Source of the DNA: Candidatus Hydrogenedentota bacterium
GTDB lineage: Bacteria > Hydrogenedentota > Hydrogenedentia > Hydrogenedentales > SLHB01
NCBI GenBank assembly: GCA_016215105.1
Contig: JACRLJ010000094.1
Coordinates: 24,411 to 58,097, forward strand
Direction: 5' to 3'
Length of the DNA: 33,687 nucleotides
Made by a program: the position numbers and the translations under genes. The notes beneath the pieces are model-generated. The model was not told the origin of the DNA. It worked only from the letters and a program-made list of their open reading frames with translations, and searched no databases. Of the stretch, positions 1-33,687 are shown piece by piece (the first letter of the stretch is position 1; each line of letters opens with the position of its first letter).

Positions 1-1284
1 GATGTCGATCTTGGGACCGTAGAACGCGACTTCACCGGCCTCCTCCTCAAACTCGATATTGTTCGAGACGAGCACTTCGCGCACGATCTGCTCGCTGCGC
101 AGCCACTCTTCCTCGTTGCCGACGAACTTGTCCTTATCGGCGGCGTGCAATGAGAGGCGCACGCGGAAGTTCCCGAGGCGCAAGTGCTGGTAGTAGTAAC
201 GGTACATGGCCATTACATTGAGAAACTCGGATTGCACTTGCTCGTACTCGCAGTAGATGTGGGCGTCGTTCATGCACATTGCGCGCACGCGCAGCAGGCC
301 CGACAGCGAGCCGTGTTTCTCGTAGCGGAAATCGTTACCGTATTCCGCGAGCCGCAAGGGAAGTTCGCGGTAACTTCGGGGCCGCGCGGCGAAGAGCTTA
401 TGATGGTGCGGGCAGTTCATGGGGCGCAGATAATATTGCTCGTTCTCGTCCAGCGTCATCGGCGGATACATCGAATCTGCGTAGTACGGCAGGTGTCCGG
501 AGCGGTGATACAGCGCGGAGCGGGTGATTACCGGAGTCGTTACGCGTTGGTATCCGCCCCGGAACTCCTGTTCACGCGCCCACTGCTCGAGTTCGTCGCG
601 TAGAACGGTCCCGTTGGGCAGCCACATCGGCAGGCCCACACCTACTTCGTCGTCCTGGATGAACAGGTCGAGTTCTTCGCCGAGTTTGCGGTGGTCGCGC
701 TGCATCGCAAGCTTGCGGCGCTCGATGAAGTCCTTTAGTTCGGCTTCGGTCTCGAACGCAAGACCGTAAATGCGGGTGAGCATGGGGCGCTTCTCGTCAC
801 CGCGCCAGTAACTGCCCGAGATGCGATCGAGACTGAAGCACCCGCGAGGGACCTCGCCGGTCTGGGCCAGGTGCGGTCCTTCGCACATGTCCGTGAACGG
901 CCCGTTGACGTAGAAACTCAGTTGCCCGTTCTCGGCCTTCCCGGTATCGACCAGTTCTCTGGCGTATTCGATTTTGTAGCCTTGATCGGACGCCGCCAGA
1001 AGTTGTTCCGCCTCCGCGAGGGATTTCCAACTGAGAGTGAATTCCTGCTTCTGGTTGATGATCTTGAACATCCGCTTCTCGATGTCCTTGAGATCGGATT
1101 CCGCGATGGGTTCGGCGCCAAGGTCGAAATCGTAGTAGAAGCCCGTGTCAATCGGAGGACCAAAGCCCAACTTCGCGTTCGGCCGGATCTGGAGCACCGC
1201 CTGCGCCATGATGTGCGCGAGCGAGTGCCGTAAGCGGTACAGTTGGCTTTCCTTGTGATCGGGCAATGATGGCTTCACGGTCAT
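1..1284 (-). CDS. thrS: Threonyl-tRNA synthetase, TGS-less, 3' end cut by window edge
   Basis: This class II synthetase charges tRNA-Thr in the cytoplasm. The frame is open to the window edge, so the first 428 residues are present and the C-terminal part of the catalytic core and the anticodon-binding domain lie outside. Visible motifs are the editing-domain HxxxH (H20, H24), CEGPH (C134, H138), the zinc cysteine in MNCPH (C291), and the class II motif 2 region with FRYEKHG followed by the AHIYC segment. The ATG at 1284 has AAGGA upstream. The same frame has a stop at 1309-1311, so no TGS domain is encoded in front: the protein starts almost directly at the editing domain, making it shorter than the roughly 640-aa E. 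coli form. It lies 143 bases downstream of the exporter permease on the same strand and may be read with it. Confidence 0.95.
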   Translation of the reverse strand, partial: MTVKPSLPDHKESQLYRLRHSLAHIMAQAVLQIRPNAKLGFGPPIDTGFYYDFDLGAEPIAESDLKDIEKRMFKIINQKQEFTLSWKSLAEAEQLLAASDQGYKIEYARELVDTGKAENGQLSFYVNGPFTDMCEGPHLAQTGEVPRGCFSLDRISGSYWRGDEKRPMLTRIYGLAFETEAELKDFIERRKLAMQRDHRKLGEELDLFIQDDEVGVGLPMWLPNGTVLRDELEQWAREQEFRGGYQRVTTPVITRSALYHRSGHLPYYADSMYPPMTLDENEQYYLRPMNCPHHHKLFAARPRSYRELPLRLAEYGNDFRYEKHGSLSGLLRVRAMCMNDAHIYCEYEQVQSEFLNVMAMYRYYYQHLRLGNFRVRLSLHAADKDKFVGNEEEWLRSEQIVREVLVSNNIEFEEEAGEVAFYGPKIDI

Positions 1285-1427
1285 TCGATTTATCCTTCGG
1301 TAGCGCGGTCACACGTTCCGGGGGCTCATACAACACGGGATTATGCGCATGGCGCGCGGAAACGAGGATACTTCACGCAAATTGCGAGCAAGAGAATACC
1401 AAGACGGCATGGTGCGAATCCAGGCGA

Positions 1428-2639
1428 TTACTCGTAGCGCAGGGCCTCGACGGGATCCACTCCGGAAGCCTTGAACGCGGGGTACACGCCGAAAAACACG
1501 CCAACCGTAAGGCTGAACAGAAACGACAGGCTTACGGACCAGGCGGACAACCCGACCGGCAACGAGGGGTAAATCGCCGTCATAGCGATAGTGCCGACCC
1601 AGCCGAGCAGAATGCCTGCCAAGCCGCCAAGGCTGCTGAGCGTAACGGATTCGATGAGGAATTGGAGCCCAATGTCCTTGCGTTTGGCGCCGACTGCTTT
1701 TCGCACACCCACCTCGCGCGTGCGTTCGCGCACGGAGACGAGCATGATGTTCATGATCCCGATCCCGCCCACCAACAGCGATATACAGGCAATTCCGGCA
1801 AGCATCACCTTCAACGCGTCGAATATTTTCGCGAAGGTTTTCAGCATGGAGGCCTGATCGGTTACCGTAAAATCCTCGTTATAGTCGTGTGTGGCGGTGA
1901 GGATTTCGCGGATGGACTGCATGCCGGCGGGGATGTCTTCCGGACTGCGGGCGGAGCACAGAATTTGGAACAGCTCGTCCTGGCCGCCATGGAACAACTG
2001 TTGGCCGCTCGGCAGCGGCACAAGGACGATGTCATCCATGTTGATGCCGAGCGTCATGCCTTTTTCTTCGAGAATGCCCACCACGGTGTGTTTGGTCCAG
2101 TTGATCGAAACGCGGGCGTTGAGAGCGTTACCTTCGCCGAAGAGTTCGCGCTTCACCTTCACGCCCAGCAGACAGACCTTGTTGTTATTGTCCACGTCCC
2201 TGTCGGTAATGAAGCGTCCGATTTGGGTGTAGACTTTCCGTACTTCCTCGAAGTCCGATGTCACGCCGACGATGGTCGTGCTGCGGCGGCGTTCACCGAA
2301 GCTCACGTAGCCAGCCCCAAGTACGGTCGGGGCCACCTTGTTGATACCGTGGCCCTTTCGCACGAGTTCTTTGGCGTCGCGGTAGGTCAATTTGCGGAAG
2401 CTGCCCGCCGTAATCGGGACCATTCCAGACGTTTCTTGTTTTCCCGGCGTTATCAGCAGGATGTTGCTGCCCATACCTGCAAACTCACGCTCGACGTACG
2501 CCTGAGCGCCCTCGCCGAGCGAGATGAGCAGAATCACCGACATCACGCCGATGATCACACCCAGCATGGTGAGAAAGGAACGCACCTTGTTCTGCGCGAT
2601 CGAGCGCAGGGCGGTGTAAATCGATTCCAGGAGGCTCAT
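1428..2639 (-). CDS. MacB/FtsX-type ABC transporter permease
   Basis: This 403-aa inner-membrane permease is of the MacB/LolC (FtsX) type. It has a first transmembrane helix at about residues 20-40 (TMLGVIIGVMSVILLISL), then a periplasmic MacB_PCD-like domain of about 220 residues. Three more helices follow in the last 130 residues, with the family's RTREVGVRKAVGA loop and the closing VDPVEALRYE. The nucleotide-binding domain is not fused as in E. coli MacB but sits in a separate gene two positions upstream. The start codon overlaps the stop of the membrane-fusion protein by 4 bases, indicating translational coupling. In MacAB-type pumps such a permease transmits ATPase motion to the periplasm and pushes substrate into TolC. 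The substrate (macrolide, peptide, lipoprotein or other) cannot be deduced here. Confidence 0.93.
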   Translation of the reverse strand: MSLLESIYTALRSIAQNKVRSFLTMLGVIIGVMSVILLISLGEGAQAYVEREFAGMGSNILLITPGKQETSGMVPITAGSFRKLTYRDAKELVRKGHGINKVAPTVLGAGYVSFGERRRSTTIVGVTSDFEEVRKVYTQIGRFITDRDVDNNNKVCLLGVKVKRELFGEGNALNARVSINWTKHTVVGILEEKGMTLGINMDDIVLVPLPSGQQLFHGGQDELFQILCSARSPEDIPAGMQSIREILTATHDYNEDFTVTDQASMLKTFAKIFDALKVMLAGIACISLLVGGIGIMNIMLVSVRERTREVGVRKAVGAKRKDIGLQFLIESVTLSSLGGLAGILLGWVGTIAMTAIYPSLPVGLSAWSVSLSFLFSLTVGVFFGVYPAFKASGVDPVEALRYE

Positions 2640-3889
2640 TGCTGCCCAGGCGAATTCGGTACGTTGACCTTCACGCCGTCTGTCAATTCACGAATGCCCA
2701 GCGACGTGATCAACACGTCGCCTTCTTTCAGGCCGTCAAGAATTTCGCGCGTCGCCCAGTTGCCCACGCCTACTTTCACGGTACGGCGCACCGCGCGCCC
2801 GTTTTCCACCACGTAGCCCGCTTCATCCCGCACCAGCGCCTCGGTGGGCGCAAACAAGACGTTCTCTTTCTCCTGAACGATGATCGTGACGTCCGCCGAC
2901 ATGCCGACGACGAACTTATCCTGCTGCTCCTCGACGCGAATCTTGACCTTCATGGTCCGGCTGAGATCGGGGTTGAGCGAAACCACGGGCGCAATGTAGG
3001 TCACCGTCCCTTTGAAGTCGGTTCCGCGGTACGAGTCCAAGTTGATCCGGGCGGTCTGACCCACGCGCACCTGAGACGCGTTGGCCTCGTCAAACGGCGC
3101 CTCGACATAGCATTCATCGGTCTGGACGACTTGGGCCGCGGGAAGCCCCATTGACACCGATTCGCCTACGTCTACATTGCGCCGGGCGACAATACCGCTG
3201 ATAGGGGTGCGAATGAACGCCTTGGCGCGCGCCGCTTTAGCGACGTCCAAGGCCGCGCCGAGTTGCTCGACGGCGGCTTCGGTGGACTTCACCTCTTGCT
3301 CACGCACCAGGTTTTGCTGCTGATTCGCCACCGCCGCCGCCTTGTTCTCGCGGGAGACACGCAATGCCAGCGCCGCCTTGTCCATATCCGACTGGGATAC
3401 GGCTTTTTGGTCGCGTAGCGCCTTGATGCGTGTGTAATCCATCTGCGATTGATCGAGTTGGGCGGATGTTTGGCTGACTTGCGTAGCCGCCACCTCGGCA
3501 TTGATCGTCGCGCCAATCTTGGCCTGTTCGAGGCGGATCTTGCCGACGCGCAAATTTGCTTCCGCCAATGCGACCTGCGCGTCAAGATCGGTGTGGTTCA
3601 ACTCGACCAGGACATCCCCTTCAGTGACTCGATCCCCTTCCTGGATTGGCGTGGCGATGACCTTTCCCATGAACTCCGAGGCGACCATCGAATCCACTTT
3701 GGCCATCACTGTGCCCGAAGAGATCGCCGAAACCGTCTGCTCGACACGCCCCTTCTTGAGCGTAGTTACGGTCACGTTCACCACGGTTTGGCGCAGTCCA
3801 AGGTAGGAGATCGGCGCCGCGATCGCCGCGGCCACCGCCACCCAACCCAAGATAGACAGCGCTATGCTTTTATGCTTTTGTTCCGCCAT
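2636..3889 (-). CDS. MacA/HlyD-family periplasmic membrane-fusion protein
   Basis: This 417-aa adaptor links the inner-membrane ABC complex to the outer-membrane channel. It has one N-terminal membrane anchor at about residues 10-32, followed by a biotinyl/lipoyl-like half-motif (GKVIATPIQEGDRVTEGDVL). A long Ala/Gln-rich alpha-helical hairpin of about 120 residues follows, then the second lipoyl half (FIRTPISGIVARRNVDVGE). Beta-barrel and membrane-proximal domains close the protein, ending in the GLKEGDVLI segment. Domain order and length match MacA-like RND/ABC adaptors. It overlaps the upstream ATPase gene by 28 bases and the downstream permease by 4, so the three genes form a tight operon. 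Confidence 0.93.
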   Translation of the reverse strand: MAEQKHKSIALSILGWVAVAAAIAAPISYLGLRQTVVNVTVTTLKKGRVEQTVSAISSGTVMAKVDSMVASEFMGKVIATPIQEGDRVTEGDVLVELNHTDLDAQVALAEANLRVGKIRLEQAKIGATINAEVAATQVSQTSAQLDQSQMDYTRIKALRDQKAVSQSDMDKAALALRVSRENKAAAVANQQQNLVREQEVKSTEAAVEQLGAALDVAKAARAKAFIRTPISGIVARRNVDVGESVSMGLPAAQVVQTDECYVEAPFDEANASQVRVGQTARINLDSYRGTDFKGTVTYIAPVVSLNPDLSRTMKVKIRVEEQQDKFVVGMSADVTIIVQEKENVLFAPTEALVRDEAGYVVENGRAVRRTVKVGVGNWATREILDGLKEGDVLITSLGIRELTDGVKVNVPNSPGQQ

Positions 3890-4581
3890 TCGTCGTTAAC
3901 CAATTCTCCATCCCGGAAACTCATGATTCGTTCCGCATGTTCAGCGATATCCCGCTCATGCGTGACCATAACGATGGTGTTGCCCTTACGATGCAGTTCG
4001 TCGAAAATGCGCAGAATCTCCTCGCCGCTCACCGAATCCAGATTGCCTGTCGGCTCATCCGCGAAGAGGATGGATGGCGAGTTGACCAGAGCCCGCGCGA
4101 TCGCCACCCGCTGCCGTTGACCGCCGGACAATTCATTTGGACGGTGATTCAGCCGATCGGCCAACCCGACCGCGCAAAGCGCTTCCGCGGCGCGGCGCGT
4201 GCGTTCTTTGCGGGACACGCCCGCATAGAGCAAGGGTAGCTCGACATTGGACAAGGCAGACGTGCGAGCCAGAAGGTTGAAGGTTTGAAATACGAAACCA
4301 ATTTCCCGGTTGCGCAACTCGGCCAGACGCCCTTCAGACAACTCATTGACGCTCGCGCCCGCCAGCCGGTAGTCCCCGTCCGACGGACGTGACAAACACC
4401 CGAGGATGTCCATCAACGTCGTCTTGCCCGAGCCCGAGGGTCCCATTACGGATACAAATGTGCCCCGATCAATTTCGAAGGATACGCCCCGCAACGCGCG
4501 CACCACGGATTCTCCCATCTCATAATTCTTCGCGAGATCCCGCACTACGATTAAAGGTTCGTTCGTGGATTCAACAGCCAT
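3862..4581 (-). CDS. MacB/LolD-type ABC transporter ATP-binding protein
   Basis: This 239-aa nucleotide-binding subunit drives the adjacent FtsX-type permease. Walker A is GPSGSGKTT at residues 47-55, the Q-loop lies in FVFQTFNLL, the signature LSGGQ is at 151-155, Walker B ILFADEPTG starts at 171, and the switch histidine is in VTHE. Length and sequence fit the LolD/MacB-N/FtsE group of small exporters' ATPases. The ATG at 4581 leaves an N-terminus typical of the family (IVVRDLAKNYEMGE). It is the first of three overlapping genes (ATPase, adaptor, permease). A 226-base gap carrying a palindromic repeat separates it from the tolC-like gene upstream. Confidence 0.95.
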   Translation of the reverse strand: MAVESTNEPLIVVRDLAKNYEMGESVVRALRGVSFEIDRGTFVSVMGPSGSGKTTLMDILGCLSRPSDGDYRLAGASVNELSEGRLAELRNREIGFVFQTFNLLARTSALSNVELPLLYAGVSRKERTRRAAEALCAVGLADRLNHRPNELSGGQRQRVAIARALVNSPSILFADEPTGNLDSVSGEEILRIFDELHRKGNTIVMVTHERDIAEHAERIMSFRDGELVNDEWRNKSIKA

Positions 4582-4685
4582 AAGCGCACTATTGTAGCAA
4601 ATGGGCGGGGCGTGGATACACTTGGCGTTTCATTCGTGAATATGGTCCTGGTGTAGTGGGTAACGCTGACGGGGCCTCATGCTTG

Positions 4686-4764
4686 GACGCGAATGCCGCG
4701 AAAAGCAGGGACAGACACGCTTTTCAAATTGCCGAAAAGCGAGTCAGTCCCCGTTTTTCGCTTG
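4686..4764 (+). repeat. 79-bp palindromic intergenic repeat, copy 1
   Basis: This copy matches 25447-25525 at 75 of 79 positions, in the same orientation. Each half is itself a hairpin (GAAAAGCG/CGCTTTTC arms), and the halves are inverted copies of each other around a GGGAC...GTCCCC pair, giving a potential cruciform. An eight-base flank (GCTGACGG) 13 bases before the repeat is also shared by both copies. Composition and architecture resemble REP elements mobilised by RAYT (TnpA_REP) transposases; that assignment is inference, and no such gene is in the window. It lies between the tolC-like and ABC ATPase genes of one exporter cluster. Confidence 0.85.
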
Positions 4765-4807
4765 GACTCCGTGTTCATTTGAGATGCTTCAATTCCTATT
4801 CACAACA

Positions 4808-6574
4808 CTAGCGCCACTGTTCGGGGATCAGGCTTTTCAGGTAAGGCTCCGGCTTCTCGGTAGCGGGCGGCTCGAAGGCGATACCCAGGTCGTCGAGCAA
4901 GGTGCCCTGCGCCGAGCGCAGATCGATCACGGCCTTCTCAAATTGGATCAACGCCCCGACCTCTTGCGTTTGGGCGGAGGTAAGGTCCTGCTGTTTCAGA
5001 AGCACCTGGTAACTCGTGCTCACGCCGAGGTTTAGCCGCTTTTCTTCAGCGGCGAGGTTGGTCTCCTGCAAGGCCCGAGCATTCCGGTTACTGGCGACCA
5101 GCGTCCGGCTTGTCTCGAGGCTGCGGATGGACAGGCTCACATCGCGCGCGGCGATCTGCTTCGAGCGCGACCACTGCTGCTCGGCCTGCCGCACCGTTAG
5201 CGTAGCCCGCTGGTGAGCGCCGCGCGCCGTTCTATTGCCCAACGACAGCGTCCCCGTGACGCCGACTGAAAAACTCTTGTCCAAGGGGTCTACCACGCCG
5301 TCAAATACCTCGCTCATGTAGTGATTGTGCGAGCCTTGAGACGCGGACCCGGTCAGCGCGACGTTGGGCAACATTGCATTGCTCGCCTGCTTCTGATCGA
5401 TCTTGGCGCTTTCGATAGCCAGTTCCGCGCTCTTGATGTCCGGGCGATGTTCAATCGCCAGCGCAATACTGGCCGCTTCATCGGTTGCGAGGTCAGTTAC
5501 GGCGGGCCGATTCAGCGGTATGATAGAGCCTTTGGCCAGGGCCTCTCCGTCCTGCATACCCAGCAATTGCTTGAGGATATCTTCGGCGTTCTTTACTTGC
5601 GCGTGGGCCGTAATCAGGCCGCTTTGGCGCAAGGCAACGCCCGCCTTCGCCTGCACGATGTCGATGGCGGCGCCGGTGCCGATCTTCAGACGCTTCTGGT
5701 TGATATCGAGCAGGCGTTCCGCGTTGTCCAGCGCCTGCTGCTGCACCTTCAACTGCTCTACGGCGCCCACCAAATCCCAATAGGACTTGGCCACCTGGGC
5801 GACCGTGCTCAGTACGGTGTACTGAAGTTGCTCATTCGAGATCAGGCGGGAGTTCTTCGCGATTCGGACGCGCGCCAAGTTCGCATTCAGGCCCGCCCCC
5901 TGCAATAGGGGTTGAGTTATCGTCAACGTGAGCCCGCCCGACCACAGTTCGATGTATTTCCCGGATGTATTCTCGACCTTGTTTACGCCCATCGACACGT
6001 CGTACTGCGTGCCCCATTTCAGCTTGCCGAGAAACTCCGTATTGGTCTGCGTGTTGTATGACACCACTGAGGGATACCCCTTGGTTGATGCGCCCGGCGC
6101 GAAGGGAGTCCCGAGCCCCGTGGCCACACCGAAGTTCGAGTATTGGTAGTTCGCGCTACTGCGCAAGGCCGGATCGAATTCGCCCTTCGCCGACATAATG
6201 TCCGCGTCGGACTTCATGGGCTCATACTCCGCCACCAGTATGTCCTGATTATTCTCGAGCGCGCGGCGCACGCAGTCTTCCATGCTCATGCGGTACTGTT
6301 CGCCCCCTTCCTTGTCCACGATCTCGCGCAGCGTATTCTCGAACTGACTCAGGTCAATCTTGTTGATGTCGATCTTTTCCTCGCTGGACGCGCCATTCGG
6401 GGCCGCCGGACCGGGCTCGGTGGCAGGCGCCGATGACTCCGGCGCCGGCGTTTCCGGCGCTGCTGGAGCCGGGCTCGCACTCTGGGGCGCAGCCTCAGGG
6501 CTGTTGTCCGTAGCCGCGGACGCGGGGCCAGCGATCAACGCCACCGAAGTGATGAGACGAAGAAGTAGACTCAT
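4808..6574 (-). CDS. TolC-family outer-membrane efflux protein
   Basis: This 588-aa outer-membrane channel protein probably completes a tripartite exporter with the three genes downstream. The ATG at 6574 is preferred over the longer 6616 start because GGGGAG lies just ahead of it and the resulting N-terminus is a good signal peptide (LLLRLITSVALIAGPASA). A Pro/Ala/Glu-rich low-complexity linker of about 45 residues follows. The two OEP repeats then start with the family-typical MSMEDCVRRALENNQDILVAE. Helical signatures such as LKVQQQALDNAERLLDINQ and the C-terminal EKAVIDLRSAQGTLL are TolC-like. It is longer than the usual 450-500 residues because of the linker. The 226-base gap to the ATPase gene, with a repeat in it, leaves co-transcription open. 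Confidence 0.93.
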   Translation of the reverse strand: MSLLLRLITSVALIAGPASAATDNSPEAAPQSASPAPAAPETPAPESSAPATEPGPAAPNGASSEEKIDINKIDLSQFENTLREIVDKEGGEQYRMSMEDCVRRALENNQDILVAEYEPMKSDADIMSAKGEFDPALRSSANYQYSNFGVATGLGTPFAPGASTKGYPSVVSYNTQTNTEFLGKLKWGTQYDVSMGVNKVENTSGKYIELWSGGLTLTITQPLLQGAGLNANLARVRIAKNSRLISNEQLQYTVLSTVAQVAKSYWDLVGAVEQLKVQQQALDNAERLLDINQKRLKIGTGAAIDIVQAKAGVALRQSGLITAHAQVKNAEDILKQLLGMQDGEALAKGSIIPLNRPAVTDLATDEAASIALAIEHRPDIKSAELAIESAKIDQKQASNAMLPNVALTGSASQGSHNHYMSEVFDGVVDPLDKSFSVGVTGTLSLGNRTARGAHQRATLTVRQAEQQWSRSKQIAARDVSLSIRSLETSRTLVASNRNARALQETNLAAEEKRLNLGVSTSYQVLLKQQDLTSAQTQEVGALIQFEKAVIDLRSAQGTLLDDLGIAFEPPATEKPEPYLKSLIPEQWR

Positions 6575-6705
6575 GTTTTTCTCCCCAAGACCAGCAATTT
6601 GATCGCTGAAAGTCACGGCAAATTGTTATGTGTGTTAGGACCTAGTAGCGCCTGCCAGGGTTTCAGCCAACCTCCAATCCGATTGGCCCGCAGTGAAACC
6701 CATTC

Positions 6706-6718
6706 CCACAATATGTGG
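6706..6718. promoter_or_regulatory. Possible operator palindrome upstream of tolC-like gene
   Basis: A perfect inverted repeat, CCACA-ATA-TGTGG, lies just downstream of the predicted tolC-like promoter, around +6 to +18 of the predicted transcript. A short palindrome at this place could bind a dimeric repressor. No regulator gene is adjacent, so the assignment rests only on symmetry and position. Confidence 0.3.
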
Positions 6719-6730
6719 CGTCTGGGGCTA

Positions 6731-6759
6731 AGTCTACAGCGATATCTTGATGTAGTCAA
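6731..6759 (-). promoter_or_regulatory. Candidate sigma-70 promoter for the tolC-like gene
   Basis: On the minus strand TTGACT (6759-6754) is followed after exactly 17 bases by TAGACT (6736-6731), matching the -35 and -10 consensus at 5/6 and 4/6 positions. Transcription would start near 6724, giving a leader of about 150 bases before the ATG at 6574. Confidence 0.45.
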
Positions 6760-6772
6760 CCCCATCCGGCGA

Positions 6773-6801
6773 GGGGGCTGGCGCCACCCGGGGCCGCCCC
6801 C
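6773..6801 (-). terminator. GC-rich hairpin after the acyltransferase-hydrolase gene
   Basis: GGGGGC and GCCCCC arms with an inner GGC/GCC pair, broken by a one-base bulge, lie 14 bases beyond the minus-strand stop at 6815. There is no clear T tract, so it is at best a weak intrinsic terminator or an mRNA-stabilising hairpin. Confidence 0.3.
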
Positions 6802-6814
6802 TTTGGCTCCAATT

Positions 6815-8941
6815 TCACTTCGGTAATTGACCGATTCGGGCCTCGGTCCCGAGGGTCTTGCTCTCTGCCCAGAGCAAGAAGCGATGCACATGCTCGAACA
6901 CATCCTGGGCCCCCGCGCCGTTGATGATGCCGTGACGATCCCGCTCCAGCATCGTAAACTCCTTCAGCGGCGTGCCCACCTTGGAAAACAGCATCTCGCC
7001 GCTTGCGGCGTCCACAATCGGATCGCGGGCGCCGTGCAGAATGAACGCCGGAACGCAAATGTCCTTGAGAGAATCCTCCACCACATCCATCATCTGCGCC
7101 AATTGTCCGACTCCACTGAGCGGATTTCGAGTGTAATTGATGGCCGGGTTTTCAGGACGGTTCTCGACAAACTCCCACGGGCCGCCCGTATTGCGCACTT
7201 TTCCCAGCCAGGTATTGACCGCCGCCAGCGAAGGCGCCCAGCGCGCCGCGTATCGCCGCAATTGCAGCGGCGCGTTGATCGAGAATACCGCGCGAATGTT
7301 TCCCTGCTTGCGCGCCGCACCCAGCAACGCGAGGCCGCCTCCAGTCGAGAATCCGCCCAACACGATGGTGTCGGTGAGACTCTTGATGATTGCGTAGCCG
7401 CGGTTAAAGGATTCGTACCAATCTTCCCACGCCATCGCCCGCACCTCGAGCGGGGCCGCAAGATACCCATGCACCAGCACCATACCCGCCTTCGGGCGCT
7501 CAGGACACAGCAGGAAGGGCTGGCCCACGTTTACCGGCTTGCTCTCGCCTTCGCGATAGTGCTTCGCATAGTCCGCCTCAAAGATCTCCTTGTCCTCGCG
7601 CAGGAAGATTTCCCGTATCGCCTTGGACAATTCGGGACGCGGCATATTCGCCAGTCTGTGGATCAACTGTGTCAGCGATCTCAGCGGCTCTACTTCATTG
7701 GCGATTACGTACGTGAGTTCCCGTTGCCGAATCTGGTGAAAATCGGTGTGATTGCGGAGGGCGCCGGCGCTCTTGTAATAATAACGCCCCTCTTTCCGGA
7801 TAAATCCCTCCTGAAGGCAGAGATCCAGGAATTCCTGAAACTTCGGGCTTGGGTCTTCGTACAAGATGTCCTGATAGGTGCTCTCCAACAGCGTGTGCAT
7901 TCGGTGGTAGCCCAAGTCGCGAATTTGACGGACGCACAGGAACACGCGGTTGCGCAGGGAGCGTTCCGTGAACCGGCGCGCGCGCTGATACCGGATCAGC
8001 GTTGCGAACACGTGATCGTAGTTGATTGTTGTCAGGCGGTAGATGTCGGCCATATATCGCAGCATCAATTCGCGGGCCGCGTCATTGAAGAGAGACAGGG
8101 GATTCTCTTCGAGCGCCTGCATATCCCACTCACCGCACGCCATCAAGGGAGCGTATTGCGGGGCGTCAAGGTAGTTGCGCACGTCGATCGGCTCACCCAA
8201 GGTGATATCGATATTCGAGTCACTCGAAAGCAGCGTGCCTTCAACGGACAACTCTTCTATCGCTCGCTCGCTGAGATCCTTTGCGAGGCCGCGCGCCAGG
8301 CGCAAGAGGATGTTCTCCCGCGCGCGAATGGGGTAGTACGTAATGTTCACCGGAATGATGACGGTCCGCTTCCTTAGCGTCTCGTCCATGGACGTCAAGC
8401 CGAAGCGCTCCAGGACCGCGGCGAGTTGGTCGCGGTGGTGTGGGTCGTCTCGCAGACACTCGAGCTTGTGCCGGTAGAACTCCGCGCGCAACGCCAACGC
8501 CGCCGCTCCGGTGTGTGGGGGACGGCGCTTGCCTGAGTTGTATACCCGGAAAAGCCCCCGATGGTCGACAACCTTTTTGTCTTTGATCATTTGGCCTTCG
8601 GGGAAGATGATCCAGGGATTGTCTCCCTTCAGCAGCGAGTGGATGATCGTCTTGTCACGGTCCGGGTCTTTCGTCGAGAGGTTTCCCGCGGAACGCAGGT
8701 ACGATCCTATCCGTCCCACAAAGAGGTCCGCCGCGGCCAGCGACCAAATTACTTTGTCTGTTTGCTTGTGCAGCACGTAGGGCAGCAGCAGCGTTTCCAA
8801 GCGCGTGAAATGGTTCACCACAAAGATGATGGCCTGATCATCTTTGATGACTTCCGCGTTGTGCAGGCGGATATCCGCCTGAATCAGCCTGGTCGCGATG
8901 TCCAGCGTCCACTTCGTGGACTGGAACGCAAACGACGGCAT
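6815..8941 (-). CDS. Fused acyltransferase (PlsC/PlsB-like) and alpha/beta hydrolase
   Basis: This predicted 708-aa two-domain protein starts with a glycerolipid acyltransferase-like domain. The canonical HX4D box appears as NHFTRLE (H44, then Glu49 in place of Asp), followed by FPEG at 113-116 and a helical middle region. The last ~230 residues are an alpha/beta hydrolase: VLVHGYL (H491), nucleophile elbow GFSTGGG (S532), acid in HGARDP and a C-terminal histidine in RDRHGI. The combination suggests acyl transfer plus ester hydrolysis in lipid metabolism, but the substrate is unknown. The frame stays open to 9652. The ATG at 8941 is chosen because AAGGA precedes it and homology begins there; the ATG at 8959 lacks a ribosome-binding site. 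Only 41 residues separate H491 from S532, about 35 fewer than usual, suggesting an internal deletion in the hydrolase domain. Confidence 0.82.
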   Translation of the reverse strand: MPSFAFQSTKWTLDIATRLIQADIRLHNAEVIKDDQAIIFVVNHFTRLETLLLPYVLHKQTDKVIWSLAAADLFVGRIGSYLRSAGNLSTKDPDRDKTIIHSLLKGDNPWIIFPEGQMIKDKKVVDHRGLFRVYNSGKRRPPHTGAAALALRAEFYRHKLECLRDDPHHRDQLAAVLERFGLTSMDETLRKRTVIIPVNITYYPIRARENILLRLARGLAKDLSERAIEELSVEGTLLSSDSNIDITLGEPIDVRNYLDAPQYAPLMACGEWDMQALEENPLSLFNDAARELMLRYMADIYRLTTINYDHVFATLIRYQRARRFTERSLRNRVFLCVRQIRDLGYHRMHTLLESTYQDILYEDPSPKFQEFLDLCLQEGFIRKEGRYYYKSAGALRNHTDFHQIRQRELTYVIANEVEPLRSLTQLIHRLANMPRPELSKAIREIFLREDKEIFEADYAKHYREGESKPVNVGQPFLLCPERPKAGMVLVHGYLAAPLEVRAMAWEDWYESFNRGYAIIKSLTDTIVLGGFSTGGGLALLGAARKQGNIRAVFSINAPLQLRRYAARWAPSLAAVNTWLGKVRNTGGPWEFVENRPENPAINYTRNPLSGVGQLAQMMDVVEDSLKDICVPAFILHGARDPIVDAASGEMLFSKVGTPLKEFTMLERDRHGIINGAGAQDVFEHVHRFLLWAESKTLGTEARIGQLPK

Positions 8942-9060
8942 TCCTCGATTCCTTTCCATTACGTTCGAAGGCGCAGCGCCAGACCCCCGCGTGGGCGGAT
9001 CGCTATCCGCGACTCCTCGACTTTGAATATACGGTCCGAGCGAAGTGAACGCAACTGCGC

Positions 9061-9777
9061 CTAATGAAAACGCCCCCAATGGCGCATGGCGGAAACGAAT
9101 AGAGGAGCGCCAATCAACCCCACTAAGAATGGCGCGTAAGGATAGGGCAGCGTCCAGGCGCAATATCCAATCGCGCTCACACACACCAGTGCAGCAGCGT
9201 ATACCGCTGCGCGCCGACCCAGCCTTAAGCCGTTCCCCGCCCCAATCTGCACTACCGCCAAGACGAGCGTAAGCAGCGGGATGACAGGAAACGACGCGCC
9301 CGGTGTCTGAACAACGTAACGGGCGCCGGAAAACAGCAAGGAATACACTCCCGCAACGACCGCCATCGTACCGAGCATGGTGAATGCGGTTCCGTATACC
9401 CGCACCACCTTTGGAACGCGCGGATCGCCGGGGATGCGAGAAAAGACGCCCGACAATTGAAATAGGCGGGTAAGACGCGGATCGCCTGGCCGGCGGCGTA
9501 ATCCCTGCTCCATCGTCAGACGCGCCAATTCGTCGTCCAACATTTCCAGCGGGACGGATGGGCGCGGCGTCTCGGCGATCACAGGCTTCTTCTGGCGTGG
9601 CCCTGCGGGCTCGGTCTGCCGGATCGCTGCCCCGCAATGGCCGCACAGCCACGTGTCGTTCGCGCAGCCCGGGAGAATGATTGTCTCCTCACCGCAGGCT
9701 TCGCACCGCAACGTGACAGGCCTCGGAGTTGCCCGCAAGTTTGGGCCGCTGCCCGTTTCGGACTCGACAATACTCAT
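9061..9777 (-). CDS. Zinc-ribbon membrane protein of unknown function
   Basis: This 238-aa protein has an N-terminal zinc-ribbon built from CEAC (C25, C28) and CGHC (C45, C48). A charged linker of about 70 residues follows, then four hydrophobic stretches in the C-terminal half that look like transmembrane helices (for example FPVIPLLTLVLAVVQIGAG). The start at 9777 is chosen over the 9807 ATG because GGGAGGG lies seven bases before it. The cysteine pairs suggest a cytoplasmic metal-binding head on an integral membrane protein, a common layout among uncharacterised proteins of large-genome environmental bacteria. It lies between serC and the acyltransferase fusion on the same strand, with about 90-120 base gaps. 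I do not recognise a named family. Confidence 0.75.
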   Translation of the reverse strand: MSIVESETGSGPNLRATPRPVTLRCEACGEETIILPGCANDTWLCGHCGAAIRQTEPAGPRQKKPVIAETPRPSVPLEMLDDELARLTMEQGLRRRPGDPRLTRLFQLSGVFSRIPGDPRVPKVVRVYGTAFTMLGTMAVVAGVYSLLFSGARYVVQTPGASFPVIPLLTLVLAVVQIGAGNGLRLGRRAAVYAAALVCVSAIGYCAWTLPYPYAPFLVGLIGAPLFVSAMRHWGRFH

Positions 9778-9866
9778 TGGCGCGCCCTCCCTAAAGCAGT
9801 ATACCATCCCTTTTGCGGTTGCGCGCCGGTAGTTCGGTTCTCCGACACCGGATGGGGCGGCGTCAG

Positions 9867-10958
9867 CTACCGGCCCTTGCGGAACTCCGCCATGAACGCC
9901 ACCAACGCCTCGACCGACTCGACCGGTATCGCGTTATAAATCGAGGCGCGAATTCCGCCGACCGACCGGTGGCCTTTCAACTGGCTCAAGCCGTGCGCTT
10001 CGGCCTGTTTGACGAACTCCTTCTCGAGCGCCTCGTCGGGTAACCGGAACGTGACGTTCATGATTGACCGGCTCTCCGGCGCCGCGTGTCCCTTGTAGAA
10101 CCCGCCGCTCCGGTCAATCTCCGCGTACAACAGTTCGGCCTTCTTCCGGTTGATGATCTCCATCTTTCCGAGGCCGCCGACGGTATCCTGCAACCACTTC
10201 GCGACGAGATTCACCATGTAGATGCCGAAGGTGGGAGGGGTGTTGTATAGCGAATCGTTCTCGACCGCTACGCGGTAGTCCAGCATGCTCGGCAATCCTG
10301 CCGGAACGCGCTCCACCAAATCGTCGCGAATGATAACCACCACCAAACCCGAAGGCCCGACGTTCTTCTGCGCGCCGGCATAAATCAGGCCATATTTCTC
10401 CACCGGGATGGGCCGCGCCAAGAAGTCCGAGGACGCGTCGCACACCAGCGGGATTGCGCCCGTTTCCGGCTCCGCAAAGAACTCGACGCCTTCGATGGTT
10501 TCGTTTGACGTGAAATGCACGTAGGCCGCATTGGGATCGAGATCGAGTTCCGACTTTTTGGGAACCCGGACAAACCCGTCACCCTTGCCGGTCCACGCCG
10601 TGCGCGCCGTGCCCTCTTTCTGCGCCTCTTTGATGGCCTTACTGCCCCAGACGCCCGTCAGGATGTAGTCCGCCGGTTTGCCCGTCCCGCGCAGCAGGTT
10701 CATCGGAACCATCGAAAACTGCATTGAGGCCCCGCCTTGCAGAAAAAGTATCTTGTAGTTGTCCGGCAGTCTCAACAGGGCGCGCAGCGTCGCCTTCGCG
10801 GATTCGATGATTTCCGTGAACACCTTGCCGCGATGACTAATCTCCATTACCGACATGCCCAAACCTGGGAGGCTCACTAGTTCGCGCTGCGCCTGTTCGA
10901 GAACGGGCAATGGTAAGGCGGCGGGGCCGGCCGAAAAATTATGTACACGCGTATCCAT
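9867..10958 (-). CDS. serC: Phosphoserine aminotransferase
   Basis: This 363-aa class V PLP-dependent aminotransferase converts 3-phosphohydroxypyruvate and glutamate to phosphoserine and 2-oxoglutarate in serine synthesis; the enzyme also acts in pyridoxal phosphate synthesis in some bacteria. The N-terminus NFSAGPAALP, the glycine-rich LFLQGGASMQF segment and the PLP lysine in AGAQKNVGPSG (K198) are diagnostic. The C-terminal GGIRASIYNA is also present. Length equals that of E. coli SerC. The ATG at 10958 is preceded by AAAGGA. No serA or serB is adjacent in this window. Confidence 0.96.
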   Translation of the reverse strand: MDTRVHNFSAGPAALPLPVLEQAQRELVSLPGLGMSVMEISHRGKVFTEIIESAKATLRALLRLPDNYKILFLQGGASMQFSMVPMNLLRGTGKPADYILTGVWGSKAIKEAQKEGTARTAWTGKGDGFVRVPKKSELDLDPNAAYVHFTSNETIEGVEFFAEPETGAIPLVCDASSDFLARPIPVEKYGLIYAGAQKNVGPSGLVVVIIRDDLVERVPAGLPSMLDYRVAVENDSLYNTPPTFGIYMVNLVAKWLQDTVGGLGKMEIINRKKAELLYAEIDRSGGFYKGHAAPESRSIMNVTFRLPDEALEKEFVKQAEAHGLSQLKGHRSVGGIRASIYNAIPVESVEALVAFMAEFRKGR

Positions 10959-11062
10959 GGAAAAGAGGTTCCTTTCTAAGTAGCGGCGGGAGAATCCCCA
11001 GCGGCATTCCCCGCAATTTTACGTTACTTTCCCGAAACCTTCAAATGCGGCGCCGCTGCAGG

Positions 11063-12523
11063 TCAGGAAGGGGCGCCCGCCGGCGGCGCAATTGGCGGCG
11101 CCGGACGGTGTATGACAATGTCCGTTCCGCGTCCTTGCCGAAATCCCGCGCCCCCATACCACAGCGTCATGGCGAATGCCTGCTGATCTTGCTCCACACC
11201 GCCATCGTCGGTCTGGTTCATACCTGCGCTATACAGCATGCAGTCGTTCCCTTGTACCTTGTATAGGAACGGTTTTCCCGTAAACGGGTCCATCGGCAAA
11301 TCGGGAAACTCCGCTCCGAGCGCTTCCAGCGTTTCCGCGCCGCCGCCATGGTTGCGGCGGTACAGTTCGAGCGCCATCGCGACCTCCGCGCCTCCGTAGT
11401 ACGTTTCAATCACCGCCCGCCAGACCACCAGGCGATTGACAAGATTCAGCGGATTGACCGCGGCCAGCCGCCCGCTTTGCTGAGTCAACTCCCTGTGGGC
11501 GGACTTCCACGCAACCGACTCCGGATAGGTCATTGCGGCCACTCGACCGAACTCTTCGCGATTCGCCGCAACAATTTGGCGGATAGATTTCATTTGCGTG
11601 TTGAAGAAGAGTTGCACCCCGATTTTCCGCCCATCCGCGGCCGCCCCCGTGGCGGATTCCATGTTCTGGTCCATCTTGAGGCGCGCCACGTTGTCGATTA
11701 CCCGCCACTGGAAGTCGAGTATGCCCGGCGGCGGCGCAATCCCGCGCCGCATCGCGTCCAACTCCTTCAGCGCCGTCCGCAGGACGTCATCCGGACACAA
11801 CGGTATCAAATCGTCGAATGCCTGCAATGCCTCGCGCTGTAACGAGGCCGCGCGTTCATAGAACGAAACAGGCCCATCGCCCTCCAACATTCGGCCCAGC
11901 CGCAGCGCCGTCAGGATATGCTCGACCCCTTTGGCCGGGTCCTTCGACACGCGGATCGCGTAGACGCCCTTGCCGACCACAACCCGGCCCAACCGTCCAT
12001 AGAACGCCGGCGGCTCCTGATATAAGTTCCACGGCAGTTCCGAGAAACTCGCCCAATCCACCGCCGGAAGAAGATACGGCTTACTCGAAGCCTCCCGCAC
12101 GCGTCCAACGACAGGCTCGCACTGCCGCGCATATTCCGCCAGTTCGGGGTCATTGTCGTCGCGTTCAAAGCCAAACCACCCACTGACGGTACGCGGCCGT
12201 GAGGCCATGCTCGTCATTTCCATGCCCGGGGGAATCTGCCCGGTCCGAAGGCCGCGCTTTCTCTCATCGCGCCTGTCGAGTGTGACGACGTTTCCCGGCG
12301 GAGGTTTAGGGGGAAGCGGCGCGGGGATAGCGTTCGCAGCATCTTCCAGCCCGCGATACGCGTTGTCGGGCGCCTGACGTTTGGCCACCATGTCCGGAGA
12401 CTCCGGCGGCATGATTACTACCGTATGCCGGGATCTGCCCACCATGACGATAAGCCCCGCCATGATCAGGACTGCCACCAGAAACAAAATGACGTTACGC
12501 GTTGCTTTCCGCCGTTTGCGCAT
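11063..12523 (-). CDS. Membrane-anchored protein with pseudopilin-like C-terminus, unknown function
   Basis: This 486-aa protein begins with a basic segment and one transmembrane helix (ILFLVAVLIMAGLIVMV), then a Pro-rich linker and a long helical region. It ends in a segment resembling type II secretion pseudopilin-like domains: an ETLEALGAEFPDLPMDPFTGKPF stretch (split motif: LEALG, then DPFTGKPF) followed by YSAGMNQTDDGG. This ending recurs in uncharacterised proteins of planctomycete-like bacteria, as far as I recall. The ATG at 12523 is chosen over the upstream extension to 12661 because AAGGAGGGG precedes it. The protein is probably anchored in the inner membrane and faces the periplasm. 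It is divergent from the DJ-1/PfpI gene. Confidence 0.75.
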   Translation of the reverse strand: MRKRRKATRNVILFLVAVLIMAGLIVMVGRSRHTVVIMPPESPDMVAKRQAPDNAYRGLEDAANAIPAPLPPKPPPGNVVTLDRRDERKRGLRTGQIPPGMEMTSMASRPRTVSGWFGFERDDNDPELAEYARQCEPVVGRVREASSKPYLLPAVDWASFSELPWNLYQEPPAFYGRLGRVVVGKGVYAIRVSKDPAKGVEHILTALRLGRMLEGDGPVSFYERAASLQREALQAFDDLIPLCPDDVLRTALKELDAMRRGIAPPPGILDFQWRVIDNVARLKMDQNMESATGAAADGRKIGVQLFFNTQMKSIRQIVAANREEFGRVAAMTYPESVAWKSAHRELTQQSGRLAAVNPLNLVNRLVVWRAVIETYYGGAEVAMALELYRRNHGGGAETLEALGAEFPDLPMDPFTGKPFLYKVQGNDCMLYSAGMNQTDDGGVEQDQQAFAMTLWYGGAGFRQGRGTDIVIHRPAPPIAPPAGAPS

Positions 12524-12628
12524 ACACCCCTCCTTACGAAAGCGGTCGAGAAGCCGCCTCCACTCCCTCCACAGTATACATACCGCGCCCGCGATTCGCG
12601 CTGAGCGGCCATCGCACGGAGCCAGGAG

Positions 12629-12637
12629 TGCTATAAT
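12629..12637 (+). promoter_or_regulatory. Extended -10 promoter for the DJ-1/PfpI gene
   Basis: TGCTATAAT is a perfect extended -10 element (TGnTATAAT) 42 bases before the ATG at 12679. No convincing -35 box is seen, which is tolerated with an extended -10. On the opposite strand TATACT (12578-12573) could serve the divergent gene at 12523. Confidence 0.5.
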
Positions 12638-12678
12638 CCCTCTTCTGTCAGAGCCCTTCAATTGAAAGGAATACGACG

Positions 12679-13260
12679 ATGAGCGCGAAGAAGATTCTCA
12701 TGCTGGTGGGTGACTACGTTGAGGACTACGAAGTGATGGTTCCGTTTCAGGCCTTGCTCATGGTGGGCCACGACGTCCACGCCGTTTGCCCTGGCAAGAA
12801 GAACGGCGACTCAATCAAGACCGCCATACACGACTTCGAAGGCGCGCAAACGTACAGCGAGAAGCCCGGCCACGACTTTGTGCTGAACGATGATTTTGGA
12901 ACCACCCAGCCGCGCGAGTACGACGCCCTAGTCGTCCCCGGTGGCCGCGCCCCCGAGTATCTCCGCCTGAACGAGCGCGTGCTTGCTGCGGTGCGCCACT
13001 TCGCCGAAGCGGACAAGCCCATCGCAGCCATTTGTCACGGCCTCCAACTCCTTGCCGCCGCGGGGGTTCTCAAAGGCAAACGCTGCACGGCCTATCCCGC
13101 CTGCGGACCCGAAGTGCGCCTCGCTGGCGGCGACTACGTTGAGATTCCCGTAGACCAAGCGATCGTTGACGGCAATCTTGTCACGGCCCCCGCGTGGCCA
13201 GCGCATCCTGCCTGGATCGCGGCCTTCCTCAAAGTGCTCGGAACCAAGATTACGCCCTGA
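12679..13260 (+). CDS. DJ-1/PfpI family protein
   Basis: This 193-aa protein of the DJ-1/PfpI (glutamine amidotransferase-like) fold carries the nucleophile elbow AAICHG with C119 and H120 and the acidic cluster EDYE (residues 15-18) that supplies the conserved glutamate. Members include glyoxalase III/deglycase-type enzymes, proteases and chaperones, so the reaction cannot be fixed from sequence alone. The length fits single-domain members. The start is supported by AAAGGAAT upstream and an extended -10 promoter. It appears monocistronic: sucC begins 337 bases later, after a repeat-bearing gap. Confidence 0.88.
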
Positions 13261-13330
13261 TGGCTCTACCGCACGCGCGGCGCCTCCAGGAACCGCTTAC
13301 CCGGTCATTTCGGGATTGTCGGCGCAACGT

Positions 13331-13451
13331 GTCCTTCTTAGTCCGCTGACGCGGACGAGGAATCTGCCCGGCGCATAGCAATCGCTCTGCTTACGGCGCG
13401 CAACTGTCGAACGTTGGCAGCAGATTCTTCGCTGTAGCTCAGAATGACGCG
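13331..13451. repeat. MITE-like palindromic intergenic repeat
   Basis: In the 337-base gap between the DJ-1/PfpI gene and sucC, GAGGAATCTGC (13357-13367) is inverted as GCAGATTCTTC (13420-13430) with one mismatch. A GTCCGC/GCGGAC hairpin (13341-13356) lies beside it. The right end, CAGATTCTTCGCTGTAGCTC followed by AGAATGAC, resembles an interspersed sequence I have seen in many unrelated bacterial genomes. The element has no open reading frame. The remaining ~150 bases up to sucC hold only a short GTTAC/GTAAC hairpin and no tRNA or clear promoter. Confidence 0.55.
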
Positions 13452-13597
13452 ATGAGAACGGAGCGCAATTTGATTTCCGCCCGCCCCGCCTGATATCGTC
13501 AGCCCCTTCCCCACCAACACCGGGTGTGAAGTTGCGTGGGGCTCCCCGCGCCCAGGGGCTCGGGGGTTACCACTGTAACAACACTGTGAGTTAACCC

Positions 13598-14740
13598 ATG
13601 AAAATTCACGAATACCAGGCCAAGGAACTGTTCCGCGCCTGCGGCATCCCCACGCCCGACGGCGCCGTCGCCACGACGCTCGCCGAGGCCCAAGCCGCCG
13701 CGCAAAAACTCGGACTTCCCATCGTCATCAAGGCGCAGGTCCACGTCGGCGGACGTGGCAAGGCCGGCGGCGTCAAAGTCGTCACTGACCCCAAGCAGGT
13801 CGTTCCCGTGGCGGAGAAGATTCTCGCGCTTACGATCAAAGACTTGCCGGTCCGCAAGGTTTTGGTCACTCCGGCAGCGAACATCGCCAAAGAGGTGTAC
13901 CTCAGCATCTTGCTCGATCGCGGCGCCCGCAAGGTCGTCTTTATCGGATGCGCCGATGGCGGCGTCGAAATCGAAGAGACCGCCAAGACTGCCCCCGAGA
14001 AGATTCTCCGGCTTGAGTGTTCCGCCAAGGAACTTGCTAATCTCCCGAAGGACAAGCTTCTGCCTTTCGCGGGCAAACTCTTCTCCGATGCTTCTCAAGC
14101 CAATCAGGCTGCAGATATCATGGCCAAGATGGGCAAGCTCTTCCTCGAGAAGGACTGCTCGCTGGTCGAGATTAACCCGCTGATCGTGGACGATAAAGGC
14201 CAAGTCATCGCGCTGGACGCCAAAGTGCTGCTCGACGACAACGCGCTGTACCGCCACCCCGAGTTGGTCACGCTGCGCGACATGGATTCCGAGGACGCCG
14301 ACGAACTCAACGCCAAAGAGGTCGGGCTCAGCTTCATCCGCCTCGAAGGCTCCATCGGTTGCATGGTTAACGGCGCCGGGTTGGCGATGGCCACCATGGA
14401 CACCATCAAGCATTTCGGCGGCGCTCCCGCGAATTTCCTCGACGTGGGCGGTAGCTCCGACCCGAAGAAGGTCGTCGCGGCGTTCAAATACATCCTCAAG
14501 GACCCCGCCATCAAGGTCATTCTCATCAACATTTTCGGCGGGATCACCCGTTGCGACGACATCGCCCGCGGCATCCTGGCTTCGCTCAAGGAACTTACCG
14601 TGCCCGTGCCCATCGTCATCCGGCTCATCGGCACCAACGAGGCCGAAGGCCGCGCGCTCCTGAAAGGGACGGACTTGATACCCGCGGAAACACTCGAACA
14701 AGGCGCCACCAAAGCGGCCGCCATCGGAGCGAAGTCATGA
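13598..14740 (+). CDS. sucC: Succinyl-CoA ligase (ADP/GDP-forming) beta subunit
   Basis: This 380-aa ATP-grasp subunit of the TCA-cycle enzyme interconverts succinyl-CoA and succinate with nucleotide triphosphate formation. The start [12 protein letters not shown], the nucleotide-binding [18 protein letters not shown], the LVEINPL metal-binding region and the phosphohistidine-contacting [10 protein letters not shown] are all present. Length is close to the E. coli 388-aa protein. The ATG at 13598 has no obvious Shine-Dalgarno, but homology begins exactly there. The stop overlaps the sucD start (ATGA), so the two subunits are translationally coupled and probably made in equal amounts. Confidence 0.97.
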
Positions 14741-15606
14741 GCATCCTCATCAACGCCGACACCAAAGTCATCGTCCAAGGCATCACGGGACGGGACGGCT
14801 CGTTCCACACCGGCCAGATGATTGAATATGGCACGAAAGTCGTTGGTGGCGTCACGCCTGGAAAAGGCGGACAGACTATTCTCGACCGGCCGATTTTCAA
14901 CTCCGTTGCCGAGGCCGTGGCCGCGACTGGGGCCGATGTATCGGTCATGTACGTCCCCGCGAAGTTCGCGAAGGCCGCCATGCTCGACGCCGCGAACTCG
15001 AATATTAAGATGCTCGTGGCCATTACCGAGGGCGTCCCGACGCTCGACGTGCTCGAGGCCTACGAAGCCCTCACCGCCAAAGGCATACGCCTTATCGGAC
15101 CGAACTGCCCCGGACTGATCACCCCCGGCCAGTGCAAGATCGGCATCATGCCCGGACCTATCCACAAGCCCGGCAACATCGGCGTGATCTCGCGCAGTGG
15201 CACGCTGACCTATGAAATCGTCAAGGAACTCACCGACGCCAACCTCGGCCAATCCACCTGCATCGGTATCGGCGGCGACCCCGTCATCGGCAGCAAGTTC
15301 ATTGACCTGCTCCCGCTGTTCGAGGCCGACAAAGACACCAAAGCGGTTGTGATGGTCGGCGAAATCGGCGGCCAAGACGAAGTCTTCGCCGCGGAATACG
15401 TCAAGACCAAGATGACGAAGCCCGTCATCGGCTTCATGGCCGGCCTCACGGCGCCCAAAGGCAAACGCATGGGCCACGCCGGCGCTATCGTCGGCGGCGA
15501 AGACGACACCGCCGCCTCCAAAATCGCCAAACTCGAAGCCGCCGGAATTCCGGTCGCGCACGTAATTAGCGAAGTAGCGAAACTGGTGAAGGCGCGGGTA
15601 GCGTAA
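14737..15606 (+). CDS. sucD: Succinyl-CoA ligase alpha subunit
   Basis: This 289-aa CoA-binding subunit carries the catalytic phosphohistidine in [10 protein letters not shown] (H247). The N-terminal Rossmann segment [15 protein letters not shown] binds CoA, and [11 protein letters not shown] and SRSGTLTYE are family motifs. Length equals that of E. coli SucD. The start at 14737 overlaps the sucC stop by 4 bases. A longer frame reading from 14551 merely runs through the end of sucC and is not the start. With SucC it forms the heteromeric ligase of the TCA cycle. Confidence 0.97.
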
Positions 15607-15628
15607 GACTCTAACGACCGTTTCGATA

Positions 15629-16240
15629 TCAATCGCCTCGCGGGCCACGCTTGCGAGGCGATTGCTTTGGTTTCCGCGCGCGCTTCCGACCTGTCATTTT
15701 GTCCAAGGTCCGGTTGATGTCGTCTAGGTCGAACGCATCGGGCTCGAATCCCTCGTACCAATCGGTCATCGCTTCATGGTCGGGGTGGGAGGGATTCGTG
15801 ACGGCTTCGACGAAATGGTAAAATCCCCAAAGTCCGCCGCAGTCCTCCGGTGGGCACGCCCGTTCCCCAGCGAGGCACTGGACCAGCGGCGCGCCGTCTT
15901 CGTATGGCAGCGTTTTTTCGAGCACGATTTCGTGCATCCACGAGTCGCCGAAGTCATATATATAGGTCATCTTTTGTTTGGCGCGTGTCAGAACAGAGCA
16001 AAGCGCCACCTCCGAATCGTCGTACATCTCGCCGTCCGAATCCTCGAACGGTTCCCCGAACGACGTCTTTCCAACACGGAACTCGTGAAGATGGCAGTTG
16101 TCCCATCCCATCACGACTTGCAGAATATAATGCACGTCCAAAAGAGACGTATTGCTCACAATCAGGAACCGCCGCCAAATTGGCGGTTCCGATCCTTTTA
16201 GCGTCACTTTAAGTTGATGGAGCTTCAGGATGTCGCTCAT
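15629..16240 (-). CDS. Plasmid pRiA4b ORF-3-like family protein
   Basis: This 203-aa protein matches the pRiA4b ORF-3-like (PF07929-type) family: the N-terminus LKVTLKGSEPPIWRRFLI, the LHEF segment after a tryptophan-rich helix, the YIYDFGDSWMHEI core and the CPPEDCGGLWGFYHF motif are all characteristic. The family is widespread in bacteria, often on plasmids or beside mobile genes, and its function is not established. The last 20 residues are Lys/Arg-rich. The start at 16240 has GAGGA eight bases upstream. The end overlaps a bidirectional hairpin shared with sucD. Confidence 0.9.
   Translation of the reverse strand: MSDILKLHQLKVTLKGSEPPIWRRFLIVSNTSLLDVHYILQVVMGWDNCHLHEFRVGKTSFGEPFEDSDGEMYDDSEVALCSVLTRAKQKMTYIYDFGDSWMHEIVLEKTLPYEDGAPLVQCLAGERACPPEDCGGLWGFYHFVEAVTNPSHPDHEAMTDWYEGFEPDAFDLDDINRTLDKMTGRKRARKPKQSPRKRGPRGD
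15631..15663. terminator. Hairpin between convergent sucD and pRiA4b-like gene
   Basis: AATCGCCTCGC (15631-15641) and GCGAGGCGATT (15653-15663) form a perfect 11-bp stem with an 11-base loop, followed on the plus strand by GCTTTGGTTT. It starts 25 bases after the sucD stop and also covers the last codons of the convergent gene, so it may end transcription from both sides. The T tract is interrupted. Confidence 0.6.
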
Positions 16241-16455
16241 TTCAGAATTCCTCTTCGGTCGCAGGACGAAATTGGGTTGGTAATCGCTCTAAGCTACCTT
16301 GGTTGGTGGAACGCGCGCAACAATGGAGGCGCGCCGTGGATGAATTCGCAGCCGCCCAGTCTGGCAAACATCATGCACAAGCGTGCGCCTTCATAGGCCT
16401 CGCGCCGGGTTATCGGTCGTTCGCGATTCGAGATTCGCTCTCCGTGCTTTGCCGT

Positions 16456-16977
16456 CTACGCTTCGGTAAGCGCCCGGTGCGCCGCCTCGAGTCTTTCGTC
16501 CGCCTCTGGATCTTTCCCCGTGTAGATTTGCACGGTTCGCGATTGCGGCGCTCCGGGGCATCCGGAGACGATTTCCAGGAAGTGGACGCGGCCTGTTTTT
16601 TTCGCGAACGGTAATCGGAACAAGCCGTAGGGTCCGGTGAACCCGGAGAACTCCAGGAAGCCGCTACCGAATGGCGCTTCCTTCAGCTCCACGCTCTGAA
16701 TGATTTCTGCCTTGGCGGGCGCGTTGGACGCGGATCGCCATTGGCTCAGCTCGAATTGGAACAGACGACAATGCTGAACGACGAGTACTGCGCGGTGATC
16801 GGTCACGTGGAAGGTATTGCTGATGGTAGGAAACGGCGTCCCCGCCCCGAACGACCATGGCCGAAGCCGGTACCGGTAATACCACAACTCGCCGCTGGAG
16901 AAGAGAACGTTCTCGTCCTGCTGTAACCACGGTAGCCCGTTCTTACCTAATACCCATCGCGCCCGAATGTACGCCAT
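16456..16977 (-). CDS. Hypothetical protein
   Basis: This 173-aa protein has no family I recognise. It is rich in aromatic residues and alternating hydrophobic residues, which suggests a beta-rich fold (for example WYYRYRLRPWSFG and FLEFSGFTGPYGLF), with a short helical, acidic C-terminus (DERLEAAHRALTEA). It has no signal peptide or transmembrane segment. The ATG at 16977 has GGGGAA upstream. Its amino-acid composition is protein-like and its reading frame is clean, so I take it as real. The 215 bases between it and the pRiA4b-like gene show no further feature. Confidence 0.6.
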   Translation of the reverse strand: MAYIRARWVLGKNGLPWLQQDENVLFSSGELWYYRYRLRPWSFGAGTPFPTISNTFHVTDHRAVLVVQHCRLFQFELSQWRSASNAPAKAEIIQSVELKEAPFGSGFLEFSGFTGPYGLFRLPFAKKTGRVHFLEIVSGCPGAPQSRTVQIYTGKDPEADERLEAAHRALTEA

Positions 16978-17091
16978 AGCACGAGTTCCCCGCGTAGTTG
17001 TGCGACGCGTTCGTGCAAACGAGACAACACGTCGCGCACGTTCAGAATACGCGACTTACGCAGTAGGAGCAAGGGACGGGCTGGGGTATGG

Positions 17092-17673
17092 TCAGTACGC
17101 GATAAGCCCCCACACAAAGCCCGCGCCCTGGAATTTCTCGGCCAGCCAATGTGTCCAGAAGTACCGGCCTCGGCTGAACTGTTTCCAGTTGAAAGGACCA
17201 ATGGCCTTTTGCACGAATGCCGTGATCCATCGGGCGCCGTGCCGCGTTCCCTCTTGGCCCCAGATGAGGCTTTCCTGAACTGCCATGCCCGGCCCCGCTT
17301 CGCGCTGCAATTTGTAGAGCTGCGCAATTCCCACGCCGCGGTAGAACTGATGCCGGATGTAACTCTTCGCGGTGACCCGGCGCAGATGGCGCGTCTTCAC
17401 TGGCACATAGACGACCTTCAGGCCGCGCCGGCGCATCCGCCAAATCAATTCCCAATCTTCCGCGACGACGAACGATTCGTTGTACACGTGACCGTCTTTC
17501 TCGATGCACTCATCGAGCCAGGACCGCTTGAAGATAATCGAGCCCCCGTTCCCCACGTACCCCTTGGTGTCGACTGTCTCCTCGAAGGGTAGCGGATGTA
17601 GCTCGCGAACTGGCTGAAACCAGCGACTCGAGCCACTTCTCCTCCGGTTCGCCATCATCCGGAGAGAACGCAA
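17092..17673 (-). pseudogene. Family 2 glycosyltransferase, C-terminal part (after frameshift)
   Basis: This frame carries the acceptor-side half of a GT2 glycosyltransferase: ELHPLPFEETVDTKGYVG, the NGGSIIFKRSWL segment, the ED-W motif in VVAEDWELIWRMRRRG, and a C-terminal helical region with HLRRVTAKSYIRHQFYRG. Its formal ATG at 17673 is not the true start. The family-like sequence begins only near 17625, and the residues before it are shadow frame. The N-terminal nucleotide-sugar half lies just upstream in another frame (17510-18091). The two halves together would make one enzyme transferring a sugar to a cell-envelope or polysaccharide acceptor. The acceptor is unknown. Confidence 0.72.
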
Positions 17674-18091
17674 TTAGGTCTCCCTTGGCCCGGCGTATTC
17701 CCTCGTTCAGCGCCCAAGCGGGGCCGCGGCGGTCATGGTCCACGACCACGACCAGTTCATCGGGAGGGCGGGTCTGCCGCGCGACTGCGGCTTTGCTGGG
17801 CTCCAAACTTGGACGCCCTATCGTCGGCATCACGACGGACACAAAATGCCCGTCGGAAGTCGCGCGCGCCGCGTACTTCGGAGGCTTCGGGTTAACTTTG
17901 GCGCGAACTGTCCGCTTTGCGGCCGGCGGCTTGCCGGTCTTCGGAACGTCGAGGCTTTTGACACGTCCTGCGGCCGGCTTTTTCCCCTTGGCTGTCGGCG
18001 AGGCCTTCTTCTTCGCTGAGGCCGGCTTCTTGGACTTTGTGGCCGCGGGCCTCCTTGCGCGTGGCTTTTCGGCTTTCTTTGTACTGGGCAC
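17510..18091 (-). pseudogene. Family 2 glycosyltransferase, N-terminal part with basic tail (before frameshift)
   Basis: This frame holds the GT-A donor-binding half: FVSVVMPTIGRPSL, ELVVVVDHDRRG and the DD pair in LIAFSPDDGEPEEKWLESLV, after which similarity stops and unrelated residues run to the stop at 17510. It is preceded by about 70 residues of a Lys/Ala/Pro-rich tail with repeated KKPA-type motifs, like histone H1-type tails. The GTG at 18091 is chosen because GGAGA lies seven bases ahead, rather than the ATG at 18163. Compared with related enzymes as I remember them, about 20-25 residues are also missing between the two halves, so the lesion near 17620-17650 looks like a deletion of a non-multiple of three bases, not a single-base slip. 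Confidence 0.7.
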
Positions 18092-18357
18092 AGTTGTATC
18101 TCCACGGATTCCACCAGCGTGGCCCGAAGTTGCAGGACTAGTTTGAAAGTTGCGCCCAGCCACTCAAACGCGGCCGGCCGCAACGGCGCCAAGACTACGC
18201 CAAGACGCACTCGCCGCTCAAACACGAACCCGGCGCACGGCGGGTGCTTGGAACCCGTGCCGGGACGCGCTGGCGGGGCGGAAAAAGAAGCCAAAGGAAA
18301 AACTGGACACCTTAGCTCATGTATGCGACAATTTAGACTGGAGGTGAAACGAGTCCC

Positions 18358-19146
18358 ATGAGTGATCGAAAGCAGCGCCCCGACTCCGAGTTTGACCGCA
18401 TCGACGCGGATGCCGTTTGTGAAGCCTGCGGCGCGGTGAATCCGGAAGACACGCTCTTCTGTAAGTCCTGCGGAAACAATCTGCGGGATCAGCGCGTCAG
18501 CCGCATTACGGACGGCCGCGGAGCGGAAGTGCTGCTCGAATCCACCAAAGAGCCGGTCGAGTGGTTGTCAAAGGCGCTCACGCTCCTTGGGATTCTGGTC
18601 GTAATCTGGACTGCAATCAACGCCAGCAACGGCAATATTGTGAAGTGGCTTCTTGCGACGCACCAAACGCTGGAGGCGGGGCCCGGCGCGGTAGACCTCT
18701 GGAGTGGCCCGGACAAGGCCGCCTACGAGGATCTCCTCAAACAAATTGACGCGCATCCGGTTACCGCCGAGGAAATCGAGAGCGCCTCGGCCGGGCCTCA
18801 ACCGGCGCAGGGATACGACGGGCTGTATTTTCTGAAGAGTTCGACGTCAGCGTCAGCGGCGGTCATTGGTCAAGCCGCCGCAAAGCAGGACGACGACCGC
18901 GTCTTGTTTGTCGCCAAACTTCCTCGCGGAGCGGAAGTGCGCGGTATATCGGATATTAGCCCCGGTGGCCTGAAGACTACTACTGCAAGCGTCAAGATTG
19001 GCAAGAACGTCATGGCCGCCTCCGGAGTAGCGCAGAAGGCGAAAAGTGGCGGGTTCCTCTGCTCCGGCCGCCAAGGGGGTGGTGAAGACGACGACGCCGA
19101 TTCACCGGTTTTCAGCGCCGTCGCCTACCGCATTCCCGCTTCTTAG
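18358..19146 (+). CDS. Zinc-ribbon, single-pass membrane protein of unknown function
   Basis: This 262-aa protein starts with a zinc-ribbon of two CxxC knuckles (CEAC and CKSC) in a zinc_ribbon_2-like context (NPEDTLFCKSCGNNL). A transmembrane helix at about residues 75-95 follows (ALTLLGILVVIWTAINA), then a soluble region without a recognised domain, and a Gly/Asp-rich patch (GRQGGGEDDDADS) near the C-terminus. GGAGG lies upstream of the ATG at 18358 with wide spacing. It is separated from ftsY by 221 bases. The layout suggests a cytoplasmic metal-binding head with a periplasmic tail. Function unknown. Confidence 0.72.
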   Translation: MSDRKQRPDSEFDRIDADAVCEACGAVNPEDTLFCKSCGNNLRDQRVSRITDGRGAEVLLESTKEPVEWLSKALTLLGILVVIWTAINASNGNIVKWLLATHQTLEAGPGAVDLWSGPDKAAYEDLLKQIDAHPVTAEEIESASAGPQPAQGYDGLYFLKSSTSASAAVIGQAAAKQDDDRVLFVAKLPRGAEVRGISDISPGGLKTTTASVKIGKNVMAASGVAQKAKSGGFLCSGRQGGGEDDDADSPVFSAVAYRIPAS

Positions 19147-19367
19147 CGCGTTCGATGATAGACTGAGCGCGCAGGTTTCCCTTTCCAGACTCTAGGACCC
19201 CGGTCAGCAAACGTCTGTACGTTGTTCAACACCGGCGCTTGCAGGCGCGGCGTTCTGCTATCTGGAGTCTTTCTGGCCGCGCCGCCGAACATCGCGCCGT
19301 GTTTCGTTTGTGCCGATTCCATGCCGCGTGATAGCATCAGGATTGCACACGGCAATGGAGTATAGTA

Positions 19368-20297
19368 ATGGCGGATTCACCTCGGGGTTTCTTTGGCAGA
19401 CTGCGGGAAAGCCTTGGCAAGACCCGTACCAACCTGGTCAAGAACGTCAAGCGCATTATCACCGGGCGCACCGTCATCGATGACGAAGTGTTTGATGAGC
19501 TCGAACAAACGCTCGTCGAAGCGGACCTCGGTGTCGAGACGGCCCTCACCATCGTGAAGGATATGCGCCGCATCGCGTCCGAGCGAAAGCTGGATAAGCC
19601 GGAAGACCTGTATCAAGTTCTGAAGGATGAGCTGGTTCAGTCTCTTGAACCCGGAGACCACACGCTGAATTGGCGCGCCGAATCCGGCCCCCACATCACT
19701 CTGATCGCGGGCGTGAACGGTTCGGGCAAGACCACGACGGCCGGCAAGCTCGCCGCGCATCTGACTACTCAAGGCAAGAAGGTCATGCTTGGCGCCGCAG
19801 ACACGTTTCGAGCCGCGGCGGTGGAGCAGTTGACCATTTGGAGCGAGCGGACCGGCGTTCCAATTGTCAAACACAAGGATGGCGCCGACCCGGCCGCCGT
19901 CGCCTTCGACGCCGCCGACGCTGCGGTGTCGCGCAATATTGATTGCCTGCTGATAGACACCGCCGGGCGCCTGCACACCAAGGTCAACCTCATGGAGGAA
20001 CTGAAGAAGATCCAGCGCGTCATCAAGAAGCGCGTTCCGGACGCTCCGCACGAAGTGCTGCTGGTGCTTGACGCCACCACCGGTCAGAACGCTCTGATGC
20101 AGGCGAAACTGTTTACGGATGCGCTGACGGTAACCGGGATCATCATTACGAAACTCGACGGGACCGCGAAGGGCGGAATCGCCGTTTCGATCCAGAAACA
20201 ATTGGGAATTCCCATCAAGATGATTGGCGTCGGTGAAGGCGTGGACGACTTGCAGCCATTCAATGCGCGCGAGTTCGTAGAGGCGCTGTTCTCATGA
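19368..20297 (+). CDS. ftsY: Signal recognition particle receptor FtsY
   Basis: This 309-aa SRP-type GTPase docks the Ffh-4.5S RNA-ribosome complex at the inner membrane for co-translational insertion. The NG core is complete: the N-domain helical bundle (residues 1-100), G1 GVNGSGKTT (115-123), the DTFRAAA insertion-box segment, DTAGR (G3), TKLDG (G4) and the closing GVGEGVDDLQPF. It lacks the long acidic A-domain of E. coli FtsY and starts with a short basic helix (GFFGRLRESLGKTR), as in many bacteria. Ahead of the ATG at 19368 is a GGAG-containing stretch. The pilB-like gene follows 28 bases downstream. Confidence 0.96.
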   Translation: MADSPRGFFGRLRESLGKTRTNLVKNVKRIITGRTVIDDEVFDELEQTLVEADLGVETALTIVKDMRRIASERKLDKPEDLYQVLKDELVQSLEPGDHTLNWRAESGPHITLIAGVNGSGKTTTAGKLAAHLTTQGKKVMLGAADTFRAAAVEQLTIWSERTGVPIVKHKDGADPAAVAFDAADAAVSRNIDCLLIDTAGRLHTKVNLMEELKKIQRVIKKRVPDAPHEVLLVLDATTGQNALMQAKLFTDALTVTGIIITKLDGTAKGGIAVSIQKQLGIPIKMIGVGEGVDDLQPFNAREFVEALFS

Positions 20298-20325
20298 TTT
20301 CCGCGCGCAGTGGAGGCCTTAAGCC

Positions 20326-22209
20326 GTGCCGGTGAAAGAAGCCATCCGAAAGTCGCTGATCGGTGAAGCCCTGGTCAAGGAAGGTATTCTCACCGAGGCG
20401 CAATTGACTCGGGCGCTCCGCATCCAGGCTTTGTTGGAACAGCCCAAGATGCTTGGCGAAGTCCTGGTCGATCTTGGATTCGCAACCAAGAAGGCCGTAT
20501 CGGACGCAATCATCAAGCACGGCGGCGGCATGCGTCTGGGAGACCTCCTGGTCGAGCAGGGCCTGATATCGCCGGAATCTCTCGATACTGCGCTGGGAAT
20601 CCAGCGTGACTCCGGAGGGAAGCGCCTGGGGGACATCCTCATCAACCTCGGGGCGATTAACGAGCGCACACTTCTTCAGAATCTCGCCAGCCAGGCGCGT
20701 ATTCCTTACATCGAGCCCGAATTTGGGATGATCGAGCCTCGATTGATTTCGGGCGTATCCCCCGACTTCCTTGAACGCAACGAGTTTGTCCCGTTCAGCC
20801 GCGGCGAGGACGGACGCATCGTCGTTGTCGTTCCCGATCTCGAAAATGAAGCCCGTGTCCATGCGCTTCACGACCTGTACCGCGCCGAATGCCAGATGGC
20901 CTTGGGGCCGCGAGATTCCATCCTTGCGACAATTCAAGACTTCCGGCGTTTCCGTCAGGGCCGTCAGGGCAAGCCAGTGGACTCGGTTGAGGCGGCTACG
21001 GACTCGGTGGCGCAGTTGGTCGACCACATCCTGGCTCGTGCAATCGAAGAACGCGCCAGTGACATTCATATCGAGCCGATGTCCGAGAAGATTCGTGTCC
21101 GCTACCGTATTGATGGTGTGCTCGTCTATAAGACGGACCTTCCCAAGGACCTCGGACCAAGACTGGTTTCCCGAATCAAGATCATGGCCGAATGCAATAT
21201 CGCCGAGCGCCAGCAGCATCAGGGAGGCCGCATTCTACACACCGTGGATGGTCACGAGACCGACCTCCGCCTTTCGGTCTATGTCACCGTTTACGGCGAA
21301 TGTATCGTTATTCGCGTCCTGAACAAGAAGATGGGGCTCGTGAGCCTTGACGGCCTGGGCATGACGCCGGGAATGCTCGAGCGCTACCGGAATGACGTCC
21401 TGGACGTGCCGACGGGGGTGGTGCTCATAACCGGGCCCACCGGTTCTGGAAAGACCACGACTCTGTACAGCAGTCTTGATTACTGCAACAAAATCGACAT
21501 CAAAATCATTACGGTCGAGGATCCGGTCGAGTATTTAATCGAGGGGCTCGTGCAGTGTACGGTACACGAGAAGGCGGGCCGCACGTTTGACAGCTCCCTG
21601 CGCGAAATCGTGCGCCAAGACCCCGACATCATTGTGCTCGGCGAAATCCGCGACCAACTTACCGCGCGCACGGCGATCCAGGCCGCATTGACCGGACACA
21701 AGGTCTACTCGACATTTCACACCGAAGACACGATTGGGGGCCTGCTGCGCCTGGTAGATATGGACATCGAGACCTTCCTGATTTCCTCGACGGTCATATC
21801 GATCGTTGCGCAGCGGCTGCTACGCCGAGTTTGCGACCACTGCGTTGCGCCTTCCGCCGCGACCCCGCGTGACGCTTCCCGCTTGGGCCTTGACTTCAAT
21901 CAGCTTCGCGAATATGAACTGAAAAGGGGCCGCGGCTGCAACCACTGCAACCACACCGGGTACTACGGGCGTGTTGCGGCATACGAACTACTCATTCTCA
22001 ATGAGGATGTCAAGGACGCAATACTCCGCAAGAAGACGTCCCATGAAGTCCGAAAGATCAGCATGGACACCACGGGACTTATCAGTATGCGCGAAGACGG
22101 TATCGCCAAGGTTCTCCGCGGTTTGACTACGTTTGATGAAGTGTTGAAATCCACCCCTCGGACGCCGGGGATGCGTCCGCTCCGCCAGATCCTATCGATG
22201 ACGAAATAA
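20326..22209 (+). CDS. PilB/GspE-type secretion ATPase with tandem MshEN domains
   Basis: This 627-aa hexameric AAA-like ATPase powers type IV pilus extension or type II secretion. The N-terminal ~150 residues contain four successive copies of the MshEN half-motif (pattern LGxxLxxxGxIxxxxLxxALxxQ), for example RLGDLLVEQGLI and RLGDILINLGAI, forming two MshE N-terminal domains. The catalytic part has Walker A GPTGSGKTT (370-378), the Asp box and Walker B in IIVLGEIRD, a His box and the zinc-binding CDHC...CNHC tetracysteine region. The GTG at 20326 is preceded by GGAGG. No other pilus genes are in the window, so the cognate machine lies elsewhere. PilB and GspE cannot be told apart from sequence alone. 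Confidence 0.92.
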   Translation: MPVKEAIRKSLIGEALVKEGILTEAQLTRALRIQALLEQPKMLGEVLVDLGFATKKAVSDAIIKHGGGMRLGDLLVEQGLISPESLDTALGIQRDSGGKRLGDILINLGAINERTLLQNLASQARIPYIEPEFGMIEPRLISGVSPDFLERNEFVPFSRGEDGRIVVVVPDLENEARVHALHDLYRAECQMALGPRDSILATIQDFRRFRQGRQGKPVDSVEAATDSVAQLVDHILARAIEERASDIHIEPMSEKIRVRYRIDGVLVYKTDLPKDLGPRLVSRIKIMAECNIAERQQHQGGRILHTVDGHETDLRLSVYVTVYGECIVIRVLNKKMGLVSLDGLGMTPGMLERYRNDVLDVPTGVVLITGPTGSGKTTTLYSSLDYCNKIDIKIITVEDPVEYLIEGLVQCTVHEKAGRTFDSSLREIVRQDPDIIVLGEIRDQLTARTAIQAALTGHKVYSTFHTEDTIGGLLRLVDMDIETFLISSTVISIVAQRLLRRVCDHCVAPSAATPRDASRLGLDFNQLREYELKRGRGCNHCNHTGYYGRVAAYELLILNEDVKDAILRKKTSHEVRKISMDTTGLISMREDGIAKVLRGLTTFDEVLKSTPRTPGMRPLRQILSMTK

Positions 22210-22237
22210 CGGAAACCAACAAGAGACTTGACATAGT

Positions 22238-23269
22238 ATGAATGTCTGCCCGTTCTGCGGCGCCGAGGTGGCCGCTCCCACTCGGTCCACTACTGAACCG
22301 CAATTGCGCGTCTGCAAGGATTGCTTGAATCCGTTCACGGTGCATTGGGAGGGCGCGACGCCCAAGTGCGCCGTGCTTCCGGGCAGCGTTGATATTCGCG
22401 CGGTGGCTCCCGCCGGTTCTATTGGAGGAGAGATCCTCGCCCAGCTCAGGAAGGCCGCGGATAACCTTCCCGTGCTGCCCGAAATGGCCCAACGCGTCAT
22501 GGAATTGGTGAAGCGTCCGGACAGCTCGATGCGGGAACTGGCTGCCCTAATCGGTGAGGACGCGGTGATGGCCCTCAAAGTCCTGAAAGTGGCCAATAGC
22601 GCCCTCTACGGTGGACTCAGCGAGATAAAGGATCTCAACTCGGCGTGTTCGCGACTCGGCGCGAAGACGGTCGCCAGTGTTGTCCAGGCCGTGGCGAATG
22701 GAAACCTCTACATAACTGGCCACAAGAAATCCAGGGAAATGATGCAAACCTTGTGGCGGCATAGTGTGGCCACCGCATGTTGCGCGGACGAGATTGCCAA
22801 AGCCATTGCGGAGCCCCGCTCCGACGAATACTTCTTTGCGGGCCTCATCCACGATGTGGGCAAGGTTTGTCTGTTGGACATCTTGTCGGACGCGTATTCA
22901 GGCGTATTGGGAAAACTGCGCGACGCTCCGGAACTTCTGAATGAAGTTCTCGAAAACTATCATACTCTCGCGGGGTTGGTAGTGGTATCGCAGTGGGGCT
23001 TAGCCAATGAGTTCGCCGTCACAACGTACTGCCATACGGATCCTTCGACCGCGCCATTCGAGGACTGTTCGTCCATGACCCATGCTATTGCCCTGGCCAG
23101 CCGCATTGCTCATATTTCGGGGTTCGGCTTCGGAGAAGACAGTGGCTCATCGCTGGTCAGCCATCCGTCGACCGCCTTCCTGGGGCTAAACGACGTCCGC
23201 TTGGCGACCTTACGAGTGGACTTGATGGAACGCCTCGATAACGTGCTCGGGGTGCTGGAGAGCGCATAG
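22238..23269 (+). CDS. HDOD domain protein with N-terminal zinc-ribbon
   Basis: This 343-aa signalling-type protein has an N-terminal zinc-ribbon (CPFC at residues 4-7 and CKDC further on), then an HDOD domain from about residue 75 (LPVLPEMAQRVMELV). The HD pair is at H205-D206 in LIHDVGK. HDOD proteins are degenerate relatives of HD-GYP phosphodiesterases and usually act as output or scaffold modules in cyclic-di-GMP, motility or pilus regulation, mostly without proven catalysis. It starts 28 bases after the PilB/GspE-type ATPase, probably in the same transcript, which suggests a role in controlling that ATPase. The start is inferred from homology; the ribosome-binding site is weak. Confidence 0.9.
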   Translation: MNVCPFCGAEVAAPTRSTTEPQLRVCKDCLNPFTVHWEGATPKCAVLPGSVDIRAVAPAGSIGGEILAQLRKAADNLPVLPEMAQRVMELVKRPDSSMRELAALIGEDAVMALKVLKVANSALYGGLSEIKDLNSACSRLGAKTVASVVQAVANGNLYITGHKKSREMMQTLWRHSVATACCADEIAKAIAEPRSDEYFFAGLIHDVGKVCLLDILSDAYSGVLGKLRDAPELLNEVLENYHTLAGLVVVSQWGLANEFAVTTYCHTDPSTAPFEDCSSMTHAIALASRIAHISGFGFGEDSGSSLVSHPSTAFLGLNDVRLATLRVDLMERLDNVLGVLESA

Positions 23270-23460
23270 CCGGTGAGATTCTTGCATCGAATCGGGCGGT
23301 ATTCATAGAATAGGGGCCTGCGCGTCCGCAGTAGAATTTCTGGCTCCGGCGCGGCCGGAAGCGAATCTCCCGCCCATGTGCTCAGGCGCGAGTCCATGCA
23401 TGCGGCCGTGGTGTCCCACTAACTATCGGTAGTCGTCTCTTTCGTTCGGGAGTCTGTTCT

Positions 23461-24858
23461 ATGGCGATACATTTCTATAACACGTTGACGCGCGCGCGAG
23501 AACTCTTCGAGCCTCTTGAGCCCGGAAAGATCCGGATGTACACCTGCGGTCCGACGGTGTACAACTTCCCGCACATCGGGAATTTCCGCGCGTTCCTGTT
23601 TGAGGATTTGCTACGCCGGCACCTGAAATACCGGGGCTACACCGTCACGCAAGTAATGAACCTCACGGACATTGACGACAAGATCATCCGCATGTGCCGC
23701 GAGACGGGTGAGTCGTTGCAGTCCTTGACGGGCCGGTACAAGGCCGCCTTTTTCGAGGATCTTGATACGCTGGGTGGTGAGCGCGCGGAGCACTATCCCG
23801 CCGCGACGGACCATATTCCGGAGATAGTAACGCTGATTAAGACACTGCGCCAGAAGGGACATACCTATGACGCGGACGGCAGCGTTTACTTCCGCCTGAA
23901 CACGTTTCCCGGCTACGGTAAACTGAGCCACTTCGATATCGACCAATTGAAGACAGGCGCCAGCGGCCGCGTCGCCGACGACGAGTACGCCACGGAGGAC
24001 GCGCGGGACTTCGCCTTGTGGAAAGCCTACGTCGAAGACGACGGGGAGATCTTTTGGGAAACCGAACTCGGGAAAGGCCGTCCCGGGTGGCACATCGAGT
24101 GCTCGAGTATGAGCATGAAATACCTGGGTGAATCGTTCGATATCCATTGCGGCGGCATCGACAACATGTTTCCCCACCACGAGAATGAAATTGCCCAATC
24201 CGAAGCGGCCACCGGGCGTCCCTTCGTCAAGTACTGGCTTCACAGCGCGCACCTCTTCGTAGACGGCCGCAAGATGGCCAAGTCCTTGGGTAATTTCTAC
24301 ACCTTGCGCGACCTGCTCGAGAAAGGCCACGATCCGGTGGCGATCCGCTGGGTCTTGATCGCGACCCACTATCGGCAGCCGAACAATTTCACTTTCGACG
24401 CGCTCGAGGCGGCCACGCAATCCGTGAGACGCATCAAGGATTTCCGGCTCAGATTGAAGGCCATCACCGGAACCGGAAGCGGACTAGATCAGGAGATTGC
24501 CGCCTGCGAAAAGACATTTGGCGACTCGCTGGACGACGACCTCAATATTTCGGGCGCGTTGGCCGCGGTGTTCGACTTCGTTCGTGATGTCAACCGGCTC
24601 GTGGATCGCAACGAAGTTGGCATCGACGGCGCCCGGGGCGCGACCGCATTACTCGATCGGCTGCACGCGGTCACGGGTGTGTTTCCTTCCGGCGAAACGG
24701 ATCAAGCGCCGCAAGCCATTCTTGACCTGGTGCTCGAGCGCCAGCGCGCTCGCCGCGAGAAGAACTTCTCGCGCGCCGATGAGATTCGGGATATACTCGC
24801 CCAGGATGGCTGGGTCGTCGAAGATACACCCGACGGCCCCAGAGTCAAACGGAACTAG
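23461..24858 (+). CDS. cysS: Cysteinyl-tRNA synthetase
   Basis: This 465-aa class I synthetase activates cysteine and charges tRNA-Cys. The zinc-ligand cysteine is in YTCGPTVYN (C29), the HIGH box appears as PHIGN (37-41), the second zinc region as WHIECSSMS, the FPHHENEIAQSEA segment is intact, and KMSKS appears as KMAKS (271-275). The C-terminal DALR-like helical domain and the ARREKNFSRADEIRD region are complete. Length matches E. coli CysS (461). The ATG at 23461 has GGGAG eight bases upstream. The 191 bases before it hold no recognised feature. Confidence 0.97.
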   Translation: MAIHFYNTLTRARELFEPLEPGKIRMYTCGPTVYNFPHIGNFRAFLFEDLLRRHLKYRGYTVTQVMNLTDIDDKIIRMCRETGESLQSLTGRYKAAFFEDLDTLGGERAEHYPAATDHIPEIVTLIKTLRQKGHTYDADGSVYFRLNTFPGYGKLSHFDIDQLKTGASGRVADDEYATEDARDFALWKAYVEDDGEIFWETELGKGRPGWHIECSSMSMKYLGESFDIHCGGIDNMFPHHENEIAQSEAATGRPFVKYWLHSAHLFVDGRKMAKSLGNFYTLRDLLEKGHDPVAIRWVLIATHYRQPNNFTFDALEAATQSVRRIKDFRLRLKAITGTGSGLDQEIAACEKTFGDSLDDDLNISGALAAVFDFVRDVNRLVDRNEVGIDGARGATALLDRLHAVTGVFPSGETDQAPQAILDLVLERQRARREKNFSRADEIRDILAQDGWVVEDTPDGPRVKRN

Positions 24859-24881
24859 CGCCGGGAATTTCGGAACAAGAC

Positions 24882-25274
24882 ATGCGCACTCCAGGACGAG
24901 ACAAACATACCGATACCGACGATATCGAGGATAGAGCCTTTGAGTTCGCGGCTGCGATCGTGCGCTTGGTCCGCGAGCACGAAAATGAAATGCCACGGCC
25001 GATGTCAGAGGCGTTGGTTCGCAGTGGCGCCACCATAGGCTCGCACATTCTTCAGGCCAACAATGGCCAGAGCAGACGAAACTTTCTCTCCCAAATGACC
25101 TCTGCGCGAAAGCTTAGCCTCGAAGTAAGCTACTGGCTGAAGCTGCTACTGGTATGCGGAATTACCACCAAGACGGACGTGCGCCCGTTCCTCGAGGTGG
25201 CGCACGATCTCCGCGTGGATCTGACTACGATCTGCGCAAAAGCCAGGACTCAGTTGGAGACGGACAAATCGTAG
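24882..25274 (+). CDS. Four-helix bundle protein (S23/IVP family)
   Basis: This 130-aa protein fits the four-helix bundle family first seen inside 23S rRNA intervening sequences (TIGR02436-type): FEFAAAIVRLVREHENEMP, the conserved LVRSGATIGSHILQA turn and the SYWLKLLL helix are in place. Such proteins are common in environmental bacteria, often outside rRNA, and their role is unknown. It starts 23 bases after cysS and may be transcribed with it. It is not in or near an rRNA gene here. A repeat-rich gap follows. Confidence 0.85.
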   Translation: MRTPGRDKHTDTDDIEDRAFEFAAAIVRLVREHENEMPRPMSEALVRSGATIGSHILQANNGQSRRNFLSQMTSARKLSLEVSYWLKLLLVCGITTKTDVRPFLEVAHDLRVDLTTICAKARTQLETDKS

Positions 25275-25280
25275 GAATCC

Positions 25281-25307
25281 GGCCAGAAAGCCGGCTTCTT
25301 GACGCGG
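25281..25307 (+). repeat. 27-bp intergenic repeat, copy A
   Basis: GGCCAGAAAGCC followed by GGCTTCTTGACGCGG lies seven bases after the four-helix-bundle gene. Copies B (25628-25654, same strand) and C (27817-27843, opposite strand) share its core; A and C agree at 23 of 27 positions. The core contains the palindrome AAGCCGGCTT. All three copies are intergenic. Confidence 0.55.
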
Positions 25308-25446
25308 CGCGGCCAGAAGGCGTCCGTAAGTTATTCAATACCAGTGCTGGCTCGTTCGGAGTTTTGCCGTGTGGAGGCGTTCCAGCCGCGCCTCGAGACG
25401 CAAACACCGTAGTGTATTGATTCATGCTGACGGCATCCTTTGTCTC

Positions 25447-25525
25447 GACGCGAAAGCCGCGAAAAGCGGGGACAGACACGCTTTTCAAACTGCCGAAAAG
25501 CGAGTCAGTCCCCGGTTTTCGCTTG
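25447..25525 (+). repeat. 79-bp palindromic intergenic repeat, copy 2
   Basis: This second copy of the element at 4686-4764 has four substitutions. The compensated double-hairpin architecture is kept: GAAAAGCG and CGCTTTTC arms around GGGGACAGAC, and GAAAAGCGAG before CAGTCCCC. It lies in the 464-base gap between the four-helix-bundle gene and the sigma factor start. That gap also holds 27-bp copies A and B near its two ends and a candidate ECF promoter; no gene is seen in it. Confidence 0.85.
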
Positions 25526-25627
25526 ATTGCGGAGTCTTGCAAGCATGTGCGTCGTGCAGCGTAGACTCTTGATATTACATGAGTTCAATGATTCCGAAGC
25601 CCGCCAGCCGTCAAGTCTAGGCGGTTT

Positions 25628-25654
25628 GGCTAGAAAGCCGGCTTTTTGACCGCG
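25628..25654 (+). repeat. 27-bp intergenic repeat, copy B
   Basis: GGCTAGAAAGCC followed by GGCTTTTTGACCGCG contains the 12-bp palindrome AAAGCCGGCTTT. It is in the same orientation as copy A, 320 bases away, with the 79-bp repeat between them, so A and B could be the ends of one composite element. The T run after the palindrome is terminator-like but the stem has no loop. Confidence 0.5.
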
Positions 25655-25683
25655 CCTTTAGGATGATCTCGTGTCTAGGCCTT

Positions 25684-25711
25684 GGAACCAAAACCAAAAA
25701 CCGGTGTTAAA
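25684..25711 (+). promoter_or_regulatory. Candidate ECF-type promoter of the sigma/anti-sigma operon
   Basis: GGAACC (25684-25689) followed after 16 bases by GTTAAA (25706-25711) resembles the GGAAC/-10 promoters recognised by ECF sigma factors, which commonly control their own genes. It lies about 28 bases before the ATG at 25739. It also argues against the alternative TTG start at 25682, which would place the promoter inside the gene. Confidence 0.45.
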
Positions 25712-25738
25712 CGTAACAAAATTGAGGGTTTCCGGCGC

Positions 25739-26023
25739 ATGACGGGAGTTTCAGACTGGGAGCTCGTCGCACGGGCACAGTCGGGCGACCTCCAGGCGTT
25801 CGCGGAGCTGGTCAGCCGGTATCAGACTCCGGTGATCCACTTCTGCCGCCGCATGGTCGGTTCACTCCAGGACGCCGAAGACCTTGCTCAAGATAGCTTT
25901 GTCCGGGTGTACCGGTACTTGCCACGCTTGCGTCCGGAGGCCAAATTCTCGACGGTTGTGTTCGGGATGGCCAGGAATCTAACGCTGAACTACTTGCGTG
26001 ATTCCGCCGCGGCCGGGGAGTAA
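25739..26023 (+). pseudogene. ECF sigma factor, region 2 half (before frameshift)
   Basis: This is the N-terminal half of a sigma-70 family ECF factor, ending at a premature TAA. It contains region 2: SDWELVARAQSGDLQAFAELV, the core-binding and -10-recognising DAEDLAQDSFVRVYR and FSTVVFGMARNLTLNYLRDS. The ATG at 25739 is preferred over the TTG at 25682. Just after LNYLRD the frame departs from the expected linker. One extra C in the CC of ATTCCGCCGC (26001-26010) would restore a DSRRGRGVTDS linker and join the frame at 26032. The lesion is therefore a single missing base, either a sequencing error or a recent mutation. Confidence 0.85.
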
Positions 26024-26031
26024 CCGACTCG

Positions 26032-26319
26032 ATGACGGGCGTGGCGGATGGCGCCGCGGACAGGCTTGTCGGAGACGATTCGCAGCGGCCCGATCGGACC
26101 GCGCGACTCAAGGAAATCGAGAGCCTAATTGAGCGCGGACTGTCGATGATTTCTCCTGAGCATCGCGAGATTATCGTGCTCCGTGAGGTGCAAGGTCTGG
26201 ATTACGACACGATCGCGGATGTGATACGGTGCCGGAAAGGCACTGTGAAGAGCCGGTTAGCCCGGGCGCGCGAACAATTGCGTCAACGGTTGACCGAATT
26301 GGGAGGTGAGTGGTTGTGA
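26032..26319 (+). pseudogene. ECF sigma factor, region 4 half (after frameshift)
   Basis: This frame carries region 4, which reads the -35 element: the RLKEIESLIERGLSMISPEH lead, IIVLREVQGLDYDTIADVIRC and the helix-turn-helix closing GTVKSRLARAREQLRQRL. The formal ATG at 26032 is internal to the ancestral gene. In-frame codons just upstream encode RRGRGVTDS, the expected linker. If translated alone it would lack core-polymerase binding and be inactive as a sigma factor. Its stop overlaps the anti-sigma start (GTGA), as expected for a coupled sigma/anti-sigma pair. Confidence 0.85.
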
Positions 26320-26981
26320 AGACGAAGCATGTGCTGGATCAGCTTTCCGCCTATATCGATGGCCAGGCGGACCGTCCTGATCTCATCGCGCGGCATTTGC
26401 AGCAGTGCGCCGAGTGTGCGCGGCGGCACATGGAGTTGTCAAAGCTCTCCGCCCACATCAAGGCCCTGCCACCCACCGAGACCCACCCCGCGTTTCTCAC
26501 CCGCGTCATGGCCAACGTGGTTGAGACGAAACCTGTACCGAGGCGGCGGTGGCTATCGTGGCCCGCTTCCGTGGCGGCAGCATTCCTGGTCTCGGTTGTG
26601 GTGGGCGCTTCCTATTTTGCCGCGGCGCCGCATCGTTCCGCCACACCGGAGATCGCAAACACAGCAGTTCCTGGCGCGCCGAAACAAATCGATGAAAACG
26701 CGCTGATGCGTCAGATCGAAGAGCGGCTAGCGCTGGGAGGTTCGACGCCGCTCCTCGAGTCAGATGACTTTGCGGCGGATTCGGAGAGCGACGCTCACTT
26801 GGTGGCGCTTCTGGAAACGACGGCCGACGACATCGAACGGTTGGCTCGAGTCGAGAGGATAAACGACGCCGGCGAGGATGTCGAAGCGGCGCCGATGTTT
26901 GAGGTCACTCTGGATAGTCTCGACGATTCGGATGCCGCGGCGTTCAAGGAATTGTTGAGCGAATACGCACGAAAGGGGTAG
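26316..26981 (+). CDS. Anti-sigma factor with zinc-finger (ZAS) motif
   Basis: This 221-aa single-pass membrane anti-sigma factor has a cytoplasmic zinc-binding anti-sigma motif, H27-x3-C31-x2-C34 (RHLQQCAEC). A basic stretch and a transmembrane helix at about residues 80-105 (WPASVAAAFLVSVVVGASYF) follow, then an acidic periplasmic region of about 110 residues. The GTG at 26316 is chosen because GGGAGG lies nine bases upstream and it overlaps the sigma stop; the GTG at 26310 is too close to that site. It would hold the upstream ECF factor at the membrane until a periplasmic signal arrives. If the sigma gene is truly broken, this protein has lost its partner. Confidence 0.88.
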   Translation: MKTKHVLDQLSAYIDGQADRPDLIARHLQQCAECARRHMELSKLSAHIKALPPTETHPAFLTRVMANVVETKPVPRRRWLSWPASVAAAFLVSVVVGASYFAAAPHRSATPEIANTAVPGAPKQIDENALMRQIEERLALGGSTPLLESDDFAADSESDAHLVALLETTADDIERLARVERINDAGEDVEAAPMFEVTLDSLDDSDAAAFKELLSEYARKG

Positions 26982-26986
26982 TTGTC

Positions 26987-27784
26987 ATGAAAGCGTGGAT
27001 TCTGATGGCCGTTGTGGCGTGCATCGCCGCCGCCCTCACGGCAACCTATGTCTTTGCGCAGCAGCCTCCGGAGAGTGCGCCCCCGGGCGCGCCGCCTGGC
27101 CCGCAGGCGGGTCCACCCCAGGCTCCCCACGATCGTCCATCCGCAAAGGCCCTTGGCAAAGGCCTCGATGGATTGATGGGTGACAAAGAGCTTCGTGAAA
27201 TGGTCGAAACCGTGATGATGGCCAAGCTGTCCACCCGTCTCGGTCTTTCCGACGAGCAGGCGTTTCAGTTGGTCCGCCAACGCTCAAAGGTGCGGGACGA
27301 GACGCAAATGCTCGCTAAGGAGCGCCGCGAAAAACTGAAGGCGCTTGAAGCCGCGGTGAAGGCGGAAAAGCCGGACGACGCCGACGTAAACGCGAAGCTG
27401 GACGAACTCATGGGCATCGATGAAAAGATAGCCTCAATTCGCCGGCGCGCGTTCGATGAGGCCGGCAAGAACCTGACCGGTGTGCAGCGGGCCAAACTCT
27501 ACACCTTCATCAACGAGTTTGAAAACGACATGAGGCAACTTGTCAATCGCGCGCGTGAGCGCGGATTAGGGCAGGGACCTATTCCGCCTTCGGGCCCCGG
27601 CGCGCGCGATGGCGCCCAGGGGCCGCCAGGCCCTCGCGACGGAATGCCCGGATTGCGCGGGCAATTCCGGGAGAACCTGCGCAAGAATTTGCGTGAAGGT
27701 GAACTCCGGCCGCTTCCGCCTGGTGAAGACCCCGCGCGACCAAATCCGCCGCCGCCCGTTGCCCCGCCGCCACCGGCCAAGTAA
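26987..27784 (+). CDS. Spy/CpxP-like periplasmic protein
   Basis: This 265-aa exported protein has a signal peptide (MAVVACIAAALTATYVFAQ) and a Pro/Gly-rich linker. A helical region of about 110 residues with the Spy/CpxP-type layout follows (LSTRLGLSDEQAFQLV, then a charged coil and LTGVQRAKLYTFI). It ends in a Pro/Arg/Gly-rich tail of about 75 residues. Proteins of this kind often sit next to ECF sigma and anti-sigma genes as periplasmic sensors or chaperones (compare the CnrX/ZraP/CpxP groups). It begins five bases after the anti-sigma gene, with AAAGGGG ahead of the ATG. The ligand (metal, misfolded protein or other) is not evident, since there is no His-rich metal site. Confidence 0.78.
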   Translation: MKAWILMAVVACIAAALTATYVFAQQPPESAPPGAPPGPQAGPPQAPHDRPSAKALGKGLDGLMGDKELREMVETVMMAKLSTRLGLSDEQAFQLVRQRSKVRDETQMLAKERREKLKALEAAVKAEKPDDADVNAKLDELMGIDEKIASIRRRAFDEAGKNLTGVQRAKLYTFINEFENDMRQLVNRARERGLGQGPIPPSGPGARDGAQGPPGPRDGMPGLRGQFRENLRKNLREGELRPLPPGEDPARPNPPPPVAPPPPAK

Positions 27785-27816
27785 GGCCGGTGTCAGGCTA
27801 AACGCAGGTAATTCGA

Positions 27817-27843
27817 CCGCGTCAATTAACAGGCTTTCTGGCC
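27817..27843 (-). repeat. 27-bp intergenic repeat, copy C
   Basis: This inverted copy of the A/B repeat reads on the minus strand GGCCAGAAAGCC followed by TGTTAATTGACGCGG, with four mismatches to copy A in 27 positions. It lies between the convergent Spy-like gene and the 473-aa unknown gene. A small GGCGG/CCGCC hairpin lies about 30 bases beyond it. Confidence 0.45.
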
Positions 27844-27897
27844 AAGCTCCTAGGATACCACGTCCTTTGAGGCGGCTGGACCGCCCTACCAGTTCCG

Positions 27898-29319
27898 TCA
27901 GATCACTTCCCACTCGTCTTGCACATACGGCTGGAAGATCCGTTTCCGGTCCGCTTCGAGCATGCGCGGGCGTGGTTTGAGCGTCCCTTCAATCGAGGGA
28001 AAGCGCACGAATCGTTGTTTGCTTTGTTCGTAGCGGCTGATCACGTGAAGGTACAACATGAGCCGGGCGGTTCGCTTCTGGCGCGGAGTGGTGTAGTACA
28101 CCGTGAGCCCGTGTTCAATGGCGTGGTGCAGACGGTCTCCCAGCGCGTGAGGCCGCGCCGCGTTCAACTCCGACCATGCGAAGAGGTCCAGTTCGTCATG
28201 TTCCTGCGTCCGTGGCTGGGCGCTGTGCGAAAAATCCGTATCGAGCCGATCGTACAGCGCCGCCAACTTGTCAAACCATTGCAGAATTGCGCGGTATCCT
28301 TCATCGCTGATGTCCACTTCAATGTGTACGCTATCCACGGTTGCCACGGTCTGCATACCGAGATAGGCGTTGCGATCCGCGTTCTCCTCCGGGATCATCC
28401 GTACCCGCGCCTTCTCGGCCGCTTCGCCGTAGTTGAAGCTCTCGAGAATGGTCGCAATGGTGAACTTGCAGCGTGACAACAGTGAGAATTCGCGGAGCAG
28501 CGGCGCCGCAATGACGTCCTGTTCCAGCACCGCGTCCAAGGCCGGCGCGGCGGCGAACAACTCCGTCTTGAGATCAAGCCAGATATCGTGAAACAGCGCG
28601 ACGAGCTGCTGCCCGCATCCCTGCGGGGATGGGCCGAAGGCCAGCGCCAGCAGGTCAGAGTAGCGTTGCTGCAAGCGCCATCCAGGCCGCTTGAGGATAT
28701 CGTGGTCAAAAAGATACCGCAATACCAGCAGCCGGTCGATGGCCTGATGGGCAAGCTCCTCGGGCACGTGTGGCTCGCCGCTCAAGGTCTCGCACCACCG
28801 TTGACACCACTCGCGCAACTGCCTCGCGAGATAGCTGCGGGGCTGGCGACGGACCTCTTCGAGCGATCCGTGCTCGACGTCGCTCCGGCTCAGCGCTCCA
28901 CCAAACTCCTGATTGAACTGCGCGGGCGTGTCGGCGTGCAGCAACAACTCGTCGGTCCGCACGTCGTATAGGTACGAGCGATGCAGGTCGGTGATGAACG
29001 CATAGGAGGCGTTGAGGCCGTGGGTCGCGTCGACCAGGGCGCGCGTGACCTCGCAATAATCCAAGCCCCGCTCGACCAAGGCTCTTGGCGACTCGAGCGA
29101 CCCCGGCATCAGAAAGTGCGCGACCGCCGCGCTCTGAGAACCGCCGCGCAAGATATAGGACAACGTGCCTGGCGGCCGCCGGTCGATTGGCGGCGGATTA
29201 TTCCAACCCAGCAATGTCAGAAATCGCTCCGCATAGCGATGCTGCTCGGCCTTGGTCGAGTCCGCCAGGGTTTCCCACCAGGATTCACACAGTTTGGCAA
29301 TGTCCTGCGCCGTTCCCAT
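27898..29319 (-). CDS. Uncharacterised 473-aa protein, type IIG-restriction-like N-terminal flavour
   Basis: This 473-aa, probably cytoplasmic protein has no signal peptide or transmembrane segment. The N-terminal half (WWETLADSTKAEQHRYAERF, LLGW, then DLHRSYLYDVRTDELLLHADTP and VRRQPRSYLARQLREWCQRW) reminds me of the N-terminal and helical regions of Eco57I/MmeI-type (type IIG/IIL) restriction-modification proteins. However, no methyltransferase motif (NPPY, FxGxG) and no clear PD-ExK nuclease triad is present, so the resemblance is weak. The C-terminal half is helical and rich in charged residues. Its ATG abuts the stop of the upstream winged-helix gene with no gap, so the two form one transcription unit and probably one functional pair. 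Function unknown. Confidence 0.8.
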   Translation of the reverse strand: MGTAQDIAKLCESWWETLADSTKAEQHRYAERFLTLLGWNNPPPIDRRPPGTLSYILRGGSQSAAVAHFLMPGSLESPRALVERGLDYCEVTRALVDATHGLNASYAFITDLHRSYLYDVRTDELLLHADTPAQFNQEFGGALSRSDVEHGSLEEVRRQPRSYLARQLREWCQRWCETLSGEPHVPEELAHQAIDRLLVLRYLFDHDILKRPGWRLQQRYSDLLALAFGPSPQGCGQQLVALFHDIWLDLKTELFAAAPALDAVLEQDVIAAPLLREFSLLSRCKFTIATILESFNYGEAAEKARVRMIPEENADRNAYLGMQTVATVDSVHIEVDISDEGYRAILQWFDKLAALYDRLDTDFSHSAQPRTQEHDELDLFAWSELNAARPHALGDRLHHAIEHGLTVYYTTPRQKRTARLMLYLHVISRYEQSKQRFVRFPSIEGTLKPRPRMLEADRKRIFQPYVQDEWEVI

Positions 29320-29925
29320 TTACGCCACACCTTTCCCTTTGTCTACGGCATGTCCCGCGGCTTCGATTCGCCGCCAAATCACATCATCCCGCCGCCCAAG
29401 CATGTCCACGCTGCCACCCAAGAAATCCGCTAACGCCGCCGATCGTTCGACGAGCGCGCGCTCGAACTCTTCGCTGCTCATAATCTCGAGTGTGTACGGA
29501 GCCGGAACACCAAACGAGGGTCGTCTCGCCGCATGGGTTACGATCAACACCCGCTGCGCCGTTGCATTCAAGAAGGCCGCGCGCACATCCTCGTCAACGG
29601 CGGCGATGCCGCGTATGTAGTCGTGCGCCGCCGCCGCCTTCAAGACCATGCCGCGCAACTCCGGAAACAGCGGATGCTGCAAATCTACCTGGTAGTAAGT
29701 TCTGTTTCCCTCGGCGCGGCGATAGAGCAGTCCTGCCGAACCCAGCCGGTCTAATTCGCGCTGAATCGCGCGAAGCGGAAGCCCCGTTGCGCCTTCAATT
29801 TGCCGCTGATAGTAGGACCGCCGCGGGTCCAGCATAAACAGACGCAGAACCGCGACTCGCGCCGAAGACGCGAGTATTCGCGTTAGCGATTCTTCAATAG
29901 CCTTTTGACTACCATTTAGCGTCAT
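29320..29925 (-). CDS. Winged-helix regulator with degenerate nucleotidyltransferase-like domain
   Basis: This 201-aa protein has a winged helix-turn-helix domain in its N-terminal half (ILASSARVAVLRLFML, YYQRQIEGATGLPLRAIQRELDRL, wing GLLYRRAEGNRTYYQV). In known proteins of this layout the second half is a MNT-type nucleotidyltransferase with a GSxARG...DxD active site. Here the corresponding stretch (QRVLIVTHAARRPSFG and IMSSEEFERALVE) keeps the outline but has no GS or DxD, so it is predicted to be catalytically dead, perhaps a ligand-binding or protein-contact module. The start at 29925 follows from homology and the palindrome and -10 box upstream. The next gene begins at the base after its stop codon. 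It is likely the autoregulator of the pair. Confidence 0.8.
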   Translation of the reverse strand: MTLNGSQKAIEESLTRILASSARVAVLRLFMLDPRRSYYQRQIEGATGLPLRAIQRELDRLGSAGLLYRRAEGNRTYYQVDLQHPLFPELRGMVLKAAAAHDYIRGIAAVDEDVRAAFLNATAQRVLIVTHAARRPSFGVPAPYTLEIMSSEEFERALVERSAALADFLGGSVDMLGRRDDVIWRRIEAAGHAVDKGKGVA

Positions 29926-29940
29926 TAAGTTCTGTACTGG

Positions 29941-29956
29941 TTGTTATTAATAGCAA
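29941..29956. promoter_or_regulatory. Candidate operator of the winged-helix gene
   Basis: TTGTTATTAATAGCAA is a 16-bp palindrome with a single mismatched pair. It spans the predicted transcription start of the winged-helix gene, between its -10 box and its ATG at 29925. A dimeric winged-helix protein bound here would block its own promoter. Confidence 0.5.
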
Positions 29957-29961
29957 GTATA
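29956..29961 (-). promoter_or_regulatory. -10 box for the winged-helix/unknown-protein operon
   Basis: TATACT on the minus strand, 31 bases before the ATG at 29925, lies in a notably AT-rich stretch. No clear -35 element is found at 16-18 bases, so the promoter may need an activator. Confidence 0.4.
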
Positions 29962-30454
29962 CGAGTCTAAATAGGCGCATCTTGGTGATATATTTTTTCA
30001 ATTTTCGGGCTAATATATGAACTAACTGCGCAGAAGTCAAGACTATTCTTGTGCAGATGACCAAAAATATGGCTCAATAGGTGTGAGTCCTGGTCATCCG
30101 CCGCCGAGGGGCCACCCAAGTTTCAGCGCGGTCCGACCTCGATCTTCCTGACCGGAAGGTGACTCAGAGCTACCCAACCCAACTGCGTTCGCGAAGGGAG
30201 GCGTACGTGCAGCGCCGGTCGGCCCATTCGTACTTAACGGGCGCGAACCCGCGGGTGGTTTGACTACGCTCGCGTAGCTCCTATATCGAGAAAGCAACAA
30301 TTACGTCGGATTAGCCTTTTTGAGCGAGGCCCTTTTCGGCCGCCGCCACGAGAGTTGGCCGGAGGCATTTTCTCGCATAAGTCGGTCGGAAGCCGAAGCT
30401 TCGCACTTGGCCAGCTCGCGCGCCGCGTTGCACGGCGCCTCTCGGGTGTCCGTG

Positions 30455-30471
30455 TTGGCACGGAAGGTGCT
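30455..30471 (+). promoter_or_regulatory. Sigma-54 (-24/-12) promoter for the P-II/amt operon
   Basis: TTGGCACGGAAGGTGCT matches the sigma-54 consensus TGGCACG-N4-TTGC(A/T) with one mismatch. It has the invariant GG (30457-30458) and GC (30469-30470) separated by exactly 10 bases. The transcript would begin near 30482, about 130 bases before the P-II gene. Nitrogen-controlled sigma-54 transcription of glnK-amt operons is well established in proteobacteria. No full NtrC half-site pair was found upstream. Confidence 0.7.
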
Positions 30472-30569
30472 CTTGGGGTTGGCATGGCGTCCGAACGCCA
30501 GCCACCGTTCCGGAGCGTGAGTATCGCGGAACAGTGATTACGCTAGTATTTTAGTGCGGCAATGCCTAA

Positions 30570-30956
<387 letters not shown>

Positions 30957-31006
30957 CGTCTACGTTGCACAGAATCATTACGAGGATATGAAAGGAGAAT
31001 CGTTCT

Positions 31007-32398
31007 ATGTTGCTCGATATGTTAGGACCGCGGCGCCGCCGGATGGTGGCGCGTCTGGCGCTGGCCGCTATACTGGTAGCCGCGGTGTGGCCAATTGCCG
31101 GGTTTGCCGAAGATGCCGCTCCCGCGGCGGCTGCAGCCGCTCCGGCGCCAAAGCTGGATTCCGGGGACACGGCGTGGATGCTGACCTCGACTGCGCTGGT
31201 ATTGTTTATGACCATACCCGGTTTGGCGTTGTTCTATGGCGGGTTGGTCCGTACGAAGAACGTGTTATCGATACTGATGCAGTGCTTTGTTATTACGGCG
31301 CTGGTCACTATTCTGTGGACGCTCGTGGGATATAGCCTCTGCTTCGAGGGCGGCGGCGGCTTCGATAGTTACATCGGTACGCTCAAGAAAGCCTTCCTGA
31401 TGGGCATCGGCGTTGATACGTTGGCGCCGCTTGCGCTGACGATCCCGGAGTCGGTGTATGTTTGCTATCAGATGACCTTCGCCATTATCACACCTGCGCT
31501 CATTATTGGCGCATTCGCTGAGCGCATGAAGTTTTCCGCGATGCTCATTTTCATGACGCTGTGGTCGCTTCTTGTGTACTCGCCCATTTGCCACATGGTC
31601 TGGAGTCCCAACGGCGCCCTGGGCGCGGGCGGCCTCGGCGCGCTCGATTACGCGGGCGGTACGGTGGTGCATATTAACGCCGGCATCGCGGCGCTGGCGT
31701 CCGTACTCGTCATTGGAAAACGGAAAGGCCACCCGACTACACCATTTCCTCCGCACAACATGACCATGACCATTACGGGCGCCTCGATGCTTTGGGTCGG
31801 CTGGTTCGGGTTCAACGCGGGCAGCGCGGTCGCCGCGAACGGCGCCGCGGGCATGGCGATGGCCGTGACTCAGATTGCGACCGCCATGGCGACGCTGAGC
31901 TGGATGGGCGTCGAATGGATCAAGCAGGGCAAGCCCAGCGCGTTGGGCGCGGCTTCTGGCGCCGTAGCCGGCCTGGTGGCAATCACTCCGGCATCTGGAT
32001 TCGTAGGCCCAGTCGGCGCGTTAGCCATCGGCCTGGCCGCCGGCGCAATCTGCTTCTGGGGCGTCACCGGCCTCAAGAAGATGTTCGGCTACGACGACGC
32101 CCTGGATGTCGTGGGCGTACACTGCCTTGGCGGGCTTGCCGGCGCCATGCTCACCGGAGTATTCGCGCTGCACCAGTTTGGAGGCTTCTCCGACGCCGCC
32201 GACAAGGCGGGGCTGGTGGGGCAGCTCATCAAACAGGCGACCGCGTGCGGCGTCACGCTCGTGTACAGCTTTGTGGCGTCCCTTATCCTGCTCAAAATCG
32301 TCGACGTCCTCGTAGGCTTACGTGTCACTGACGCCGAGGAAACTGAAGGTTTGGATACCACTCAACACAACGAAGTCGGGTACAATTTCTCCGCCTAG
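31007..32398 (+). CDS. amt: Ammonium transporter (Amt family)
   Basis: This 463-aa inner-membrane ammonium channel has an N-terminal signal-peptide-like helix and an Ala/Pro-rich periplasmic stretch (to about residue 45), as in AmtB precursors. Eleven or so transmembrane segments follow. The family signature around DYAGGTVVHINAG carries the first pore histidine (H222), and VVGVHCLGGLAGA the second (H372). The early segment FYGGLVRTKNVLS and the GWFGFNAGSA motif are typical. The ATG at 31007 has AAAGGAG 11 bases upstream; an internal ATG (MVARLALAA) is a less likely start. It forms an operon with the P-II gene, whose product would gate it. Confidence 0.96.
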   Translation: MLLDMLGPRRRRMVARLALAAILVAAVWPIAGFAEDAAPAAAAAAPAPKLDSGDTAWMLTSTALVLFMTIPGLALFYGGLVRTKNVLSILMQCFVITALVTILWTLVGYSLCFEGGGGFDSYIGTLKKAFLMGIGVDTLAPLALTIPESVYVCYQMTFAIITPALIIGAFAERMKFSAMLIFMTLWSLLVYSPICHMVWSPNGALGAGGLGALDYAGGTVVHINAGIAALASVLVIGKRKGHPTTPFPPHNMTMTITGASMLWVGWFGFNAGSAVAANGAAGMAMAVTQIATAMATLSWMGVEWIKQGKPSALGAASGAVAGLVAITPASGFVGPVGALAIGLAAGAICFWGVTGLKKMFGYDDALDVVGVHCLGGLAGAMLTGVFALHQFGGFSDAADKAGLVGQLIKQATACGVTLVYSFVASLILLKIVDVLVGLRVTDAEETEGLDTTQHNEVGYNFSA

Positions 32399-32416
32399 AA
32401 TTTGCGCCAGATTTCG

Positions 32417-32449
32417 CCGGGCAGACGCGATGCGTCTGCCCGGTTTTTT
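32417..32449 (+). terminator. Rho-independent terminator after amt
   Basis: CCGGGCAGACGC and GCGTCTGCCCGG form a perfect 12-bp stem around a three-base GAT loop and are followed by TTTTTT. It lies 19 bases after the amt stop and is the strongest intrinsic terminator in the window. Confidence 0.95.
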
Positions 32450-32630
32450 CATATCTGGCGCGCTCCATACACCGCCGCGATACAGGCCGCGACTACTACC
32501 GCGAAGCCGGACGTTACGTGACAGGCGACCTCTGAACCCCGAATCGGGGAAAATTGTCCTTGCCGAAATTGGCCGGTGGGTCTAGAATTGCTTTGGGGTT
32601 CCTAAGCGTTTGGCGTTGTCACACCACCAG

Positions 32631-32763
32631 GAGTCTGACCCCGGGTATGCCGGGGCTACGGCGTGAGAGTGTGACTCCGTGATTTCTCGGGCCGAGTTGG
32701 CGGCAAATCATGCGGGGTCAGACTCTCACACCGAAGCCGTGACCGATTCGGAGTCATACTCCG
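32631..32763 (+). repeat. REP-like palindromic element upstream of the Tat-exported protein
   Basis: GAGTCTGACCCC (32631-32642) is perfectly inverted as GGGGTCAGACTC (32714-32725). CGGCGTGAGAGT (32659-32670) is inverted in ACTCTCACACCG with one mismatch. CGGAGT-CAT-ACTCCG (32749-32763) is a further hairpin ending 18 bases before the ATG at 32782. The style matches REP/RAYT-associated repeats, though the sequence differs from the 79-bp repeats. The surrounding 383-base gap contains only this and the amt terminator. Confidence 0.7.
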
Positions 32764-32781
32764 ACACAGGAGGGGATTGTC

Positions 32782-33687
32782 ATGGATTCGCGTCACTCTT
32801 CCGGGAAGTGCAACCACAGTTGTCTTATGTCGCGCCGGTGTTTTCTGGGCGCTGTATCGGCGGGCGCGGCCGCGGTCCCCGCAATAGCAGCGGCGGCCAG
32901 GAAGGCGCCTGCGCCGCCCCCGGGAGACCTCGCGGAACACATTGACCTCTCCGCATTCCGGCCTAAGCCCGAAGTGCGCATCCTTGCGGCGGTGATCCGG
33001 CGGCCACCACCCTACTGGCTTGGCTGGCCCGGGACGTCGTACGACTTGGAGAAGCATCGTAAGGCATATGAGACGGCATTTGCGCAATCCGCCAAGCGCG
33101 TTGGCGTTGCGCTTACCCAGATCGAGAGTCCGCTCGAGAATGACCAAGCGGTGCTGACGTTTATCAAAGAAATCACGGACACCAAGCCCGACGCGGTGTT
33201 GGTAAGCCTGCAACATCTCGATGTGTGGGCGTGGGCCGGTCAGATTGCGAAGGCGGGAGTTCCCACCATCGTATTCTCCCCGGTGGGGACGGCATTTACC
33301 GGCCATGTTCTCCAGATTTCGCGCCAGCCAGGAATCCATGTGATTTCGTCGCTCGAGAGCGCCGCGGTCGAGCAGGCCATGCGCATGGTGCGCGCGAAGA
33401 AGCAGTTCGAGACTTCCCGATTGCTGGTCGTGGCCGGCACAGAGCGTAAAGCCGACACACTGGTCGAGGGACTGGGAACGAAGGTGCGGTATGTGCCGCG
33501 TCCTACGCTGAATGAACTTTTCGCCAGGATGCCTGAAACGGACGAAGTGCGCGAGGTCGCCAAGCACATGCGGCGCGGCGCCGAGAAAGTCGTTGAGCCC
33601 AAGCCCGCGGATTTCCTGAATTCCGCCCGCTCGTTCGCCACCGCAAAGCGGCTGCTAAAGGACGAAGAGGCCAATGCGATCACGACG
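32782..33687 (+). CDS. Tat-exported protein, possibly L-fucose/arabinose isomerase-like, 3' end cut
   Basis: The first 302 residues are present and the frame runs off the window. A twin-arginine signal (SRRCFLGAVSAG then an Ala-rich hydrophobic stretch) marks export of a folded protein to the periplasm. The mature part starts with a Rossmann-like segment (VRILAAVIRRPPPYWLGWPG). It continues with PDAVLVSLQHLDVWAWAGQIAKAG, split as DAVLVSL and WAGQIAKAGVPTIVF, which reminds me of the N-terminal half of L-fucose/L-arabinose isomerase-type proteins. That assignment is tentative. The ATG at 32782 is preceded by AGGAGGGG five bases upstream, a strong ribosome-binding site. It follows the REP-like element directly. 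Confidence 0.75.
   Translation, partial: MDSRHSSGKCNHSCLMSRRCFLGAVSAGAAAVPAIAAAARKAPAPPPGDLAEHIDLSAFRPKPEVRILAAVIRRPPPYWLGWPGTSYDLEKHRKAYETAFAQSAKRVGVALTQIESPLENDQAVLTFIKEITDTKPDAVLVSLQHLDVWAWAGQIAKAGVPTIVFSPVGTAFTGHVLQISRQPGIHVISSLESAAVEQAMRMVRAKKQFETSRLLVVAGTERKADTLVEGLGTKVRYVPRPTLNELFARMPETDEVREVAKHMRRGAEKVVEPKPADFLNSARSFATAKRLLKDEEANAITT

Follow-up and report, generated by a model that had tools for sequence, protein, structure and literature searches.

A dispersed palindromic repeat of a Candidatus Hydrogenedentota bacterium as a probable chimera of an IS630-type MITE and a TIRYT-type palindrome

Repeat copies and neighbouring genes in the window

The window, a stretch of 33,687 nucleotides from Candidatus Hydrogenedentota bacterium, contains two exporter genes on the minus strand. 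These are an ORF for a TolC-like outer membrane protein (4808–6616) and an ORF for an ABC ATPase (3862–4581), both named from their translations without a family search. A copy of a dispersed repeat (copy 1) is located between them, and the ATPase gene follows the element downstream, in the same orientation. The original prediction placed the repeat at 4686–4764 and 25447–25525, and the match it gave for the two 79-nt copies, 75/79 or 94.9% identity, is correct. Its 79-bp limits are too narrow. A repeat search stretches the pair to 4651–4764 and 25412–25525 (84% over 114 nt); copy 1 is a full element at 4649–4810, and the second copy (copy 2) starts at 25410 and has no right end.

Copy 1 reads as a complete 162-bp MITE on the plus strand (4649–4810, TA to TA position), with both ends at the standard 162-bp spacing and the left TA reading TG. 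The left terminal inverted repeat, TGGTGTAGTGGGTAA (4649–4663, plus strand), has the consensus TAGTGTAGTGAGTCA, which matches an IS630 end in another genome of the phylum, G030. The right terminal inverted repeat lies on the minus strand (4796–4810). The core, GGGACAGACACGCTTTTC-loop-GAAAAGCGAGTCAGTCCC (4708–4751), is a TIRYT-like palindrome in which two A.A mismatches are conserved, and it matches the family consensus at 43/44 positions. It is bordered by the outer left arm CGCGAAAAGCA (4697–4707) and the outer right arm CGTTTTTCGC (4752–4761), all on the plus strand. Copy 2 (25410–25535, plus strand) comprises the left end, left arm, core and first 24 nt or so of the right arm, and its right terminal repeat is not recognisable. 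Its core (25469–25512, plus strand) is 44/44 identical to the consensus. Another repeat, CGGCCAGAAAGCC..., is present as inverted copies at 25268–25307 and 27817–27856 of the window, and a similar sequence, GGCCGCGCCTC, adjoins the end of several MITE copies.

Both copies had been described as keeping two hairpins. The strong fold is borne out in each, with energies of -22.1 to -28.9 kcal/mol (z -5.1 to -8.0) for DNA folding of both copies on both strands, and 0/200 shuffles matching the native fold in each of the four. The favoured structure is a single long imperfect hairpin containing the two A.A mismatches; two side-by-side hairpins are an alternative fold only.

The stop codon of the tolC-like ORF, TAG (4808–4810, minus strand), is formed by the outer TA of copy 1 and the first element base, G. 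Across the genome's elements, 23 ORFs of at least 80 codons run into an element end, distributed as 11, 6 and 6 over the three frames. The stop falls exactly on the element boundary in nine of them (8 TAG, 1 TAA), including most of the longest, which is a modest excess. Positions 4400–5000 yielded neither an intrinsic terminator nor a sigma-70-like promoter pattern, and an intrinsic terminator role was rejected on that basis. Rfam likewise gave no match at 4500–4950 up to E 1. An effect of copy 1 on the expression of the exporter genes is possible.

Architecture and conservation of the dispersed element

In the 6.68-Mb genome, 77 cores were tabulated. The left arm GGGACAGACACGCTTTTC accounted for 61 exact and 20 one-mismatch occurrences among the matches listed, and a reversed control pattern for none. 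The original prediction had named two copies only, with no RAYT gene, as the outcome that would speak against it; the 77 cores and 13 Y1_Tnp genes are not that outcome. A local duplication limited to two copies is ruled out by the same count.

The 79-bp unit lies centrally in an element of 162 bp whose inverted ends read TA|GTGTAGTGAnTCA. Most cores sit within this longer element, whose ends, TAGTGTAGTGAGTCATGCTGA... and ...TTCAATTNTGANTCACTACACTA, are mutually inverted. Scored by set thresholds, both shell arms are present at 25 of the 77 cores, the left only at 18, the right only at 13 and neither at 21. Both ends were recognised in 25 copies, and 16 of them measure exactly 162 bp; these 16 make up the 162-column alignment, from which the nine of other length were left out. 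Another core lies within 150 bp of 19/77 cores, in arrays of a 93-bp unit. Tandem arrays of this unit, which holds the core and parts of the arms, were observed at L017 (contig C163), L126 (C157) and L062 (C61). The 21 cores with no recognisable shell arm and the 19 near another core suggest that some arose otherwise, for example by tandem duplication.

The dinucleotide TA is found at 46/69 scored element ends, a count made on occupied sites only and with TA itself part of the end-selecting pattern. The 25 genomes of the family that were searched included no second member of the genus. Outside that pattern, C precedes the left end in 32/38 cases and G follows the right end in 26/31, giving a CTAG context. 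The idea that the core entered already existing, empty MITEs at a late stage was rejected, as no empty shell occurred among the end-matched places read. The 56/77 cores with an arm in the standard orientation also count against it, with the reservation that 22 of these pass the threshold reversed too, through the likeness of the two ends, though always with a lower best score. Several copies in the genome are interrupted by insertions or junctions. An insertion with ends GGAGCCGTTGAAAAACCC has apparently entered the core at L119, L121 and L233 (C128:123, C139:10602 and C65:147), leaving TCAGT on both sides, with the core palindrome as its target.

The exact end pattern occurs in 10/68 genomes of the phylum. 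In G030 (C22:6023–7194), two inverted copies of the end bound 1,172 bp with a 361-aa ORF that carries DDE_3 (E 4e-20) and HTH_23 domains. By these domains and boundaries the ORF encodes an IS630-family transposase, and the element is an intact IS630-family insertion sequence. Its ends agree with the shell consensus at 30/34 positions on the left and 26/30 on the right, and on this match the shell is assigned to an IS630-type MITE. The dispersed unit has the anatomy of such an element, being short (162 bp) and non-coding, with terminal inverted repeats and ends homologous to an autonomous IS630 element with a DDE_3 transposase, and is accordingly classed as a predicted IS630-type MITE. In this genome the dispersed sequence is for the most part a MITE with IS630-type ends, which the original prediction did not contain. 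No PF13358 match was obtained in the genome itself (assembly 95% complete), in a search whose control was positive in 3/14 genomes. No protein match to the G030 transposase was found there either, in a search run without a positive control. A transposase in the same genome is usual, not strictly required, for an IS630-type MITE.

The core is better conserved than the remainder of the element. Among the 16 complete copies, substitutions number 12/704 in the core vs 247/1536 in the shell (p 8e-13), and mean pairwise identity is 0.966 in the core, 0.90–0.95 in the outer arms and 0.69–0.79 elsewhere. Diverged arms sharply bound the near-identical stretch, which measures 44 bp, or about 66 bp when the outer arms are included. 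The 77 cores collapse to 60 distinct 66-mers, of which 53 and 56 respectively keep the two A.A mismatches; this retention indicates that the palindrome is not simply being perfected.

Since the first table was built from core matches, the collection was repeated with each shell arm alone. There were 41 left and 40 right arm matches, with 40/77 and 40/48 candidates scored and the first 30 of each examined. A core of at least 40/44 was present at 21/30 left-arm and 24/30 right-arm places. Of the remainder among these 60, two scored 30–39/44 and 13 fell below 30/44, most of the latter cut, rearranged or out of register, not point-mutated. On C168 (left) and C158 (right) the core is present but out of register; the place on C26 is cut by a contig end. 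An ascertainment artefact was rejected on the strength of these arm-collected copies. As regards the earlier suggestion of selection or recent spread, the conserved core is compatible with selection, conversion and continuing enzyme action alike.

Outside this genome, the core occupies the same site in two species, G029 and G030 (L156 and L157), right after the preceding gene. The two cores are 43/44 identical; both sides of the site are 81–88% identical and the spacer 62%. The core is read in frame as part of a 370-aa open frame in both genomes, and coding constraint may therefore help to account for its identity.

The core and Y1 transposases

The core, GGGACAGACAC...GAGTCAGTCCC, begins with GGGACAGAC and finishes with GTCAGTCCC. 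Its start resembles the terminal repeats of TIRYT-type Y1 transposons. The terminal motif of that class, GGGGWSAS, is present in one core subtype (GGGGACAG); the other subtype, which includes copy 1, has AGGGACAG. Among the 13 Y1_Tnp (IS200/RAYT-type) transposase genes of the genome, three (L036, L037 and L038) encode proteins of 229, 231 and 237 aa with PF01797 and the motifs NHVH and YVERNP/YVELNP, and are flanked by GGGACAG...CTGTCCC inverted repeats with arms of their own. By size and motifs, these are putative members of the TIRYT/subclass 2.1 type. No C-terminal HTH was detected by Pfam in four TIRYT-like proteins. The resemblance of GGGACAG/CAGTCCCC to RAYT-mobilised REP elements, as originally proposed, is apt in that three resident Y1 genes are flanked in this way, but the GTAG/GTGG foot of classical REPs is absent from the cores and outer arms as read.

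A RAYT gene flanked by the same repeat had also been anticipated, and none was found at the 13 resident Y1 loci. A blastn search of the repeat against them (up to 1.5 kb on each side, 8/13 cut by a contig end) returned no copy. The nearest case is in G015, where L143, the closest Y1 relative of L036 in that genome (69% identical), has a diverged core in its unit between the stop codon and the right end. The exact arm ACACGCTTTTC is found in 5/68 genomes of the phylum. A motif scan of 15 foreign loci (about 1.5 kb or less on each side) revealed no convincing Y1 gene near it. In a scan reaching beyond the phylum, four stretches matched, three in other phyla and one being the sequence of the G015 locus L111, and none held a Y1 transposon with the exact arm; this contig scan required a non-A base after the arm and possibly left out records from the same or very near genomes. 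In G004, where cores are present, four Y1 matches lie in frames of 150–174 aa, none TIRYT-sized. The comparison for G015 and G004 covered eight Y1 loci, with no ORF listed for L144.

Cores with no shell occur in G015 (L107, L108, L109 and L114) and in G029 and G030. The core at L109 (C483) is placed between two copies of a gene end of roughly 25–30 bp, as if its insertion came with local duplication. At three sites in the genome under study (C61:35437, C155:1328 and C108:678), TTAGCGYCAYTC or a closely similar foreign flank meets the core exactly at |GGGACAG. The same exact joins to a TTAGCGYCAYTC-like flank recur at three G015 loci (L105, L110 and L116). Such joins may be the expected trace of strand exchange at a cleavage site.

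Guide-target pairing between sequence segments is a feature of IS608. In a complementarity test of 13 ends, the mean longest run between outer and inner arms was 5.7 for own pairs, against 3.9 for cross-family pairs, of which the largest run was 7, and 3.9 for shuffled outer arms. A similarity to the IS608 pairing is suggestive only.

Other Y1 genes have palindromes of their own. L031, L033, L034 and L035 are short Y1 genes, the first three flanked by their own palindromes; L035, cut by a contig end, has an L033-type palindrome upstream. L146 (C97, 1085–1201), 117 bp long and gene-less, has the same ends as the L036 transposon and is a miniature of it. At L039 (C128:103871–104095), the Y1_Tnp domain is embedded in an open frame of 1,466 aa whose translation resembles a DNA methylase and has repetitive stretches of alanine and proline, possibly a case of a transposase gene inserted in frame.

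Origin of the repeat and comparison with known systems

The preferred reading, given a probability of about 0.7, is that two transposition systems contributed to the repeat, as a chimera of an IS630-type MITE shell and a TIRYT-type Y1 palindrome core that is still acted on. The shell would be related to an IS630 insertion sequence, shortened to 162 bp by internal deletion and moved into CTAG sites with TA duplication by an IS630 transposase. This step is supported by the anatomy of the element, although the enzyme is no longer found in this genome. The cargo would be non-autonomous and REP-like, a palindrome of the GGGGACAG type found at the ends of TIRYT-class Y1 transposons (HUH, single-strand), an assignment drawn from the shared end motif, the conserved mismatches, the shell-less cores and the junctions exactly at GGGACAG. 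Continued action on the core would explain why it stays near-identical while the shell decays. It may be kept as a substrate of a Y1 enzyme or homogenised by conversion between copies, with a role in the host as a third option. Counting against the chimera reading are the failure to find a Y1 transposon with the exact arm at the loci and contigs scanned, the 13 resident Y1 loci with no core (8 cut by contig ends), the G004 cores in a genome with no TIRYT-sized Y1 match, the resident cores that have no shell arm or lie close to another core, and the transposase not found for the shell.

The view of the original prediction was that of a conventional REP family moved directly by its cognate RAYT, the surrounding shared sequence being incidental. 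The palindrome with its conserved mismatches, the high copy number, the Y1 genes and the shell-less cores in relatives all agree with it. It is nonetheless improbable, given that both shell arms accompany 25/77 copies and one arm 31 more, that the GTAG/GTGG foot is absent and that no resident Y1 gene flanked by the repeat was found at the 13 loci. The IS630-homologous ends and CTAG context largely refute it for the dispersal in this genome. Still further from likelihood is an artefact of collecting the copies by core: the first table was indeed built in that way, but the core levels at arm-collected places refute it for the copies examined.

Two further explanations concern why the core alone has been preserved. 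Ordinary RecA gene conversion could homogenise the core as the sole stretch still identical enough, requiring no special enzyme or function. The sharp boundary between the near-identical stretch and the diverged arms is what it would produce, and this reading, while doubtful, deserves consideration. It is countered by the equally conserved core of G029 and G030, where a single exact left arm occurs per genome, a count of exact arms only at a site within an open frame. Host selection on a protein-binding site or mRNA hairpin, with the transposon ancestry irrelevant today, is unlikely. It would account for a core more conserved than its shell and for the shared G029/G030 site, at which the core (43/44) exceeds the neighbouring sequence (0.81–0.88). 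That site, however, lies in the 370-aa open frame, where coding constraint may contribute; several resident copies are cut by insertions or junctions, the Rfam and terminator searches found no match, and the exact arm is present in only 5/68 genomes of the phylum.

The same ends also enclose other palindromes. Nine paired mini-elements with these IS630-type ends were read outside this genome, with four kinds of palindrome: the GGGACAG core in G004 and G015, TGTGGTGC(A/G)GGC... in G032, TCATTCCGGCGAAAGCCGG in G046 and TCATTGCGAGCGAAGCGAAGC in G030. The interior folds better than shuffles in eight of the nine (z -2.6 to -10.6), the exception being L163 in G001 (z 0.0). Ten pieces of the IS630 gene, taken for comparison, ranged in z from -2.3 to 0.6, with two no higher than -2. 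Within the genome under study, L145 and L148 (z -2.7 and -4.2) hold a fifth palindrome in the shell, one also found flanking short Y1 genes; for L147, whose core is deleted, z is -1.2. At least five different palindromes in the same shell, over six genomes, with two of the five sequence-linked to Y1 transposases, form the basis for a wider proposal. IS630-type MITEs may be general carriers of unrelated palindromic repeats in Hydrogenedentota, so that the substrates of one transposition system are dispersed by a second, and the cargo is preserved as the shell decays. This generalisation is tentative, its chances being put slightly below even. A hairpin interior may even favour the mobility of the shell.

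If the chimera reading is true, it provides a concrete route for REP-like palindromes to reach high copy number with no enzyme of their own, by riding a DDE-type MITE. It would also connect the terminal motif of TIRYT-type elements (subclass 2.1) with a palindrome family dispersed in dozens of copies. The unequal decay of core and shell offers an internal test of maintenance as against mere spread for such palindromes.

A Y1-type palindrome in an IS630 MITE was not found in the literature listings on RAYT and MITEs, TIRYTs, IS630 MITEs and REPs, or Hydrogenedentes. Nezha is a MITE linked to IS630. Correia and RUP are named as IS630-derived MITEs in PMC2817692. As in these IS630-family MITEs (Correia, RUP, Nezha), the element is short and non-coding, has terminal inverted repeats with TA and matches an autonomous IS630 element. 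Unlike them, it has a Y1-type palindrome for an interior, far better conserved than the ends, and its transposase was not found in the host genome.

The RAYT/GTAG REP systems (Nunvar 2010, PMC2817692) share imperfect palindromes, Y1 transposases and many dispersed copies with the present family, which differs in the absent GTAG foot and in that no gene flanked by the repeat was found in its own genome. TIRYT genes are named in Di Nocera 2013 (PMC3733652), many with the terminal motif GGGGWSAS, together with moderately abundant TIR families. Quentin 2018 (PMC6006769) places most TIRYTs in subclass 2.1, with a median of 238 aa, and reports REP-like sequences as absent there. The present family resembles the TIRtron/TIRYT repeats in its GGGGWSAS-type motif (GGGGACAG) and in the Y1 transposases of about 230–240 aa with NHVH. 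It departs from them in numbering tens of copies, which mostly reside in an IS630 MITE, and in that the exact arm was found at no Y1 gene.

REP dimers nested in longer palindromes have already been described, for Anabaena variabilis in PMC3733652. There, REP dimers lie inside long palindromes with TATA ends, and palindromes with no REP were not found. The present repeat, in which a REP-like unit is likewise nested in a longer palindrome, differs from the GTAG-type REP of that account in its GGGACAG core and in a shell that is tied to an identified IS630 element.

Follow-up and report, generated by a model that had tools for sequence, protein, structure and literature searches.

A vertically inherited two-gene operon of Hydrogenedentota with a putative restriction-enzyme pseudoenzyme

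Type IIG/IIL restriction enzymes (Eco57I-class, MmeI) are proteins of ~950-1000 aa or more. P2, the larger product of the two-gene P1-P2 operon analyzed here, shares with them a collinear N-terminal nuclease-fold domain and helical connector but lacks the PD-(D/E)xK residues, SAM motif I, NPPY, and the target-recognition domain; its members are only 463-486 aa long and, unlike these enzymes, it is a vertical core gene. BREX PglX/BrxX, which also lacks a nuclease domain (PMC11341690), is the best PDB fold match of P2. In contrast to PglX/BrxX, P2 has neither methyltransferase motifs nor the specificity half, and brx/pgl genes were not seen around it. The second product, P1, belongs with the PDC-M05A-type winged-helix MNT proteins and is encoded upstream of its partner; in the literature, PDC-M05A appears as a nucleotidyltransferase that has a HEPN protein as its partner (PMC12988326). 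The HEPN/MNT layout, with the MNT gene first and coupled to its partner, holds for P1-P2, in which, however, the MNT active site is deleted, the partner is not a HEPN protein, and P1 is dispensable. With ArsR-type autorepressors, P1 has in common the DNA-binding half and, in many relatives, a conserved and putatively regulatory site in the promoter of its gene; unlike them, it also carries a dead MNT domain, with a conserved LLGRRDDVIWRRIEAAG tail. We found no description of the pair in the open-access literature.

Layout and promoter of the operon

The window, i.e., the whole stretch of 33,687 nucleotides of Hydrogenedentota DNA that was analyzed, carries the features of the operon listed below. 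Its nearest named relative and the kinship of its matches also point to this phylum.

29320..29925, minus strand: P1, 201 aa, winged-helix regulator fused to an MNT-type nucleotidyltransferase domain that has lost its active-site loop
27898..29319, minus strand: P2, 473 aa, putative type IIG restriction-enzyme-derived pseudoenzyme
30012..30040, minus strand: sigma-70-like promoter of the operon, TTGACT-N17-TATATT, 10/12 matches
29941..29956, minus strand: imperfect 16-bp palindrome in the leader, 7/8 pairs, sequence TTGCTATTAATAACAA

An earlier note on this DNA described two minus-strand genes that abut without an intervening base and stand alone between unrelated operons. Both points hold, since the P1 stop and the P2 start are separated by a gap of 0 (boundary 29320/29319) and the neighbors, glnB-like and amt-like genes divergent from P1-P2 and a convergent secreted-protein gene, have functions unrelated to the pair. 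The operon was also said to lie behind its own promoter and to be laid out for self-regulation, with a palindrome over the start site. The promoter is present at 30040..30012, outside the 27898-29961 interval; TTGACT-17-TATATT is the only sigma-70-like site in 3 kb, where about one (~0.9) is expected by chance, and relatives carry TTGAC...TATACT at the equivalent position. The palindrome exists as well, with one exact occurrence in the genome, but it lies ~50 bases past the likely transcription start rather than over it and is conserved in none of 46 relatives, which rules it out as a conserved operator. The palindrome is the least secure part of the original observation because these AT-rich leaders often contain comparable imperfect palindromes.

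The self-regulatory layout finds support in a different element, a TGACTAC site conserved in the promoters of many relatives, and not in the palindrome. Upstream of P1, 21 of 47 loci carry TGACTAC, compared with 0.6 expected; counting either strand, the number is 25 of the 47 upstream regions (at most 4 in any of 200 Markov simulations) versus 1 of 47 downstream control regions, related promoters being nonindependent observations in all of these counts. One group of relatives has TGACTAC between TTGAC and GTATACT at fixed spacing. The composite TTGAC-N5-TGACTAC-N5-GTATACT was found once per genome in eight genomes, at the operon promoter, with zero control matches, and a search of 12 genomes for a regulon of this composite operator, with two mismatches allowed, returned no further site. 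The promoter of the window itself holds only parts of the site. As far as promoter comparison goes, TGACTAC is an operon-specific conserved promoter site, and P1 is probably the autorepressor of its own operon.

Two proteins without their ancestral active sites

In the AlphaFold2 model of P1 (pLDDT 92.5), an MNT-type domain of reduced length comes after a winged helix, and Foldseek pairs the N-terminal half with ArsR-type winged helices (best E-value 1.4e-3, probability 1.00). When 46 P1 orthologues were aligned with 17 relatives, including same-phylum paralogues, the loop bearing GS...DxD proved to be deleted in the orthologues; under a strict pattern, the MNT active-site motif is found in 0/46 of them versus 13/17 relatives. 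Model, Foldseek match, and alignment with intact relatives thus uphold the earlier description of a regulator that keeps the winged-helix and MNT outline without GS...DxD. Winged-helix MNT paralogues with an intact active-site motif also occur in the phylum (L121, L122, L123, L128, and L129).

The partner had been said to resemble, weakly, the noncatalytic parts of type IIG enzymes and to have no catalytic motif. Profile-profile comparison supports the resemblance, and fold comparison does so more weakly. When a profile of 50 P2 members was compared with 25 type IIG sequences, residues 1-296 aligned collinearly, starting at the N terminus, with an hhalign P of 4.4e-6 and a score of 55.5 (best of 60 column shuffles, 35.7; reversed profile, 20.7). 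Residues 1-140 and 141-300 each beat all of their 40 shuffles when compared alone, and the profile score of the N-terminal part against MmeI was also above shuffles. We assign residues ~1-140 to a dead PD-(D/E)xK domain and residues ~141-300 to a helical domain. The AlphaFold2 model of P2 is confident (pLDDT 90.9). Its top Foldseek match in the PDB is BREX PglX (probability 0.92, E 0.06), and among the viral proteins of BFVD it matches an adenine methyltransferase (0.99) and an HsdR-N-type protein (1.00); taken alone, the fold match is weak because E-values are >0.001 and TM-scores ~0.3.

The lack of catalytic motifs extends over every member tested. All 50 members lack the catalytic D and ExK set in the aligned nuclease columns, and SAM motif I and NPPY are present in 0/50, compared with 23/27 and 21/27, respectively, of the long ORFs of IIG loci. 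P2 members end before the region in which a target-recognition domain is expected, and P2 is too short for one. The most conserved segment, residues 291-345, contains 12 of the 22 invariant columns and sits where the methyltransferase would begin. No methyltransferase homology was detectable by profile comparison in the C-terminal 177 residues; a degenerate methyltransferase in residues 300-473, for which there are motif likenesses by eye, was rejected because profile scores were no better than those of shuffles. Pfam, NCBIfam, and PADLOC yielded no significant match to P2, and P2 is not a known enzyme. The best reading is that P2 represents a domesticated restriction-enzyme pseudoenzyme.

Distribution of the pair and loss of P1

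With P2 as the query, a single locus was found in each of 60 out of 68 Hydrogenedentota genomes, most of them metagenome assembled; absences may reflect assembly gaps. In the high-quality set (>=90% complete, <=5% contaminated), the count is 36/38. Contig ends or frame breaks disrupt some P2 loci; one gene, in G024 (L079:2700-4250), is split over three frames, perhaps through sequencing or assembly error and perhaps through decay. No credible P2 match was obtained in ~318 genomes outside Hydrogenedentota, and searches of plasmid, phage, and viral-contig collections found no P2. A weak match in G068 was to an unrelated ORF and one at L003 was to an aldo/keto-reductase-like ORF, and both were dismissed as chance. 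The P2 tree tracks taxonomy, requiring 10 changes for 10 family labels, for which the minimum is 9.

In relatives, the two genes are neighbors in nearly every case. Of the 60 P2-carrying genomes, 48 have P1 immediately upstream of P2, nine have P2 without P1, and in the remaining three P2 reaches a contig end, such that P1 is not judgeable. Stop-start spacing is -4 to +2 bases in nearly all loci, the exceptions including two sister genomes with +13 and +14. These figures confirm the proposal of a real, conserved, and tightly coupled two-gene module. As judged from genome comparison, P1-P2 is a vertically inherited, coupled pair across the phylum.

Eight of the nine genomes devoid of P1 belong to the same family, where they make up a single clade (100/100 support). 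TGACTA is missing from all eight promoters of this clade, and TAGTCA is kept in two. The ninth is G018, in which no trace of P1 was found and P2 directly faces the divergent glnB-like gene. P1 has been lost at least twice, in the eight-genome clade and in G018, while P2 was kept. At the G018 locus (L080:1-1300), P2 appears to be under the direct control of the old promoter, and the TGACTAC site reads GTACTAC. In the eight-genome clade, a cinA-like gene with MoCF_biosynth and CinA_KH domains follows P2 within ~20 bases (L031, L033, L036, L042, L070, L072, L074, and L077), which gives the impression of an operon reassembled around P2.

Possible roles of the pair

Defense genes are quickly gained and lost. 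Here, a descendant of a restriction enzyme has been kept at one locus by almost all members of a phylum; it has lost its catalytic motifs, and one of its segments has hardly changed. This pattern suggests a former defense protein turned into a fixed part of the core genome. We favor, with moderate confidence, the explanation that P1-P2 is a vertically inherited Hydrogenedentota core operon of two pseudoenzymes, in which P2 is noncatalytic and P1 is an autorepressor. P1 would bind the TGACTAC site in the promoter and repress its own operon, and translational coupling would hold the amounts of P1 and P2 in step. P2 would be the constant, working part of the pair, most likely a noncatalytic, nucleic-acid-associated scaffold or sensor with a housekeeping role that acts through the nearly invariant segment 291-345. 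The putative association with nucleic acid is one that we infer from ancestry.

That same segment is the starting point of the strongest alternative. P2 might have gained a new catalytic activity within residues ~292-348 (ESFNxG...EK.RVR..PE.N..R...EGYR), P1 being an ordinary repressor. The 12 invariant columns in residues 291-345 are polar or charged and more numerous than a pure scaffold would seem to need, but P2 fits none of the known active-site patterns and matches no solved structure significantly, and we regard such a gain as unlikely.

The earlier note had named a toxin-antitoxin- or defense-like unit among its options, readings that the survey did not support: the locus is single, vertical, and absent from the plasmid, phage, and viral-contig collections searched, defense genes do not flank it, and nine genomes carry P2 without P1. 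An anti-phage unit, whose dead restriction-enzyme parts sense phage DNA or titrate phage anti-restriction proteins, would be in keeping with the descent of both P1 and P2 from families common in defense and with the proposal, in a review, that inactive REase domains are nucleotide sensors in BREX-related systems (PMC12839542). However, the pair is present in ~95% of high-quality genomes, and its gene surroundings vary, being mostly metabolic and kept only among close relatives, whereas true type IIG and MmeI-like enzymes are patchy in the phylum (~14/68 genomes each). Near-universal vertical distribution and metabolic surroundings argue against an ordinary defense gene. Neither brx/pgl genes nor the defense-island enrichment sought in the neighborhood survey were seen among 95 flanking proteins; PADLOC matches in the flanks are scattered, one or two at a time, and include no restriction-modification, BREX, or Cas effector model, and P2 was absent from the plasmids and phages searched. 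That the pair is neither mobile nor in defense islands speaks against both an ordinary defense unit and a toxin-antitoxin pair, and a role in anti-phage defense appears very doubtful. A toxin-antitoxin-like pair derived from the HEPN/MNT arrangement with the MNT antitoxin first, in which P2 is the toxin and P1 the DNA-binding antitoxin and autorepressor, fits the gene order, the coupling, the autoregulatory promoter, and the match of P1 to the PADLOC model PDC-M05A at 4e-21, but it is highly improbable, given that the persistence of P2 through two losses of P1 speaks against a toxin dependent on P1, that P2 has no conserved histidine and hence no HEPN Rx4-6H motif and matches IIG enzymes instead, that the nucleotidyltransferase residues are missing from P1, and that single-locus vertical inheritance is untypical of such pairs.

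A wider version of the core-operon explanation is that the phylum domesticated a type IIG enzyme into a core protein, noncatalytic or newly catalytic, with a housekeeping role, and a nucleotidyltransferase into its regulator, a new core system thereby arising from two dead defense enzymes; we put this forward as a tentative but plausible scenario. If the housekeeping role is true, P2 would be a clear case of restriction-enzyme domestication and would serve as a signature gene for Hydrogenedentota, and residues 291-345 would offer a well-marked surface for learning what a dead restriction enzyme can do.

Elsewhere in the window, a 130-aa ORF (24882..25274), located outside any ribosomal RNA intervening-sequence setting, presumably resembles the four-helix-bundle proteins that are frequent in such intervening sequences.
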